Positions 1-64,000 of a DNA stretch of 64,000 nt are shown piece after piece. Numbering within the stretch: the stretch's first letter is position 1; every line of letters starts with the position of its first letter. Both the position numbers and the translations under genes were made by a program. Source of the DNA: Fervidobacterium changbaicum (GTDB taxonomy: Bacteria > Thermotogota > Thermotogae > Thermotogales > Fervidobacteriaceae); assembly GCF_004117075.1 (NCBI RefSeq), contig NZ_CP026721.1, forward strand, positions 310,001 to 374,000, written 5' to 3'. Below the pieces are notes generated by a model. The model made no database searches and was not told the DNA's origin. It saw nothing but the letters and a program-made list of their open reading frames with translations.

Positions 1-829
1 CGCTGTTTTCACCAATACCTGGTATTGACGTGAGTATCTCGATATCAAGGTTTATCGCACTACATTCGCAATATTCTTTCATCATCTTGTCGTATTCTTC
101 AAGCTGTTGCTGTAAAAATTGTAGTTCTTTGATATTTTGCACAAGAATCTTTTCTTTCATCGGCCAATATTGAGCAATCGAGTTATTAGCGAGTTCTTTA
201 AGTTTTTGAGCATTAAGTTTTGTACTTCTGCCACGGTCTTTGGAAAAGAACACATCCAGATTACGAGCCTTTTGAATAGCCTTGGCAGAAGGGAAATGAG
301 AAAGAAGATTGAGGATAGTGTCACTGTAGATATTGGTAACTCTTTCGAGTTCAGGGAAAAGAACGTTGAGCAGTTTTTCGATATTGCCTTTAACTTTTGC
401 GATGCGGTGGATAATGTTTTCGCGTGCTCTGACAATATCACGAAGCTCAGAGTTGACAAAAGCAGAAGAAGGAATTTGATGTTGTAGGTAAAACAAAGCA
501 GTAGCGATAATGCGAGCATCGATTTTGTCGGTTTTGGTCTTTCGAAGAGAAGCAAAGTTTTTAACAGTTAGAGGATTAAAAACAGCGCAAGCAAAGTCGT
601 TGGAAGAAAGGAAAGCCAGAAGGTTGAGATGATAACAGCCAGTAGATTCCATAGCGATGATGATGGATTGTTTTGGGAAGGCAGAGAGTTTGTTTGCGAA
701 GGAGGAAAACCCTTGTTTGGACATATCGAAAGAAGATTCGAAGATGATGGAACTGGGATTAGAGATAGCGCAGACGTTGAACTTATCCTTGGAAACATCG
801 ATGCCGACGAAAACAGGGAAGTTATCCAT
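1..829 (-). CDS. IS110-family DEDD transposase (partial, C-terminus outside window)
   Basis: One open frame of 276 codons runs from the ATG at 829 to the window edge. The N-terminus reads MDNFPVFVGIDVSKDKFNV, followed by AMESTGCYH (about residue 55) and KTDKIDARIIA (about residue 100). These match the D, E and D positions of the RuvC-like DEDD domain of IS110 transposases. Near the edge the frame reaches ILTSIPGIGENS, which resembles the start of the Transposase_20 (HhH-like) domain where the catalytic serine lies further on. The ribosome binding site AAAGGAGG sits 7 bases before the ATG. The frame is intact as far as it can be seen. The family is known to use RNA-guided recombination; whether this copy is active is unknown. 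Confidence 0.9.
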   Translation of the reverse strand, partial: MDNFPVFVGIDVSKDKFNVCAISNPSSIIFESSFDMSKQGFSSFANKLSAFPKQSIIIAMESTGCYHLNLLAFLSSNDFACAVFNPLTVKNFASLRKTKTDKIDARIIATALFYLQHQIPSSAFVNSELRDIVRARENIIHRIAKVKGNIEKLLNVLFPELERVTNIYSDTILNLLSHFPSAKAIQKARNLDVFFSKDRGRSTKLNAQKLKELANNSIAQYWPMKEKILVQNIKELQFLQQQLEEYDKMMKEYCECSAINLDIEILTSIPGIGENS

Positions 830-852
830 GAAAAATCCTCCTTTCGAATGAT

Positions 853-988
853 GAGGGCAGGGAGCCTGCTGAACCAATCCTCCATGCTGACGAGGGCTGA
901 AAGCCCAACCAACTAATCATGGTTAAAGGCAGGCAACAGACTCCTTAAATGGCTTAAAAGCCAAGGTGACATAAGTTGTCCTGCCCTC
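853..988 (-). ncRNA. Candidate IS110 bridge RNA
   Basis: The 5' non-coding end of the element folds. On the minus strand GAGGGCAGG (980-988) pairs perfectly with CCTGCCCTC (853-861), enclosing about 118 nt. Inside are a TGGCT/AGCCA hairpin with a 4-nt loop, a GGGCT/AGCCC hairpin with a 3-nt loop, and a longer-range GCCTGC/GCAGGC pairing. IS110-group elements such as IS621 are known to encode a bridge RNA of about 170 nt at this position, upstream of the transposase, with target- and donor-binding loops. Assigning those loops here would need the element ends and target site. The ends of the transcript are not determined. Confidence 0.6.
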
Positions 989-1041
989 AATTTTTTTAAG
1001 CTAAATTATTTATACCATATTTTTATGTAGGAGGTGCGCTT

Positions 1042-1359
1042 ATGGGCAGAATAGAGATCAATGCGAATGTCTATCAAGAAATAGTCTACAGAAGTGTTTG
1101 TGAATTCCTTGGATTAGAGGATGCTGAAAACACAATGAACTTCAAGAAAAGTAATATTATTGTCGAAAAATTTCAGCCCTCAGAAGATGAGGATAAGGAA
1201 AGGGTAAAATTCACGGTCCAAGTTCCGGCAAGATTCGAAAGTAATTTCATAGAATATGCAAACAACATCGCCTGTCATGTAAAATCAAAGGTCGAGGAGA
1301 TAACAGGGATGTTTGTAGAATGCGTGAATATCAGAGTGGCAGATGTTATAAACGAGTAA
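1042..1359 (+). CDS. Asp23/Gls24 family (YloU-like) protein
   Basis: A 105-residue acidic protein with the ribosome binding site TAGGAGGTG about 8 bases before the ATG. The pattern is that of Asp23/Gls24 proteins: an N-terminal I-x-(I/V)-N segment, a central stretch of beta-type sequence, and a C-terminal VKSKVEEITGMFVECVNI block. This matches the family's V-x-x-x-V-x-x-x-T-G-x-x-V-x-x-V-x-V signature. Family members are small cytoplasmic proteins, some linked to envelope stress or to membrane anchoring, and most have no biochemical role assigned. The gene stands alone: a terminator follows it at 1422 and an IS110 end lies just upstream. Family membership is a moderate-confidence reading of the C-terminal signature. 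Confidence 0.65.
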   Translation: MGRIEINANVYQEIVYRSVCEFLGLEDAENTMNFKKSNIIVEKFQPSEDEDKERVKFTVQVPARFESNFIEYANNIACHVKSKVEEITGMFVECVNIRVADVINE

Positions 1360-1421
1360 GCATGTGTTTGAAAGTTTAGCTTGCGAAAGCGAGATAATTC
1401 TTTTGCTTTTTTCAACGTAAT

Positions 1422-1453
1422 CATTGGGAAAAGAATATTCCCAATGGTTTTTA
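1422..1453 (+). terminator. Rho-independent terminator after the Asp23-like gene
   Basis: CATTGGGAA (1422-1430) pairs perfectly with TTCCCAATG (1438-1446) across a 7-nt loop, followed by GTTTTTAT. Confidence 0.8.
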
Positions 1454-1489
1454 TAAATCTAAGAAAAACTAGAACATGGGGGAACTAAG

Positions 1490-2146
1490 GTGAAAGATAA
1501 AGACAACATTGAGAAATATACATTAGGAGAAGAGATAGCGAATTCTGTAACACACGGCGTTGGAGCTTTGCTAAGTATCGCCGGAGCGGTTGTTCTTATA
1601 GTCATCGCGTCATTACAGGGGGACGTTTTGAAAATACTTTCTGCCGTTGTCTATGGATTTTCTTTATTCTTGCTTTATATGAATTCAACACTTTACCATG
1701 CGATCCAACACAAGACAGCAAAGTACGTTTTAGAGATTTTGGACCATTCTTCCATTTACGTACTCATTGCAGGAAGTTATACACCATTTCTATTGCTTGC
1801 GATCAAAAGTGTGACAGGTATTTTATTCCTTTGCATGATATGGGTATTGGCAATTTTGGGGATCATTTTCAAAGTGTTCTTTGTTAGAAAGTTTGTTTAC
1901 CTTTCAACGCTATTTTACGTGATTATGGGGTGGATAGTTGTTCTGATTTTTAAACCTTTGAACAAAAGTGTTGATTCTGGTATCATATGGTTATTGGTGT
2001 CAGGCGGGTTAATGTATACACTTGGTGCCGTCTTTTATGTCTGGAGAAAGTTTAAGTTCCATCATATGGTTTGGCACATATTTGTTGTATCTGGTAGCTT
2101 GTTTCACTACTTTGCAATTTTGGGTCTCATTCTGGCTAAAGCATGA
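1490..2146 (+). CDS. TrhA/hemolysin III-like (PAQR superfamily) membrane protein
   Basis: A 218-residue integral membrane protein with about seven hydrophobic segments. Conserved family motifs are visible in order: EEIANSVTHGVGA near residue 15, STLYHA near residue 66, LDHSSIYVLIAGSYTPF near residues 83-99, and a C-terminal HMVWHIFVVSGSLFHYFA. The conserved histidines and the serine/aspartate of the PAQR/hemolysin III family are present. The family is linked to membrane energetics or fluidity homeostasis rather than true haemolysis. The start is GTG at 1490, preceded by GGGGG at 1478-1482. The next gene begins 24 bases downstream with its own ribosome binding site, so the two may be cotranscribed. 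Confidence 0.85.
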   Translation: MKDKDNIEKYTLGEEIANSVTHGVGALLSIAGAVVLIVIASLQGDVLKILSAVVYGFSLFLLYMNSTLYHAIQHKTAKYVLEILDHSSIYVLIAGSYTPFLLLAIKSVTGILFLCMIWVLAILGIIFKVFFVRKFVYLSTLFYVIMGWIVVLIFKPLNKSVDSGIIWLLVSGGLMYTLGAVFYVWRKFKFHHMVWHIFVVSGSLFHYFAILGLILAKA

Positions 2147-2170
2147 AGAGGGATACGCAGAGGTGAGATT

Positions 2171-4591
2171 GTGAACAAGCAAGTTTTTATCCTTATAATG
2201 CTTTTATTAAGTACAATCTTAAGTACTCTGCTTTTTGGTCAGGAAATCTTCACGCTTAATGTTTCGCTTGTTTTTCCGAATGACAACGATACAGCTGCTC
2301 TGATAAAACGTTTAGATAGTAATGCACTCTCTTATTTGTATAAAATTACCGTCTTAGATGCAAATCATTCTGAGACGCTGCTTAGCAGCTCTCCGATTTT
2401 GAGCTTAAGTATAGCAAAGCAGGGAACCTATGAAATTGAAGCATCGGTAATTTCAGGAAGTGATGTTTACTTTTCTGGTAAACGCGTAGTTGTTGTAGAT
2501 TATAGTTCTTTTATACAAGAGGTAGAAATCCCCCTTATACCTATTGTATCAAGGATATTTGTTACTTTTGATAATGAAGGTACGGAATCAATTAGTGGTG
2601 AAAAAATAATAATTACTGATGATTCATCGAACGTTGTACTTAACGAATCTCTTAATGAAGTCGCTTTTCCTTTGTTTTTAAACGTTATCCCAGGTACCTA
2701 CAAACTTACAATATTAAATGAAGAAAATCTTACTCAAAATTCTATCAACCGGGTACTTTCAGCAACTGAACTAAACGTTCAACCCGGCCAGTTGTACCCG
2801 GTCATGATTTCTCTTAGAAATCAGAACATCATATTGAAAAAGAACTCAGCCAAGGTTTCCAAATTAACCGCTTTTGATGTTAACACAAGGGAGGTTATTT
2901 TCGAAAAAGAGGGTAGGTTTAAATTAGCGAGGAACTTATCAATCAATGGAAAGACCTCTTCAGCTTGGTCAAGTTTACTGTTCCCGGGGCTTAGTGATTT
3001 GTACCTTACATTCTCAAATGGTGAAATAACAAACATCGATTACAAAGAAGAGTTTCCTTCAAGGGTGCGTGTCTTAATCAGCTCAGAGCTGACCACTATT
3101 GGTGGATTGTCTTCAGCTACCTTTGAAAAACTCACTTTGAAAATCTCGAATGGTTATTCGATTTTCTCCTTTAGAGAAGGATATTGCCAAATTACGACAA
3201 TGCAACACGGACAAATAGTACGATTCTCAAAGAAGTCCGATGGTTTGATTATCGAAACAAACGATGGAATAATAGGGCCTTTTGAAACTAACACACGTTT
3301 CTATTTAAAAGCACAGGCTCGTGACTCGTCAGTGGAGATTTCAGAAAAGAGCAAAAACAAGTATTTCGGAGATTTGGAAATATTCGTTAATAAATCAGGT
3401 GGTTTTAGCATAATAAACGACTTACCAATCGAAGAGTATCTGAAAAGTGTTGTAGCAAGTGAAATGCCAAGTACTTACCATTTAGAAGCATTGAAAGCAC
3501 AAGCTGTTGTTGCTCGAACGTATGCTTTAGAGAAGATTCTTTCAGACAGAAGATACGCTGGTCTTGGTGCAAATATGGACGATTCAACTAACTTTCAAGC
3601 TTACAACTTTCAAAAACCAAATGAAAAAAGTTCATTAGCGGTGGAACGAACGAATGGAGAGGTACTCCTTTACAAGAATAAACTCTCCGCAACATTCTAT
3701 TATTCAGTGTCTGGCGGTTATGTAATGGATCCCAAAGATATTTTTAAGATGTCGATAGCGTACTTAAAACCAAAGGTACTATCGGTAGACCAGCAAAACT
3801 TATTGTTTTTAGATGATGAACTAGCACTGAAAAACTTCCTAAAGAACTGGGACATTCTAACTTTGCAAAGATTAGGTTTCCCTGAAGCAAGGAACGGGTA
3901 TTTTCGATGGAAAGTTGAATTCAGTGCGGATGAAATATACAGTGCTGTAATTTCTTTGAAAAATGTTGCTGCGGTCGCGAATAATACAAATACAAATGAA
4001 AAGAGCCTTAAGGCAATCGATCCAGTTAGCGAACTAAGGAGATATGTAAACTCACAGTTGCTGTCTTCACTTCGTAACGACACATTGAGCGTTGGAATAT
4101 CTGAACTTACAACGGATTTCAGTGATAAAATTGTTGATCAAAGTGCTTCGCCTGCAGTAGAGGTAAAAAGTAGCGTTTCTGAAGAAAAACTTACTCAGGA
4201 TGTTACTGAAAGGATTATAGATGTTTATGTTAGTGCTCGAACTCCAGGGAGGTATGTAACGGAAATAACTATAGAGACGAATAAACGAATCTTTAAGATA
4301 GCTAGCAGTGATGTAACCAGGGTATTTTCGGTAAAAGGAAAGAAAATAACGCTCCTTAACGGGATTATAAGGTCTGATCTAAGTTCTTTACCAAGCTCTT
4401 TCTTTACTGTGGATGTTGTAAAAAACGAAGAAGGTTTTGCACAAAAGATTGTACTTTACGGTGGTGGCTTTGGACACGGAATAGGAATGAGCCAAGTAGC
4501 TGCAAATGTCTTAGCAAAAGACTTCGGTTGGGATTATATTACCATACTCTCGTTTTTCTATACTGGAACGCAGCTGAGGAAAGTCTATTAA
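2171..4591 (+). CDS. Large secreted SpoIID/LytB-domain protein
   Basis: An 806-residue protein starting at GTG with AGAGGTGAG just upstream. Residues 1-23 look like a signal peptide or anchor (hydrophobic, ending LLFGQE). Residues 30-380 are beta-rich and unrecognised. The SpoIID/LytB domain begins about residue 416 with DLPIEEYLKSVVASEMP and LKAQAVVARTYALEK, and ends with GGGFGHGIGMSQVAA near residue 763. A region of about 100 residues between these blocks (about 590-690) looks like an insertion. SpoIID enzymes are peptidoglycan lytic transglycosylases acting on denuded glycan. In a non-sporulating thermophile a role in cell-wall turnover or division is more likely, but that is inferred. No close partner gene is evident. 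Confidence 0.85.
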   Translation: MNKQVFILIMLLLSTILSTLLFGQEIFTLNVSLVFPNDNDTAALIKRLDSNALSYLYKITVLDANHSETLLSSSPILSLSIAKQGTYEIEASVISGSDVYFSGKRVVVVDYSSFIQEVEIPLIPIVSRIFVTFDNEGTESISGEKIIITDDSSNVVLNESLNEVAFPLFLNVIPGTYKLTILNEENLTQNSINRVLSATELNVQPGQLYPVMISLRNQNIILKKNSAKVSKLTAFDVNTREVIFEKEGRFKLARNLSINGKTSSAWSSLLFPGLSDLYLTFSNGEITNIDYKEEFPSRVRVLISSELTTIGGLSSATFEKLTLKISNGYSIFSFREGYCQITTMQHGQIVRFSKKSDGLIIETNDGIIGPFETNTRFYLKAQARDSSVEISEKSKNKYFGDLEIFVNKSGGFSIINDLPIEEYLKSVVASEMPSTYHLEALKAQAVVARTYALEKILSDRRYAGLGANMDDSTNFQAYNFQKPNEKSSLAVERTNGEVLLYKNKLSATFYYSVSGGYVMDPKDIFKMSIAYLKPKVLSVDQQNLLFLDDELALKNFLKNWDILTLQRLGFPEARNGYFRWKVEFSADEIYSAVISLKNVAAVANNTNTNEKSLKAIDPVSELRRYVNSQLLSSLRNDTLSVGISELTTDFSDKIVDQSASPAVEVKSSVSEEKLTQDVTERIIDVYVSARTPGRYVTEITIETNKRIFKIASSDVTRVFSVKGKKITLLNGIIRSDLSSLPSSFFTVDVVKNEEGFAQKIVLYGGGFGHGIGMSQVAANVLAKDFGWDYITILSFFYTGTQLRKVY

Positions 4592-4619
4592 ACACGAATA
4601 TTTTCATTATTTTTCACCA

Positions 4620-5474
4620 TCACAGCTTTCTTACCATCTCGTATTGAGTTAATAATATTTTGAAGTTATTTCTTTCAATTGCCGCATGCAATAAGTCATC
4701 CTCTGCTACCGCAACTACAGATATTAAAGATGGGCTTGCAGTTCTAACTATATAGTCAACTGATATTAAGAGGAGCTTATCCCAGTCGTCCGGATTTGAA
4801 GATTTTGGAGCGCAGTCGACTATAAACGAAGAATTCTCGTCTGACTTTCCCCAGACTAAATAACCTTCGAGGTTGCTATGATGGAATCTAACCAAGTTGT
4901 ACCTTCCATCAGAAAGCATGAGAGTTATAGGTTCGCGTTGCCAGTTGACCTTCCTTGGGATATTTATCTCATTACTTAATGCAATTGAGTAAACGAGCCT
5001 GTTATCTGTCTGTAGGGCTGAATACGTTATGTTGAGTGGTTGAGGATTCTCAAGGATGAACGTATCGAGGTTTCTCAGTTTTCTAAAGCCGTTTTTATCA
5101 TAAAACCTTACGGCACGCTCATCGGCTGCTGCAACTTCAAGTGTTACTTGCTCAATGTTTCTCATCTTTAAGTGTCTAAATGCATGTCTCAATATCTTAT
5201 CTGCTAAACCTTTCCCACGTTCGTTTGGTACAACACCCATGGCATCTATTCTTGCCCTGGTACCGCGTACGGCAATAAGGATAAAGCCTACTGGTTCGTT
5301 ACCTTTAAGAAATACAAAAGAATCGCTGAAGGAAATGGAATTTTCTCTTGCGTCCATTTTAAATGACAAAACGTTCCAGTTGATTGGAATCACATAATCT
5401 TCAAACACCGTATTGACCAAGCTAACAAAATCTATCAGTGGAAACTCGGCAAGGGTAACAATTTTTTCTTCCAT
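4620..5474 (-). CDS. GNAT-family N-acetyltransferase
   Basis: The start was set at the ATG at 5474 (MEEKIVTLAEFPLI), with AAGGGGGTG about 10 bases upstream, rather than at an in-frame codon 16 residues earlier. The N-terminal half carries the GNAT acetyl-CoA fold: IDAMGVVPNERGKGLADKIL is motif A, with the R/Q-x-x-G-x-A-type pyrophosphate loop as ERGKGLA, followed by VTLEVAAADERAVRFYDKNGF as motif B. The C-terminal 130 residues show no motif I recognise and may be a degenerate second GNAT-like half. The substrate is unknown. It is the last gene of the minus-strand run that begins near 10353; 49 bases separate it from the L7Ae-like gene. Confidence 0.8.
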   Translation of the reverse strand: MEEKIVTLAEFPLIDFVSLVNTVFEDYVIPINWNVLSFKMDARENSISFSDSFVFLKGNEPVGFILIAVRGTRARIDAMGVVPNERGKGLADKILRHAFRHLKMRNIEQVTLEVAAADERAVRFYDKNGFRKLRNLDTFILENPQPLNITYSALQTDNRLVYSIALSNEINIPRKVNWQREPITLMLSDGRYNLVRFHHSNLEGYLVWGKSDENSSFIVDCAPKSSNPDDWDKLLLISVDYIVRTASPSLISVVAVAEDDLLHAAIERNNFKILLTQYEMVRKL

Positions 5475-5523
5475 AAATATAGCACCCCCTTGGAAGATTG
5501 AAACTCCACTAGGCAACCTCAAA

Positions 5524-5847
5524 TTACTTACTCACGGCAATCTTGATAATAGCTTCGGCAAGGTTCTCGTCAAGAATCCCTACAGCCGAAAGATTCGATT
5601 TTCCGACAGCCTTAGCCAATGCTTTCTTATCGCCAATTTCTATGTATGGGACATTGTTTATTTCGCATCGTATCTTTAAATCCTTCTTAACTCGCTCTCC
5701 GGCATCTTTTGCCACTATTAATACCTTCTTGGCTATCCTCTTGTCTGTCAAGTATTCCCTTATCATATCCTTACCAAAGGCTATTTTGTTTGCCCGAGCT
5801 GCAAAACCCATGTATGTCAGTATCTTGTTTAAGGTTTGTTCGTCCAT
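5524..5847 (-). CDS. L7Ae/L30e-like RNA-binding protein (YlxQ type)
   Basis: A 107-residue protein with the compact L7Ae/L30e layout: an N-terminal MGFAARANKIAFGKDMIREYL helix region, then KKVLIVAKDAGERVKKDL and C-terminal KKALAKAVGKSNLSAVGILDENLAEAI. The block G-K-S-N-L-S-A-V-G-I and the (A/V)-x-D-A-x-E/R segment are typical of bacterial YlxQ/RplGA proteins, which bind kink-turn RNA. GAAGGTGAG precedes the ATG. It lies 30 bases downstream of folE2 in the same direction. The RNA target cannot be deduced. Confidence 0.8.
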   Translation of the reverse strand: MDEQTLNKILTYMGFAARANKIAFGKDMIREYLTDKRIAKKVLIVAKDAGERVKKDLKIRCEINNVPYIEIGDKKALAKAVGKSNLSAVGILDENLAEAIIKIAVSK

Positions 5848-5877
5848 GGTCTCACCTTCTCATACTTACTGCATTTG

Positions 5878-6669
5878 CTAAATTTGCTCTTCTAGTTCAT
5901 CACTTGTTACACAGGCATACGCGTTATGTGCGTGTATGGATTCATAACTTTCAACTTCCACTTTGTACCATTTTATTTTATCATACTTTTTCAACTCAAT
6001 CGCAACATCTCTCGCAACGTCTTCGACGAATTTCGGATTATCGTATGCAAGCTCTGTTACATACTTCTCATCAGGTCTTTTCAACAACGTAAATATCGGG
6101 GCGCTTGCCGATTTTTCCACTACCTCGATTATGTCTTCGATCCAGATCATTTCTTTGCTCTCAAAAGAAACTTTGCACAGAGCCCTTTGATTGTGTGCTC
6201 CCCTTTCACTTATCTCTTTTGAACACGGGCACAACGTGTGTATAGGGACTAATACAGAAGTCAAAAAGTCGAATTTCCCATCAAAAATCTCTGCTTCAAA
6301 AGAGCAGGTATATTCAAGGTAGCTTTCACTTTTCGTTACAGGTGCTTGCTTTTTGACGAAGTAGGGGAACTCTACCTCTATAACCGCTCTCTTAGCGTTT
6401 AGAACATCTTTAAGCCTGTTTAGGATGTCTTTAACTCGTTTTGGATTAATTTCCAAATGGAACTCGTTGAGGACCTCTATGAACCTGCTCATATGCGTTC
6501 CTCGATAGTCTTTTGGGAGATCTACGTACATGTTTATCGTTGCAATTGTCGCTTGTGTTCCCTGGGCTCTATCAAGAACAACTACTGGGTATCTAACGCC
6601 TTTAACCCCGACTCTTTTCAGATATATGTTTCGCGCATCACGTTCATTTTGAACATCTTTAAGTACCAT
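5878..6669 (-). CDS. folE2: GTP cyclohydrolase FolE2 (type IB)
   Basis: A 263-residue COG1469 protein. Diagnostic segments are DVQNERDARN at the N-terminus, IATINMYVDLPKDYRGTHMS near residue 45-62, and IHTLCPCSKEISERGAHNQR near residue 145-163, which holds the metal-binding cysteine and surrounding histidine. FolE2 converts GTP to dihydroneopterin triphosphate, the first step of folate and queuosine-type pterin pathways, and can work with metals other than zinc. GGAGGAG lies 5 bases before the ATG. No other folate gene is nearby. It sits 23 bases downstream of the TPR-like gene in a minus-strand run. Confidence 0.92.
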   Translation of the reverse strand: MVLKDVQNERDARNIYLKRVGVKGVRYPVVVLDRAQGTQATIATINMYVDLPKDYRGTHMSRFIEVLNEFHLEINPKRVKDILNRLKDVLNAKRAVIEVEFPYFVKKQAPVTKSESYLEYTCSFEAEIFDGKFDFLTSVLVPIHTLCPCSKEISERGAHNQRALCKVSFESKEMIWIEDIIEVVEKSASAPIFTLLKRPDEKYVTELAYDNPKFVEDVARDVAIELKKYDKIKWYKVEVESYESIHAHNAYACVTSDELEEQI

Positions 6670-6692
6670 TGCCGCTCCTCCGATTTTTATTC

Positions 6693-7223
6693 TTAGAACT
6701 CTCCTAAGTTTTTCAACACATCTTGAACCTTTTTCTTCAATTCCCCATCTGCAATCTCACGAAGGATCATGAGAGCTTCTTTACGGTATACCGAGTATGT
6801 GAAACTATCCAAGAACGAAGATAAGTATAATTTTGCACTTTCGACTTCTCCAACTTTGAGCAGTGCTGAACCCAAATAAAAGTATACCTCATCAAGCCAC
6901 GGATTTTCAATATCCTTAATCTCTCTGAGTAAACTAACCGTGTCGGCGTAGTTGCCATTTCTGTAAGCAACTTTTGCAGTATCTATTTTGGACCTGATTT
7001 GGGATTTCATTTGCTTTTCGACAAGGTAAGTGAGTTCCTTTAGTTTATTATCCTCGACGTACTTAGAGAAATCTTTACTATCAGCAACGTACAATTCGTA
7101 GGCCTTAATTAACTTCTGAGCTCGTTGCAATTGTGAAAATAGCTTTACATTGTAAAGATACGTGACAAGAAACAAGACACAGAAAACGGTAGCGAGTAAG
7201 ATGGATAGATTTCGACTTTTCAT
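6693..7223 (-). CDS. Membrane-anchored TPR-like protein
   Basis: A 176-residue protein with one N-terminal transmembrane helix (about residues 7-24), a basic tail before it, and a helical remainder. Residues 75-150 contain helix pairs of tetratricopeptide character: AKVAYRNGNYADTVSLLREI followed by YFYLGSALLKVGEVESAKLY. This suggests two TPR units exposed outside the cytoplasmic membrane. Its ATG overlaps the stop of the HD-GYP gene as ATGA, a sign of translational coupling. No enzymatic motif is visible. Given the context, a scaffold or partner of the HD-GYP sensor is a reasonable but untested idea. Confidence 0.7.
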   Translation of the reverse strand: MKSRNLSILLATVFCVLFLVTYLYNVKLFSQLQRAQKLIKAYELYVADSKDFSKYVEDNKLKELTYLVEKQMKSQIRSKIDTAKVAYRNGNYADTVSLLREIKDIENPWLDEVYFYLGSALLKVGEVESAKLYLSSFLDSFTYSVYRKEALMILREIADGELKKKVQDVLKNLGEF

Positions 7224-8716
7224 GCGGGATAACCACCTTCTGAATCTCCCATTTCGTCATTTACGTTCTCCAAAAAAGAGACTAACTCTAATTGCTCTGC
7301 AATGACCTCTTTGAACTTCCCAAACAACTCGGTGTCGAACTTTTTTCCAACCATGCTTTCCATTAATTCTAATGCTTCTTTAGGAGTCAAAGCATTTCGA
7401 TAGGGTCTATCTTCTGTCAGTGCAGTGAAGACGTCAACTATTGAGACAATCTGAGCTCTGAGGCTCAAAGTACCTTTCGAAAGACCATCTGGATAACCAG
7501 AGCCGTCTATATTTTCGTGGTGGTGGCGAACGATATCTGCCACAAGCTCCCAACCGGGAATTTGTGAAACAACACGCTCACCTAAAATAGTATGACTCTT
7601 CATTACTTCGAACTCCTCAGCTGTGAGCTTTCCTTGTTTCAGAAGTATCTGGTCCGGTATTCCAATTTTGCCGATGTCGTGCAGTATCGCACCATACTTG
7701 ATTGCGTTGAGTTCCTCAGGATCGGTGATACCAAGCTTGGTTGCTAAGGCCAAGGAGAGCTGCATAACCTTTTTCGAATGCTCTCCTGTTCCAATATCTT
7801 TGAGCTCAACGGTCTCCGCAAGTGTATTTATCAAAAGGAAGTTTCTCTCTTCTAAAGCTGATTGCATCTCCTCTATTTGTGCCATAGTATTTTCCAGTTC
7901 CTCGGTGGTTGATTTGTATCCAGCAATTGCTTCCGTATACCGTGTGAATAAGTTATAAATCGCGTCTTGGACTTTCAGCAATGGGAGATGTTTTGTTTCA
8001 ATAGGTTCGTACTCAACGTATTCACCGGTCTCCACTCTGAGAATCATGTCTGAAACTATACTTCTGAGAGCAGTTGCAGCTTTCTCAAGGTCTTTTTCTT
8101 TACTTGCATTAATGTTATTTAAAAACCCCAGTGCGATCAACGGGACGAAGCCGATGAGAAAGGTGATAGAAAGGTTTGAGAGGAACACACTTGGGTTCGG
8201 AGAAATCATCACAAAAAATCCGTACTTTGTTGCCTCAGTCTTGGTAACTATATCTGCTAAGCCGAGACTAGTACGGTGTTTCACTACATTTCCAACCAGT
8301 CCTTTGTCAGATGAGTAAACAACTCTCCCACCAACTTCGACTATGATTTTGAAATCCCTAACTGGAAATTTTATCATCGATATCGGAATTTCAAGTAGCA
8401 CTAACTTGTCATTTTCATCGAAGACATATTTCAACGAATAGCCTTTGATAGAAATGCCATGTAGATAAAAATTAGGACCTATTCTCAGATGTTGTGAATA
8501 ATCCACTCCGTTAATGGTCATTTCTTTCGACAGTTCCGTAACCACACCAACTCGGTTTTCAATATAACTATCCAGCATCTCGGAAAAGCTTTGTAGGTAA
8601 ACAGTGCTATCCCTATCAATTTTAAAGTAGTAAACGACAAGTAACGTAATAAGTAAAAGCAGGACTATTGTGTTGACTACAATCCCAATCCTTTTTGAGC
8701 TATTAGAACTATCCAA
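7220..8716 (-). CDS. Membrane-bound HD-GYP phosphodiesterase with extracytoplasmic sensor region
   Basis: I place the start at TTG 8716, not at the TTG 36 bases upstream. AAGGAGGT ends 8 bases before 8716, and this start lies one base after the stop of the preceding gene. The 498-residue product has a transmembrane helix at about 10-30, an extracytoplasmic region of about 140 residues, a second helix near 175-197, and a linker with coiled-coil character (about 200-300). The HD-GYP domain follows, with HDIGKIGIPD near 345, HHENIDGSGYPDGL near 395 and the downstream D-x-F/Y-x-A-L segment VDVFTALTEDRPYR. HD-GYP enzymes hydrolyse cyclic di-GMP. A GGDEF protein is encoded at 30397, so such signalling exists here. 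Confidence 0.9.
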   Translation of the reverse strand: MDSSNSSKRIGIVVNTIVLLLLITLLVVYYFKIDRDSTVYLQSFSEMLDSYIENRVGVVTELSKEMTINGVDYSQHLRIGPNFYLHGISIKGYSLKYVFDENDKLVLLEIPISMIKFPVRDFKIIVEVGGRVVYSSDKGLVGNVVKHRTSLGLADIVTKTEATKYGFFVMISPNPSVFLSNLSITFLIGFVPLIALGFLNNINASKEKDLEKAATALRSIVSDMILRVETGEYVEYEPIETKHLPLLKVQDAIYNLFTRYTEAIAGYKSTTEELENTMAQIEEMQSALEERNFLLINTLAETVELKDIGTGEHSKKVMQLSLALATKLGITDPEELNAIKYGAILHDIGKIGIPDQILLKQGKLTAEEFEVMKSHTILGERVVSQIPGWELVADIVRHHHENIDGSGYPDGLSKGTLSLRAQIVSIVDVFTALTEDRPYRNALTPKEALELMESMVGKKFDTELFGKFKEVIAEQLELVSFLENVNDEMGDSEGGYPA

Positions 8717-8717
8717 T

Positions 8718-9644
8718 TTACTGTACCTCCTTGAATTTTCCTTCTTCGACAACGTAAACTTTCATTTCCGTGTTTACTCCACTCGGAGTGAAATAAACGT
8801 ATCTATCCTTAATTTTCAGAACGTGTGTATTGATAAAGCGGCGGAACTGCTGCGTACTCAAGAATCTATGCTGCTGTATAAACTCAACCCAGTTATCTAT
8901 CAGCTCCAGTTCAGTTCCTTGCGATGTGAAAATTTTCGAGACTAAAAAGTACGTGCCCTCTACAAAACGACCGCCAAGGGTGAGAAAAACTTTGCTGAAC
9001 GAGGCTTCCGTACCTACTACTCTTATCTTTTCATTTGCTGTCTTCAGTAGTCTTACAATTTCGAAAGAATCCTTGTCCATAGTTGTAAGAATTGCTGTGT
9101 CGTAGTTTTCAGCAGATATACCTCTAATAGATGAACTGTCCGTGTAGTAGACAAAATCCCCTGAAAAATCATCTAAAAGACTTTTAAAATCGTCACTGTA
9201 CTCCCTGTTAGAACCGTCAAGAACTAACAAAAGATTTTTGCAACCGGTCTTTTTCAGGTATTCGCGAAATGCGGCTACAATAGTCTCGTTTGACGGAATA
9301 AAAGAATAGATATAACCGGACTTTATTAGTCTTGTTGAACTTATCGTTGGAGAAAGTGATATTAAATTGTACTTTTCAAGAAACGGTAGGACTTTATTAC
9401 CATCGACTGACATGGAAGGACCTATCACAAACCTCACACCGCGGTTAGAAAGAAATCTAAAGAATTTCTCCAAATCGCTCTCGATGTTTGATGCTATAAA
9501 ATAGACTCCTTTGTTTTCGTAAGTCAGGTACTCTGCTGCATTTGTTGATGGGTTGTAGAGGAATCCAACAGTTTTTGAAGTGTAATCGAACCAGACAAAA
9601 AGGATTGCAAACATTACTATTAACAAAACAAGGATCTTATACAT
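8718..9644 (-). CDS. Membrane-anchored periplasmic-binding-protein-like protein
   Basis: The start is ATG 9644, preceded by GGGGAGG at 7-base spacing. The 308-residue product opens with a hydrophobic anchor (YKILVLLIVMFAILFVWF) and has no lipoprotein cysteine box. The rest resembles the type I periplasmic-binding fold: FVIGPSMSVDGNKVLPFLEKYNLISLSPT near residue 75-103, as in branched-chain amino-acid receptors (family Peripla_BP_6), then SGYIYSFIPSNETIVAAFREYLKK. No transporter genes are adjacent. It is followed one base later by the HD-GYP gene, which suggests it presents a ligand to that sensor and is not part of a transporter. Confidence 0.7.
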   Translation of the reverse strand: MYKILVLLIVMFAILFVWFDYTSKTVGFLYNPSTNAAEYLTYENKGVYFIASNIESDLEKFFRFLSNRGVRFVIGPSMSVDGNKVLPFLEKYNLISLSPTISSTRLIKSGYIYSFIPSNETIVAAFREYLKKTGCKNLLLVLDGSNREYSDDFKSLLDDFSGDFVYYTDSSSIRGISAENYDTAILTTMDKDSFEIVRLLKTANEKIRVVGTEASFSKVFLTLGGRFVEGTYFLVSKIFTSQGTELELIDNWVEFIQQHRFLSTQQFRRFINTHVLKIKDRYVYFTPSGVNTEMKVYVVEEGKFKEVQ

Positions 9645-9666
9645 CAGCAAACCTCCCCACGGTCAC

Positions 9667-10353
9667 TTACAAAAATAGCCTTACATCGTCTGTAATTATG
9701 TAGTCTACGTACTCCCAGATTTTTTCAATATCCTTCCTATCGTTCACGGTCCATACAACTATTTTTACATTTCTTCGCTTTAACTCCTTGATGATTTTCA
9801 GAAATCGTTCCGGAAAATAAGATAGACCAACCACAGGCAAATGGGCGCTGTAAGTGTTTTGTTCAAAGAGTGAAAATATCTCTTCATCGGAAAGTTTCGC
9901 ATGCCCTTCGTCAAAAAGGTAGCCAAATCTTAAACTCGTGTACTTCACTTTTAATTCACTTATCAAGCTATGGTTGAAAGAGCTAAATATGAGTCCCCCA
10001 TCATAAAGCGTTGTACACATCGAAATAGCTAATTCTGCTGCTTCGTATTCCTTAATCTCTATATTCAAATACTTTCCTTTAGGAGCTAACTTGAGAAATT
10101 CCTCAAGTGTAGGAACGCTCTCACCATTGCTTTTGTAACGTTTAAGTTCTGCTAAAGATAAATCTCTGACCTTTACGTCTACACCGCAGAAGTTCATTAG
10201 GTTATCGTCGTGAATTAAAACGGGGACGTTATCTTTAGTTAATCTTACGTCTGTCTCTATCCCATCCGCTCCAAGAGAGAATGGTTCAAGTAACGAAGGG
10301 AGTGTATTTTCTTTGTACAATACAGGTATGCCCCTGTGACCTAGTATCTTCAA
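9667..10353 (-). CDS. ugpQ: Glycerophosphodiester phosphodiesterase (GDPD)
   Basis: A 228-residue, single-domain cytoplasmic GDPD. The N-terminus shows LGHRGIPVLYKENTLPS, the HRG and E-N-T motifs, followed by GADGIETDVRLTKDNVPVLIHDD with the E-x-D metal-binding pair and the catalytic histidine in HDD. The C-terminal IVVWTVND is also typical. The family releases sn-glycerol 3-phosphate from deacylated phospholipids. The start is TTG 10353; the alternative internal codons would remove the HRG motif. A promoter-like extended -10 lies at 10398. It is the first gene of the minus-strand run that continues to 4620, with 22 bases to the next gene. Confidence 0.9.
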   Translation of the reverse strand: MKILGHRGIPVLYKENTLPSLLEPFSLGADGIETDVRLTKDNVPVLIHDDNLMNFCGVDVKVRDLSLAELKRYKSNGESVPTLEEFLKLAPKGKYLNIEIKEYEAAELAISMCTTLYDGGLIFSSFNHSLISELKVKYTSLRFGYLFDEGHAKLSDEEIFSLFEQNTYSAHLPVVGLSYFPERFLKIIKELKRRNVKIVVWTVNDRKDIEKIWEYVDYIITDDVRLFL

Positions 10354-10397
10354 TTCTTTCCACCATCCTGCTAAGGATTTTTACAAACGTCAACGTA

Positions 10398-10406
10398 ATT
10401 ATACCA
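10398..10406 (-). promoter_or_regulatory. Extended -10 promoter upstream of the GDPD gene
   Basis: The minus strand reads TGGTATAAT, a TGn extended -10, with no good -35. It lies 45 bases upstream of the TTG start. Confidence 0.5.
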
Positions 10407-10449
10407 GAAACGAATGAATTTTTGTGCGAAATATTTTGATATTTTCCAT

Positions 10450-10489
10450 TAAAAAATAATAAAACAGGCCCTGAGAGATCTCAGGACCT
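10450..10489 (-). terminator. Rho-independent terminator after acpP
   Basis: Stem CCTGAGA (10470-10476) with TCTCAGG (10479-10485), extended by AGG/CCT after one mismatch, followed on the minus strand by GTTTTATTATTTTTT. It ends the acpP transcript before the GDPD gene. Confidence 0.75.
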
Positions 10490-10527
10490 TGCATTTGCCA
10501 TTGATATCAACTTTCTCTCTGTTCTTT

Positions 10528-10758
10528 TTAGGAACGAAGCTTTATTGCTTCTACAACATCCTTTACTGTTTTGATCTTTGACAAGTCTTGATCACTTATC
10601 TTTACACCGAACTCATCTTCAAATGCCATTACCAAATCAACAACATCAAGAGAGTCTGCACCAAGGTCCTCCATTAGGTTCTTGTCTAATGCGACCTCCG
10701 AGACATCCAAACCGAGTTGTTCCGCAACAATTTCGCACACTCTTTTTTCCAAATCCAT
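10528..10758 (-). CDS. acpP: Acyl carrier protein
   Basis: The start is the ATG at 10758, preceded by GGAAGGGGG. The in-frame extension upstream has no family similarity. The 76-residue acidic protein carries EDLGADSLDVVDLVMAFEDE, with the serine of DSL as the phosphopantetheine attachment site, and the usual helix 3-4 C-terminus. It carries acyl chains for the Fab enzymes encoded from 12945 onward on the other strand. It has its own promoter at 10840-10868 and terminator near 10470, so it is transcribed alone. The head-to-head arrangement with the fab operon is broken by an insertion sequence. Confidence 0.95.
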   Translation of the reverse strand: MDLEKRVCEIVAEQLGLDVSEVALDKNLMEDLGADSLDVVDLVMAFEDEFGVKISDQDLSKIKTVKDVVEAIKLRS

Positions 10759-10839
10759 ACTTTTTCCCCCTTCCTCAATAGTTGAATAATGTATAGTTGT
10801 TACACGGAATATCAAGTTCAACCTCGCTTTTCAAAAGTT

Positions 10840-10868
10840 AATATACCACAACAATTGTTTGTTGTCAA
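10840..10868 (-). promoter_or_regulatory. Sigma-A-type promoter of acpP with internal palindrome
   Basis: Minus strand TTGACA (10863-10868), 17-base spacer, TATATT (10840-10845). The spacer contains the perfect palindrome AACAATTGTT, which could be an operator. Confidence 0.75.
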
Positions 10869-10876
10869 TAATAATG

Positions 10877-10940
10877 TTTTTCATACTCAAAGAAATTTAT
10901 ATTGACTATTTTTCATACTCAAAGAAATTTATATTGACTA
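10877..10940. repeat. Perfect 32-bp tandem duplication in the acpP-fab intergenic region
   Basis: Bases 10877-10908 and 10909-10940 are identical. Each copy starts TTTTTCATACTC and ends ATATTGACTA, so each contains a TTGACT -35 hexamer on the plus strand. Only the second copy is correctly spaced from the -10 at 10957. Confidence 0.95.
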
Positions 10941-10962
10941 ATTTTGTTGAATAGAGTATAAT
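10934..10962 (+). promoter_or_regulatory. Sigma-A-type promoter, probable original promoter of the degV-fab operon
   Basis: TTGACT (10934-10939), 17-base spacer, TATAAT (10957-10962). It points toward the degV-fab operon but is now separated from it by the insertion sequence at 10987-12027. Removing the element and one target duplication would place this promoter about 70 bases before the degV start. Confidence 0.8.
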
Positions 10963-10986
10963 TCTTCCAGGGAACGTTAAAATATT

Positions 10987-12027
10987 GATGCTGTTAACTT
11001 GTAGTGATGGAAGACAATAGAACACTCATAACACGCGCAATATCATTGCCATTCAGTTTCAAGAGATTTCTCACTACACAAAAACTGTTTACGTACATTG
11101 GAAGATTGTCAATATTCTTAAATCCACGCTTGGCTCGTACAAAGTCTTGGAATAACGAAAACTTCGATTCACATTGATTGTTTTGCCCAAGTCTCACAAC
11201 AATATGATTGATATTCTTGTATAGTATCTTCACTGCACCATATGCACCAAGTCCATCTGTAATTAGTTCGATTGTTCTTTCGTTGTTACCAAAGAACTTC
11301 TCTAACAATATCTTCACTTGACCCATATCGCGATATTTGGATACATGCCAAGCAACAATGAGATTCGTCTCATGGTCAACTAAGAACCAAACATAGTACT
11401 TTTTGGATTTAAACAAAACGACAGTTTCATCACCATGGACTTTGAAAGCATCTACAGGAACGAGGATGGAAAAGAAACAAGACAACTTAAGGATCCACTT
11501 GTAGATAGCGACATGAGAGACTTTGATATTAAGTGAGTCTCTGATGGAACGCAAGGACACAGCTTTGAAATAAAGGACGAAGGCTTTAAGAACAATAAAG
11601 ATAGGGAAACGGAAGAACTTGAAAGAGTCGAAAGGAAGAGGGACAAATTGAGGTAAGTTAGTTGGGATTTCGTCTCTGGTATGGCAAGAACGGCAACGGA
11701 ACTTAACGAAGGCTTTTTTGATTTTGTGGATTTGCATAGTTTTTCCACAGACAGGGCATTTAGGATAAGGGAAAGAGAAGAGCTTGTGTTTTTTTGAATG
11801 AACAAGTCTGAAAGTGCGCTTACAGTCTTTGCAAAAGTATTGTTGGTTACCGTACTTATCATGACCGTTTTTGTAGATGTTGGTAGAGCCGCATTTGGGG
11901 CAAGAGACTACAGAATTTTGCATAGTGGAGTACCTCCTTTTTGTGAGAATTGATGGTGGGGGGTGTTCCACTAATAAGAAGATAATACGGTTTTTGGAAA
12001 TTTTCAATACTTTTAGTTAACAGCATC
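10987..12027 (-). mobile_element. IS6-like insertion sequence, copy 1, with 8-bp target duplication
   Basis: The ends are perfect 13-bp inverted repeats: GATGCTGTTAACT at 10987-10999 and AGTTAACAGCATC at 12015-12027. The element is flanked by the direct repeat AAAATATT at 10979-10986 and 12028-12035. Its length is 1041 bp and it carries one transposase on the minus strand. Eight-base duplications and the DDE domain type fit the IS6 (IS240-like) group; the assignment is by resemblance only. Intact ends, an open transposase frame and a perfect target duplication suggest a recent insertion. A related copy is at 50697. Confidence 0.9.
10994..11923 (-). CDS. DDE transposase of the IS6-like element (copy 1)
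   Basis: The start is ATG 11923 with AAAGGAGGTA 7-8 bases upstream; an ATG 28 codons earlier is in frame but lies at the element end. The 309-residue product has two N-terminal zinc ribbons: CPKCGST with FCKDCKRTF, then CPVCGKTM with RCRSCHTRDE. A helix-turn-helix region follows (SIRDSLNIKVSHVAIYKWI). The DDE catalytic core comprises HGDETVV, then WFLVDHETNLIVAWHVSKY, then LITDGLGAY and QNNQCESKF, supplying the D, D and E. It is intact. Confidence 0.88.
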   Translation of the reverse strand: MQNSVVSCPKCGSTNIYKNGHDKYGNQQYFCKDCKRTFRLVHSKKHKLFSFPYPKCPVCGKTMQIHKIKKAFVKFRCRSCHTRDEIPTNLPQFVPLPFDSFKFFRFPIFIVLKAFVLYFKAVSLRSIRDSLNIKVSHVAIYKWILKLSCFFSILVPVDAFKVHGDETVVLFKSKKYYVWFLVDHETNLIVAWHVSKYRDMGQVKILLEKFFGNNERTIELITDGLGAYGAVKILYKNINHIVVRLGQNNQCESKFSLFQDFVRAKRGFKNIDNLPMYVNSFCVVRNLLKLNGNDIARVMSVLLSSITTS

Positions 12028-12051
12028 AAAATATTAAAGGGGTGAGGCTAC

Positions 12052-12900
12052 ATGGTGACCTTTGTGACAGATTCTGGTTGTGACTTACCAAAAAATGTAA
12101 GTTTACCGTTCGACTTAAAATTTCTCCCGCTGAGAGTATATGTTCGCAACAAAGAATACGAAGACAAAGTTACATTGATGCCCGAGGAACTTTACAAGAT
12201 GGAGTTAGAAGGTGAGGTCGCAACGACTTCCTTGCCAAAAGTTAATACGGTAGAAATGGTTTTAAAAAATGCAGCCGAAAGTAGCGAAAAGGTCTACGTT
12301 ATAACGATTTCTTCAAAGCTCAGTGACACATATGACCTCGTTCAAAGCGTTGCTAATTCAATTGGTTCAAAAAACATCGTTGTGCTTGACTCAAAAACAG
12401 CTTCGATAAAACAAGGATATGTTGTTTTGAAAGCTATGGAACTTGTAAGAAAGAAGGGTAGTTTAACCCAAGCTGATGTTGACAAGATAATCGAAAACTC
12501 CCTTCTCGTATTTTTTGTACCAACATTGGAATACCTCTACCGAGGTGGTCGAATAGGAAAAGCAAAGGCTTTCTTTGGGAGGTTACTCAATATAAAGCCG
12601 ATCCTTACGACAGACGTGGAAGGTGAAGTCAACACCTTGGGAACAGTAAGAACACTCGAATCAGGAGTTTCATCTATGGTAAAGATTGCGAAAAGTTTCA
12701 TTTCAGAGAAAAGTTTTGCGGATAACTACTCCGTGGTAGGTGGTTTCACTATCACCAGTATGTCAAGCTACTTAGAAAAGTTGTTAGCTGGCTTTGATGA
12801 AAAGACTATAATCGGTGTTTCAAATATCGGTGCTGCTATAGCTGCACACGTTGGACCGGAAGCATTTGGAGTTGTGGTAGGCGAGAAGATAGAATTTTAA
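12052..12900 (+). CDS. DegV family fatty-acid-binding protein
   Basis: A 282-residue protein with the DegV fold: VTFVTDSGCDLP at the N-terminus, EVATTSLPKV near residue 57, ITISSKLSDTYD, and the central LVFFVPTLEYLYRGGRIGKAKA. The C-terminus has ISNIGAAIAAHVGPEAFGV, with the typical H-x-G-P-x-x-x-G. DegV proteins such as FakB bind a fatty acid for phosphorylation by FakA. No fakA is in the window, but its place at the head of a fatty-acid synthesis operon fits such a role. AAAGGGGTGAGG precedes the ATG; part of that leader is the right copy of the insertion target duplication. Confidence 0.9.
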   Translation: MVTFVTDSGCDLPKNVSLPFDLKFLPLRVYVRNKEYEDKVTLMPEELYKMELEGEVATTSLPKVNTVEMVLKNAAESSEKVYVITISSKLSDTYDLVQSVANSIGSKNIVVLDSKTASIKQGYVVLKAMELVRKKGSLTQADVDKIIENSLLVFFVPTLEYLYRGGRIGKAKAFFGRLLNIKPILTTDVEGEVNTLGTVRTLESGVSSMVKIAKSFISEKSFADNYSVVGGFTITSMSSYLEKLLAGFDEKTIIGVSNIGAAIAAHVGPEAFGVVVGEKIEF

Positions 12901-12944
12901 TGGATTAGGTTAACTAAAGACAGGTAAGAACGGGGGTGTGTAGT

Positions 12945-14180
12945 TTGAAGAGAAGAGTTGTGGTCACAGGCATGGGTGTCGTTTCTCCGTTAGGATGCTC
13001 ACTGGAAACATTTGCTGAAAATCTGAGAAAAATGTACATCGGTATTGACAAAATAACTTCGTTTGATGCTACAAACCTTCCTGTTCAAATAGCAGCCGAG
13101 GTCAAAGATTTCAAACCGGAAGAATACATGGATAGAAAGCTTGCCAAACGGCTCGACAGATTCTCGCAATTTGCTCTTGCTGCCACACGTCAAGCAGTTG
13201 AGATGAGCGGGATCGATTTCACAGGTATTGAGGAAAGGGTTGCTATACTTGTTTCTTCGGGAATGGGAGGATTTTTGACGCTTGCAGAACAAAACGATGT
13301 GTTGAGAGAAAAGGGGCCAGAGCGGGTTAGTCCATTCCTTATTCCTATGATTCTCATAAACATGGCAAGTGGAGTAATAGCGATGGAATATGGATTAAAA
13401 GGCCCAAATTTTGCTCCTGTGAGCGCCTGTGCAACTTCGGTGCACTCAATAGCACTTGGAGCGCTTTTGATCCGCCATGGATACGCAGATGTTGCAATAG
13501 TTGGGGGTTCAGAAGCCACAATAGCCCCGCTTCCAATCGCTGGTTTTGCTTCAATGCGCGCACTCTCAACAAGAAACGATGAACCAAAGAAAGCATCCAG
13601 ACCTTTTGACAAATCAAGAGATGGTTTCGTGATGGGAGAAGGAGCAGGAATACTTATCTTGGAAAATGAAGAATTTGCAAAAGCTCGAGGTGCAAATATA
13701 ATAGCTGAAATAAAAGGCTTTGCTATGAATGACGATGCACACCATTTCAGTGCTCCTGATCCGGAAGCAAGAGGGTCGTCTAAAGTAATGAAAATGGCTA
13801 TAGATGATTCTGGCCTTTCCATTGATGATATCGATTTTGTGAGCTGTCACGCAACGAGTACTCCAGCAGGTGATGAGGTCGAACTAAAAGCTATAGAAAA
13901 CGTTTTTGAGAACAGAGTGAAAGAAATTTACGTTAATTCTACAAAAACACTAACTGGACACCTCCTTGGCGCTACGGGTGCCGTTGAAACGATAGCTTCT
14001 ATAATTCAAATGAACAGCGAGTTTATTCACGGTATGCCTAACCTTGAAGAACTGGACGGTCCAGATTACTTCAACATTCCAAGAAATACTGTGGAAGGTG
14101 TACAGATAAGGAATTTTGTTAAGAACTCATTCGGATTTGGCGGACATAACGCATCCTTGGTGGTGGGGAGATATGAGTGA
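12945..14180 (+). CDS. fabF: Beta-ketoacyl-ACP synthase II
   Basis: The start is TTG 12945 (KRRVVVTGMGVVSPLG), with GGGGGTG 6 bases upstream; this gives the usual FabF N-terminus. The 411-residue product has the catalytic cysteine in APVSACATSVHS, the first histidine in SCHATSTPAGD, and the second in KTLTGHLLGATGA, which is the complete Cys-His-His triad. The C-terminal SFGFGGHNASLV is also conserved. It elongates acyl-ACP by condensation with malonyl-ACP. It overlaps fabZ by 8 bases. Confidence 0.96.
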   Translation: MKRRVVVTGMGVVSPLGCSLETFAENLRKMYIGIDKITSFDATNLPVQIAAEVKDFKPEEYMDRKLAKRLDRFSQFALAATRQAVEMSGIDFTGIEERVAILVSSGMGGFLTLAEQNDVLREKGPERVSPFLIPMILINMASGVIAMEYGLKGPNFAPVSACATSVHSIALGALLIRHGYADVAIVGGSEATIAPLPIAGFASMRALSTRNDEPKKASRPFDKSRDGFVMGEGAGILILENEEFAKARGANIIAEIKGFAMNDDAHHFSAPDPEARGSSKVMKMAIDDSGLSIDDIDFVSCHATSTPAGDEVELKAIENVFENRVKEIYVNSTKTLTGHLLGATGAVETIASIIQMNSEFIHGMPNLEELDGPDYFNIPRNTVEGVQIRNFVKNSFGFGGHNASLVVGRYE

Positions 14181-14643
14181 AAGACTTGAAGAAAACAGGA
14201 AAACATTGAAAACAAAAGATGAGATTTTAAAGATTTTACCTCACAGAGACCCAATACTTTTGGTTGATGAAGTACTCGAGCAAGGTGAGGACTATATTGT
14301 TGCTAAGAAGTACGTTAAATCAGACGAACCTATCTTCAAAGGCCATTTTCCAGACTATCCGATATATCCAGGGGTTTACATAATCGAAGGTCTTGCACAA
14401 GCAGCTGGTGTTTTGCTTTTGGAAGGATTAGAAAAAGATTCGATACCTATTTTCATAGGTATTGACGAGGCAAGGTTTAAGAAAGAGGTAAGGCCTGATT
14501 GCGAGTTATTATACGAGGTGAAAGTTGTTGATAAAAAAGGTCCAATAGTGATTGTCGATGGAAAAGCTAAGGTCGGTGATCAATTGGTTGCGAAAGCCAG
14601 GCTGATGGTAGGAGTTAAAAGAAGTGAGGCTGATGGAAAATGA
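14173..14643 (+). CDS. fabZ: 3-hydroxyacyl-ACP dehydratase
   Basis: The start is ATG 14173, within the end of fabF, with GGTGGGGAG as ribosome binding site. The 156-residue hot-dog protein carries ILPHRDPILLVDEV, then FKGHFPDYPIYPGVYIIEGLAQAAG, with the active-site histidine of GHFP and the glutamate of (I/L)-x-E-x-(L/M)-A-Q. It removes water from 3-hydroxyacyl-ACP. Its stop overlaps the fabK start. Confidence 0.95.
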   Translation: MSERLEENRKTLKTKDEILKILPHRDPILLVDEVLEQGEDYIVAKKYVKSDEPIFKGHFPDYPIYPGVYIIEGLAQAAGVLLLEGLEKDSIPIFIGIDEARFKKEVRPDCELLYEVKVVDKKGPIVIVDGKAKVGDQLVAKARLMVGVKRSEADGK

Positions 14644-15590
14644 TGAATTTCAGACAGAATAATAGGATCTGTCAATTGTTGAATATTGAATATCCTATAA
14701 TCATGGGTGGTATGTCTTGGGCAGGCACTCCAAAATTGGCTGCAGCGGTTTCAAATGCAGGAGGGTTAGGGGTCATAGGTTCAGGCGCAATGAAAAGAGA
14801 GCATTTGAAAGAAGCCATCGATACAATTCGAACACTGACAGACAAACCGTTTGGGGTGAATATAATTCTTGTGTCCCCTTACGTAGATGAGCTGGTCGAC
14901 TTAGTCATAGAAGAGAAGGTACCAGTTGTAACTTTTGGTGCAGGAAATCCATCAAAATACATGACAAGATTGAAGGAAGCAGGAATTAGAGTCATCCCTG
15001 TAGTTGCTTCCGACAACATGGCTAAGATGATGGAACGTATAGGGGCTGATGCCGTTATCGCTGAGGGGATGGAATCTGGAGGTCACATCGGTGAAGTAAC
15101 TACTCTGGTTTTGGTGAACGCTGTTTGCAGAGCAGTAAAGATACCTGTCATAGCGGCCGGTGGGATAGCCGACGGTAGAGCAATGGCAGCTATGTTTGCA
15201 CTCGGTGCTGAGGGCATCCAAATGGGAACAAGATTCATCGCTTCTACAGAAGCTGACACGCACGAGAATTTCAAAAAGCTCATCTTAAAATCATCCATAC
15301 GAGACACAGTTGTAACGGGAGCTCCTTTGGGACATCCTGCGCGAGTCATAGAAACGAGGTTTGCCAAGAAGGTAAGGGAACTGGAGACTAAGAACCTTCA
15401 AGAAGCGGAAGAGGTTTTGGTTGGCAGCCTAAGAAAAGCGGTTGTAGATGGAAATATCGAAGAAGGCTCGTTCATGGCTGGTCAATGTGTCGGTTTGATA
15501 AACGAAATTAAACCGGTAAAAGAGATTATACAGGATATCGTAAACGAATTCTATGAAACAACTCAAACGTTCTGCGAGTTCGTGAAATGA
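14640..15590 (+). CDS. fabK: Enoyl-ACP reductase II (FMN-dependent)
   Basis: A 316-residue TIM-barrel flavoprotein of the nitronate monooxygenase/FabK group. Visible blocks are YPIIMGGMSWAGTPKLAAAVSN, GGLGVIGSGAM, KPFGVNIIL, AEGMESGGHIG, VIAAGGIADGRAMAAMFALG and GIQMGTRFIAS. These give the phosphate-binding glycines and the G-G-H active-site region. Position inside the fab operon and the absence of fabI or fabL in the window favour FabK over nitronate monooxygenase. It starts with ATG overlapping the fabZ stop (ATGATGA). Confidence 0.9.
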   Translation: MMNFRQNNRICQLLNIEYPIIMGGMSWAGTPKLAAAVSNAGGLGVIGSGAMKREHLKEAIDTIRTLTDKPFGVNIILVSPYVDELVDLVIEEKVPVVTFGAGNPSKYMTRLKEAGIRVIPVVASDNMAKMMERIGADAVIAEGMESGGHIGEVTTLVLVNAVCRAVKIPVIAAGGIADGRAMAAMFALGAEGIQMGTRFIASTEADTHENFKKLILKSSIRDTVVTGAPLGHPARVIETRFAKKVRELETKNLQEAEEVLVGSLRKAVVDGNIEEGSFMAGQCVGLINEIKPVKEIIQDIVNEFYETTQTFCEFVK

Positions 15591-15634
15591 GTCTTTCAAG
15601 GCTTATCAATTCACCTAGCATGGGGGTGACGTTT

Positions 15635-16549
15635 ATGAGGTTAGCTTATCTTTTTCCTGGTCAGGGTTCACAATACAGCGGTATGGCTACAGATTTTTCA
15701 AAGTACGGTTCATGGGGGCACTATGCAAAAGTTGCCAACGAAGTGCTTGGTTTTGACTTAGTTGAGATTATGGACGGCGACGAGGAAATCCTAAAGTTAA
15801 CTGAAAACGCTCAACCAGCTATATACCTAGCAAGTTATGTAGCTTTCGTTGAACTGAAAAAGTATTTGAAAGAACCAGATTTTGTCGCAGGGCACAGCCT
15901 TGGAGAGTATACAGCACTTGCCGCTGCAGGAGTTTACGATTTCGAAACGGGTATCTACCTTGTAAGAAAACGAGGAGAGTACATCTCCCAAGCGATGAAG
16001 CCTGGCGAAGGTAGTATGGCAGCGGTAATTGGAGTGCCGATAGAGCAGATTGATGAACTCGTTAAAAAATACGAAGGGCTTTACATAGCAAATTACAACT
16101 CTGAAGAACAAACGGTTGTGAGTGGAAAGGCTGAAAGTGTTAAAAGTTTTGTAAAAGACCTTACTGAAAATGGGAAAAGAGCGATAGAATTAAAGGTATC
16201 AGGACCATTCCATACACCGTACTTGGAAAGTGCCAGGGAAAAGATGGCGATAGAAGTGGAGCATATAAAGTTCAGGCAACCAAGATACCCTATTGTTATG
16301 AACAGTATCGCGCAAGAGATAACAGACCCGGAGCAGATAAAACATTACATTCTTGAGCAAATAAGCGGTCCGGTCTACTGGAAGCAGTCTGTTGATAGAA
16401 TGATAACACTTGGTGTTAGCGAGTTTATAGAGGCAGGGCCAAAAAACGTTCTGACTACGATGCTTAAGAAAGCAAAACTTAATGCTAAGCATTTCACCTC
16501 ACTCATCGGAATCAAAGACGGAACGGAGGGTGTACCAAGTGGAAGATAA
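15635..16549 (+). CDS. fabD: Malonyl-CoA:ACP transacylase
   Basis: The start is ATG 15635 with GGGGGTGA 6-7 bases upstream. An ATG 48 bases earlier, overlapping the fabK stop, lacks a ribosome binding site and adds sequence unlike the family. The 304-residue product starts RLAYLFPGQGSQYSGM and carries FVAGHSLGEYTALAAAG (nucleophile serine in GHSLG) and SGPFHTPYL (catalytic histidine). It loads malonyl onto ACP. It overlaps bioY by 11 bases. Confidence 0.95.
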   Translation: MRLAYLFPGQGSQYSGMATDFSKYGSWGHYAKVANEVLGFDLVEIMDGDEEILKLTENAQPAIYLASYVAFVELKKYLKEPDFVAGHSLGEYTALAAAGVYDFETGIYLVRKRGEYISQAMKPGEGSMAAVIGVPIEQIDELVKKYEGLYIANYNSEEQTVVSGKAESVKSFVKDLTENGKRAIELKVSGPFHTPYLESAREKMAIEVEHIKFRQPRYPIVMNSIAQEITDPEQIKHYILEQISGPVYWKQSVDRMITLGVSEFIEAGPKNVLTTMLKKAKLNAKHFTSLIGIKDGTEGVPSGR

Positions 16550-17093
16550 GAAAAAACCAAAAGAAGCAAGACCAAGGAATTTCAAAAGATTAGCAACTAT
16601 TGCTTTGTTTGCCAGTTTGACAGCGGTAGGTGCCCAGATTTCGATTCCCATAGGAAGCGTTCCAATAACGTTGCAAATGTTCTTTGTCTTTCTTGCAGGG
16701 TTTACTTTAAATCCTTTTGATGCGTTCCTTTCCATGCTAGTGTACTTGGTACTTGGAGCGGTGGGACTGCCTGTATTTGCAAACTTTTCTGGTGGGATCA
16801 TTCATCTCATAGGGCCCACTTCGGGCTATCTGTGGGCGTTTCCAATAAGTGCTTTCGTAATTTCTTGGCTTTCAAGAAGGACAAATGCAATATTGTCTGG
16901 ATTACTTGGACTTGTTGTAGTTTACCTAATTGGTTGGACTGTTTTAGGCTTTCATATAGGAAGCTACAAGAAAGCATTCTTAGTTGGTGTTCTACCATTT
17001 ATTTTTCTTGATGCTCTTAAATTGGCAATGTCTTATTTCGTTGCTTTAAAGACAAGAAAAATTTTAGGAGGAAGTGCATATGGGCAGGCTTAA
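16539..17093 (+). CDS. bioY: BioY-type biotin transporter substrate-binding subunit
   Basis: The start is GTG 16539, preceded by GGAGGGTG, after the long in-frame upstream stretch was rejected. The 184-residue product has about six membrane segments and the BioY signatures PITLQMFFVFLAGFTL and GLPVFANFSGGIIHLIGPTSGYLWAFP. BioY is the S-component of energy-coupling-factor biotin importers and can act with a shared ECF module, which is not in the window. Biotin is the cofactor of acetyl-CoA carboxylase, which explains its place between fabD and fabG. Confidence 0.92.
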   Translation: MEDKKKPKEARPRNFKRLATIALFASLTAVGAQISIPIGSVPITLQMFFVFLAGFTLNPFDAFLSMLVYLVLGAVGLPVFANFSGGIIHLIGPTSGYLWAFPISAFVISWLSRRTNAILSGLLGLVVVYLIGWTVLGFHIGSYKKAFLVGVLPFIFLDALKLAMSYFVALKTRKILGGSAYGQA

Positions 17094-17796
17094 TGGAAAG
17101 GTTGCAATTGTCACCGGTGCCTCAGGAGGCATTGGTAGAGCAATAACTAGAGAGTTCTTAGAAGAAGAATGCATTGTTATTGGATTCAATTACGTGCCTT
17201 CTACTGAAAGTACACACGAAGGACTTTACTATGAATATGTAGTTGATATCACTGACAGAGTTGCAGTTGAAGGTGCTGTCAAAGACGTGATTAACAAATT
17301 TGGAAGAGTTGATATTTTGATTAACAATGCAGGAATCACAAAGGATAACTTGATTTACCGAATGAGTTATGAAGAATGGGACAGTGTAATAAACACGAAC
17401 CTTACCGGCGCGTTCAATATGATTAAAGCAACGATTCGGGAAATTGTGAAAAATGAAGGCGTGATAATCAACATTTCTTCCGTTGTAGGTCTGGAGGGTA
17501 ACATAGGTCAAGCGAATTACGCCGCTTCAAAAGCAGGGTTGATTGGTCTGACCAAATCTTTGGCTAAGGAATTCGGGAGGAAAAACGTTCGTGCAAATGC
17601 CATCGCACCGGGATTTATCGAAACACCTATGACAGAAAAATTACCGGAAGATATCAAGAAAGCAGCCCTTGAAAAAATCTCCATGAAACGATTTGGAAAG
17701 CCGGAAGAAGTTGCTAAATTAGTGAAATTCCTTGTACTCGATGGAACGTACATAAACGGTCAGATAATAGTTATAGACGGTGGTATGGAACTCTAA
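17080..17796 (+). CDS. fabG: 3-oxoacyl-ACP reductase
   Basis: The start is ATG 17080, with TTAGGAGG at 8-base spacing. The 238-residue short-chain dehydrogenase has GKVAIVTGASGGIGRAI as dinucleotide-binding loop, INNAGITKDN, the catalytic serine in INISSVVG, Y-x-x-x-K in NYAASKAGLIGLTKS, and the C-terminal GQIIVIDGGME. It reduces 3-oxoacyl-ACP. It overlaps the end of bioY and is the last gene of the operon, ahead of the terminator at 17873. Confidence 0.95.
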   Translation: MGRLNGKVAIVTGASGGIGRAITREFLEEECIVIGFNYVPSTESTHEGLYYEYVVDITDRVAVEGAVKDVINKFGRVDILINNAGITKDNLIYRMSYEEWDSVINTNLTGAFNMIKATIREIVKNEGVIINISSVVGLEGNIGQANYAASKAGLIGLTKSLAKEFGRKNVRANAIAPGFIETPMTEKLPEDIKKAALEKISMKRFGKPEEVAKLVKFLVLDGTYINGQIIVIDGGMEL

Positions 17797-17872
17797 ACTC
17801 CTTAGCTTTCAATAAGAATCGCGCTTGGAAATCCTCCTCTCTGAAATCTTACATTTCTTCTTGACAGAATTT

Positions 17873-17902
17873 GACCCCTTACTAAAGGGGTCGCATTTTT
17901 TT
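17873..17902. terminator. Rho-independent terminator of the fab operon
   Basis: GACCCCTT (17873-17880), 4-nt loop, AAGGGGTC (17885-17892), then GCATTTTTTT on the plus strand. It abuts the stop of the converging hydrolase gene. Confidence 0.9.
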
Positions 17903-18849
17903 CACTCCAGAATATCGATGAGGAATTTCCTGACCAGTTCTATAACTAATCTGTTTGATAAAGGCATGTGCCCTTCGTTTGGAATCAACATAAATTTCGA
18001 GTTCTTTATTGATTTGGATAAATACTCACCTATCGACGGAGGGGTTATCTGATCTTTTTCACCGTAAATAATAAGAGTTTTGGCGGTTATACCCTCAAGA
18101 TCAATTTTTAAAGGTTTCTGTGCTGCTTTGTCTTTTGTGAACTTTATGAGTATTTCCGCAGGTAGAAAGTAATTTTGTGAAAACAAGTAGTCGAAGTGTT
18201 CGGTATTCAGAATCTCACCTTCTGCTAATGAATTTCGGTAAACGAATTTGAACAGCGGATAGGTTTTCAAACCTACATCCAGAAATATTTGGTAAAACTT
18301 AAGTAGGTGCTCGTCTTTTAGCTTAAACGGAGGGCCTGGGTTTTGTAAATCTTCACTGTTAACATCGTACGCAGCGTCAAATAAAATGAGCCTTTCCACT
18401 CTTTTTGGAATAATGCTTGCTATCGCAAGTGAAAGGTATCCACCCATCGAATGACCAACGAGAGTGAATTGCTCTATTCCCAGGGAATCTAAAGACTTTA
18501 TTAAGAGTCTTACAATCGATTCGTCAGAATAATCAAAGTCGTTTTTCTTTTCAGATAAACCAAATGGTGGTATATCAAATGCTATGCAGTGATAATTTTC
18601 CGAAAGCACATCAATTAGCACCTTCCAATCGTAAGAAGAACCGGCGAATCCATGTAGGAACACTATAGTTTCAAAGTTACCTTTTCCGTATTCTCTGTAA
18701 GCAACTTGAATTCCATCGATTGTGAGTTTTTTTGCATCTTGTGAAACATACTCTACTATTCTTGATGTTGATAGGTGTGTTGAGATGTAAAACACAATCG
18801 TTCCTAGTAACAAAACTTTGAGAAAGCTCACGAAGGTATTATTCTCCAT
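17902..18849 (-). CDS. Membrane-anchored alpha/beta hydrolase
   Basis: The start is ATG 18849 (MENNTFVSFLKVLLLG), with TTGGAGGTG at 6-7 base spacing; the longer frame adds 15 unsupported residues. The 315-residue product has an N-terminal hydrophobic anchor at about residues 8-26. The alpha/beta-hydrolase domain comprises IVFLHGFAGSSYDW (oxyanion hole), LVGHSMGGYLSLAIA (nucleophile serine), LIIYGEKDQITPP (acid) and IPNEGHMPL (histidine). A complete triad is therefore present. The substrate is unknown; lipase, esterase and C-C hydrolase branches share this layout. A TATAAT -10 lies at 18894-18899. Confidence 0.88.
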   Translation of the reverse strand: MENNTFVSFLKVLLLGTIVFYISTHLSTSRIVEYVSQDAKKLTIDGIQVAYREYGKGNFETIVFLHGFAGSSYDWKVLIDVLSENYHCIAFDIPPFGLSEKKNDFDYSDESIVRLLIKSLDSLGIEQFTLVGHSMGGYLSLAIASIIPKRVERLILFDAAYDVNSEDLQNPGPPFKLKDEHLLKFYQIFLDVGLKTYPLFKFVYRNSLAEGEILNTEHFDYLFSQNYFLPAEILIKFTKDKAAQKPLKIDLEGITAKTLIIYGEKDQITPPSIGEYLSKSIKNSKFMLIPNEGHMPLSNRLVIELVRKFLIDILE

Positions 18850-19027
18850 ATTTCCACCTCCAAGAACTAACTGAATCGTTCTGTAGTGTAACAATTATAC
18901 ACCCAGATCGTACTCCGGACGGAATAAATATCTTCTATGATTACGGCCGATGGTTGTTTTCTGCAGAAATTAACATAAAAGAAAAAAACAATTTATCACA
19001 GTGTGTATACGACAAGTAGAAAAAGTA

Positions 19028-19036
19028 TGGTACAAT
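19028..19036 (+). promoter_or_regulatory. Extended -10 promoter of ppdK
   Basis: TGGTACAAT is a TGn extended -10 without a convincing -35, 44 bases upstream of the ppdK ATG. Confidence 0.55.
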
Positions 19037-19079
19037 TATACAGGTACTTTTCTAAATTTTTCGATATGGAGGTGTGAAA

Positions 19080-21725
19080 ATGGGTAAAAAGTGGGTTTAT
19101 TTCTTTGCCAACGGGCAAGCAGAAGGAAACGCCCAGATGAAGGATATACTGGGTGGTAAAGGTGCAAACCTTGCTGAAATGACAAACGCCGGAGTTCCAG
19201 TACCTCCAGGCTTTACTATTTCAACAGAAGTTTGTAAGTTCTATTACGACAACAACAGAACCTACCCAGAGGATTTGAAAGAACAAGTCGAAGCAGCTAT
19301 GAAAAAGCTTGAAGAAGTTACAGGAAAAGGATTCGGCGACCCAAAGAAGCCTCTCCTTGTTTCCGTTAGATCAGGTGCTGCTATATCGATGCCTGGAATG
19401 ATGGATACTATCCTGAACCTTGGGCTTAATGATGAAACGGTCAAAGGTCTTGTTGAAATGACGAATAACGAAAGATTTGCGTACGACTCCTACAGAAGGT
19501 TCCTCCAGATGTTCGGTGACACAGCTCTGGGAATTCCACATGCAGATTTCGAAAACGCACTTGCCGAAATGAAAGCACAAAAAGGTGTAAAACTCGATAC
19601 GGAACTTGATGCAGAAGATCTTAAGAAACTTGTTGAAACCTACAAGAAAATCTACAAAAAACACGGAAAAGAATTCCCACAGGACGTTTACAAACAACTA
19701 TGGGCAGCTATTGAAGCTGTCATTTGGTCCTGGATGAGTGATAGGGCTATTAAGTACAGAGAAATCCACGGAATTAAGGAAGGACAACTGCTTGGAACAG
19801 CTGTCAATATAGTTGCTATGGTCTTCGGTAACATGGGTGACGATAGTGGTACAGGTGTTTGCTTCACAAGGGACCCAAATACCGGAGAAAAGGTGCACTA
19901 CGGAGAATTCTTGCCAAATGCACAGGGTGAAGATGTTGTCGCTGGTATAAGAACACCATATCCACTTGAAAAGATGAAAGAAATGATTCCACAGGCTTAC
20001 GACGAACTTATCGCGATAATGGATAGACTTGAAGCATATTTCAAGGATATGCAGGATATAGAATTCACAGTTGAAAAAGGAAAACTTTACATACTCCAAA
20101 CAAGAAGCGCCAAGAGAACAAGCCAAGCAGCAATTAGAATAGCTGTCGATATGGTTCACGAAGGTCTTATCGACAAGAAGACAGCGGTTTTGAGAGTCCA
20201 GCCATCTGACATTGAAAGAGTCCTCCATCCAAAATTCGATGAAAAAGAAAGGAAGAACGCAAAGGTTATTGCGAAGGGTCTGCCAGCATCACCAGGTGCA
20301 GCGACAGGTAAAGTTTACTTTGATGCACACAAAGCAGAAGAAGCAGCAAAAGCAGGAGAAAAAGTCCTCCTTGTTAGACCAGAAACAAGCCCAGAAGATG
20401 TCGGTGGTATGAACGCGGCTGAAGGTATACTTACAGCACGCGGCGGTATGACATCACACGCAGCTGTTGTCGCAAGAGGTCTTGGGAAACCAGCAGTAGT
20501 CGGTGCAGAAAGCATTTACGTAAATGAAGAAGAAGGCTACCTCAAAGTTGGAGACGTAGTCGTAAAAGAAGGCGAATGGCTCTCAATAGATGGAACAACC
20601 GGAGAAGTATTCCTTGGAAAGATTACAACCGTTAAACCACAAGGTCTGGAAGGACCAGTTGCTGAATTGCTTTCATGGGCAGACGAGTTTAGAAAACTCG
20701 GTGTCAGGGCAAATGCCGATGTTCCAAGAGATGCAAAAGTTGCAAGAGAATTTGGAGCAGAAGGTATCGGTCTGTGCCGAACAGAGCACATGTTCTTCGA
20801 AAAGGATAGAATACCAAAGGTCAGAAGAATGATTGTCGCAAGAACGAAAGAAGAAAGAGAAGCTGCACTTGCGGAACTTCTCCCACTCCAGAAAGAAGAC
20901 TTCAAAGGATTGTTCAGAGAAATGAAGGGTTACCCAGTTACGATAAGGCTTATTGACCCACCACTCCATGAATTCTTGCCACAGGAAGAAGAACAGATGG
21001 CAGAAGTTGCTCAACAAATCGGTATCACTGTTGAGGAACTCAAGAAAGTAGTTGAACAACTGCACGAACTTAACCCAATGCTCGGTCACAGAGGTGTAAG
21101 ATTGTTGGTCACATATCCAGAAATTGCAGTCATGCAGACAAAGGCGATAATCCTTGCAGCTATTGAGCTGAAGAAAGAAGAGGGAATCGAAGTTGTGCCA
21201 GAAATCATGATACCACTTGTAGGCCACATCAACGAACTGAAATATGTAAAGCAAATAATAATTGAAACAGCTGATGCTCTCATTAAGGAACATGGAGTCG
21301 AACTCAAGTACCTTGTCGGAACGATGATCGAAGTTCCAAGAGCCGCTGTCACAGCTGACCAGATTGCTCAAGAAGCAGACTTCTTCAGCTTTGGTACAAA
21401 TGACCTCACACAAATGACATTTGGATTCAGCCGTGACGACGTTGGTAAGTTCTTGCCAGAGTACCTTGAAAAGGGAATTCTCGAGCACGACCCATTCAAG
21501 CATATCGATACACAAGGCGTTGGACAGCTCGTCAAATCAGCAACGGAAAAAGGTAAAGAAGTTAAGTCAACACTTAAATGTGGAGTCTGTGGTGAACACG
21601 GTGGAGATCCAAAATCCATCGAGTTCTTTGCCACAACAAAACTCGATTATGTCAGCGCATCACCGTACAGAATTCCAGTTGCACGACTTGCAGCTGCTCA
21701 AGCAAGCATCAAATACAGAAGCTAA
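19080..21725 (+). CDS. ppdK: Pyruvate, phosphate dikinase
   Basis: The start is ATG 19080, six bases after GGAGGT; the GTG at 19074 would be too close. The 881-residue product is of normal length. It has the nucleotide-binding N-domain (DILGGKGANLAEMTNAGVPVPPGFTIS, SVRSGAAISMPGMMDTILNLGLND), the swivelling phosphohistidine domain with GGMTSHAAVVARGLGKP, and the C-terminal PEP/pyruvate barrel with GLCRTEHMFF, GTMIEVPRAA, SFGTNDLTQM and CGVCGEHGGDP. It interconverts pyruvate, ATP and phosphate with PEP, AMP and pyrophosphate. It is transcribed alone, with a terminator directly after. Its codon use is more regular than that of its neighbours, suggesting high expression. Confidence 0.97.
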   Translation: MGKKWVYFFANGQAEGNAQMKDILGGKGANLAEMTNAGVPVPPGFTISTEVCKFYYDNNRTYPEDLKEQVEAAMKKLEEVTGKGFGDPKKPLLVSVRSGAAISMPGMMDTILNLGLNDETVKGLVEMTNNERFAYDSYRRFLQMFGDTALGIPHADFENALAEMKAQKGVKLDTELDAEDLKKLVETYKKIYKKHGKEFPQDVYKQLWAAIEAVIWSWMSDRAIKYREIHGIKEGQLLGTAVNIVAMVFGNMGDDSGTGVCFTRDPNTGEKVHYGEFLPNAQGEDVVAGIRTPYPLEKMKEMIPQAYDELIAIMDRLEAYFKDMQDIEFTVEKGKLYILQTRSAKRTSQAAIRIAVDMVHEGLIDKKTAVLRVQPSDIERVLHPKFDEKERKNAKVIAKGLPASPGAATGKVYFDAHKAEEAAKAGEKVLLVRPETSPEDVGGMNAAEGILTARGGMTSHAAVVARGLGKPAVVGAESIYVNEEEGYLKVGDVVVKEGEWLSIDGTTGEVFLGKITTVKPQGLEGPVAELLSWADEFRKLGVRANADVPRDAKVAREFGAEGIGLCRTEHMFFEKDRIPKVRRMIVARTKEEREAALAELLPLQKEDFKGLFREMKGYPVTIRLIDPPLHEFLPQEEEQMAEVAQQIGITVEELKKVVEQLHELNPMLGHRGVRLLVTYPEIAVMQTKAIILAAIELKKEEGIEVVPEIMIPLVGHINELKYVKQIIIETADALIKEHGVELKYLVGTMIEVPRAAVTADQIAQEADFFSFGTNDLTQMTFGFSRDDVGKFLPEYLEKGILEHDPFKHIDTQGVGQLVKSATEKGKEVKSTLKCGVCGEHGGDPKSIEFFATTKLDYVSASPYRIPVARLAAAQASIKYRS

Positions 21726-21741
21726 TATTCTTTATTACTTG

Positions 21742-21770
21742 GGGGCGCTTTTGCGCCCCTTATATTTCTT
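21742..21770 (+). terminator. Rho-independent terminator of ppdK
   Basis: GGGGCGC (21742-21748), TTTT loop, GCGCCCC (21753-21759), then a T-rich tail. Confidence 0.9.
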
Positions 21771-21812
21771 TTTTTTCTTTGTAAAAAATTTTGTTGTGTG
21801 GAGTGAGAATTT

Positions 21813-22247
21813 ATGGGCACCTTGATACTCTCCATAGTAGCTGCTGTTACTTCGTTCTATTTAACCAAGAGCTACTCTTACTTCTCCTTGATTTTGGTTG
21901 GGTTATATTTTACATTCAGAAAGAACGAGCGCGCTGAGTCTCTTGCTGGTTTGAATCTGCTCTTAATTAGCGCGGTAGCGATACTTGGAAAATTTAGGCC
22001 CTACAGCTTAGATGGGCTGAACTTTGTGGTTTACGGAACGTTCTTAGCTATCTTATACGATATACTTAAGGCTTGGTACGGTCTTATCCCAATGCTTTTA
22101 TTAACCGGAATGGGTATAGGTGCGATTGGAGCCATCAAATTTGGTTCAAAAGGATACTTACTCGGACTTATTCTCATTCCGGTTATTGTTAGAGAGTATT
22201 CTTTACAAAGAAGGCTTAAAGGTAAAGATGGTGAAGTTGAAGAATAG
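21813..22247 (+). CDS. Small integral membrane protein of unknown function
   Basis: A 144-residue protein with four or five hydrophobic segments: residues 3-20, 24-36, 44-58, 70-85 and 90-122. The tail is short and charged (EYSLQRRLKGKDGEVEE). I do not recognise the family. GGAGTGAG precedes the ATG. It lies 34 bases upstream of glmU in the same direction, so it is probably cotranscribed with glmU-prs-rplY. Confidence 0.7.
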   Translation: MGTLILSIVAAVTSFYLTKSYSYFSLILVGLYFTFRKNERAESLAGLNLLLISAVAILGKFRPYSLDGLNFVVYGTFLAILYDILKAWYGLIPMLLLTGMGIGAIGAIKFGSKGYLLGLILIPVIVREYSLQRRLKGKDGEVEE

Positions 22248-22281
22248 TTTGATGATATTTTGAAACTTGGAGGTTCGGCCT

Positions 22282-23640
22282 ATGAAGGTGCTTATACTTG
22301 CAGCTGGTTTGGGGAAGAGAATGAAGTCAAAATATCCAAAAGTAGTGCACAAGATACTCGGAAAACCGATGATAAACTGGGTCGTAGACTTGGGTAAGAA
22401 ATTCGGAGAAGTAGGTGTGGTGGTCGGCCACAAAGCAGAAATTGTGAAATCTTACTTACCACAAGACGTCAAGACATACCTTCAGGAACCTCAACTTGGC
22501 ACAGGTCACGCTGTGATGTGTGCTAAGGAGTTTATAGTTTCTGAGGACGATATAGTGATACTTTACGGAGATGTTCCTCTTCTAAAACCTGAAACCATAG
22601 AAAAGCTTGCACAGACTCACGCAAGAGCGAAAGCAGATGTTACCGTACTAACCTTCATTGCAGATGACCCGACTGGGTACGGAAGGATCATCAGAAATGG
22701 CGAAAAGATAAGAATTGTTGAGCACAAGGACGCAAACGAAGAACAGCTGAAGATTAAAGAAGTGAACAGCGGTATTTACGTATTTTCTGGTAAATTCTTA
22801 CTTGAAAACTTGGATAAGCTCTCGAATAACAACGCCCAAGGTGAGTATTACTTAACAGACTTGGTTGAAATGGCCAGTAAGGTCGAAACAGTACTGTTGG
22901 ATGATCCAGTTCAGGTATCAGGTGTAAACGACAGAGTGCAGCTTGCTCAGCTCGAATCTGTTGCAAAAGAAAGGATACTTAAAGAACTTATGCTTTCGGG
23001 CGTTACTGTGGTTGATCCCGCTTCAACGTTTGTAGGACCTGACGTCAAGATAGGTATTGACACGATAATACATCCATTTACAATTTTAGAAGGAAATATC
23101 ACCATCGGTGAAGACTGCGAAATAGGTCCGTACACTCGAATAAAGGATTCGACAATCGGGAATAATGTCAAAATAATGCGTTCGGAAGTTGAAGGTGCAA
23201 TTATAGAAAATAACGTTTCCGTTGGACCTTTTGCAAGACTTAGAGAAGGAACCGTCCTAAAAGAGAAGGTAAAAATTGGAAACTTCGTGGAAACGAAGAA
23301 ATCTGTTATTGGGAAGAACTCCAAGGCTCAGCATCTTACTTATCTTGGTGATGCGACTATTGGTGAAGATGTTAACATCGGTGCTGGAACGATAACCTGC
23401 AATTACGATGGATATAAGAAATATCCAACATCCATCGGTGACGGTGCATTTATCGGTAGCAACTCTTCACTTGTTGCTCCAGTGAAAATAGGAAAAGGTG
23501 CCATTGTAGGTGCTGGTTCGGTTATTACAGAAGATGTTCCTGACGATGCACTTGCGCTTGGCAGAGCAAGACAAGTTATAAAGGAAAACTGGGCAAAAAT
23601 GAAAAGGGAGGCCATGGAGAATGCAAATCACAAGGAATGA
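22282..23640 (+). CDS. glmU: Bifunctional N-acetylglucosamine-1-phosphate uridyltransferase / glucosamine-1-phosphate acetyltransferase
   Basis: The start is ATG 22282, with TTGGAGGT 8 bases upstream. The 452-residue product has the uridyltransferase domain ([43 protein letters not shown]) and a C-terminal left-handed beta-helix of hexapeptide repeats from about residue 255. The acetyltransferase residues are seen in [25 protein letters not shown] and NYDGYKK. It makes UDP-GlcNAc for peptidoglycan. It overlaps prs by 20 bases. Confidence 0.96.
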
Positions 23641-24568
23641 AATGAAGATCTTCACCGGTAATGCTAACAAAGTCTTGGCAGAAAAGGTAGCGAGCTACAT
23701 AGGAATGAGGCTTGGAGATATTACCGTTGGAAGGTTTGCGGATGGCGAAATCAACGTCCGCATAGAAGAGACTGTTCGAGGGCATGACGTCTTTGTCATT
23801 CAACCTACTTGCCCACCAGTAAATGAAAATCTAATGGAGTTACTTATTATGATAGATGCATTTAAACGAGCCTCTGCAAATAGCATTGCTGTTGTAATAC
23901 CGTACTACGGCTATGCAAGGCAAGATAGAAAAGCTAAAGGTAGAGACCCGATCACGGCTAAGCTTGTCGCAAACTTGCTCACAGTTGCCGGTGCGACACG
24001 CGTTATGACCGTTGACCTACACGCTGAACAGGTTCAAGGGTTCTTTGATATCCCTGTTGACAATCTGTGGAGTTTTCCGGTTTTTCTTGAAACGCTAAGT
24101 AAAGACGGTATACTAAACGACGATGCAGTCATTGTCTCTCCAGATGTTGGTGGTGTTAAACGAGCAAGGCAGATAGCTGAAAAAGTAGGCCTCCCTCTTG
24201 CAATCCTGGACAAGAGACGTCCGAAAGATAACATAGCTGAAATATTGAACATTATAGGTGATGTCAAAGATAAGACGGCTATAATAGTTGATGACATAGT
24301 TGATACGGCACGTTCATTGGTCGAAGGTGCAAATGCTGTGAAGAATGCTGGAGCAAAACGAGTTATAGCATGTATAACACATCCTGTGCTCTCATCCGGT
24401 GCGGTTGAGAGGATCGAAAACTCGAGTATTGAAAAGATTTATATTAGTGATACAATATATCATCAGAGTCTACCGAGCAAATTCAACATTGTTTCAGTTG
24501 CACCATTGCTTGGTGAAGCGATAATAAGAGTCAGAAAGAACCTATCTGTAAGTATACTTTTTAAGTAA
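23621..24568 (+). CDS. prs: Ribose-phosphate pyrophosphokinase (PRPP synthetase)
   Basis: A 315-residue class I PRPP synthetase. Motifs are [31 protein letters not shown] (ATP binding), [21 protein letters not shown], and the PRPP loop [14 protein letters not shown]. The ATG at 23621 has GGGAGGCC upstream; a second ATG at 23642 would also give a normal family start. The glmU-prs-rplY-pth order is conserved in Bacillus and relatives. Confidence 0.95.
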
Positions 24569-24630
24569 ATCGTGAGAAAAAATAAAGATTAAAATAAAAC
24601 CTTAAAAATAAAAAAGAAGGAGGAGTAGAC

Positions 24631-25290
24631 ATGGAGCACGTAGTAAACGCGCAGGTAAGGTCTATTGTAGGAAAAAAGCGCGCAGTAAGAAGATTGAGAA
24701 CTCAAGGCGTTATACCTGCTATTGCGTACGGACCTGGAGTTGAGAAACCGGTTAGCTTGGCTTTGGAAAAAAACAGCTTTTTAAAGATATTCAGGGAAGT
24801 TACAGAATCAACACCACTCACTCTAGTAGTCAAAGATGAAAACGGTAAAGAACTTTTCAAACACATGGCATTCATCAAAATGGTCCAATACGATAAGGTT
24901 ACGGATGAAGTCAGACATGTTGACTTCTATATACCAGAAGCGCACCACAAGATGAAAATAAACGTTCCACTACATATCGTTGGTAAAGCGATGGGTGTTG
25001 AAAAGGGCGGTATTATGGAGGTTCTCCACCACGAAGTTGTAGTTGAGGCACTGCCTGACAGAATTCCGGAAACTATCGAAATCGATGTCACAAACCTTGG
25101 TCTTGGTGACTCCTTAAGGGTAAAGGATGTCAAACTACCAGAAGGAGTTAAAATCGATATGGATCCAGAAGATGTTTTGATAACAATTGTTGTTCCAAGG
25201 GGACTTGAAGTTGAAGAAACAACAGCAACGACAGAAACAGCAGAACCGGAAGTTCTAAAGAAAGGTAAGAAGGAAGAGGAAGAGAAGTAA
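24631..25290 (+). CDS. rplY: Ribosomal protein bL25 (CTC/TL5 type)
   Basis: A 219-residue two-domain bL25. The 5S-rRNA-binding N-terminal domain shows KKRAVRRLRTQGVIPAIAYGPG and HVDFY. The C-terminal TL5 beta domain shows NVPLHIVGKAMGVEKGGIMEVLHHEVVVEALPDRIPETIEIDV. It ends in an acidic-lysine tail. AAGGAGGAG precedes the ATG, after an A-rich 62-base gap from prs. A strong terminator follows. Confidence 0.95.
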   Translation: MEHVVNAQVRSIVGKKRAVRRLRTQGVIPAIAYGPGVEKPVSLALEKNSFLKIFREVTESTPLTLVVKDENGKELFKHMAFIKMVQYDKVTDEVRHVDFYIPEAHHKMKINVPLHIVGKAMGVEKGGIMEVLHHEVVVEALPDRIPETIEIDVTNLGLGDSLRVKDVKLPEGVKIDMDPEDVLITIVVPRGLEVEETTATTETAEPEVLKKGKKEEEEK

Positions 25291-25303
25291 TCTGATAAAA
25301 ACA

Positions 25304-25337
25304 TAAAGAAAAGTCCCCCATTGGGGGACTTTTCTTT
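25304..25337. terminator. Rho-independent terminator after rplY
   Basis: AAAGAAAAGTCCCCC pairs with GGGGGACTTTTCTTT across an ATT loop. The stem is nearly symmetrical, with A and T runs on both sides, so it could work in both directions. It separates rplY from pth. Confidence 0.9.
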
Positions 25338-25386
25338 AATGTTTGTGTTTCGCTAATTCTCCAAGCATACAGCAAAGGAGGAACCG

Positions 25387-25923
25387 ATGTTGATAATCAT
25401 TGGTTTAGGAAATCCTGGTGAAAAGTACGCTAATACTCGCCACAACGTTGGATTTATGGTGCTGGATAGGTTGGGAAAGTCTTGGAAATCTGGGCCGAAC
25501 TATCTTTACTCAGACGTCAACATAGCAGGACAGAAAGTGAAGCTGGTCAAACCAACGACTTACATGAACCTCAGTGGAGAGGTATTTAAATATTTGCCAC
25601 ATGATGATATAATAGTGGTGTACGACGACCTTGACCTACCTTTGGGCAGAATCAGAATTAGGAAAGACGGTAGTGCTGGAGGACACAATGGGATTAAATC
25701 GATAATATCGTACATTGGTCAGAATTTTCCGAGAATAAGAATAGGTATAGGTCCCAAACCAAAGGAAGTTGATGCTGCCGATTTTGTACTCTCAAACTTT
25801 TCGCCAGAAGAATTTGAAAAACTGCGGAAGGTCATCGACTTAGCAGTTGAGGCAATTGAGACGATCGTTTCTGAAGGCATTGAAAAAGCTATGAACAGAT
25901 ATAATTCAATTCAGGTCGAATGA
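25387..25923 (+). CDS. pth: Peptidyl-tRNA hydrolase
   Basis: A 178-residue protein starting ATG at 25387, 4 bases after AAAGGAGGAA. It has IIGLGNPGEKYANTRHNVGFMVLD (catalytic histidine in RHNVG), KPTTYMNLSG, VVYDDLDLPLGRIRIRKDGSAGGHNGIKSI and the C-terminal helix. It hydrolyses peptidyl-tRNA released from stalled ribosomes. It is followed after 41 bases by the UVR-motif gene. Confidence 0.96.
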   Translation: MLIIIGLGNPGEKYANTRHNVGFMVLDRLGKSWKSGPNYLYSDVNIAGQKVKLVKPTTYMNLSGEVFKYLPHDDIIVVYDDLDLPLGRIRIRKDGSAGGHNGIKSIISYIGQNFPRIRIGIGPKPKEVDAADFVLSNFSPEEFEKLRKVIDLAVEAIETIVSEGIEKAMNRYNSIQVE

Positions 25924-25964
25924 AGATTAATATAACCTGAAAAGACAGACTAGAAGGTGATATA

Positions 25965-26411
25965 TTGGAAAACGAAAAGTGCATCAGGTGTGGAAATAAG
26001 TCCGAAATATCGCAAAATGTTTATGTTGATGGTACTGTTAAGAGAATATCTTATTGTAAGTCGTGTCTTAAGGAAGTACTAAAATATGAAATTGAGCGTT
26101 ATACACGCGCTGGTCTGCAAACGATTATGTCTCATAAAAATCTTATGGAAGAATCGCCGGCGAGGAACAAAAAGTTTGACTTTTCCTTGGAATTTTTGTA
26201 TTCTGAACAGCCGAGTACTATCCAGTTGACGATGTTCCCAAAAGATTCGAATGTATATGGTAAAGTGATAACAGATATACAAAAACGCAGACTAACGCTG
26301 CTGAATCACAAACTAAAGGAAGCGCTTAAGAAGGAAGACTATAGACAAGCTAAGAAATTGAAGAAGATGATCGAGGACATTAACAAAAGACTAAAACAAC
26401 AGCCCTGGTAA
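25965..26411 (+). CDS. UvrB/UvrC-motif zinc protein (McsA-like)
   Basis: The start is TTG 25965, with AGAAGGTGA upstream. The 148-residue product has an N-terminal four-cysteine cluster (CIRCGNKSE and YCKSCLK, two C-x-x-C pairs) and a C-terminal UVR helix hairpin (KLKEALKKEDYRQAKKLKKMIEDIN). This is the layout of McsA-type proteins, which in Bacillus activate the arginine kinase McsB next to clpC. No mcsB or clpC is adjacent here, so the function may differ. Confidence 0.75.
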   Translation: MENEKCIRCGNKSEISQNVYVDGTVKRISYCKSCLKEVLKYEIERYTRAGLQTIMSHKNLMEESPARNKKFDFSLEFLYSEQPSTIQLTMFPKDSNVYGKVITDIQKRRLTLLNHKLKEALKKEDYRQAKKLKKMIEDINKRLKQQPW

Positions 26412-26440
26412 CCACGAAACTTAACCAGGGCTATTGTTTC
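26402..26440. terminator. Terminator between converging genes
   Basis: GCCCTGGT (26402-26409) pairs with ACCAGGGC (26424-26431) over a 14-nt loop that contains the stop of the UVR-motif gene. The tail, TATTGTTTC, is only moderately T-rich. Confidence 0.6.
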
Positions 26441-26451
26441 AAAATAGATGC

Positions 26452-27186
26452 CTATCTAAAGAACAAATAGTTGATTGCAGAGAATATCATCATGCCAGCG
26501 ACCACGTACCTTATGAATTTTTTGTTCACGCGTGAGTTAAGGTATGACCCCAAATACCCGCCTACAAAAGAACCTGCTCCGAGTATTAAACCAGGGATCA
26601 GTGCTACTTTATTATTGAAAGAGAATAAAATCAGTGAAAAGATTGTAAACATGAGTGTTAAAAAGATCTTCATCGCGTTCGCCTGTTTTATATTGTACCC
26701 TTCGAGCATTGTTAGGGCGTATATCAAAAAGAAACCAACCCCGGCCTGTATATAACCACCGTATATTCCTATCAGAAAAAACACAAAACCACTAAGAAAT
26801 CTGTTCGACTTTTCCTTCTTACCTTCTTCCCAGACTTTTGGTGTAAACAGCACGAAATACGACATGAATAGGAAAATTATACCGATTGTTATTTTGACTA
26901 TTTTCTCAGGTAAACTTAAGACGATAGACGTTCCGACCACGGCACCTATGATCGTTGGAATTGTGACAAACAGCGCATTTTTGATGTCCAACTCCTTCTT
27001 GGTTATGAACCTCCAAGTGGCTGAGACATTTTGTAGCAAAATACCTATTCTATTTGTTCCATTAGCGACACTTGTACTTAGGCCATAAAGACCAAGGATT
27101 GGCAATGTTAAAAACGATCCTCCCCCAGCCAAGACATTAACAACACCTGAGAAGAGTCCACCGAGAAACAACAGTACCTCAAGCAC
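26452..27186 (-). CDS. TauE/SafE family membrane permease
   Basis: A 244-residue protein with about eight transmembrane segments. It shows the duplicated family motif: GLFSGVVNVLAGGGSFLTLPIL in the first half and GGYIQAGVGFFLIYAL in the second. The family exports or imports sulfonates, sulfite, sulfide or other small anions; the substrate is not predictable here. The start is GTG 27186, directly after the stop of the M42 peptidase gene, with GGAGGTG inside that gene's end, so the two are translationally coupled. Confidence 0.85.
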   Translation of the reverse strand: MLEVLLFLGGLFSGVVNVLAGGGSFLTLPILGLYGLSTSVANGTNRIGILLQNVSATWRFITKKELDIKNALFVTIPTIIGAVVGTSIVLSLPEKIVKITIGIIFLFMSYFVLFTPKVWEEGKKEKSNRFLSGFVFFLIGIYGGYIQAGVGFFLIYALTMLEGYNIKQANAMKIFLTLMFTIFSLILFSFNNKVALIPGLILGAGSFVGGYLGSYLNSRVNKKFIRYVVAGMMIFSAINYLFFR

Positions 27187-28176
27187 TTAAAACACCTCCA
27201 AAAAGCGCTTAAGCAATTTTATAAGATTCTCAAGGTCTGAAAGGCTGATCATTTCCACCTGAGAGTGCAAGTACTTTACGGGAACGCTTAAAGCAACCAT
27301 AGGGACTCCTTTCTCAACAAAAACGCTTGCATCATTCCCTCCACCTGTTACACCTATTTGAAGAGGAATACCTTCCTCTTTTGCAAGGTTGGTGATAATA
27401 TCAACGACTTCGAAGTTGGAAATAGAACTGTTGTCGTAAATCCTGACGACCGGACCATTTCCAAGCTTTATGTGACCGTTTGTCTTGCTACAACATGCAA
27501 AAGAATCTATGGCGATCGCCAAATCTGGTGAGTACGTGTGTGCAAGCGCCTTAGCACCTCTTAGCCCTACCTCTTCTTGAACGGTCCAAGCAAAGATAAT
27601 ATCTGATTTTGGAACTAAACCTTTTGATGCTTCTATTAGTGCAAAGCAGCCAAACCTATCATCCAAGCTTCGCATGGCAAGTAACTCACCGTTCAACAAC
27701 GCGTGATTCTTTTTGAAAACAACAAAGTCCATGACAGCAATACCGAGGCTTTCCAGTTCTTCGTAGCTCTTAGCACCTACATCAACAACTTTTTCAAAAA
27801 CCACACCATCGGATTTTAAGTGTGGTGGAACGGCACCTATCACACCATCAACTACCCCTTTCCTTGTCACAACTTGAACGAACGAACCGGGTAGTGTCTC
27901 CTCTATGATCCCGCCAACATTCTTAATTTCAAGCTTTCCATCAGCTCTAAGTGAAGAAACATAAAAACCTATTTCATCCATATGGGCCATAATTATTACC
28001 TGCTTTTTGCCCTCAGTTCCTTTCTTCTCGAGAATTAAATTCCCTATCTTATCAGTTTTTGCCAGTTCTCCAAGCATTTTGCAAATTTCTTCACGCACCA
28101 ACTCCTCCCTGCCCGAAACACCTGGTACCTCGCACAAACTTACAAGTCCTTTGAACTTTTCAATCCTTCCTTCCAT
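27187..28176 (-). CDS. M42 family metallo-aminopeptidase
   Basis: A 329-residue protein with the complete M42 dinuclear metal site: H in IIMAHMDEIGFYV, D in SLDDRFGCFA, the catalytic and metal-binding glutamates in VQEEVGLRGA, D in AIAIDSFACC, and the last H in VKYLHSQVEM. M42 enzymes (TET/DHS aminopeptidases, also annotated as endoglucanase M) form large cytoplasmic oligomers that finish peptide degradation. GGAGGGA precedes the ATG. The family assignment is certain; the cleavage preference cannot be told. Confidence 0.93.
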   Translation of the reverse strand: MEGRIEKFKGLVSLCEVPGVSGREELVREEICKMLGELAKTDKIGNLILEKKGTEGKKQVIIMAHMDEIGFYVSSLRADGKLEIKNVGGIIEETLPGSFVQVVTRKGVVDGVIGAVPPHLKSDGVVFEKVVDVGAKSYEELESLGIAVMDFVVFKKNHALLNGELLAMRSLDDRFGCFALIEASKGLVPKSDIIFAWTVQEEVGLRGAKALAHTYSPDLAIAIDSFACCSKTNGHIKLGNGPVVRIYDNSSISNFEVVDIITNLAKEEGIPLQIGVTGGGNDASVFVEKGVPMVALSVPVKYLHSQVEMISLSDLENLIKLLKRFLEVF

Positions 28177-28270
28177 CTAAATCCCTCCTTCCTCCAAGTG
28201 ATTATACCATGAATTTCGAGAAATATACTTCGTATAACGAATTATTTTTAAGTGCAAAAAAATTGCTCTA

Positions 28271-28300
28271 TTGACAAAATATTTTGGCATATGATAAAAT
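28271..28300 (+). promoter_or_regulatory. Sigma-A-type promoter of the MFS gene
   Basis: TTGACA (28271-28276), 18-base spacer, TAAAAT (28295-28300), 33 bases before the chosen start. Confidence 0.7.
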
Positions 28301-28332
28301 TTATTTGCCAATAATTTTTGGGGGTGATGGTG

Positions 28333-29613
28333 GTGAAAGAGGAGATTTACAAACACGAAAGGAGAAATCTTGCACTAATTATCAGCGGTCGGTTTGAATC
28401 TCTTGTTGGTGCGGCGGCCTTACTTGTTGCTATGCCTCTATTCATACTGGACAAAACCGGTTCTGGAACGATGATGGGCATATTTACAGTGCTTGGAATA
28501 TTGCCAAGATTGCTTGCAACACCAATCGGAGGTGTTCTAGGGGACCGACTTAACAGAAAGTACATAATGGTCTTGCTTGATGAACTGAGGGGTATCTTGC
28601 TTTTTGCTCTCTGGTTCGTAGCCTTCAGCAACAAGCTTGGAATTGGAGCGCTTCTGACTTTCAGGGCGATTCTTTCATTTCTCGATGGGATATTCGACGG
28701 TCCGACTGGTGCAATGTTTGGAGATGTTGTGAGAAAAGAAAATATGAAGAGAGCCACATCTTTAAATGCAATGGCAAATAGTGGTGCAAACATTATAGGT
28801 CCTATCATCGGTGCTATGCTCTACGGTTACTACGGACTAACAAACGTGTTGCTTATGACGGCTGTGCTCTACATTCTTTCGGGAATTAGTGAAATGTTTA
28901 TTATCTACGTTCATATTCCAAAAAACGGCAAAATACAGTTCCTACAAGAACTCTCCGAAGGTGTTAGATTTGTTTTAGCACATAAAGGTCTAAAATTCCT
29001 ATTCACTTTTGCCATAGTGATCAATTTTTTAATGTCTCCGCTTTACAGTGTTGTGCTTCCATACCTTGCCAGAATTGTATTCAAATTTTCTGCAGCCCAA
29101 TTTGGCACATTTGAAGTATTTGCTACATTAGGTGCACTTTTCGGGAACGTTGCTATAATGCTTTTTCTTAATAAATTCAGTTCTAAAGTCCTTATATCCT
29201 CCGGACTCATATTAGAGCAAGTTGTCGGTTTGCTTTTCTCAATACTGATAATGCCCCTTCTTGGATTTACGAAAGGAGTAGCATATTTTGTATTTGTTGT
29301 GAGTGCTTTTCTGATAACCTTCTTCAACGCTTTGGTTAACATACCAATAAATGCAAACTTGCAGATACTTGTACCGTCCGAGCTTAGGTCAAGAGTGTTC
29401 TCAGTTCTTTCACTTTTTGCTATGGGAAGCACGCCTATTTCTTCCGCTCTTTACGGGTTCCTGCTTGATAAGATAAACCCTTACTTGTTCTTCTTTTCTA
29501 TTAACGTTATCTCTACTGTGATCATTGTGCTCTTCTTGTTAAAAGCTCCTGAGGAGGCTTATGATCCAAATGTTGCAAAGGTTGAGACAAAGCCTGTGGG
29601 CGAAGGTTCTTGA
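28333..29613 (+). CDS. MFS transporter (MFS_3/EntS-like)
   Basis: A protein of about 426 residues with twelve predicted membrane segments. The MFS loop motif is GVLGDRLNRKYIM, and the region ILSFLDGIFDGPTGAMFGDVV is typical of the EntS/MFS_3 branch, which includes drug, macrolide and siderophore exporters. Several start codons lie close together (TTG 28318, GTG 28324, ATG 28327, GTG 28330, GTG 28333). The GGGGGTGA motif at 28320-28327 best fits GTG 28333. The substrate is unknown. Confidence 0.82.
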   Translation: MKEEIYKHERRNLALIISGRFESLVGAAALLVAMPLFILDKTGSGTMMGIFTVLGILPRLLATPIGGVLGDRLNRKYIMVLLDELRGILLFALWFVAFSNKLGIGALLTFRAILSFLDGIFDGPTGAMFGDVVRKENMKRATSLNAMANSGANIIGPIIGAMLYGYYGLTNVLLMTAVLYILSGISEMFIIYVHIPKNGKIQFLQELSEGVRFVLAHKGLKFLFTFAIVINFLMSPLYSVVLPYLARIVFKFSAAQFGTFEVFATLGALFGNVAIMLFLNKFSSKVLISSGLILEQVVGLLFSILIMPLLGFTKGVAYFVFVVSAFLITFFNALVNIPINANLQILVPSELRSRVFSVLSLFAMGSTPISSALYGFLLDKINPYLFFFSINVISTVIIVLFLLKAPEEAYDPNVAKVETKPVGEGS

Positions 29614-29687
29614 GGATATTGGTGTTCGTTTGATTTTGTGTTAGAATATAATCTGGGATTTTCCAGTAGAAGTAGGAGGTTGATACT

Positions 29688-30428
29688 ATAACAGATTTTC
29701 TGAAAGGTACTCTCTTAAGTACCGCTGCGGGGCTTTCGACAATTCTTGGGGCTGTACCGTTGTTGTTGTTTCATAAGCATCTAGGAGAAAAGGTTATCGA
29801 TTCGCTTATGGGGATGGCTGCAGGCATTATGCTTGCAGCAAGTGCTTTTAGTTTAGCAGGGCCGTCTTTAGAAATCGGTGGGGCGTTGCGTTTTATTGTA
29901 GGATTTTTGTTTGGAGCGATCGCTGTCGACTTATTGGATAAGTTCTCACCGCATGAACACTTTTTGAAAGGCCATGAAGGAATGGACAGCAAGAAGCTCG
30001 CAAAAATCTGGCTCTTTGTTATAGCTATAACGATTCACAACTTTCCAGAAGGCATGGCTGTGGGAATAAGTGGGTTCACTCCGGAAGCGCTCAGTGTGGC
30101 AATTGCTATTGGCACACAGAACATTCCGGAAGGTGCGGCGACAATGGTTGCACTTATGAACGCAGGGTATAGTATTCGCTACTCGCTTTTTATAACTTTT
30201 CTTACGGGCGTTGTTGAAATGATGGGTGGTATTTTTGGTGCGGGTTTGATACTAATTAGTAAGAACTTACTACCTTATATGCTTGCCTTTGCAGCTGGTG
30301 CTATGGTATTTGTGGTAAGCGACGAAGTTATTCCGGAAACTCATCTTCGCGGTAATGAACGTTTATCGACGTACTTTCTAATTTTCGGTTTTCTGATCAT
30401 GTCTGTTCTTGACGTAGTACTTGGTTGA
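29688..30428 (+). CDS. ZIP-family metal transporter with apparent AUA start
   Basis: A ZIP permease of about 246 residues with eight hydrophobic segments. The metal-binding helices are visible as FVIAITIHNFPEGMAVGIS (H-N-x-P-E-G) and AIGTQNIPEGAATMV, and the C-terminus has EVIPETHLRG. A standard start codon first occurs at TTG 29760, which would cut into the first membrane helix. The frame stays open upstream as TDFLKGTLLSTAAGLSTILG, which matches the family's first helix. A perfect AGGAGGT (29674-29680) lies 7 bases before an ATA codon at 29688. The likely start is therefore ATA, or an ATG changed by mutation or sequencing error. A TATAAT lies at 29647. Confidence 0.82.
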   Translation: MTDFLKGTLLSTAAGLSTILGAVPLLLFHKHLGEKVIDSLMGMAAGIMLAASAFSLAGPSLEIGGALRFIVGFLFGAIAVDLLDKFSPHEHFLKGHEGMDSKKLAKIWLFVIAITIHNFPEGMAVGISGFTPEALSVAIAIGTQNIPEGAATMVALMNAGYSIRYSLFITFLTGVVEMMGGIFGAGLILISKNLLPYMLAFAAGAMVFVVSDEVIPETHLRGNERLSTYFLIFGFLIMSVLDVVLG

Positions 30429-31818
30429 TTTCTCTGTTTTTTGGAAGAAACATATAACTTGCTTTGTCTTTTCCTGTTTTCTTGGATATGTAGAGCAAGT
30501 CATCGGCAGCCTTTATTACTTCGGTTGGGGATTCGTATCCTTCAGAACTTACAACACCACAGGATACCGTACATTTTCCGTGTGGAAATTGCGTGTTTCT
30601 AACCTTGTACAAAATTCTTTCTATAGTTTCAACCACTTCATCGTTGTTAGCTGCTTTTGTAATCACAAGACAAAATTCCTCTCCACCGTACCTTCCCGCA
30701 ATTCCTTTTCCCGCAATCTCTTCTTTTAAAATAGCTGCAACGGCTTTCAAGACTTCATCTCCTACCAAATGTCCGTAGGTGTCGTTGACCTTTTTGAAAT
30801 TGTCTACATCAAACATCGCGACATAATAGATTGTCCTATTGAACTTAGCCAAGTTATGTGTCTCTTCAAGAAACCTAAGCAGTTCCTTTTTGTTAAACAA
30901 GCCCGTTAAACCATCGACGGCGGATGCGACTTTAAGCTCCCTGAAGCTGTTCAACGTGTTAAAGAGCAATGCGATGCTTTCACTTGCTTCGTTTAATACT
31001 TTACTTAAACTCCATTTGTCTGACGCACCTTCATAAGCAATTAGCCCTATTTCGTTTTCTTGGTACTTAACAACAACGGTTTCCAACCCGTCAACGTTGA
31101 ATTCCGAACCGAAGTTGCCGAAATAAGACCAATCAGAAGGTTCAATAGGTTTCTCAAAATACTTTAGCAACTTTTCCTTACTTACAGTCTTGCTTAGCGG
31201 CAATCCAAAGTTGTATATACGACCTTCCACAGGTGATAAGAGCAGCAAAGCTAATCCGGAAAAACGTGAGAAGAATTCCAAAAAGTTCTTCAACTTTTGA
31301 ACGACGTAAAGTTCGTCTCTTGCATACTGGATGAGAGAGAGAATCTCTCTATTCAGAATTTCTGTTCTCATCTTTTGTTCTAAAACATCATAAATACCTG
31401 TTAGATAGAACATTTCCTTTGTCTTCGAAGTCGAGTAATCGTTGGAGATAAAACGTTCAAGTTCGCTTTCCAACACATCTTTGGGAAGCAATTTGGAGAT
31501 GAACTTGTTTGCCCCACTGTGTTCAGCCCAAAACTCGTTTATTACATCGTCTGAACCTGTTAGAACAACAATACCCGCGTTTTTAAACGCGGGTATTGAT
31601 CTAAGATAAAGACACATTTGCAATCCTGAAATACCAGGCATGTTGTAATCTGTAATGATTATATCCGGTAGTTCTCTTAAAGCAGTTTCAATGCCTTTCA
31701 TCCCATCTTCGGCAACAACTATTTGCTTTACTCCCAACTTTGCGAATACGCTTTGAAGGACCATCCTCCAAAATTTGCTATCATCAACTATCATGACTTT
31801 CTTATCACTGATTGTCAT
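30397..31818 (-). CDS. Response regulator with GGDEF (diguanylate cyclase) output
   Basis: A 473-residue protein. Residues 5-125 form a CheY-like receiver (VMIVDDSKFW, phosphoacceptor in DIIITDYNMPG, VLTGSDD, and the K of FISKLL). Residues 130-300 are a linker with no motif I recognise, possibly GAF-like. The GGDEF domain (about 305-470) has DGLTGLFNKKELL, FDVDNFKKVNDTYGHLVGDEVL and RYGGEEFCLV. The signature is intact as GGEEF, so cyclase activity is expected. No sensor kinase is adjacent. The stop overlaps the end of the converging ZIP gene by 32 bases. The start codon lies in an 11-bp tandem repeat. Confidence 0.93.
   Translation of the reverse strand: MTISDKKVMIVDDSKFWRMVLQSVFAKLGVKQIVVAEDGMKGIETALRELPDIIITDYNMPGISGLQMCLYLRSIPAFKNAGIVVLTGSDDVINEFWAEHSGANKFISKLLPKDVLESELERFISNDYSTSKTKEMFYLTGIYDVLEQKMRTEILNREILSLIQYARDELYVVQKLKNFLEFFSRFSGLALLLLSPVEGRIYNFGLPLSKTVSKEKLLKYFEKPIEPSDWSYFGNFGSEFNVDGLETVVVKYQENEIGLIAYEGASDKWSLSKVLNEASESIALLFNTLNSFRELKVASAVDGLTGLFNKKELLRFLEETHNLAKFNRTIYYVAMFDVDNFKKVNDTYGHLVGDEVLKAVAAILKEEIAGKGIAGRYGGEEFCLVITKAANNDEVVETIERILYKVRNTQFPHGKCTVSCGVVSSEGYESPTEVIKAADDLLYISKKTGKDKASYMFLPKNREINQVLRQEQT
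31569..31598. repeat. 30-bp near-perfect palindrome inside the receiver coding sequence
   Basis: The 14-base arm CAATACCCGCGTTT (31569-31582) is fully complementary to AAACGCGGGTATTG (31585-31598), with only TT between them. It encodes part of the receiver domain (residues about 74-83, IPAFKNAGIV), so a stable hairpin would form in the mRNA. Confidence 0.9.
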
Positions 31819-31829
31819 CTAATTGTCAT
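31808..31829 (-). repeat. 11-bp tandem repeat at the GGDEF-gene start codon
   Basis: ATGACAATTAG is followed directly by ATGACAATCAG, 10 of 11 bases identical. The first ATG opens a four-codon frame whose TGA overlaps the true ATG at 31818. Confidence 0.85.
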
Positions 31830-31866
31830 CGCTCCCCCATGTAACAACGTATCTATTCACTAGGAA

Positions 31867-33018
31867 TTATACCACATTCTTTTCTTTTTCCACAACAGTA
31901 CCCTCAAATCTCTTAATATCGAGGTAGGAAATGTCCGTATGCAAGGTTTTCCCGAACACAATCAATTCAGCAAGGGCTTCACCAACAGCGGGAGCGACCA
32001 TGAAACCGTGACCGGAGTAACCTACGGCATAGTAATATCCCTTTACCAGGTCACTGCCTCCAATTATTGGTTGGGCATCGGGAGACATGTTATACATCCC
32101 ACTCCAGTGCCTTATTATTCGAACGTTCTTCAAAAATGGGAAGATGTTAACCATCTTACTTGCTAGTTCTTTTTCAAATTTGTAGGTAACGTTGAAATTG
32201 AGTCCAGGTTTTTCATCCTTGTCACCCTGGCCCAATATGAATTGTCCGTGTTGTGTCTGTCGCATGTAAAAATTACCAGAGAAGCTTATTGCCATCATTG
32301 GAAAGAAGTTTTCCAGCGGTTCTGTGACAAGAATCTGATGCCTGTAGCTTTCTGTCAAAAGATCTACACCAACAAGCTTTGAAACTTCGTTTGACCAGGG
32401 ACCAGAAGCATTTACGACAATATCACAAGCGAAATAGCCTGCGGTTGTGTCGACACCTGTGACTTTTCCGTTTGTAACCTCGATACTCTTTACCTCGGTG
32501 TGTGTGTATATATGTCCGCCCATTCTTCTGATGGCTTGAGCATAACCAATCACAGCTTTGTGTGGATTAGCGTGACCATCAGTTTGACAAAATGTAGCCA
32601 TAACCAATCCTTTTGTGTTTATGTATGGGTATCTCTCAGATACCTGTTTAGGCGAAAGGATTTCCACGTCCAAACCTTCTTCACGTTGCATCTTTACATT
32701 CTTTTCAAATTGCTCAGCTTCTTCTTCACTGTACGACAAAACGAGATATCCACCTTGTTTGTATTCTATATCCATCCCTACATCTTCTTTGAATCTCTCA
32801 AATAATTTCACACTCCTCATTGCTAAGCGAACATTTGACCTTGTTGACCACTGTTGCCTGATTCCACCAGCACATCTGCCAGTTGAACCTGAAGAAAGGT
32901 ACGATTTTTCAAATATTGCAATGGAAGTCTTACCAAGCTTACACAGAAAATAACCCAGCGCTGTTCCCGTTATTCCTCCACCAATTATACAAACGTCGTA
33001 TTTTCTTACCTCACTCAT
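31867..33018 (-). CDS. FAD-dependent oxidoreductase, DAO/SoxB type (beta subunit)
   Basis: The start is ATG 33018, with AAGGGGGT at 7-base spacing. The 383-residue product has the Rossmann FAD motif YDVCIIGGGITGTALGYFL, SSGSTGRCAGGIRQQW, the central VVNASGPWSNEV, and the C-terminal GMYNMSPDAQPIIGG and GYSGHGFMVAPAVGEALAELI. This is the pattern of sarcosine oxidase beta, proline dehydrogenase beta and HcnC-type subunits. With the two genes upstream it forms a three-subunit flavoprotein. The substrate is an amino or imino acid by family, probably proline or an N-methyl amino acid, but this is inferred. It overlaps the alpha-subunit gene by 8 bases. Confidence 0.88.
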   Translation of the reverse strand: MSEVRKYDVCIIGGGITGTALGYFLCKLGKTSIAIFEKSYLSSGSTGRCAGGIRQQWSTRSNVRLAMRSVKLFERFKEDVGMDIEYKQGGYLVLSYSEEEAEQFEKNVKMQREEGLDVEILSPKQVSERYPYINTKGLVMATFCQTDGHANPHKAVIGYAQAIRRMGGHIYTHTEVKSIEVTNGKVTGVDTTAGYFACDIVVNASGPWSNEVSKLVGVDLLTESYRHQILVTEPLENFFPMMAISFSGNFYMRQTQHGQFILGQGDKDEKPGLNFNVTYKFEKELASKMVNIFPFLKNVRIIRHWSGMYNMSPDAQPIIGGSDLVKGYYYAVGYSGHGFMVAPAVGEALAELIVFGKTLHTDISYLDIKRFEGTVVEKEKNVV

Positions 33019-34867
33019 TTTCAATACCCCCTTGAATATTTTCAGATACTTCGTCGTTCTCGCTTAAAGCTGACTTTACCACGGCTTCAAACGGTGTCGG
33101 CATTGTAGGGGGTCTATATGCACCAAGTTGTATTTCTGATATAGGCCTGCCGGTTTTTTCAGAGATAATTTGCAAAGTCAACGACCTACAGGTCTTTCCA
33201 CCACACGGCCCCATTCCTATTCTTAATACCCTTCTAAGTTCTTCATAGTCCGTGATCCCCATGTCTATAACTCGTTCGATATCTTCCTTTGTTATCTCTT
33301 CACATCTGCAGATAAATTCCTCTGCTTTTTCTGGCAAACGGAAGCTTCTAACTACATCTTCGTATCCTTTGGGTACTCTAAGAAAGACAATATGTGTCTT
33401 TCCTTTGTTGTTTAGAACAACGTGGTCAACTTCTCCATTGGCAATTTCCTTTCCTTCGAAGTTCAGAAGCTTGACTTTTGTACCGTTGGTTGGCACTGGG
33501 AGTAGCTCGTATGGAACGCCCACAAGGGAATATTCCTCTTTTTCTTGGATCATAAATATTGCAAGCCCAGGGCATTTCATTACACAAACCCCACAGCCTA
33601 TACACTTTGAGTAATCGATTTGTGGAATACCGTTTATGTTTCCACCTACGTTAATTGCACCAGTTGGACAGGATGTTTCACAAGGGTTGCAAGGAATAGC
33701 CTCTGGACATTCTATGATTGCCCTTAATTTTCCAACGGGTCCTCTGTCGGTTTGTTGTTCCTCTCTATACCCACCTTCAGGAAAGACGATCCCCATCTTC
33801 CTTAGTCCGTCTCTAACCTTCTTTGAGAATGGTCCTCTTCTAAACTCTTCAAGTTCTCTCTTCATCTTTTCAATCTTATCTTCAAAAGATTTTCCTGTTA
33901 ACTCTTGAGCGATGTTATAACCTGCAATGTAGCCCTCAATCATAGCGGTTGTAGCTTCCTCTATACCTGAAAGATCTCCCGCCACAAACACATTGTGAAC
34001 AGTCGTTTTCATATTTTCATCGCGCAACGGCACATAGCCACCAAGTTCGGGTATGTACACAAGTTTTGCACCTGTCTGCGCGACGAGTTCGACGTTAGGT
34101 TGTAAACCAACGGCAAGGCATATGGCATCAACAACAAATTCCTTTTCTGTACCCGGTATTGGTTTGAATCTTTCGTCCACCCCAGCCACAACAGCACCCT
34201 GAACCTTGTCTTTGCCTATTGCTTCGAGTATCGTATGTCTTAGCAGTATCGGTATTCCGAGTCTTTTAACTTTATTGGCATGAACGGCGTATCCGCCAAC
34301 GCGCGATGAAGCTTCGACGATTGCTTTTACCTGCGCACCTGCTTGGACCAATTGATAAGCAACGATGAGCCCGATGTTCCCTGCTCCAACGATTAGGAAT
34401 GATTCGCCAGGGAGAACTCTATACTGATTCATGAGCGTCTGGACTGCCCCTGCACCATAAACACCTGGCAACGTGTTATTCTTGAAAGTCAAAAATCTCT
34501 CTGTGGCTCCTGAGGCGATTAGCAGATAATCCGCCAGGTATTCATGCACAATGTTGTTTACTCTATCGTAGACAGTTATTACATCTTCGTATATACCAGT
34601 TACAGTTGATTGTTGTATTATTTCAACTCCAAGACTTTTAACCTTTTTGACAAGTAAATTCCCAATCTCAAATCCTCTTGTTGAAGCGTAAAACCCTTCA
34701 TGACCGAAGAATTTATGAGTTTGTTTCGAAAGTTGACCTCCAGGTTCAATACCTTCATCAATTATTACAACTTCTTCACCACTTCCAACAGATTCTGCAA
34801 TAGCGATAGCGCCTGTCAATCCTGCAGGTCCAGAACCGACGATAAGTGCTTTAACGTGTCTCACCAT
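33011..34867 (-). CDS. NAD(P)/FAD disulfide-type oxidoreductase with ferredoxin and BFD-like domains (alpha subunit)
   Basis: A 618-residue protein. In order it has the FAD loop ALIVGSGPAGLTGAIAIAE, the second dinucleotide loop FLIVGAGNIGLIVAYQL, and NVFVAGDLSGIEEATTAMIEG. Two ferredoxin clusters follow (CNPCETSCPTGA near 392 and CIGCGVCVMKCPG near 419), and then a C-terminal [2Fe-2S] BFD-like domain (FICRCEEITKEDIERVI to GPCGGKTC). It resembles the alpha subunit of sarcosine/proline dehydrogenases and NADH oxidase-like parts of such complexes, but carries the extra 4Fe-4S pair. It overlaps both neighbours by 7-8 bases, which indicates a coupled operon. Confidence 0.88.
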   Translation of the reverse strand: MVRHVKALIVGSGPAGLTGAIAIAESVGSGEEVVIIDEGIEPGGQLSKQTHKFFGHEGFYASTRGFEIGNLLVKKVKSLGVEIIQQSTVTGIYEDVITVYDRVNNIVHEYLADYLLIASGATERFLTFKNNTLPGVYGAGAVQTLMNQYRVLPGESFLIVGAGNIGLIVAYQLVQAGAQVKAIVEASSRVGGYAVHANKVKRLGIPILLRHTILEAIGKDKVQGAVVAGVDERFKPIPGTEKEFVVDAICLAVGLQPNVELVAQTGAKLVYIPELGGYVPLRDENMKTTVHNVFVAGDLSGIEEATTAMIEGYIAGYNIAQELTGKSFEDKIEKMKRELEEFRRGPFSKKVRDGLRKMGIVFPEGGYREEQQTDRGPVGKLRAIIECPEAIPCNPCETSCPTGAINVGGNINGIPQIDYSKCIGCGVCVMKCPGLAIFMIQEKEEYSLVGVPYELLPVPTNGTKVKLLNFEGKEIANGEVDHVVLNNKGKTHIVFLRVPKGYEDVVRSFRLPEKAEEFICRCEEITKEDIERVIDMGITDYEELRRVLRIGMGPCGGKTCRSLTLQIISEKTGRPISEIQLGAYRPPTMPTPFEAVVKSALSENDEVSENIQGGIENE

Positions 34868-35169
34868 TTTGGCTTCCCCCTTCCGCGTTGCATCTTAACG
34901 CGCATACCTTCCCTAATGGGGGTTATGCAGGCACGAACATTTGGTACACCATCGACTTCCACAAGGCAGGCCGAACATTTACCAATAGCGCAGAAAAAAC
35001 CTCGAGGATGGTTGTGTTCTGTAAAACCAAACACGTCAAAACCATTTGCGATAAGAGCACTTGCGATGGTATCATCAGCAGTTCCACAAACGGGTTGGTC
35101 TTCAAAATAAAACGTTACGTAGTTCTTTTCAGTAGGCACATTAAGAATAGGATGGTCCTTTATCCGCAT
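34861..35169 (-). CDS. (2Fe-2S)-binding small subunit of the flavoprotein dehydrogenase (SoxA N-terminal type)
   Basis: The start is ATG 35169 (RIKDHPILNVPTEK), downstream of GGGAAGGGGAG; the longer frame is not supported. The 102-residue protein resembles the N-terminal ferredoxin-like domain of large sarcosine oxidase alpha subunits and the HcnA protein: FYFEDQPVCGTADDTIASALIANG, then GFFCAIGKCSACLVEVDGVPNVRACITP, with the C-x4-C-x2-C and final C for a [2Fe-2S] cluster. It is the first gene of the three-gene operon. Confidence 0.85.
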   Translation of the reverse strand: MRIKDHPILNVPTEKNYVTFYFEDQPVCGTADDTIASALIANGFDVFGFTEHNHPRGFFCAIGKCSACLVEVDGVPNVRACITPIREGMRVKMQRGRGKPKW

Positions 35170-35371
35170 GCAGCAGCCACTCCCCTTCCCCAAGATGTTA
35201 GCATTGTATAAAAAATGCAAGTTGTTGGCTTCTTATCTAACAAGATTATAATCCTTTTAACCAGTAACAAAAAATTCTGAAATCATTCGCTATGAGAATT
35301 TTATCGTGTTTTACCGTTGAGAACACTTAATACCAAAACTTTGCTCAGTTTTTTTCTGAATACTGACAGAA

Positions 35372-35399
35372 TTGAGAAAAATCAAACGTATGTTATAAT
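35372..35399 (+). promoter_or_regulatory. Sigma-A-type promoter of the rRNA methyltransferase gene
   Basis: TTGAGA (35372-35377), 16-base spacer, TATAAT (35394-35399). The rest of the 35170-35447 gap shows nothing else I can name. Confidence 0.65.
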
Positions 35400-35447
35400 C
35401 TAAGTAACAAGAACTCTTGAACGATTTAACAAGAGGTGAAGCAAACT

Positions 35448-36641
35448 GTGGATAGAAGAGTAGCAAAAGTAATACTGAAAAGGGATATTAAACGACGTGT
35501 ATTGAATGGTCATCCTTGGGTTTACGATAACGAGATAGAGAGAATAGAGGGTAATTTTGAGGATGGAGATATAGTCTATGTATACTCATTCGCTAATCAG
35601 TTCGTCGGAATTGGATATATCAACACAAAATCAAAGATCACGGTCAGATTACTCTCCAGAAAACCTGTGGAAATCAATAGGGAATTCATCAAGAACAGGA
35701 TCTTAGATGCAATCAAAAACAGATATAGCATTGCTAAGGAAAATGCATATAGAGTCATATTTGGCGAGGCCGATGGGTTACCTGGACTTATCGTCGATAA
35801 GTTTGACAAATACCTCTCTGTTCAATTCAATACGCTCGGAATTAACAAATTGAAAAACACAATTTTAGGTGTTCTCATAGAGATTTTTTCGCCAACTGGG
35901 ATACACGAAAGGACGGAAGGTAGCGCGGTCAAAAAGGAAGGGCTTGAAGAGTTTTCTGGGTGGATTTATGGTTCTGGTCCAGAACTTATACCATTTGAGA
36001 TAAACGGGATCAAATTTTTGGCCGACACAAAAGGGCAAAAAACAGGAGCCTTTTTAGACCAACGTGAGAACGCGAGAAAACTCAGAGATTTTGCTCAGAA
36101 CAAGGTCTGTCTTGACTGTTTTTCGTACACAGGGAATTTTGGAATGCATTTACTCAGTGGTGGAGCAAAGCATGTGACTTTCGTTGATTATTCAGATCGT
36201 GCTATTGAAATTGCAAGACAGATTGCAAAACTGAACGGTTTTGATGAAAGCAGAACGGAGTTTGTGGTTGGAAATGCTTTTGATTATTTGAAAAACGCTT
36301 ACGCGAAAACAAAAAAGTACGACGTCGTTGTTCTTGACCCACCATCGTTTGCAAAGAGTGCATCCAGTCGCGACGCAGCATTTAAAGGTTACAAAGAAAT
36401 CAATTACCGGAGTATGAGAATACTGAAAGACGACGGACTACTGGCTACAGCTTCTTGTACTCAGGTTGTATCACAAAGTGAGTTCGAATCTATCCTAGTT
36501 GATGCCGCTATAGATGCAAAGGTATTTGCTCGATTGATTTACAGAGGTGGACAACCAATCGACCATCCACAAGTTTACAATATTCTTGAAACCATGTATC
36601 TCAAGTTTTTGATATTGCAGATTTCATCACTAGACAAGTGA
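35448..36641 (+). CDS. PUA-domain SAM-dependent rRNA methyltransferase (RlmI family)
   Basis: The start is GTG 35448, with AGAGGTGA 8 bases upstream. The 397-residue product starts with a PUA domain (ILKRDIKRRVLNGHPWVYDNEI), then the EEHEA-like middle segment with GEADGLPGLIVDKF. The Rossmann methyltransferase has FLDQRENARKL, VCLDCFSYTGNFGMHLLSGGA (SAM loop), VLDPPSFAKS and the cysteine motif TASCTQVV. RlmI makes m5C in 23S rRNA; the site here is inferred from family. It is 62 bases upstream of the beta-propeller gene. Confidence 0.9.
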   Translation: MDRRVAKVILKRDIKRRVLNGHPWVYDNEIERIEGNFEDGDIVYVYSFANQFVGIGYINTKSKITVRLLSRKPVEINREFIKNRILDAIKNRYSIAKENAYRVIFGEADGLPGLIVDKFDKYLSVQFNTLGINKLKNTILGVLIEIFSPTGIHERTEGSAVKKEGLEEFSGWIYGSGPELIPFEINGIKFLADTKGQKTGAFLDQRENARKLRDFAQNKVCLDCFSYTGNFGMHLLSGGAKHVTFVDYSDRAIEIARQIAKLNGFDESRTEFVVGNAFDYLKNAYAKTKKYDVVVLDPPSFAKSASSRDAAFKGYKEINYRSMRILKDDGLLATASCTQVVSQSEFESILVDAAIDAKVFARLIYRGGQPIDHPQVYNILETMYLKFLILQISSLDK

Positions 36642-36703
36642 GGAGTAATGATATAATAAAAAACTGAAACGTGCAACAAGTTGATGCTAGGGGGTTAAAC
36701 ATT

Positions 36704-38554
36704 GTGAGAATACATCTTGCTCTTATCACCATCCTTACATTGATGTTCTTAGCTCTTACCAGCTTACACTTTGCTGGTGCACTTATTGTCACTACAACAA
36801 GTATTGTTGACGAAGCAGGTAATGTCGTCAAAAACATAACTGCTCTGGATGTTCTCTTCGACGGTACCCAGTACTATTACATAACCTCAGATGGTATCTA
36901 TTCATTAGACGGCAAGATAAAAATAGACATTAAAGGTGCTCAGCGCGTTGGGACAAACTACGCCTTATCAAATTTAAAGGTATACAAAATTGAAAAGGGA
37001 ACGGCGACAAGTATTGGAACTGTGTCATCAAAGATGAAGAGTATTTACGTAGTTTCAGATTACATAATTGGAATTGAGAATAACCAAGTTGTTTGCTATT
37101 ATGCTGGGAATATTGTATGGTCTATGCCAACGGACGCTTCATATTTAAAAGTTTCAGAACCATACATGGCAGTTTTTGGGTTGCAAACGCAACTTTTTAA
37201 TATTTCCAACCCCCGGTTCGCGAAACTTGAAAGAATTTACCCCAAGTTTTCCGATTATGTCTATTTTTCAGGATACCACGTGTTCAGCGACGGATCCAAG
37301 ATCTATTTTTACAAAGGAACGGCAAGGTTAAGTACGACGTTTCCCTACAGAGGAACACTCTTAACAGATGGAAAATATCTGTACTCTGGAAACCTCTTGG
37401 TTACAAGTGACTTAGCCCAAAAAGATCTGAAATTCACTGTTAAATCCTTAGTTCCCGTTGATACTGGTGAAAAAGAAGAAACTACAGTGGTTGAGGAACA
37501 TTCAATCGTGCAACCCCCTGTTTCTACCCAAGTTACAACAGCACCCTCAGCATCGCAGAAGCAATCCAGTGAAGAGCAGCAAAAAAGGGAAGAGACCACA
37601 GTTGTAAAACCCTCCGAATCAACCCAGCCACCGAAAACTCCGAAGTTGTTCGAACTACTTTGGAAAGTTGTTTTGAATGATACCGTATCAGGTAAACCAG
37701 CAGTAAAAGAAGACGTCGCGTACATACCTACAACGAAAGGCTCTGTTATAGCTATAAATGGTGGGAAAATAGCTTGGTCGTACAAGACCAGCTTTGTTAT
37801 AACTGGTCACGTGACAGTTGGCACTCATGTATATGTTGGATCGTGGGATGATACGATTTACGCCTTGAATGAAGATGGAACTCTTGCTTGGAAGCTTTCA
37901 CTTGACAGTGATATCGCTTACGGACCTGCTTGGGACGGATATTTGCTTTATGTGGTTACAGACAAAGGAACACTTTATGTTATTAAAGACGAAGGCAAAT
38001 CCGGGGTTATAAAGAATTCATACAAAGTAGGAACATATCCTTCGATACCCCCATCAGTTTCACTTGCAGGCAAAGTGTATGTTGTCGATGGTGCTGGAAA
38101 CTTGTGGAGAGACAAAAATGTGGATAGTTTTGCGGGAAAGCCAAAAAACCTACCGATATACTCGGAAACACCATATGTTAGTAAACAAGTTGGATTCTCA
38201 CTTATCGATGAATATGGTAATGTCTATGAATTCATACCAATGAAAGACAAAACCGAGGTTTCTAAGGGTAGAAGCGCATTCCTAACTTTCCAATCAGAGA
38301 TCGTGGATGCTGTTCTTGGTAAACAACATCTGTACGTTATTGACTCGAACGGGAAGCTTCAAATTATAGACAAAGATACTAAAAAGGTGCTGTTTACAGA
38401 TACTGTTCCCAGTGGGAGATACTTAAGTTTGAGCAAAGGATATTTATTTGTCTTTGGTAAAGAGGTTCGGTGTTATTACGTTAATGACACACCGTCTGGA
38501 TACTGGAATAGTCTTTACGGGAACTCTATGAACTGGAATTCTGCTGTGAAATAA
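36704..38554 (+). CDS. Secreted beta-propeller (PQQ-repeat-like) protein
   Basis: The start is GTG 36704 (RIHLALITILTLMFLALTSLHFAGA), which gives a clear signal peptide; AGGGGG lies about 12 bases upstream. The 616-residue product has an N-terminal repeat region, a low-complexity Thr/Pro/Glu/Gln linker at about residues 255-320, and a C-terminal half with PQQ-like blades, for example KPAVKEDVAYIPTTKGSVIA, THVYVGSWDDTIYALNEDG and LYVVTDKGTLYVI. It is probably an envelope or periplasmic protein with two propellers. The function is not recognised. No BamA-type partner is nearby. Confidence 0.75.
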   Translation: MRIHLALITILTLMFLALTSLHFAGALIVTTTSIVDEAGNVVKNITALDVLFDGTQYYYITSDGIYSLDGKIKIDIKGAQRVGTNYALSNLKVYKIEKGTATSIGTVSSKMKSIYVVSDYIIGIENNQVVCYYAGNIVWSMPTDASYLKVSEPYMAVFGLQTQLFNISNPRFAKLERIYPKFSDYVYFSGYHVFSDGSKIYFYKGTARLSTTFPYRGTLLTDGKYLYSGNLLVTSDLAQKDLKFTVKSLVPVDTGEKEETTVVEEHSIVQPPVSTQVTTAPSASQKQSSEEQQKREETTVVKPSESTQPPKTPKLFELLWKVVLNDTVSGKPAVKEDVAYIPTTKGSVIAINGGKIAWSYKTSFVITGHVTVGTHVYVGSWDDTIYALNEDGTLAWKLSLDSDIAYGPAWDGYLLYVVTDKGTLYVIKDEGKSGVIKNSYKVGTYPSIPPSVSLAGKVYVVDGAGNLWRDKNVDSFAGKPKNLPIYSETPYVSKQVGFSLIDEYGNVYEFIPMKDKTEVSKGRSAFLTFQSEIVDAVLGKQHLYVIDSNGKLQIIDKDTKKVLFTDTVPSGRYLSLSKGYLFVFGKEVRCYYVNDTPSGYWNSLYGNSMNWNSAVK

Positions 38555-38595
38555 AAGAAATTAAGAGAGACAAATCTGAAAATTGAGGTGGGGGC

Positions 38596-39147
38596 TTGAA
38601 GAGGTTTCTGGGTGAATTCAATTACTACGCGGTGTGCGTACCGGTATATGAGAGCAAAATCCTTTTTGAAGTGAGGTCTGAGAATATCCCACAGCCTCTG
38701 GAGGTATCTTTTCCGGGTGGACACATTGAGATGAACGAAGAACCTTATGAGGCAGCACTTAGAGAACTCAAAGAAGAAACCGGACTTCGAACAGTCGATT
38801 TTCTTTTCGAAGTAGAACCGCTGGTAACACCGTTTAACTCAGTCATCTACCCGTTTGTCGTTGCTGTGGACATTAACGAACTTCGGATAAATACTAATGA
38901 AGTAAAAGAGACGTTTTTGGTTCCTATTGAACACTTTCAAAGGCCCTATTCTATTGGAATTGTAGACGTCGAACTAAAACCACGCGAAGACTTTCCATTT
39001 CATCTCATAGCTTTTGGAAGAAACTACAACTGGAAGCGAGGGATTTACAAGGTCATTTTTTATAAATACGGAGATTACATCATCTGGGGGATAACCGCCA
39101 AAATAGCACAAAGAACCTACGAACTTATGAAAGAACGAGGGGGATAG
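38596..39147 (+). CDS. Nudix hydrolase
   Basis: The start is TTG 38596, preceded by GAGGTGGGGG. The 183-residue product has the Nudix box GGHIEMNEEPYEAALRELKEETGL at about residues 41-64, with all G, R, E and E-x-x-E-E positions intact, preceded by VSFPGG. The residues around the box (LEVSFPGGHIE) suggest the CoA-diphosphatase-like branch, but this is not certain. It lies 3 bases upstream of the ComM-like gene. Confidence 0.85.
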   Translation: MKRFLGEFNYYAVCVPVYESKILFEVRSENIPQPLEVSFPGGHIEMNEEPYEAALRELKEETGLRTVDFLFEVEPLVTPFNSVIYPFVVAVDINELRINTNEVKETFLVPIEHFQRPYSIGIVDVELKPREDFPFHLIAFGRNYNWKRGIYKVIFYKYGDYIIWGITAKIAQRTYELMKERGG

Positions 39148-39150
39148 GGG

Positions 39151-40674
39151 ATGTTTTTTAGCACAAAATCAGCGGTTATTGTTGGAATAACTCCGCTTCT
39201 AGTCGATGTGGAAGTGGACATAAATCAACGAAGTGTGAAAAGGGATATCAACATCGTTGGGTTACCGGATACCGCTGTTAAGGAGAGCAAACAGAGGATT
39301 TTAAGTGCTTTCAAGAACTCTAATATTTTAGTACCAGATGGTCTAATTACCGTTAATTTGGCACCCAGTGACGTAAAGAAGGAAGGAACGTTCTTAGATT
39401 TTGCCATTGCCTTGGCGATCTTAGGTGCTGCGAAGTATATCCCACCTTTCAACTCAGTTGTTATCGGAGAACTTGGGCTGGATGGAACCGTCAAAAAGGT
39501 CAAAGGTGTCCTTCCGATCTTGTTGGAATTTCAAAACTCCTCGACATCTTTTATAATCCCTGCAGATAACATCCCTGAAGCTACGGCTACAAAAGCGAAT
39601 TTTCTTGCTTTCAAAAGCCTGTACGAAGCAGTACAGTCAATAAAGACCAATCAATTCCCACGCATCTTGTACGAAATACCTATTCTACAGGATGATGCAT
39701 ACGAGGTTGACTTTTCAGAGATCCGCGGACATTTAGTTCCGAAGCGTGCACTTGAAGTCGCCGCAAGTGGTGGTCACAATGTGCTGATGGTAGGACCTCC
39801 GGGCACAGGAAAGACGATGTTTGCGAGGAGATTTCCGACCATACTACCTCCAATGAGCGAACACGAAATCATTGAAACTTCCAAAATATACAGTGCCATA
39901 GGTCTTTTGGACTCGAAACTTGTAACGAAAAGGCCGTTCCGAAGTCCTCACCATACCTCCAGTGCTGTAGCGGTAATCGGTGGAGGTACCAACGTGAAAC
40001 CGGGAGAAGTCACACTCGCACATAACGGTGTGCTCTTTTTGGATGAGCTTCCTGAATTCCGAAGAGATGTCTTAGAAGCATTACGTGAACCGCTTGAGGA
40101 TGGTGTGGTAACGGTTTCGCGTTCAAAGGCGACACATGTTTTTCCCGCTTCTTTCCAATTAATTGCCGCTATGAACCCATGTCCCTGCGGATACTATGGA
40201 GACAAAGAGATAGCATGCAAATGTTCGCCATACGAAATCAAAAGGTACTGGAAAAACATCTCTGGCCCAATACTCGACAGAATAGACATACAAATCCAAG
40301 TTCCCAGAATCTCTTATGATGAGATGCGGGGTAAAGTTCAGCAAACAAATGGAGAGTCAAGCGCTCAAATTCGCGAAAGGGTTGTAAGAGCACGGGAAAG
40401 ACAACTACGTAGGTACAAGGAAGAAAATATAAAGCTCAACGCGAAATTGACGCACAGGATGGTTGAGAAATACATTAAGTTAGACGATAAGGCGGAAGAT
40501 ATTTTAAAAATATACGCTACCAAATACAGACTCTCGGGAAGAGCTCTGGACAAAATATTGAAAGTTTCAAGAACGATCGCTGATCTCAATGGAGACGAGA
40601 TCGTCGATGCAAAGGATGTTAGTGAGGCCTTACAGTACAGATTAAACAATATCGAATCAGATTTCATCCTGTGA
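39151..40674 (+). CDS. comM: YifB/ComM family magnesium-chelatase-like AAA+ ATPase
   Basis: A 507-residue protein. The N-terminal Lon-like fold is seen in VDVEVDINQRSVKRDINIVGLPDTAVKES. The AAA core has Walker A GPPGTGKTMFARRFP, Walker B VLFLDELPEF, sensor LIAAMNPCPCGYYGD, and the family stretch RPFRSPHHTSSAVAVIGGG. Three cysteines after the sensor (CPCGYYG and CKC) form the expected metal-like cluster. ComM proteins are hexameric helicases promoting branch migration in natural transformation. The genus-level use here is inferred. Confidence 0.92.
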   Translation: MFFSTKSAVIVGITPLLVDVEVDINQRSVKRDINIVGLPDTAVKESKQRILSAFKNSNILVPDGLITVNLAPSDVKKEGTFLDFAIALAILGAAKYIPPFNSVVIGELGLDGTVKKVKGVLPILLEFQNSSTSFIIPADNIPEATATKANFLAFKSLYEAVQSIKTNQFPRILYEIPILQDDAYEVDFSEIRGHLVPKRALEVAASGGHNVLMVGPPGTGKTMFARRFPTILPPMSEHEIIETSKIYSAIGLLDSKLVTKRPFRSPHHTSSAVAVIGGGTNVKPGEVTLAHNGVLFLDELPEFRRDVLEALREPLEDGVVTVSRSKATHVFPASFQLIAAMNPCPCGYYGDKEIACKCSPYEIKRYWKNISGPILDRIDIQIQVPRISYDEMRGKVQQTNGESSAQIRERVVRARERQLRRYKEENIKLNAKLTHRMVEKYIKLDDKAEDILKIYATKYRLSGRALDKILKVSRTIADLNGDEIVDAKDVSEALQYRLNNIESDFIL

Positions 40675-40705
40675 AGTACAAGAATTTTATATAGGAGGAA
40701 GATTT

Positions 40706-42175
40706 ATGGAAGAACTAAAAAGCTATTACAAACGTGTCGCTAAGTACTACAGCGCAGCCGCATTGCTTTACTGGGATATGCAAACGTATATGCCAAAAGA
40801 TGCAGGACCGTACAGAGCGGAAGTGCTATCGGAAATTGGAACGTACGCTTTTAAACAAATAACTGACGACGCTCTCGGAAAACTGTTGGAAACAGCTCAA
40901 CCACAAAGTGAAATCGACGAGAAGCTAGTCTATGTAGGAAAGAAGGAATACTACAAGTACAAAAAAGTTCCTCCTGAACTATTTCAAGAGATTATGATAA
41001 CATCAACAATGCTAGAGCAAAAGTGGGAAATTGCTAAACCGCGTGGTGATTTCGAAGAAGTAAGACCTTTGCTTGAAAAAATTGTCGATCTCAGTAGAAA
41101 ATACGCAGACATTTTAGGTTACGAAGGTGAACCGTACAACGCGTTACTCGACCTATACGAACCCGGAATGAAGGCAGAAGAAGTGGATCAGATATTCAGT
41201 AAAGTCAGAGATTTTATAGTGGAAATGCTCGAAAAAATCGAAAGGTTGCCAAAATCAGAGGATCCGTTCAATAGAGAAATCGGGGTAGATAAGCAAAAAG
41301 AATTCAGCAACTGGCTGCTTCACTATCTCAAGTACGATTTTACCAAGGGAAGGTTGGATGTATCAGCGCATCCTTTCACCAATCCAATAGGTCTAAACGA
41401 TGTACGCATAACAACAAGGTACATAGTTAATGACATCAGAAATTCCATATACTCTACGATACACGAATTTGGGCACGCACTGTACGCACTTTCAATTCCT
41501 ACCGAGTTCTACGGTCTACCAATTGGTAGCAGCGCCTCATACGGTTTCGACGAGAGTCAATCGCGCTTTTGGGAAAATGTAGTTGGCAGAAGCTTGGCAT
41601 TTTGGAAAGGGATTTATAGCAAATTCATAGAAATTGTTCCCGAGATGCGGGGATATTCGGTTGAAGAATTATGGAGGGCGGTGAACAGAGTCCAAAGGTC
41701 GTTCATTAGAACCGAAGCGGACGAAGTTACGTACAACCTGCACATAATCATCCGTTTTGAGATTGAACGCGAGCTAATCAACGGTGAACTGAGTGTTAAA
41801 GACGTCCCAGACAAGTGGAACGAGCTCTACAAAAAATACCTGGGGCTGGATGTGCCAAACAATACGCTTGGTTGTATGCAAGATCCACATTGGTTCGGCG
41901 GGAATTTTGGTTATTTTCCAACTTATGCACTTGGCAACCTTTATGCTGCTCAGATATTTGAAAAATTAAAAGAAGAAATAAACTTTGAAGAAGTTGTTTC
42001 AGCTGGTAATTTTGAGATCATTAAAAACTTCCTGAAAGAGAAGATCCATTCGAAGGGTAAAATGTACGAACCAAGCGACTTGATTAAAATCGTGACTGGC
42101 AAACCGCTGTCTTACGAATCTTTCGTGAGATACATTAAGGATAAGTACTCCAAAGTGTATGAGATAGAGCTTTAA
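40706..42175 (+). CDS. M32 family metallocarboxypeptidase
   Basis: A 489-residue protein of typical M32 length. The zinc motif is IHEFGHALYA near residue 252, with the downstream glutamate in the ESQSRFWENVVGRS block. DPHWFGGNFGYFPTYALGNLYAAQ near the C-terminus and HPFTNPIGLNDVRITTRY are also diagnostic. M32 enzymes are thermostable broad-specificity carboxypeptidases. AGGAGGA precedes the ATG. It has its own terminator at 42200. Confidence 0.95.
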   Translation: MEELKSYYKRVAKYYSAAALLYWDMQTYMPKDAGPYRAEVLSEIGTYAFKQITDDALGKLLETAQPQSEIDEKLVYVGKKEYYKYKKVPPELFQEIMITSTMLEQKWEIAKPRGDFEEVRPLLEKIVDLSRKYADILGYEGEPYNALLDLYEPGMKAEEVDQIFSKVRDFIVEMLEKIERLPKSEDPFNREIGVDKQKEFSNWLLHYLKYDFTKGRLDVSAHPFTNPIGLNDVRITTRYIVNDIRNSIYSTIHEFGHALYALSIPTEFYGLPIGSSASYGFDESQSRFWENVVGRSLAFWKGIYSKFIEIVPEMRGYSVEELWRAVNRVQRSFIRTEADEVTYNLHIIIRFEIERELINGELSVKDVPDKWNELYKKYLGLDVPNNTLGCMQDPHWFGGNFGYFPTYALGNLYAAQIFEKLKEEINFEEVVSAGNFEIIKNFLKEKIHSKGKMYEPSDLIKIVTGKPLSYESFVRYIKDKYSKVYEIEL

Positions 42176-42199
42176 GCTCCTGTTCAAGAGTCTAAAGTG

Positions 42200-42236
42200 C
42201 CGAGGGCTTTTAAAAAATAAGCCCTCGGTGTTTTTT
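42200..42236 (+). terminator. Rho-independent terminator of the M32 gene
   Basis: CCGAGGGCTT (42200-42209) pairs with AAGCCCTCGG (42219-42228), then TGTTTTTTAT. Confidence 0.9.
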
Positions 42237-42237
42237 A

Positions 42238-42268
42238 TAAAAAAATCCCCCGGTTGACAACCGGGGTG
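42238..42268 (-). terminator. Rho-independent terminator of the hydCBA-rex operon
   Basis: CCCCGGTT (42248-42255) and AACCGGGG (42259-42266) with a 3-nt loop. The minus strand continues GATTTTTTTAT. Convergent with the M32 terminator. Confidence 0.85.
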
Positions 42269-42287
42269 GGAAGGTGTGGTGGCCGTT

Positions 42288-42324
42288 GTGAGGTCGTTCC
42301 TCACTATATATGTGCGTGGCGCAC
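42288..42324. repeat. Two short hairpins upstream of the operon terminator
   Basis: GTGAGG/CCTCAC (42288-42293 with 42299-42304) and GTGCG/CGCAC (42312-42316 with 42320-42324). They lie between the rex stop and its terminator and would form part of its 3' untranslated RNA. Confidence 0.6.
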
Positions 42325-42346
42325 AATTACGTTAATCTAGCAAAAT

Positions 42347-45002
<2,656 letters not shown>

Positions 45003-45033
45003 TCACCCTCCCAAAGTGCCAGTTCCTTGAAAA

Positions 45034-47444
<2,411 letters not shown>

Positions 47445-47560
47445 TTAACTGCAGAAATTCTAGATCCTTGCTTTCATTCCTTGACCAATCTATTGTTCAA
47501 CGTCTCATTTCTCATTGTTCATTGCTTATCAAAGGAAATCAGATCAGGTACACAAGCTTA

Positions 47561-47610
47561 TTCGTGATAGTTTTCACGAATATAATATGATAAGAATTAA
47601 TTTTTGTCAA
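47561..47610 (-). promoter_or_regulatory. Promoter and Rex-like operator of hydCBA-rex
   Basis: On the minus strand TTGACA (47605-47610), 17-base spacer, TATTAT (47582-47587). One base later comes the inverted repeat TTCGTGA-N6-TCACGAA (47561-47580). Rex operators in other bacteria have the form TTGTGA-N6-TCACAA. A further TTCACGAAC half-site lies upstream of the -35 near 47629-47637. The remaining gap from 47418 to 47718 shows no gene. Confidence 0.8.
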
Positions 47611-47718
47611 GAGGAAAATTAGAAATTTTTCACGAACACTCTAGCGGTACGTAGATAAGTAGAAAGCGGTGCAAAGATTAGGATGGATAAAGAAGGAGAG
47701 AATAAGACATGAAAACAA

Positions 47719-48441
47719 TCACTCTTTAAATCCTATACGGCGAAAGAATTCTGGTTTGTAGTTCCTTGAAAGATTAACTTCATCGCCGTTGTCAAGCACG
47801 ATTATATAAGAGCCTTGGAACCATTTTTTGATTTTCGATATGTGTTTTATGGAAATAACATAACTTTTGTGGACTTGTATGAAATCAGTGGCTGGTAACT
47901 TATTCATTAGCGTATGTAGTGGAGTTGAACATTCAAATCTGCCATCTTTGGTTATAATACGGACAGTCCTGTTTTCGGCTTCAAGATAGATTATTTCTTT
48001 TATCTCTATCAAGAGTATTTCATCACCGTGTTTAACAGGCAGTTTGGAAAGTTGTTGTATGTAGTACTGAAGACTATATTTTTTTACACCAATCTTAGAA
48101 ATTCTTTCGATAGTTTTGCTTAACCTTTCTTTTGAAACGGGTTTGAGTACGTAGTCGATAGCGCCTTCCTCAAATGCCTTTATCGTGTATTCATCGTACG
48201 CTGTTACAAATACTACATGTGGGGAGTACACCAATTTTCCAAGGACTTCAAATATTAGTTTATCACCAACGTTTATATCTAAGAAGAGTACTTCAGGCTG
48301 AATACTATTTGCTTTCTCGATAAAGTCTTCGCAGTTGTATGATTCAAAGAGTATGTCAATACTGCTGTCTATTTCTTTTAAAATCCTTTTCATTCGTTCC
48401 ATAGCATTTGGCTCATCTTCAACAATACCACAGCTAAACAT
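47719..48441 (-). CDS. LytTR-family response regulator
   Basis: A 240-residue protein. The receiver has CGIVEDEPNAMERMKRIL, the phosphoacceptor in EVLFLDINVGDKL, FVTAYDEYTIKAFEEGAIDYVLKPV. The C-terminal LytTR DNA-binding domain is IIYLEAENRTVRIITKDGRF, FIQVHKSYVISIKHISKIKKWFQGSYIIVLDNG and LSRNYKPEFF. It is encoded with the LytS-like kinase by 8-base overlap. Targets are not evident; LytTR sites are direct repeats and none was clear nearby. Confidence 0.92.
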   Translation of the reverse strand: MFSCGIVEDEPNAMERMKRILKEIDSSIDILFESYNCEDFIEKANSIQPEVLFLDINVGDKLIFEVLGKLVYSPHVVFVTAYDEYTIKAFEEGAIDYVLKPVSKERLSKTIERISKIGVKKYSLQYYIQQLSKLPVKHGDEILLIEIKEIIYLEAENRTVRIITKDGRFECSTPLHTLMNKLPATDFIQVHKSYVISIKHISKIKKWFQGSYIIVLDNGDEVNLSRNYKPEFFRRIGFKE

Positions 48442-49462
48442 TCAGCTCACTACCCTTCGATAATGGAATAAGAAGAGAAACGCATGTACTGTTACCATCA
48501 GTTTTTGCAAAAATCTTGCCACCTATGAGTTCGAGTTGTTTCAAAACTATTGACAACCCAGTTCCGAAATTCTCAGGTATGATTTCTCTCTTTGGAGTTC
48601 CAGTGTTCTTAATGATTATTTCTAAAGTATCCTCTTGTTCGCACACATTGATTTCAAGCTTGCCGCCAGAATTTCCCTTGATTCCGTACTTTATCGCGTT
48701 TTCCACTACAGGTTGAGTTATTCCTGACGGAACGATTCTCTTTTTGGCTGAGTCTTCGATATTTATCGCATAATCAAAAGTCAAGGAGCTCATCATTTCT
48801 TTTTGTATAAGTACATATTGCTCTATGAAAGCCAGTTCTTCATCTATGCTCCACTGTCTTTTGAATTTTAACACAGAGCGGTAATAATCAGAGACCATAA
48901 TGGTGAACTCTTCAGCTCTGTCCGGATTTTTTCTTACAGCCTCGGCTAAGAAGTTGAATGTGTTAAATACAAAGTGTGGATTTAATTTTGTTCTGAGCAG
49001 ATCCATGTTAAGATTCTGAAGTTCCTTCTCCAGCGAAAGTCTTCTCAATTTTTCTTTTAACGCGGATAGATAACTCGCTATCGATATTGATAGAAAAACA
49101 GTGAGTAACCAAAATGCGTCGTTAACATCTAACCTTCTGCTGTGAAAATACGTTATTCTCAGAATTACTTCTGATAAAGAAAAGCTTAAAGTAAAAGAGT
49201 ACGATAGATTTATGAGGTCATAAAGAAGCTTTTTTAACGCGCTCTGTTCTGATCTATAAAGCTTCCGAAACACTAAAAAGAGCAACATTATAGAATTCAT
49301 TAGTACAAAAGATAATACAAAGGGAGTGTAGTAATTCTTGAATTCTACCGCTCTTAGCAGCGTTAAGAACCATATTAATATTGAAATCTCGACAACCGCA
49401 ACCTTCCATAAAAGGTTTAATTTCATATACGCTGATCTACCTGCGCTTAGCACTCTTTTCAA
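48434..49462 (-). CDS. LytS-like sensor histidine kinase (His_kinase family)
   Basis: A 342-residue kinase with about five hydrophobic segments in residues 15-130, then the His_kinase domain LNPHFVFNTFNFLAEAVRKNP (phosphoacceptor H about residue 159) and the ATP-binding VPSGITQPVVENAIKYGIKG and NFGTGLSIVLKQLELIGG. The start is TTG 49462, with AAGGGGAG at 8-base spacing. There is no recognisable extracytoplasmic sensor domain, so the membrane helices may be the sensor. It is 21 bases downstream of the gene ending at 49484. Confidence 0.9.
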   Translation of the reverse strand: MKRVLSAGRSAYMKLNLLWKVAVVEISILIWFLTLLRAVEFKNYYTPFVLSFVLMNSIMLLFLVFRKLYRSEQSALKKLLYDLINLSYSFTLSFSLSEVILRITYFHSRRLDVNDAFWLLTVFLSISIASYLSALKEKLRRLSLEKELQNLNMDLLRTKLNPHFVFNTFNFLAEAVRKNPDRAEEFTIMVSDYYRSVLKFKRQWSIDEELAFIEQYVLIQKEMMSSLTFDYAINIEDSAKKRIVPSGITQPVVENAIKYGIKGNSGGKLEINVCEQEDTLEIIIKNTGTPKREIIPENFGTGLSIVLKQLELIGGKIFAKTDGNSTCVSLLIPLSKGSELNV

Positions 49463-49483
49463 AAGTATTCTCCCCTTAGCATC

Positions 49484-50020
49484 TCAAAAATTCTTTGGAA
49501 TCATGCTGGGAAATCTTTTTTCCAGGTTTTCTAAGTAACCTTTGCTGTCCTTAATGTTTCTAAGTTTATCCACGTAGAACGAGAATTTTACGATATCTTT
49601 TTTAAGTCCATAGGTGTATGCAAGAATGTAAGTCAATTTTTTCTCAACCTCCGCGTCCAATTTCACTCTTTCTTTAAATAGCAGAAGAAACTCACCATCT
49701 TCAATTAAAACATCTTGTGCGACTCTATTACTTTCGACAAATTTAAAGAACGCTTCTATCCTGATTAATCTTACTTCCAAGCTGAACGGTTCTTGTTGTA
49801 CAGCGCTTGCAAGCTGCTGGCTCCCTACGTAGAAAAATAATAGATTGAAGGGGAAAAACACACCCACACTCTTTTCAAGTGTGAGTGCACCTTCCTTCGC
49901 TAACTGAAGGGCAGAGCTATTAGCAAAAGACAAAGTACAGATAGTTAGAAAAATAAACACATTTGCCCATACAAAAAAAGTTCTAAGCCAGCTGAACAAG
50001 TATCTTGATTTAGAATCCAA
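49484..50020 (-). CDS. Unrecognised exported or anchored helical protein
   Basis: The start is TTG 50020, 7 bases after GGAGGA, overlapping the stop of the preceding gene. The 178-residue product has an N-terminal hydrophobic segment at about residues 13-33 that may be a signal peptide (ending SFANSS) and a second at about 55-65. The C-terminal 100 residues are charged and helical. No motif is recognised. Order and spacing place it in a run with the glycine-rich protein upstream and the LytS/LytTR pair downstream. Confidence 0.6.
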   Translation of the reverse strand: MDSKSRYLFSWLRTFFVWANVFIFLTICTLSFANSSALQLAKEGALTLEKSVGVFFPFNLLFFYVGSQQLASAVQQEPFSLEVRLIRIEAFFKFVESNRVAQDVLIEDGEFLLLFKERVKLDAEVEKKLTYILAYTYGLKKDIVKFSFYVDKLRNIKDSKGYLENLEKRFPSMIPKNF

Positions 50021-50672
50021 ACCCAACTCCTCCGTAAAGTGAATACATCAACAAAAACTTACTGCTATCAGATACACCTTGCAAAGCCTTTCCGTTCACA
50101 GTCCACCCATCGATCGAGTAACCACCAATTAACATTGCGCCAATACTTATTTGCATAAAACTTGTTAAACTAACGTTAAGAGAAAGATCTGCAGAAACTG
50201 CATAATAATCGATGCTTGCAATAAGGTATCCTTCAAGTGTTCCATTTTCTAAATCGCTCATTGAGGTGTTGTTTTCATTGACAAATCTTCCTACCGTTAC
50301 GTTAACACCTCCGAATCCTAATCCGGCTAGCAGAGATACGTTTCCGAACGCCAAGTTCTTGTAACCAGCTCCAAAACCTCCGCTAATTCCAACTTTAAAT
50401 TTGTTACCATCCTTGTTTACTACCTTCTCACCACCGAAACCAAATCCTCCACTATAGCTCATTCCAGGGATTCCACCATAGCCGTACCCTCCAAATGCAA
50501 TTATACCATCGCTGAAGTCTGGAAAATCAACAACAGGTACGTTGATGTTCTTTAACCCAAAGAGTGTACCGCCCGGGAAATACATTAACATGGGGCCACC
50601 ACCGCCAAAGTCGAATCCGAAACTTACTAGTGCTACCAACAACAAGATAGTTGCTAAAATACCCTTCATCAT
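50010..50672 (-). CDS. Secreted glycine-rich beta protein, possible outer-membrane barrel
   Basis: The start is ATG 50672, 8 bases after AGAGGAGG. The 220-residue product has a signal peptide (MKGILATILLLVALVSFGFDFG), then many short Gly/aromatic beta strands such as GIIAFGGYGYGGIPGMSYSGGFGFGG and GISGGFGAGYKNLAFG. It ends in a glycine-aromatic strand with terminal phenylalanine (GGVGFGF), which is characteristic of outer-membrane beta-barrel C-termini. Thermotogota have an outer toga, so an envelope location is plausible. The insertion sequence at 50697 lies 24 bases upstream of the start, so its original promoter may be displaced. Confidence 0.6.
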   Translation of the reverse strand: MMKGILATILLLVALVSFGFDFGGGGPMLMYFPGGTLFGLKNINVPVVDFPDFSDGIIAFGGYGYGGIPGMSYSGGFGFGGEKVVNKDGNKFKVGISGGFGAGYKNLAFGNVSLLAGLGFGGVNVTVGRFVNENNTSMSDLENGTLEGYLIASIDYYAVSADLSLNVSLTSFMQISIGAMLIGGYSIDGWTVNGKALQGVSDSSKFLLMYSLYGGVGFGF

Positions 50673-50696
50673 ACCAGACACCTCCTCTGTGTTTTT

Positions 50697-51755
50697 GATA
50701 CTGTTAACTAAAAGTATTGAAACTTTCCAAAAACCGCATTATCCTTATAAAGAGGGGACACCCCCCAACCAACTCTCGACAAAGGAGGTATCCCGATATG
50801 AACAACTCAACGCTCTCTTGTCCAAAATGCGGTTCCACCAGCTTATACAAAAACGGTCATGACAAATACGGTAACCAACAATTCCTTTGCAAACTCTGCC
50901 ATCATTCTTTCAAACTCTCCCATTCTCACAAACGCAAAAACTTCTCTTTCCCTTATCCCAAATGCACTTCTTGTGGTAAATCTATGCAAATTTACAAAGT
51001 CCGTCGCTCTTTCGTTGTCTTCCGTTGTAGAGCTTGTCGTACCAAAGATAGAGTACCTTTTAACCTCCCCGAACCAGTCACCCTTATTCCTGAGAAATTT
51101 AAATATTTCCGCTTCCCTATCTTTTTCGTCTTAAAGGCTTTCGTTTTGTATATGAAACACAATATGTCTTATCGCTCTCTTGCTCATTCTCTTAATATCA
51201 AAGTATCTCATGTCACCATATACAAATGGGTTATTAAATTGTGTACTTTATTCTCTGTACTTTTTCCAACATTTACCATCGAAAATGTTTTCTCAGTTCA
51301 TGCTGATGAAACTGTTCTTGTTTTCAAAGAACAAAAGTACTATGTTTGGCTATTAGTTGATCACGAAACTAACTTAATTCTTTGTTGGCATGTCTCAAAG
51401 TATCGTGATATGGGACAAGTCAAAGTATTGCTCGAGAAGTTCTTTGGTAATTCAAAACCTAGAAACATTGAACTTATTACTGATGGACTTGGTGCATATG
51501 AAAGTGCAGTAAAGCTGTTGTTCAGAAATATCAATCACGTAGTGGTACCGCTCGGTAAAAACAATCAATGTGAATCCAAGTTTTCATTGTTGAAAGACTT
51601 TTTCCGACTCAAGCGAGGGCTGAAGAATACGAAGAATTTAGCGAAATATATTCAAGGATTTTGTGTAGTGAAGAATCTTTGGAAAACGCACAATGGTAAT
51701 ATCAATCTCATTCTTTCACACTTACACTCTTTCATCACTACAAGTTAACACTATC
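50697..51755 (+). mobile_element. IS6-like insertion sequence, copy 2, with 8-bp target duplication
   Basis: The ends are GATACTGTTAACT (50697-50709) and AGTTAACACTATC (51743-51755), 12 of 13 positions complementary. It is flanked by direct repeats GTGTTTTT at 50689-50696 and 51756-51763. At 1059 bp it is a relative of the element at 10987, in the opposite orientation, with a clearly diverged transposase. So this is a second, distinct sub-lineage and not a recent duplicate of copy 1. It separates the gene at 51782 from the gene at 50010. Confidence 0.9.
50798..51748 (+). CDS. DDE transposase of the IS6-like element (copy 2)
   Basis: The start is ATG 50798, with AAAGGAGGTA 8 bases upstream. 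The 316-residue product has the same layout as copy 1: zinc ribbons CPKCGST/FLCKLCHHSF and CTSCGKSM/FRCRACRTKD, a helix-turn-helix region (SLAHSLNIKVSHVTIYKWV), and DDE residues in VHADETVL, LITDGLGAY and KNNQCESKF. It is open and apparently functional. An in-frame TTG 27 codons upstream at the element end gives an extension also seen in copy 1. Confidence 0.88.
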   Translation: MNNSTLSCPKCGSTSLYKNGHDKYGNQQFLCKLCHHSFKLSHSHKRKNFSFPYPKCTSCGKSMQIYKVRRSFVVFRCRACRTKDRVPFNLPEPVTLIPEKFKYFRFPIFFVLKAFVLYMKHNMSYRSLAHSLNIKVSHVTIYKWVIKLCTLFSVLFPTFTIENVFSVHADETVLVFKEQKYYVWLLVDHETNLILCWHVSKYRDMGQVKVLLEKFFGNSKPRNIELITDGLGAYESAVKLLFRNINHVVVPLGKNNQCESKFSLLKDFFRLKRGLKNTKNLAKYIQGFCVVKNLWKTHNGNINLILSHLHSFITTS

Positions 51756-51781
51756 GTGTTTTTAAGAAACTCCTCATAGAC

Positions 51782-52375
51782 CTACCATGTTCTTGTTACC
51801 AAAGGACCACCATTAACAACAACCTGACTTTCAAAGCCTTTCTTAATGTATAAAGTTAAATCGGACCTTGCGGAACTTAAAGTGATCTCAACTTTGCCAC
51901 CAGGTTGAATTTCTCCGATGTATAATTCTCCCTTTATCCCTGCGCTCGACAAGTTTATCCTGCAAGGTCCCGTAATAACGAAGTTTCTTATGTTCACGTT
52001 AACAGAAGATACGTTAAGCACCACATTTGAAAGCGAACCACTAAGAGAAGTATCTACCGCTGACACAACGATTTCTTTCAGACCTTTAGTCCCGATTATT
52101 ATAGTTCCTATGACCTTATCAATTCTAATAAAGTCCTTACCTGCCTCCACTTGTGCTTTCTCGCCTTTTTCGAAAATTATCTTGCCGTCTTCGTCTGAGA
52201 AATGTAAGTTGTAGCTCACACCGGACAGAATTAACTCTTCTTTGTTCACAGGTACTATGTTGTTTCCTTGCAAGAACAATTCACCTGTACTCGGAGAGTC
52301 TGATGGCCAAAAGAGAACAATCAGGAACGTTGATAACATCACACCGGCTACAATTTCTTTGAAAGTAATTTCCAT
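51782..52375 (-). CDS. Unrecognised membrane-anchored beta-rich protein
   Basis: The start is ATG 52375 (EITFKEIVAGVMLSTFLIVLFWP), with GAAGGTGATG upstream; the earlier in-frame start is not supported. The 197-residue product has one N-terminal transmembrane segment and then many alternating beta strands (about residues 45-190: VSAVDTSLSGSLSNVVLNVS, VNVNIRNFVITGPCRINLSS), like the repetitive strands of adhesin or DUF4097-type beta-helix domains. A specific family is not recognised. The second insertion sequence lies between it and the glycine-rich gene. Confidence 0.6.
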   Translation of the reverse strand: MEITFKEIVAGVMLSTFLIVLFWPSDSPSTGELFLQGNNIVPVNKEELILSGVSYNLHFSDEDGKIIFEKGEKAQVEAGKDFIRIDKVIGTIIIGTKGLKEIVVSAVDTSLSGSLSNVVLNVSSVNVNIRNFVITGPCRINLSSAGIKGELYIGEIQPGGKVEITLSSARSDLTLYIKKGFESQVVVNGGPLVTRTW

Positions 52376-52689
52376 AGCATCACCTTCTTTCTGGATTTGA
52401 TGATCTTTATACAATCTTGAAAACTTTCGCTTTCAAGGGCAAAACTACTCTCAAGAATAGATCTATGAATATCTCAGACATCCTGTTTAACCTCGTCCTT
52501 CACAATTTCATAGATATTATCGTTCAGCAAGAAAGAAAAAGCAACTAAAAATTCGCAAGATGTAAGAAATAAGGTGTGAAAGTAAGAAAAACGAAGACAA
52601 AATGCGTTCGGGAACAGTGAACGAAAAGTGGAGGAAAGAGAAGAGGAAAGAAATGAAAAAAACAGATGCAACTCACTGAATCAAGGGGG
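52376..52689. other. Gene-free gap with an inverted repeat
   Basis: About 314 bases without a supportable gene. On the minus strand a weak TTGAAA/TATAAA pair could be a promoter for the gene at 51782. Overlapping it is CTTGAAA (52416-52422), 8-base spacer, TTTCAAG (52431-52437), which is operator-like. A 65-codon minus-strand frame at 52474-52671 has low-complexity Ser/Leu/Phe composition and I do not call it. Confidence 0.5.
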
Positions 52690-53829
52690 TCAGAAATATT
52701 CTATTTTGACCACTTTTCCGCGTTGCTGCAGTATTGCGGCTATGTCGTGAATAATTCTAAACTTAAGCGATATGTCGTGGGAGAATAAAGGATTTTGATG
52801 CGCAGGATTTATCGCCCTTCCAACGAGAAAAGTGATAATGTCTGATTCCTCAAGCAAATCGATAAGCTTTTGAGCTCCCACACCTAATGTTGTGTCCTGA
52901 TTTTCGTAGTACCTAAATACTTGCGAAAGGGTAATTATACCTTCAGTGACCAAATCAACACCTTCCATATGTCCAATAGGCGGTGAGTACTCCGATATGC
53001 TTGAGAAATCTATTTCCACTTTCTTACCAAGTATTTTTTCAACTATCTGACTCGTGGTGCCACCGCAAATAACCTTTTTTCCCTCTGAATTCATCAACTT
53101 TTCGACAACAATTTTGTCGTGTTCCTTCTTTTCCGGAGGTCCGACCATTATCGTCAGATTTCTTCTTTCTCGAATCTTGATTGCGCATACCGTTGCATCG
53201 TCACCTTTCGAGCCTCTATCGAGTGCTTCAGCTAGTCTAACAAGATGGTTTGTGATACTCTCCAAATCGACTTTGTTATCCATCAGGTTCTTTAGTTCGT
53301 ATTTAATATTTTCTATTCCAAAACCGAATGGATACTTTGCGGTTCCCATCCCCGCCTGAGAAATACCATCGGTCATTAGAAAGACAACATCATCAGGTTT
53401 GATTTGGATACTGCTTTCAAGAACAGTTCTCCCTTGTATCTTATGTTCCTTTTTCTCTAACTCGACGAACTGACCATCCCTGTAGAAAAGGACTATAGGG
53501 AAATCGTACTCAAAGATATGGCAATCACCGGTAACATGGTTAACGTAGCAGGTAGCCAGCGTAGCATAGCTTATTCCCCGAACCTTACACGTCGGGAGTG
53601 TTGAAATGATGGAAGAAAAGACTTCAGAAATGGGAACATCGTTGAGAACCATCGTAGTGGACATTGAAGCGGTCAAAGTGGAAAGTATACTTGCTTTTAT
53701 GCCACTGCCAAGGCCGTCCGAAACACTAACAACCGTTTTTTCTTCAGTTTTTTTGACTTTCACCGTATCTCCGCAGACTTCTTCTCCGGCTTTATTCTTT
53801 TGTGCGTAGTAAATTTCACTTGTCAGCAT
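52690..53829 (-). CDS. SpoIIE-type PP2C phosphatase with C-terminal extension, HydS operon
   Basis: The start is ATG 53829, with TTGGGGG 7-8 bases upstream, overlapping the HydS-type gene by 14 bases. The 379-residue product has a PP2C/SpoIIE domain: VVSVSDGLGSGIKASILS, then FLMTDGISQAG and GSKGDDATVCAI, giving the metal-binding aspartates. The C-terminal 150 residues (TIMVGPPEKKEHDKIVVEKL, KKVICGGTTSQIVEKILG) are not a motif I recognise, though similar proteins occur beside HydS-type genes in other anaerobes. It probably dephosphorylates a protein serine in response to the HydS sensor (inference). Confidence 0.8.
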   Translation of the reverse strand: MLTSEIYYAQKNKAGEEVCGDTVKVKKTEEKTVVSVSDGLGSGIKASILSTLTASMSTTMVLNDVPISEVFSSIISTLPTCKVRGISYATLATCYVNHVTGDCHIFEYDFPIVLFYRDGQFVELEKKEHKIQGRTVLESSIQIKPDDVVFLMTDGISQAGMGTAKYPFGFGIENIKYELKNLMDNKVDLESITNHLVRLAEALDRGSKGDDATVCAIKIRERRNLTIMVGPPEKKEHDKIVVEKLMNSEGKKVICGGTTSQIVEKILGKKVEIDFSSISEYSPPIGHMEGVDLVTEGIITLSQVFRYYENQDTTLGVGAQKLIDLLEESDIITFLVGRAINPAHQNPLFSHDISLKFRIIHDIAAILQQRGKVVKIEYF

Positions 53830-55519
53830 TTTCTTCCCCCAAGAACTTTTTGAATTCAGCAAAGCGGGATTTTGTTTCAGCTATTGACTCTCCAAGCAAG
53901 CTTGCAATATCCTGGGCTAGTTTCATCTGTTCGTTCAAGACTTCGTCTATTTTCTCTATCGTCCGCCTTCTCAGCTCATTCATATGTTCCCTTTGGTGAA
54001 CCATTTCGGTCAGGTCAACAAAAAGGACCACCGTTCCTCCGTTGTCTGGTAGGTCAAAGACTTTTGGATAAAGGTAAACCTTTCTCGAGTTGATGTAAAG
54101 CTCGTGTATCCTATTCGGACTCTCTTTTGCTCTCAGACAAATACTGATTATCATATCATCTGAATAGCTTGAGAACAGCTCTTTTGCAGAGTTGTTTATG
54201 TAAAGTATATTAGATTCCTTGAATATAACGATCGCGTTGGGTGTTTCTTCCACAACAAGGTTACTCACAGACGAAACCTTTTCAACCAAATACGCGAAAC
54301 ACATTTCCTTTTCTGCTTTTCCAACAGCGACGGCAACAGCTTTTTCCCGACAGGTTTCATAACCACAGCCAGTACAATTCAAAATCTTCGATGGCTCTGT
54401 CTTTCCCATCTCCGAAAGAATACGCTCAATTTCTGATTCAGGCACATTGTATTCCACTTTCTTTACCTTCAATGAACGTTTCAAATCCACAGGAACAGAA
54501 AACATATCTAATTTCTTTACACTTAATTCTTCCAGACGTTTCACAGCATTTTGTAACCGCACACGGCGGAATAATATATTGTCCTGCTTTTTCATAGTAG
54601 GTCCGTTGATACATCCACCAACGCAAGCCGATGCCTCTATAAACACCTTTTCATTAAAGTCGGAAAAAGTCTTAAAGAAGCTGATGATGTTTTCCACGCC
54701 TTCTAAAACATAGTGAGGGAAGGTCTCGTTGAAATAAGACGTTGCGGAGTATACGATACCACCAGAAGATGGATAGAACCTTGCTCGGTTAGGGTATGGA
54801 GCGTCAGGATAGCTTTCCGAAAGCTTTTCTATTAAGTCATCTAAACTAACGCTATCTTCTTCATTCTTCTCTTCTTGCAGAATTACCGACTTCAGTGCGT
54901 TTTCCAATTCTTCGTATGTTAGAACGACATCGTAAACACCTTCTAATTCTTTCTTTTTCGCTATACAAGGACTCACGAACACTTTCGGAAGATTTCCAAA
55001 CAGATGACTTAAGAACTGTGCATGAGCACCTGCGGGAGATTTTACCTTTATCAGATAATCCACGTATTCTGAAAAGTATTTTTCGACGAGCTCCACTACA
55101 ACAGGACATGCTGTGGTAATTTGCGGTCTGTCACTCTGCGCAAAGACCTTCATGTATTCCTTTGTAACATATTCCGCCCCAATTGAAGTTTCGGAGATGT
55201 ATACGCAACCTATCTGCTTTAGTAATGTCAATACTTTGAACGGTTCTGTGAAATAGGCATAGAAAGATGGAGCGAGTGAGAGCACGAAAGGTTTTCTCAC
55301 TAAGGATAAAAACTCGTTGATATCGCGTCTGTATTGTTTTGCGTTTTGCGGGCATACGTTGACACAAGTTCCACACAAAATACATTCCTCTTCTATTACA
55401 AAGGATTCTTCGTTCTTGAAGCTTATAGCTTTAACAGGGCAATTTCTAAGACACTTGTAACAGTACGTGCAATTTGCCTTGTCTGACAAAATATACCTAC
55501 TTTTTGTAATTGGTATCAT
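53816..55519 (-). CDS. HydS-type putative sensory [FeFe]-hydrogenase with PAS domain
   Basis: A 567-residue protein. It has two N-terminal 4Fe-4S clusters (C17-C27 and C46-C56), a hydrogenase large-subunit-like domain and a second 4Fe-4S motif (CTGCGYETC with C407). A PAS-like region (about 420-520) follows, then a C-terminal helix. The four H-cluster cysteines are kept: L1 TTACPV (C138), L2 SPCIAKKKE (C185), L3 SACVGGCINGP (C299, C303). The proton-transfer cysteine of TSCCP is alanine, so catalysis should be poor, as in the T. maritima HydS protein. It is coupled by ATGA to the gene upstream and overlaps the phosphatase gene. A role as H2 or redox sensor is the likely reading. Confidence 0.88.
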   Translation of the reverse strand: MIPITKSRYILSDKANCTYCYKCLRNCPVKAISFKNEESFVIEEECILCGTCVNVCPQNAKQYRRDINEFLSLVRKPFVLSLAPSFYAYFTEPFKVLTLLKQIGCVYISETSIGAEYVTKEYMKVFAQSDRPQITTACPVVVELVEKYFSEYVDYLIKVKSPAGAHAQFLSHLFGNLPKVFVSPCIAKKKELEGVYDVVLTYEELENALKSVILQEEKNEEDSVSLDDLIEKLSESYPDAPYPNRARFYPSSGGIVYSATSYFNETFPHYVLEGVENIISFFKTFSDFNEKVFIEASACVGGCINGPTMKKQDNILFRRVRLQNAVKRLEELSVKKLDMFSVPVDLKRSLKVKKVEYNVPESEIERILSEMGKTEPSKILNCTGCGYETCREKAVAVAVGKAEKEMCFAYLVEKVSSVSNLVVEETPNAIVIFKESNILYINNSAKELFSSYSDDMIISICLRAKESPNRIHELYINSRKVYLYPKVFDLPDNGGTVVLFVDLTEMVHQREHMNELRRRTIEKIDEVLNEQMKLAQDIASLLGESIAETKSRFAEFKKFLGEENADK

Positions 55520-55812
55520 CTACCTTCACCTACTTTTTTACTACCACTTAAGCTAACAAGCGATTCCTTTATCTTCCCTACCAATTCTTCCACGTTAGAT
55601 TCGCTAATGTTTTCAAAAATCTCATCGCCAACTTTAACGTTGACTCCTTTTGAGCAATTTCCCATACACAGACTTCCTCGCATTTCGATATTCTCGTCAG
55701 CAAATAGGTCTCTCAGTTTTTCAACTACCTTGTATGCCCCTTTCAGATGGCAGGAACTTCCTAGACATACGTAAACTATTGCTTCTTTCTCCGAACTTTT
55801 AGAATCATTCAT
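55516..55812 (-). CDS. Thioredoxin-like [2Fe-2S] ferredoxin, HydS operon
   Basis: The start is ATG 55812, with AGTGAGGGG upstream; the frame continues to 55884 but without similarity. The 98-residue protein has CLGSSCHLKGAYKVVEKLR and GSLCMGNCSKGVNVKV, which supply the four cysteines of the thioredoxin-like [2Fe-2S] fold. It matches the C-terminal domain of HydA and the N-terminal domain of HydB. It is the first gene of the three-gene HydS operon and likely passes electrons to or from HydS. Confidence 0.88.
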   Translation of the reverse strand: MNDSKSSEKEAIVYVCLGSSCHLKGAYKVVEKLRDLFADENIEMRGSLCMGNCSKGVNVKVGDEIFENISESNVEELVGKIKESLVSLSGSKKVGEGR

Positions 55813-55867
55813 TGCCAGTCCCCTCACTTTGGGATAGAAAAAAAGTAGGAATCTGTATTTTTTTGAA

Positions 55868-55918
55868 TTCGTTATTACTTTCACGATATATTGTACGATA
55901 TTTTCCAGACTCAGTCAA
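55868..55918 (-). promoter_or_regulatory. Promoter and Rex-like operator of the HydS operon
   Basis: On the minus strand TTGACT (55913-55918), 17-base spacer, TACAAT (55890-55895). Two bases later is ATCGTGA-N6-TAACGAA (55868-55887), which matches 12 of 14 arm positions of the hydCBA inverted repeat and has the same position relative to the -10. Confidence 0.7.
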
Positions 55919-56051
55919 GTACCATTGATACTGTAAAGAAGGCTGTACAGATGAGTTACGAGATTGATTTTTGAAAATAAGTCTTTAAAATACTATCAAA
56001 CAACTTCATATTCGTTTTTCATAATAAACAGAAAGGTTAAAAAAATCCCTA

Positions 56052-56080
56052 TTGACAACAAAATGAACTTGTGGCAAAAT
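56052..56080 (+). promoter_or_regulatory. Promoter of tRNA-Asp
   Basis: TTGACA (56052-56057), 17-base spacer, CAAAAT (56075-56080), 37 bases upstream of the tRNA. Confidence 0.65.
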
Positions 56081-56117
56081 TATCAGCGGTCAGTGATGAG
56101 CTGGCATAAAAAGAGAC

Positions 56118-56195
56118 GGGGACGTGGTGCAGCCTGGTTAGCACGCCGGTCTGTCACACCGGTGGCCGCGAGTTCAAATCTCGTCGTCCCCGCCA
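56118..56195 (+). tRNA. tRNA-Asp (GTC), CCA encoded
   Basis: The acceptor stem GGGGACG pairs with CGTCCCC, followed by the discriminator G and CCA. The D arm shows AGCCTGGTTAGC, the anticodon stem CCGGT/ACCGG encloses CTGTCAC with anticodon GTC, and the T arm is GCGAGTTCAAATCTCGT. All arms are complete. It stands alone between the HydS operon and the LUD gene, with its own promoter and terminator. Confidence 0.97.
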
Positions 56196-56202
56196 AGTAG
56201 AA

Positions 56203-56230
56203 ACGGGACCTTCAAAGGTCCCGTTTTTAT
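56203..56230 (+). terminator. Rho-independent terminator of tRNA-Asp
   Basis: ACGGGACCTT (56203-56212), CA loop, AAGGTCCCGT (56215-56224), then TTTTATT. Confidence 0.9.
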
Positions 56231-56291
56231 TCATTGTCTTAAAATTCTGTTCACAACTAAATGTAATTTACATGGGGGTGAGCAAACTTAT

Positions 56292-56933
56292 ATGCGCGAA
56301 GAACTCTATTCTTGGAAATATAAAGCCTTGGCCGAGAAACTCGCTAAAGAGATGAAAAGAAGGCATTTTGAAGTACATATTGTCGAATCAAAGGAGAGTT
56401 TGACTAAGAAGATTCGTGACTTAGTGCCAGAAGGTTCAACCGTTGCTAACGGTGGCTCACTAACGCTTATTGAAAATGGTGTTTTGGATATTTTCAAGAA
56501 TGAAAAATATGTCTACTACGATAGGTATGCCGCAAAAACGCTTGAGGAACGCAGAGAGCTTGAATTGAAAGCTTTCACTGTAGATTTCTATCTTTCCGGA
56601 GCGAATGCTATAACAGAAGATGGAAAACTGGTGTTTTTGGACGCCAATGGAAACAGAGTTGCGGCAATTGTTTATGGACCGAAAAATGTGATAGTTGTCA
56701 CGAGTGTGAATAAAGTGGTTAAAGATGTCGAAGATGCTCGTGAAAGATTGAGATTCATCTCACCTATGAACAGCAAAAGACTGAACCTGACAACACCATG
56801 CGTGCAAAGAGGCTTCTGCTATGACTGCACAACTTCGGATAGAATTTGCAATTACTTTGTTGTTGTCGAATCATCGGCCAGAATTCCTGGTAGAATTAAG
56901 GTCATACTCACGACATTCGAAAGTGGTCTTTGA
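56292..56933 (+). CDS. LUD-domain protein (lactate-utilisation LutC/YkgG-like)
   Basis: A 213-residue protein with the LUD layout: KYKALAEKLAKEMKRRHFEVHIVESKE, LVPEGSTVANGGSLTLIENGVLD, VDFYLSGANAITEDGKLVFLDANGNRVAAIVYGPKNVIVVTSVNKVV. The C-terminus has three cysteine positions (TPCVQRGFCYDCTTSDRIC), as in the single-domain anaerobe version. The family is tied to L-lactate oxidation or to redox metabolism. GGGGGTGAG precedes the ATG at 7-8 base spacing. A fourth cysteine in the C-terminal cluster suggests a bound metal or Fe-S centre, which is inference. Confidence 0.85.
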   Translation: MREELYSWKYKALAEKLAKEMKRRHFEVHIVESKESLTKKIRDLVPEGSTVANGGSLTLIENGVLDIFKNEKYVYYDRYAAKTLEERRELELKAFTVDFYLSGANAITEDGKLVFLDANGNRVAAIVYGPKNVIVVTSVNKVVKDVEDARERLRFISPMNSKRLNLTTPCVQRGFCYDCTTSDRICNYFVVVESSARIPGRIKVILTTFESGL

Positions 56934-57002
56934 TTTTCCAAAGTTATTTGTGAAATTCCCCCTATATTCGCTATTCTTTGATGTTTATGTTTTCTCAAGA
57001 TA

Positions 57003-57053
57003 TTGCAATTAACAAACGAAAGTGGTAAAATTATATTGTGAAAAGGATAACAT
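57003..57053 (+). promoter_or_regulatory. Promoter of the second rex gene, with weak Rex-like site
   Basis: TTGCAA (57003-57008), 17-base spacer, TAAAAT (57026-57031). Four bases later is TTGTGA-N6-TAACAT (57036-57053). The left half is a consensus Rex half-site; the right half is weak, so the operator is tentative. Confidence 0.5.
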
Positions 57054-57092
57054 GCGCAAGAAGATTGAAATTTCAAATAGGGGGAGCGAAGT

Positions 57093-57731
57093 ATGAAGAT
57101 ACCAAAGCCGACAGTTAAAAGATTAGGACTTTACTATCGTTGTTTAGCAAGGTACAAGGAAGAAGGAGTTAATTTTGTGTCTTCACAGGACATAGCAGAG
57201 AGATTGAATATTAAACCAAGCCAAGTTAGAAAGGATTTGTCCTATTTTGGCGAATTCGGTAAACGAGGGCTTGGTTACAACGTGAGCAAATTGATTTCCG
57301 AGATAGCTCACATAATCGGTGTCAACAAAGAGTGGAATGTTGCTATAATTGGTGCGGGTAACTTGGGAAGTGCACTTGCAAATTATCCTGGGTTAATAAA
57401 GCACAAATTCCGTGTTGTTGCGATTTTTGATAACGACAGAGAAAAAGTTGGTAAAAAGATAGCCGGTATACAGGTATCTCATATCAGTGAATTGGAGCAA
57501 AAAGTTAAGGATATGGATATAGAAATCGCAGTTATTGCTGTTCCTGAGAGTGCAGCTCAGTACGTAGCTGAACAGGTTGAAGAGGCAGGAATCAAAGGCA
57601 TAGTAAATTTCTCCCCTATCAAGCTGAGAACGAAAATACCTGTGGAAGATGTTGATATAACTCTATCATTTGAAACGTTAGCTTACATGATTCTGAAAAA
57701 CTCTCCTGTAGAATCAGAAAAGGAAGAATAA
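57093..57731 (+). CDS. rex: Redox-sensing transcriptional repressor Rex (canonical)
   Basis: A 212-residue Rex of the standard kind. The winged helix has FVSSQDIAERLNIKPSQVRKDLSYFGEFGKRGLGYNV and the Rossmann domain has VAIIGAGNLGSALANYPG, VVAIFDNDREKVG and IAVIAVPESAAQYVAEQ. The GEFGKRGxGY wing is intact, unlike in the copy at 42347. GGGGGAGCG precedes the ATG. It is transcribed alone. Confidence 0.95.
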   Translation: MKIPKPTVKRLGLYYRCLARYKEEGVNFVSSQDIAERLNIKPSQVRKDLSYFGEFGKRGLGYNVSKLISEIAHIIGVNKEWNVAIIGAGNLGSALANYPGLIKHKFRVVAIFDNDREKVGKKIAGIQVSHISELEQKVKDMDIEIAVIAVPESAAQYVAEQVEEAGIKGIVNFSPIKLRTKIPVEDVDITLSFETLAYMILKNSPVESEKEE

Positions 57732-57841
57732 AACAAAAATGAAAAATTCACTCCGAATGGAATAGCAGTGGATTATTGGTATTGAGTCTTCGCCAATAGC
57801 AAACAGGTCCATATGAGAAGGTTAACTTGTTAGATCAGAAT

Positions 57842-57875
57842 AAGACCACCCCATCCAGGGGTGGTCTTATTGTTT
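57842..57875. terminator. Bidirectional terminator between rex and nrdJ
   Basis: AAGACCACCCC (57842-57852) pairs with GGGGTGGTCTT (57858-57868) over 5 nt, with a T-rich plus-strand tail. It serves the converging rex and nrdJ genes. Confidence 0.85.
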
Positions 57876-57886
57876 TTGTTCTATTA

Positions 57887-60421
57887 TTAACTACATTTAC
57901 TCCATCCACATTTCCTACAGCTTGTACATCCTTCTTGTTTTATAATACTGTTCTTCGATAAACACGATGGACAATAGGTATTTCCATCTGCGTCCACGTA
58001 ATATCCTTCCGCCCATTCTAAGCCATTAGCTGTTACGAATTTTTCAATCTCTTCTGCGGTCTTTGCCGACCCGTCTATCACGAATGTGTCTATGCTTTCA
58101 GCAGGTGTTTCTCCCCAAAGTTCTACAAAGTCATCAATTGCGCTTTTGATCTCCTTTGCCAAAGCAGGTGTGTAAGTTCCTTTAACCTTCCTTAATTGTT
58201 CTAATATTTCTTCTGCAGAAACTCCTGCACGCAATGCAATTGAGCTCAATCTTCCAATAGCTTCTGCTAATTCCGTTCCGTTTGAGAGGAATATTTCCAC
58301 TGCTTCTCCGTTGTCATCGAAACTGACGGTAATGTACGTAGTGCCTGTATCGGTCTTGAACTTTCTTGTGACACTTCTGAGCGTATCCTTTCTCGGCTTC
58401 GGTCTCAGCTTATGCTTTTCATCCAGTACAAAGAACTGAACTTTTGGTGCGTCTTTTGTCTTCAGATTCTTTGCTGATGTAAGCACCTGTGTTTGGAGTG
58501 AACCGTCACGGTAAACTGTTAAACCGCGAATGTTGAGTTTTAATGCTTCAAGGAATATATTTAAGACATCTTCCTCAGTTGCACTGTTTGGCATGTTTAT
58601 TGTCTTTGAAATGTTATTGTCAACATATCTTTGGAACGCATCCTGCATTAACAAGTGGTCCATTGGAGAAATATCCATTGCGGTTACAAACACTTTCTTG
58701 ATATGTTCTGGCACTTCTGGTATGTCTTTAAGAGAACCCTTTTCAACCAAGCGTTCCTTGATCTTTTCCAAGATCTCCTTATCAAGCTTTTGCTCCAAGA
58801 CTCTATTGATGTAGAACAGAGCTTCTTTACCACCGTCATGTTTATTCATGTATCGTACATAGGCAAGTAAGAAGTTTGGCTCTAGTCCGCTGCTTGTATC
58901 CGCGATATTTGAAATAGAACCAGTTGGTGCTATTGTAAGTACCGCAACGTTTCTTTTACCGTATTTTGATTCGGCAAATACTTTTTTCAATTCATCGTCA
59001 AATTTACTCATACCCATTGCAAACGGAGCGAAGCCTTCTTCGAGGTAGTATCTACTTTTTTCAAATAATGGGAAACTTCCTTTCTCTTGTGCCAATCTGT
59101 TAGATTCGCGATGGCCTTGCACTGCCATATATGCTGTCATATCCGCTGCAAATTGTCTTCCCTCAGGAGAATCGTAGGGTATATCCAAAAGATAAAGTAG
59201 GTCAGCAAAACCCATGATGCCGAGACCTATTCTTCTACTGTCTTTGACTGCCTTTGTTATCTTTTCCAGTGGGAAGACGTTGACATCTATAACATTGTCA
59301 AGGAATCTAACTGCGAGCCTTGTTGCTTCACCAAATGCTTCCCAATCAAATTTGCCGTCCATAAAGAACTTAGCTACATCGATCGAACCCAAGTTACATG
59401 CTTCATATGGTGCAAGTCCTATCTCGCCACATGGGTTGGTACTTTCAATGACCATTTCTGGGTACATTGCATAGTATTTGTTCATCTCACTTAAGAACGC
59501 GAGTCCTGGATCTCCAGTCTTCCAAGCGTTTTTGGCCATTTTCTTAACGAGTTCACGAACCTTTACTTTCTTTGTGGTGCTGCATTTTGGATGTTTAAGT
59601 TCAATTTCTCCATCTTCCATGTAAAGTTTCAGTAGTTCTTCTCTGGACATCGTAATTCCAACAGATATATTGAAAAATTTGAGAACCTTTTCACCGTCGT
59701 TGCCTTCTTTTGCAGTAATAAATTCTTCTATATCCGGATGGTCGATGTTGAGAATTCCCATTAAAGCTCCACGTCGCCTGTAACCCTGTTCGACAACGCC
59801 GACTGCTGAGTTGAAGACGTGCATAAAAGACACAGGACCACTTGCTTGACCATGTGTTCCAGCTACAAAGCTACCTTTGGGTCGCAGCCTTGAAAAGTTG
59901 CTTCCGATACCGCCACCGGCTTTGGTGATGAGAGCGTATTCCTTTACGGCATCGAAAATACCTTCTATGCTGTCTTCAACGGGCACGACAAAGCATGCCG
60001 AAAGCATATGCAGGTGGTTTCTGGTGTTGTAAATTTCCCAGTAGTCTTCCAATGTCATCTCTTCGATAGGTTTCCACAACAACTCGTGCCTGACTCCCAT
60101 ACCAGCATTAAACAGCGTCGGGCTGTTAGGAACGAATATTCTTGAAAGCAAAAAGTTATAAAAAGTTTCCTCCCAGAACTTCACTTCATCAAGCTTTTCG
60201 CCTTCACTCTTTCCTTGCATAGCAGGGTTATTTACCAATTCCGCCGTTGCTATAACCCGTGCTACTCTACGGCAGATGTCAGACCATTTGTTTTCGAGGT
60301 ACTCCCCTGCTGGCGTTTTTAAGAAATACCTCTCGGAAAGTATTTTGTAGGCATTTTTTGATGGTTCTACACCTTTCCAGTAACCGATAAACTTTTCCAA
60401 CGCACCATAAACGACCGACAT
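57887..60421 (-). CDS. nrdJ: Adenosylcobalamin-dependent (class II) ribonucleotide reductase
   Basis: An 844-residue protein. It shows FVPNSPTLFNAG, the first active-site cysteine in LHMLSACFVVPVEDS, GGGIGSNFSRLRP, the active-site triad region ESTNPCGEIGLAPYEACNLGS with the N-x-C-x-E arrangement, and APTGSISNIADTSSGLEPNF. A long C-terminal domain ends in the zinc or redox cysteines CPSCLSKNS and CTSCRKCGWSKC. It reduces ribonucleotides and needs B12, which fits an anaerobe. There is no cobalamin riboswitch in its leader. The promoter is at 60484. Confidence 0.96.
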   Translation of the reverse strand: MSVVYGALEKFIGYWKGVEPSKNAYKILSERYFLKTPAGEYLENKWSDICRRVARVIATAELVNNPAMQGKSEGEKLDEVKFWEETFYNFLLSRIFVPNSPTLFNAGMGVRHELLWKPIEEMTLEDYWEIYNTRNHLHMLSACFVVPVEDSIEGIFDAVKEYALITKAGGGIGSNFSRLRPKGSFVAGTHGQASGPVSFMHVFNSAVGVVEQGYRRRGALMGILNIDHPDIEEFITAKEGNDGEKVLKFFNISVGITMSREELLKLYMEDGEIELKHPKCSTTKKVKVRELVKKMAKNAWKTGDPGLAFLSEMNKYYAMYPEMVIESTNPCGEIGLAPYEACNLGSIDVAKFFMDGKFDWEAFGEATRLAVRFLDNVIDVNVFPLEKITKAVKDSRRIGLGIMGFADLLYLLDIPYDSPEGRQFAADMTAYMAVQGHRESNRLAQEKGSFPLFEKSRYYLEEGFAPFAMGMSKFDDELKKVFAESKYGKRNVAVLTIAPTGSISNIADTSSGLEPNFLLAYVRYMNKHDGGKEALFYINRVLEQKLDKEILEKIKERLVEKGSLKDIPEVPEHIKKVFVTAMDISPMDHLLMQDAFQRYVDNNISKTINMPNSATEEDVLNIFLEALKLNIRGLTVYRDGSLQTQVLTSAKNLKTKDAPKVQFFVLDEKHKLRPKPRKDTLRSVTRKFKTDTGTTYITVSFDDNGEAVEIFLSNGTELAEAIGRLSSIALRAGVSAEEILEQLRKVKGTYTPALAKEIKSAIDDFVELWGETPAESIDTFVIDGSAKTAEEIEKFVTANGLEWAEGYYVDADGNTYCPSCLSKNSIIKQEGCTSCRKCGWSKCS

Positions 60422-60483
60422 AATACGGTCCCTCCCCGAAGTTTACTCCAGACAAACACTTATTCCTCGACTCAGCGACGTAT

Positions 60484-60513
60484 ATTATACCACATCTTGT
60501 GGTTTGATTGCAA
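60484..60513 (-). promoter_or_regulatory. nrdJ promoter with operator-like palindrome
   Basis: Minus strand TTGCAA (60508-60513), 18-base spacer, TATAAT (60484-60489). The spacer next to the -10 holds ACCACA-TCT-TGTGGT (60489-60503), a perfect 6-bp-arm inverted repeat. Confidence 0.65.
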
Positions 60514-60591
60514 TAGTATACAACGAATTGTGGAATTTTTCTCTCGATGAGCTAAGAGAAGAGAGAGGGGGGTTATTCAACATATCCAGCC

Positions 60592-61830
60592 TTATTGGAT
60601 GTTTTTCGGTTCTTTTGCAGGGTTGACTAGCGAGAATAGTCTTGAAATCGAGAAGATGAGTAATATCAGACCGGCAAAAGTGTAAACGCTCCTAACTCCT
60701 ATGGCATTTCCCAACAACCCTAAAATAAACGTTCCAGTTGGAGAGCCCCCGGTGTTGAGGAATGAATAGAGTGATATCGTTCTACCTTTCATGTTCGATG
60801 GTGAGAGTAGTTGTGTCCTGCTGTTCGTTATGTTGAAAAACGAAGATTGACACGCACCTATAAAAAATGCTGCGTAAGGCGTTAGAGCCGGTCTTAAAGC
60901 TGCAGCCAATATGCTCGAACCTATTACTAAAAGCAAGAAATCTTCCTTCATCCTTATCAAACGTTCTGGATTAATTGCTGCAACTACGTTAGCACCTACG
61001 AATGCACCAACCCCCATCATTCCCATGATGATACCGTAACCGAGTATGTCAGATTTGACTACACTTTTCACAAAGGCCTGCATCAGCATACCAAAAGGCA
61101 TACCGAAAAGTGAATACATCGTCAAACCAACGAAAGTCTTTATAAGCACAGCATTAGTAGAGACATATCGAACTCCCTCAACAAGGTCAACGAAAAATTT
61201 TTTGAAACTGGCGTGACTTGAAGTTCTACTGTGGTTGTCAGGAATTACCATTAAGGCAATGATTAAAGGCAGGAATGAAAGAGCGTTAATAACAAAGCCA
61301 AACTCAAGACCGTAATACTTTACAACAAATCCTGCTATCGTTGGTCCTACCATCCTAGCAACATTGAAAATCATCGAATGTAGTGCAAGAGCGTTTGGCA
61401 AAACATCCTTTGGAACGATGTCGGATATAAAGGTATTTCTGGAAGGTAGATAAAAACCGCTCGTAATCCCCATCAGAAGGCTAAGAGATAGCAGAAAGAA
61501 AGGACTGAGCAAACCTTTCCAGACTAGATATGCCATAAAGAACGCATTGGCAGCATCGAGCAATTGAGTGTAGAGTAGTATGGTCTTCGGTCCAAACCAA
61601 TCAATGAGCACCCCTGCGACAGGTGAAAAAAATACGGACGGGAAGCCTTTTAGGAAGGCAATAAGCCCAATAAAACCTGCTGCTTTACTCTCTGGAAACA
61701 GATTAACAGCCACCCAACCTCTAAGCGTTGTGTCTATCCATGTTCCAATTAATGAAATGCTTTGAGCAATCCAAAAATTTCGATAGTGCCTATTCTTTAA
61801 AGCCCTATAAGGATTCATCACTCTACTCAT
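60592..61830 (-). CDS. MFS transporter (EntS-like, MFS_3)
   Basis: A 412-residue protein with about twelve membrane segments. It starts RALKNRHYRNFWIAQSISLIGTWIDTTLRGW, a typical MFS_3 N-terminus, and has GVLIDWFGPKTILLYTQ (the loop-A motif) and FYLPSRNTFISDIVPKDVLPNALALHS. The family includes enterobactin exporters and multidrug pumps; the substrate here is unknown. GAGGTATC precedes the ATG. It is divergent from the GH42 gene and ends about 170 bases from nrdJ. Confidence 0.85.
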   Translation of the reverse strand: MSRVMNPYRALKNRHYRNFWIAQSISLIGTWIDTTLRGWVAVNLFPESKAAGFIGLIAFLKGFPSVFFSPVAGVLIDWFGPKTILLYTQLLDAANAFFMAYLVWKGLLSPFFLLSLSLLMGITSGFYLPSRNTFISDIVPKDVLPNALALHSMIFNVARMVGPTIAGFVVKYYGLEFGFVINALSFLPLIIALMVIPDNHSRTSSHASFKKFFVDLVEGVRYVSTNAVLIKTFVGLTMYSLFGMPFGMLMQAFVKSVVKSDILGYGIIMGMMGVGAFVGANVVAAINPERLIRMKEDFLLLVIGSSILAAALRPALTPYAAFFIGACQSSFFNITNSRTQLLSPSNMKGRTISLYSFLNTGGSPTGTFILGLLGNAIGVRSVYTFAGLILLIFSISRLFSLVNPAKEPKNIQ

Positions 61831-62032
61831 TTAGATACCTCGCTTGCAGGAAAACCATTTAATTCGTTTCACGAACCATTTTAGCACTATCTATTCTCGA
61901 TTTCAACTGAGCAAATTATCGATTGGATATGATTAGGAAATCTTTCCGCTTTTAAATTTGTATAATTACCCAAATCTGCCAATATCGATTGTTTGAAATT
62001 CCAAGAATTTTTGATTAAATATCACTGATATG

Positions 62033-62050
62033 TTCGGTAACGTTACCGAA
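62033..62050. promoter_or_regulatory. LacI-family operator-like palindrome upstream of the GH42 gene
   Basis: TTCGGTAACGTTACCGAA is a perfect 18-bp palindrome with a central CG, as in LacI/GalR-family operators. It lies 81 bases before the beta-galactosidase ATG. No LacI-type regulator is in the window. Confidence 0.75.
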
Positions 62051-62130
62051 TAATATTGAAAAAGTACTTGGGCATGGCTTAACTTAGAGATGAGGACGTA
62101 TAAAATAAAGATTTTGAGGAGGTTATTAAC

Positions 62131-63987
62131 ATGGACATTTATGGTGCTGATTATTATCCTGAACACTGGGACAAGTCATATTGGACAAAGCACATTGAGT
62201 TGATGAAAGCGTACGGTATTGAATGGGTGAGAATAGGCGAATTCATGTGGAGTGTAGTTGAACCAAAAGACGGTGAGTTTGATTTCTCTTTGCTCGATGA
62301 GGCAATAGAACTTCTTAGTAAAAACGGTATCAAAATAATTCTGGGAACGCCAACAGCAACTCCTCCAGCATGGCTCATCAATAAGTACCCTGAAATTCTT
62401 CCAAAGGATTGGGGAGGAAGGACAAGAGGGTTCGGAAGTCGAAGACATTACTCGTTGAATTCCAAAGTGTACTTGGATTATGCGTTGAGAATAGTCGAAC
62501 AATACGCATCAAGGTATGGCGACACAATTGATCTTTGGCAGATCGACAATGAATTTGGATGCCACGGCACCACGTACAGTTTTACCGACGATGACCTTAA
62601 GGCCTTCCGAGAATGGTTGAAAGAAAAATATGGAACACTTGAGAACCTGAACAAACGTTGGGGAACGGTTTTCTGGAGTCAAACGTACAACGACTGGGAT
62701 GAGATAGTTTTCCCAATAAACACTCCAACATTTGAGAATCCTCACCAAATGCTTGATATTTACAGATTCATGTCCGATAGTTCTATAAGGTTCCTAAGAA
62801 TGCAAGTTGAACTGATTAGGAAATACTCTGCAAAGCCGATAACGCATAATTTTATGGTTGATTTCATGGATTTGGACTACCGAAAGATGGCTAAGTATAT
62901 CGATTTTGTCTCATGGGATAACTACATTGCAACTGAAGAATACGATCCTTTAAGACAATCGGCGAATCATTCTCTGATGAGATCACTTAAACATCAGCCG
63001 TTCTTGGTTATAGAACAGCAACCTGGAAGGGTGAACTGGAGGCAGGTTAACAATAACTACAAGCCCGAATACCTCGCAATGTGGACCAAGCAAGCGTATC
63101 TGAACGGAGCTATGGGAGTTATGCCGTTTCGGTTTGAACAAATCCGTTTTGGAGCTGAGCAATACCATGCGGGTTTACTGGACTACAACGGAAGACCAAC
63201 GAAAAGATTGGAAGCTTATTCACAGGTTCGCAACGAAACTTCTGGAATATTGTATCCAGAACCGGAAGTAGCAATTTACTTCGATTATGAAAATGAATGG
63301 ATACACAGAATAAACCACCTGAATCGAAATTTCAGATATTGGGATGCACTTGTGGATATCTACAAAGCTGTTAAGAACTTGGGATACAACGTGGAATTCG
63401 TATTCAAAGATGATGAAATAGACAGGTACGACGTTCTAATAATTCCTTATGCCTCGTACATTTCTGAATCCTTCACCGAAAAAGTAAGAAAGTTCAATGG
63501 CCCCGTTTATATGACAGCGATGTCTGGAATAAAGGATGAGTACAACTGGATTACTGAGAGGATGCCTTGGAACCTTATTGACGAATTCGGGATCGAGGTT
63601 ACAGACTTTGGTGCAATCACAAGCGATGAGGCGTATGTTTTTGCACAACCTGTTACAACAACCTTCTGGAAAGACGAAATAGAAGTTGGCAACGCGAAAG
63701 TTATCGGATGCTTTAAAGATGGAAGTCCATTTATAACGGTCAAAGGTAACCGTTACTATGTGGGGGCTGTTCTCGATGAATACGGTTGGAAGTTGTTATT
63801 GTCCGAAGTTCTGAAGCCAAGGATTTCTGGATACGGTTATGAAATAACAAATGTAAACGAAGATGGTGCCAACAAGACATACGTTTTGAACATATTACCA
63901 AATGAAACTAAGATATATATCGATGGTCAATTACAAACGCTGGCACCATTTCAACTTAGGCTTACCATTAGACAAGAGAATTTCTAG
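62131..63987 (+). CDS. GH42 beta-galactosidase
   Basis: A 618-residue protein with a GH42 catalytic barrel: GADYYPEHWDKSYWTKHIELM and GIEWVRIGEFMWSVVEP at the N-terminus. The acid/base glutamate E141 lies in LWQIDNEFGCHG and the nucleophile E295 in FLVIEQQPGRVNW. No N-terminal signal peptide is seen, so it is cytoplasmic. The zinc-binding cysteines of some GH42 enzymes are not present; only C144 is near that site. GAGGAGGTT precedes the ATG by 8 bases. GGGG follows the TAG stop, possibly a ribosome binding site for a further gene beyond the window. Confidence 0.95.
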   Translation: MDIYGADYYPEHWDKSYWTKHIELMKAYGIEWVRIGEFMWSVVEPKDGEFDFSLLDEAIELLSKNGIKIILGTPTATPPAWLINKYPEILPKDWGGRTRGFGSRRHYSLNSKVYLDYALRIVEQYASRYGDTIDLWQIDNEFGCHGTTYSFTDDDLKAFREWLKEKYGTLENLNKRWGTVFWSQTYNDWDEIVFPINTPTFENPHQMLDIYRFMSDSSIRFLRMQVELIRKYSAKPITHNFMVDFMDLDYRKMAKYIDFVSWDNYIATEEYDPLRQSANHSLMRSLKHQPFLVIEQQPGRVNWRQVNNNYKPEYLAMWTKQAYLNGAMGVMPFRFEQIRFGAEQYHAGLLDYNGRPTKRLEAYSQVRNETSGILYPEPEVAIYFDYENEWIHRINHLNRNFRYWDALVDIYKAVKNLGYNVEFVFKDDEIDRYDVLIIPYASYISESFTEKVRKFNGPVYMTAMSGIKDEYNWITERMPWNLIDEFGIEVTDFGAITSDEAYVFAQPVTTTFWKDEIEVGNAKVIGCFKDGSPFITVKGNRYYVGAVLDEYGWKLLLSEVLKPRISGYGYEITNVNEDGANKTYVLNILPNETKIYIDGQLQTLAPFQLRLTIRQENF

Positions 63988-64000
63988 GGGTGATGCATTT

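Follow-up and report, generated by a model that had tools for sequence, protein, structure and literature searches.

The window, a stretch of 64,000 nucleotides from Fervidobacterium changbaicum, contains three overlapping genes on its minus strand (52690-55812) that encode a [2Fe-2S] protein, a HydS with a PAS domain and a PP2C phosphatase, as an earlier note had described and as open reading frames and Pfam searches confirmed. The first gene of the module (55516..55812, minus strand; 98 aa from the ATG at 55812) encodes a thioredoxin-like, NuoE-like [2Fe-2S] protein, and its stop codon shares ATGA with the start codon of the HydS gene (53816..55519, minus strand; 567 aa). The phosphatase gene (52690..53829, minus strand) overlaps that of HydS by 14 bases and encodes 379 aa from the ATG at 53829, upstream of which is the Shine-Dalgarno-like GGGGGAAG, or 390 aa if an earlier TTG is used. 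A promoter-like TTGACT-17-TACAAT upstream of the module (55890..55918, minus strand) is a consensus match only (14 found versus 8.0 expected). Also on the minus strand are the genes of a bifurcating hydrogenase, hydC (46935..47423), hydB (45034..46938) and hydA (42990..44996), followed by a gene for a Rex-type redox repressor (42347..43042). In most Thermotogota hydC comes straight after the phosphatase gene, and in the F. changbaicum window there is a 5-kb insert between the module and hydCBA. We conclude that the operon-like overlap, together with conservation across the phylum, is far beyond chance.

The [2Fe-2S] protein matched Pfam 2Fe-2S_thioredx (2.5e-8), and its four-cysteine motif was present in 113/113 counterparts found upstream. 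Judging from its cysteines, cluster motif, PAS domain and Ala137, HydS of the window is a predicted group C (M2f) sensory [FeFe] hydrogenase, of the TM1420-1422 type in the available text of PMC3561251. It matched Fe_hyd_lg_C (2.7e-34) together with Fer4 domains and FeS. The PAS domain was recognized weakly by Pfam (PAS_8, E 0.018), and profile A3 of related PAS partners matched it at 5.8e-23. All four H-cluster cysteines, Cys138, 185, 299 and 303 in the window, were kept in every one of 97 unique HydS proteins that we aligned, as were all four cysteines of the C-terminal [4Fe-4S] motif CX2CX4CX16C (54299..54376, minus strand; residues 382-407) defined in PMC8163306. Ala137 replaces the proton-transfer cysteine, and the 97 proteins have Ala (49), Cys (22), Ser (21) or another residue (5) at this position. 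The alignment bears out the four ligands and the alanine that had been read from the window.

The phosphatase is a SpoIIE/RsbU-type PP2C by its fold and its metal-binding Asp residues. Pfam SpoIIE matched residues 40-230 of the 390-aa open reading frame (1.9e-18), Foldseek placed the catalytic fold with 3pu9 (1.8e-14) and SpoIIE 5mqh (7.5e-14), and the five PP2C Asp positions checked were intact in 144/144 phosphatases. The fold is common to RsbP, RsbU and SpoIIE of Bacillus, from which the window phosphatase differs in its FeS/H-domain input and in an extra C-terminal Rossmann-like domain. In RsbP a PAS domain lies upstream of the PP2C domain in one chain; in the window the PAS and PP2C domains are in separate open reading frames and are not fused. 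Apparent natural PAS-phosphatase fusions at two loci, L059 (575 aa) and L098 (491 aa), were read as out-of-frame extensions of long open reading frames, and no PAS partner was found by open reading frame on these two GC-rich MAG contigs. A third locus, L115, is cut by the start of its contig.

The C-terminal domain of the phosphatase (52693..53160, minus strand; 156 aa) is as unfamiliar as the earlier note had said. We found no credible Pfam match among the 63 members scanned (best E 0.0015, from a family matching 2 members), no sequence match in the PDB by profile search (best E 2.1) and nothing at E ≤ 0.001 with Foldseek. By structure comparison (VIA), the top nine rows were all molybdopterin-oxidoreductase Rossmann domains of the NuoG/FwdB kind; the best was NuoG 7awt_G (Z 10.6, rmsd 2.6, 118 residues aligned), and the next kind had 6.7. 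hhalign gave the relation to the molybdopterin domain a probability of 4% (score 26.5, versus 22.9 or less for 11 control families), and so we keep it as a fold resemblance only. A STAS-like reading (Pfam DUF4325, E 0.11) was a weak hint that found no support. Standalone copies of the domain, of about 155 aa, were present in hydrogenase operons in 4/4 Bacillota genomes.

The phosphatase is an obligate partner of the PAS protein. The phosphatase, with its C-terminal domain, and the PAS partner were found in the identical 115 of 291 Cyanobacteriota genomes, where the pair was adjacent in 110 and apart in 5, among them G368, in which two contigs carry them. In Thermotogota, all 47 genomes with the phosphatase had the partner, which was otherwise found in 1 of the 56 phosphatase-less genomes (G056, 71% complete). 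In a targeted test, the partner was located elsewhere in 4/4 genomes with an unlinked phosphatase, matched in 5/5 linked positives and was found in 0/15 phosphatase-less genomes. In one genome, G295, hoxH has stayed with the [2Fe-2S] and PAS genes, and the phosphatase gene is 947 kb distant. The relatives sampled were the best 80 of at least 587. This essentially perfect co-occurrence supports the proposal in the earlier note that the three genes function as a single module.

The PAS partner exists in two forms. At 144 unique phosphatase loci, it was HydS in 100 and a PAS-only protein of about 170 aa, without the H-domain and without the [4Fe-4S] motif, in 36; the HydS label was assigned by hand at L042, L063 and L065 (a PAS fragment with the four-Cys motif, split or cut by the contig), and L109 was unclear. 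The form changed only four times on a quickly built phosphatase tree with 136 labelled rows, in which some branches are long. The short form adjoins [NiFe] hox, [FeFe] hydrogenase or adhE genes. Among loci with long flanks, and with neighbour classes defined as single-query phmmer matches above score cut-offs, same-strand hydrogenase genes were present at 61/74 HydS and 24/30 PAS-only loci, same-strand adhE at 12/74 and 4/30, and the [2Fe-2S] gene was kept at 29/30 PAS-only loci. The output helix of HydS, 3' of the PAS domain (53849..53935, minus strand; residues 529-557, containing NEQMKLAQDIASLLGE), has Q536, L542 and G543 in 97/97 HydS proteins, and its motif was invariant in the 21 PAS-only partners examined. 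The two forms share one near-invariant C-terminal helix, QM..Q.IA..LGE. We found no paper on the PAS/phosphatase pair in cyanobacterial hox clusters in the open-access library searched, and the word 'phosphatase' had no occurrences in the accessible portions of the cyanobacterial hydrogenase papers checked. The pairing, the two partner forms, the common end helix and the standalone copies of the C-terminal domain are new here.

The window set matches TM1420-TM1422 and the hfs operon, and its kind is therefore already known. According to the available parts of PMC3561251 and PMC10055695, Thermotoga maritima, likewise of the Thermotogota, has TmHydS (group C, M2f) in a HydS-type set near HydABC, with Ala at the proton-transfer position; apart from the 5-kb insert before hydCBA, the window does not differ from it in kind. 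In hfsABC(D) of Thermoanaerobacterium and hfs of Clostridium thermocellum, a PAS hydrogenase is followed by a serine-phosphatase homologue, as in the window (PMC11837493, in excerpt), and deletion data tie the genes to adhE (PMC5707799, in excerpt). The next gene in Thermoanaerobacterium encodes HfsD, a HydA2-like hydrogenase, where the window type has hydCBA; HfsA has been described as part-hydrogenase-like, and we provisionally put HfsC in the window phosphatase family by gene order and published description. The Ruminococcus albus HydS cluster is, in the text available, tied to a ferredoxin-only hydrogenase and adhE, unlike that of the window. The regulatory [NiFe] hydrogenase with HoxJ/HoxA of Ralstonia likewise links an H2 sensor to a phosphorylation system (PMC5707799, in excerpt), but its output is a histidine kinase rather than a PP2C phosphatase. 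The earlier note had called the signalling path undescribed, which does not stand: the accessible text of PMC6776011 assigns to group C hydrogenases a phosphatase subunit 'that may modify downstream regulators', and excerpts of PMC5707799 and PMC11837493 describe HfsC as a serine-phosphatase homologue and report single-gene deletions of hfsA-D.

By analogy, published hfs genetics suggests that HydS may restrain the phosphatase. In the accessible part of PMC5707799, deletion of hfsA or hfsB increased ethanol yield, NADH-ADH activity and, 2-3 fold, adhE transcripts; ALDH activity, unlike NADH-ADH, did not rise. Ethanol yield showed no increase when hfsC, hfsD, CD or ABCD was deleted. By the same text hfsD is also needed and deletion of hfsA reduced downstream expression; we judge the published epistasis incomplete, the strain table having no clean ΔhfsB ΔhfsC strain. 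High-ethanol strains are said in a 2026 paper to come from disrupted 'hfsB/C' (PMC13277313, in excerpt), which fits badly with a requirement for HfsC. From the portions available, two further reports count against parts of this picture: transcript-level regulation of fermentation products is generally absent in C. thermocellum (PMC7063780), and group D HydS has no PAS domain and a C-terminal cluster that barely affects catalysis (PMC13104023).

We believe, with a probability of roughly two in three, that the module is a redox-to-dephosphorylation switch in which the PAS helix is the route by which HydS and the [2Fe-2S] protein control the phosphatase. Electrons or H2 would be taken up by the [2Fe-2S] protein and by the H-domain and FeS clusters of HydS, and the state of the PAS domain would be passed through the invariant end helix, on genome evidence the likely PAS-phosphatase contact, to the separate phosphatase. 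At rest, by analogy with the hfs deletions, HydS would hold the phosphatase back; when H2 or reduced carriers accumulate, the phosphatase would act on a substrate phosphorylated on Ser/Thr, which is probably a regulator of genes for reductant disposal, hydrogenase and adhE genes among them. The Rossmann-like domain is probably either ligand-binding or a means of docking on the hydrogenase side of metabolism. We also consider it probable, a little less so than the switch itself, that this is a phylum-crossing module unrecognized before, which couples hydrogen/ethanol redox state to dephosphorylation and serves [FeFe] hydrogenases, the [NiFe] Hox hydrogenases of cyanobacteria and AdhE. HydS would be the version whose PAS protein has gained by fusion, or has kept, an H-cluster sensor. 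Since the same output operates beside [NiFe] hydrogenases with no H-cluster, small PAS-only proteins, for which H-cluster maturation is unnecessary, make the path testable. The switch is relevant to engineering of ethanol and H2 yield, in which hfsB disruption is in use without a known mechanism.

The substrate could instead be a STAS anti-anti-sigma protein phosphorylated by an RsbW-like kinase, its dephosphorylation freeing a sigma factor or similar, which we regard as possible but doubtful. The catalytic domain is SpoIIE/RsbU/RsbX-like, and a search of the genome for the anti-sigma, anti-anti-sigma or Ser-kinase genes that the earlier note had proposed seeking found one standalone RsbW-like HATPase (153 aa, G000:C1:914703-915065), five STAS-domain matches and other SpoIIE-type phosphatases, and thus the parts exist, none of them at the module. 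However, the STAS proteins might be served by those other phosphatases, the window has neither a STAS nor a serine-kinase gene next to the module, and no STAS gene adjoins the RsbW-like gene in the stretch examined. HATPase_c_2 was above cut-off in 12/12 phosphatase-bearing genomes tested but also in 12/14 control genomes, and we rejected the RsbW-like kinase as a discriminating partner. Direct control of a nearby enzyme (a hydrogenase subunit or AdhE), with a small APH-fold kinase as antagonist where there is one, appears unlikely. We know of no phosphosite. A kinase gene, absent from the operon in the window as had been noted, does occur among relatives: in 10/144 unique ones the gene run includes an APH/kinase-fold gene (Pfam APH, 8.9e-14). 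The F. changbaicum genome has none (best E 0.43), and we rejected such a kinase as a universal antagonist. The adhE neighbours, these APH-fold genes, the standalone C-terminal domains in hydrogenase operons and the selective rise in NADH-ADH activity favour direct control, but adhE transcripts rose too (PMC5707799, in excerpt).

The input is a separate matter. The 36 loci with a PAS partner lacking the H-domain make H2 doubtful as the sole input. A possible but doubtful reading is that the module senses carrier redox and not H2, with the [2Fe-2S] protein as the true input and the H-domain of HydS as a refinement or relic. Retention of the [2Fe-2S] gene at PAS-only loci, and beside hoxH and the PAS gene in G295, is consistent with this. 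Conservation of all H-cluster ligands across HydS argues the other way, indicating that H2 chemistry is under selection where the H-domain exists.

The window locus belongs to a known kind of module, in which a thioredoxin-like [2Fe-2S] protein, the PAS-containing sensory hydrogenase HydS and a PP2C phosphatase are encoded by three overlapping genes (minus strand, 55812-52690). The gene set is present, and its metal and cluster ligands are intact. Domain search, HydS alignment and the partner profile confirmed the earlier note's account of HydS: H-cluster ligands, alanine at the proton-transfer site and a PAS domain. At most Thermotogota loci the order is [2Fe-2S]-hydS-phosphatase-hydC-hydB-hydA-rex on a single strand, and the window has every one of these genes, including hydC (47423-46935), hydB (46938-45034), hydA (44996-42990) and a Rex-type repressor gene (43042-42347), all on the minus strand. 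Because the same genes are present, parted by a 5-kb insert between the phosphatase gene and hydC, we conclude that the module is part of a bifurcating hydrogenase operon that was secondarily split in the window's lineage.

Besides a transposase and a histidine kinase with a LytTR response regulator, the insert encodes three other proteins, one exported-looking, one glycine-rich and one of 180 aa. Its non-transposase genes have relatives at two comparison loci, L195 and L196, and one of them partly at a third, L194. The histidine kinase and response regulator (47719-49462), between the module and hydC, are both found in L195 and L196, and were not found in L194 or the remaining relatives tested. 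The transposase (50717-51748) shares 99.7% identity with a copy in L194 and 98.8% with one in L198, both from the same genus, which suggests that this insertion sequence spread recently. The start of the same sequence recurs in a transposase that apparently splits a second SpoIIE-type phosphatase gene (G000:C1:660720-662341; L004 and L005) on the single 2,266,349-base contig of this genome, of which the window covers 310001-374000. The hydrogenase region is flanked by two Rex-type repressor genes on opposite strands (42347-43042 and 57093-57731), and upstream of the module lies tRNA-Asp(gtc) (56118-56195, plus strand), with a strong hairpin resembling a terminator right after it (56196-56231).

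The phosphatase occurs with either of two partners. We classed 144 unique phosphatase genes by what lies directly upstream: 100 had a HydS gene there, 36 a gene for a PAS-only protein and seven no partner that we could find, with one case unclear. In PAS-only partners, mostly 165-190 aa long, Pfam clearly recognizes a PAS domain (PAS_9; three examples gave 3.5e-10 to 5.7e-7), and the H-domain and the CX2CX4CX16C motif are both absent. Read without a root, and hence without a direction for the H-domain (gain or loss), the phosphatase tree (136 labelled rows) needs just four changes of partner type, compared to shuffled means of more than 30 for the groups, and therefore phosphatase and partner have travelled together in evolution. 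One Thermotogota locus (L048, 7288-9035) has a PAS-only gene plus a HydS-like gene, both ahead of the phosphatase gene, possibly an intermediate between the two forms.

The phosphatase and the PAS protein are an obligate pair. The strongest test came from genomes in which the two genes are not neighbors. In four cyanobacterial genomes with a phosphatase and no adjoining PAS gene, the partner was found elsewhere in all four; the same search matched all five linked positives and none of 15 phosphatase-less cyanobacteria. The phosphatase and partner sets were the identical 115 of 291 Cyanobacteriota genomes, with 110 pairs adjacent and five apart; in G368, the genes of a separated pair are on different contigs. 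In G295, one of the four unlinked genomes, the [2Fe-2S] and PAS genes remain beside hoxH, 947 kb from the phosphatase gene. At two loci (L176 and L180) a lone phosphatase gene is followed by a hydrogenase-maturation-protease-like gene. The full phosphatase was present in 47 of 103 Thermotogota genomes (50 matched at E<=0.001, with G005, G006 and G102, merely weak PP2C matches, left out), and all 47 had a partner. Among the 56 phosphatase-less Thermotogota, only G056 (71% complete) had a partner at E<=2.2e-15; elsewhere the weaker matches fell on PAS domains within longer proteins that lack the helix described below.

The module was associated with hydrogen and ethanol metabolism. We counted neighbors at the 108 loci whose flanks extend 3 kb or more upstream and 2 kb or more downstream (74 HydS, 30 PAS-only and four with no partner found). 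Of the 74 HydS-type loci, 61 had same-strand hydrogenase genes, 65 the [2Fe-2S] gene, 28 rex and 12 adhE; 12 had neither hydrogenase nor adhE. Of the 30 PAS-only loci, 29 had the [2Fe-2S] gene, 13 had hox [NiFe] genes, eight had a group A-type [FeFe] hydA, three had hydB-like genes without hox and four had adhE; four had neither hydrogenase nor adhE. All 113 [2Fe-2S] partners found retained the four cysteines, and an APH/kinase-fold gene was within the same gene run at 10 of 144 loci.

The element common to both partner forms is the helix following the PAS domain. The 21 PAS-only proteins aligned show no variation at Q, M, Q, I, A, L, G, E and T of QM...Q.IA..LGET; of 97 HydS proteins, all share the second Q, the L and the G, and 96 have the E. 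We infer that either partner contacts the phosphatase through this output helix, and likewise infer a substrate for the phosphatase. HydS may act as a restraint on the phosphatase, a direction taken from published deletions of hfs genes (hfsA-D) in Thermoanaerobacterium saccharolyticum. In that report (PMC5707799), strains lacking hfsA or hfsB made 3 mol ethanol or more per mol cellobiose, had higher NADH-ADH activity and showed a 2-3 fold rise in adhE transcript, whereas ethanol stayed about wild-type after deletion of hfsC, hfsD, CD or ABCD. A Ruminococcus albus cluster of HydS, hydrogenase and adhE genes was 111-fold down in co-culture, which the authors related to H2 level (PMC6776011). 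Both data sets fit a model in which high H2 releases the phosphatase from restraint and the released phosphatase favors ethanol. Counter to that reading, a later report states that adaptation went via disruption of hfsB/C (PMC13277313), and hfsD is required as well.

The phosphatase has a conserved C-terminal domain. The predicted structure was good (pLDDT 89.7). By structure match, the catalytic half resembles the PP2C of SpoIIE, RsbX and stressosome phosphatases, and all 144 sequences keep its five Asp positions. Predicted on its own (pLDDT 92.6), the C-terminal half is a compact alpha/beta domain with Gly230, Pro232, Gly256, Pro283, Glu296, Gly297, Gly337 and Asn341 present in 144 of 144. 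A NuoG/formylmethanofuran-dehydrogenase Rossmann domain ranked top in structure comparison, a kinship not confirmed by sequence profiles. In even draws, the domain was in 115 of 291 Cyanobacteriota genomes, on the phosphatase only save one fragment, and in 122 of 398 Bacillota genomes. A scan of species genomes gave at least 587 phosphatase relatives, the best 80 of which included Bacillota, Atribacterota, Cyanobacteriota, Planctomycetota, Chloroflexota, Thermodesulfobacteriota, Cloacimonadota, Bacteroidota, Verrucomicrobiota, Spirochaetota and Fusobacteriota.

Four Bacillota genomes have standalone copies of the domain, about 153-159 aa (L249, 8375-8833; L250, 8623-9099; L251, 8599-9072; L252, 8445-8912), each inside a run of bifurcating-hydrogenase genes, with a HydA-like gene on one side and hydC-hydB-hydA on the other, and all four carry HydS and the phosphatase at another place. 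These copies retain several motifs, with NKSQRS replacing NPAHQN of the phosphatase. In the open-access literature searched, we found no report of standalone copies, the shared output helix, obligate phosphatase-PAS pairing in trans, or a form of the module that lacks the H-domain and lies next to [NiFe] hox and adhE genes. The window's own genome also has a fusion of a PAS-like domain with a PP2C phosphatase (G000:C1:2185545-2186072, L002; a 354-aa ORF adjoining an ArsR-like regulator), an RsbP-like comparator whose domains were labeled by eye.
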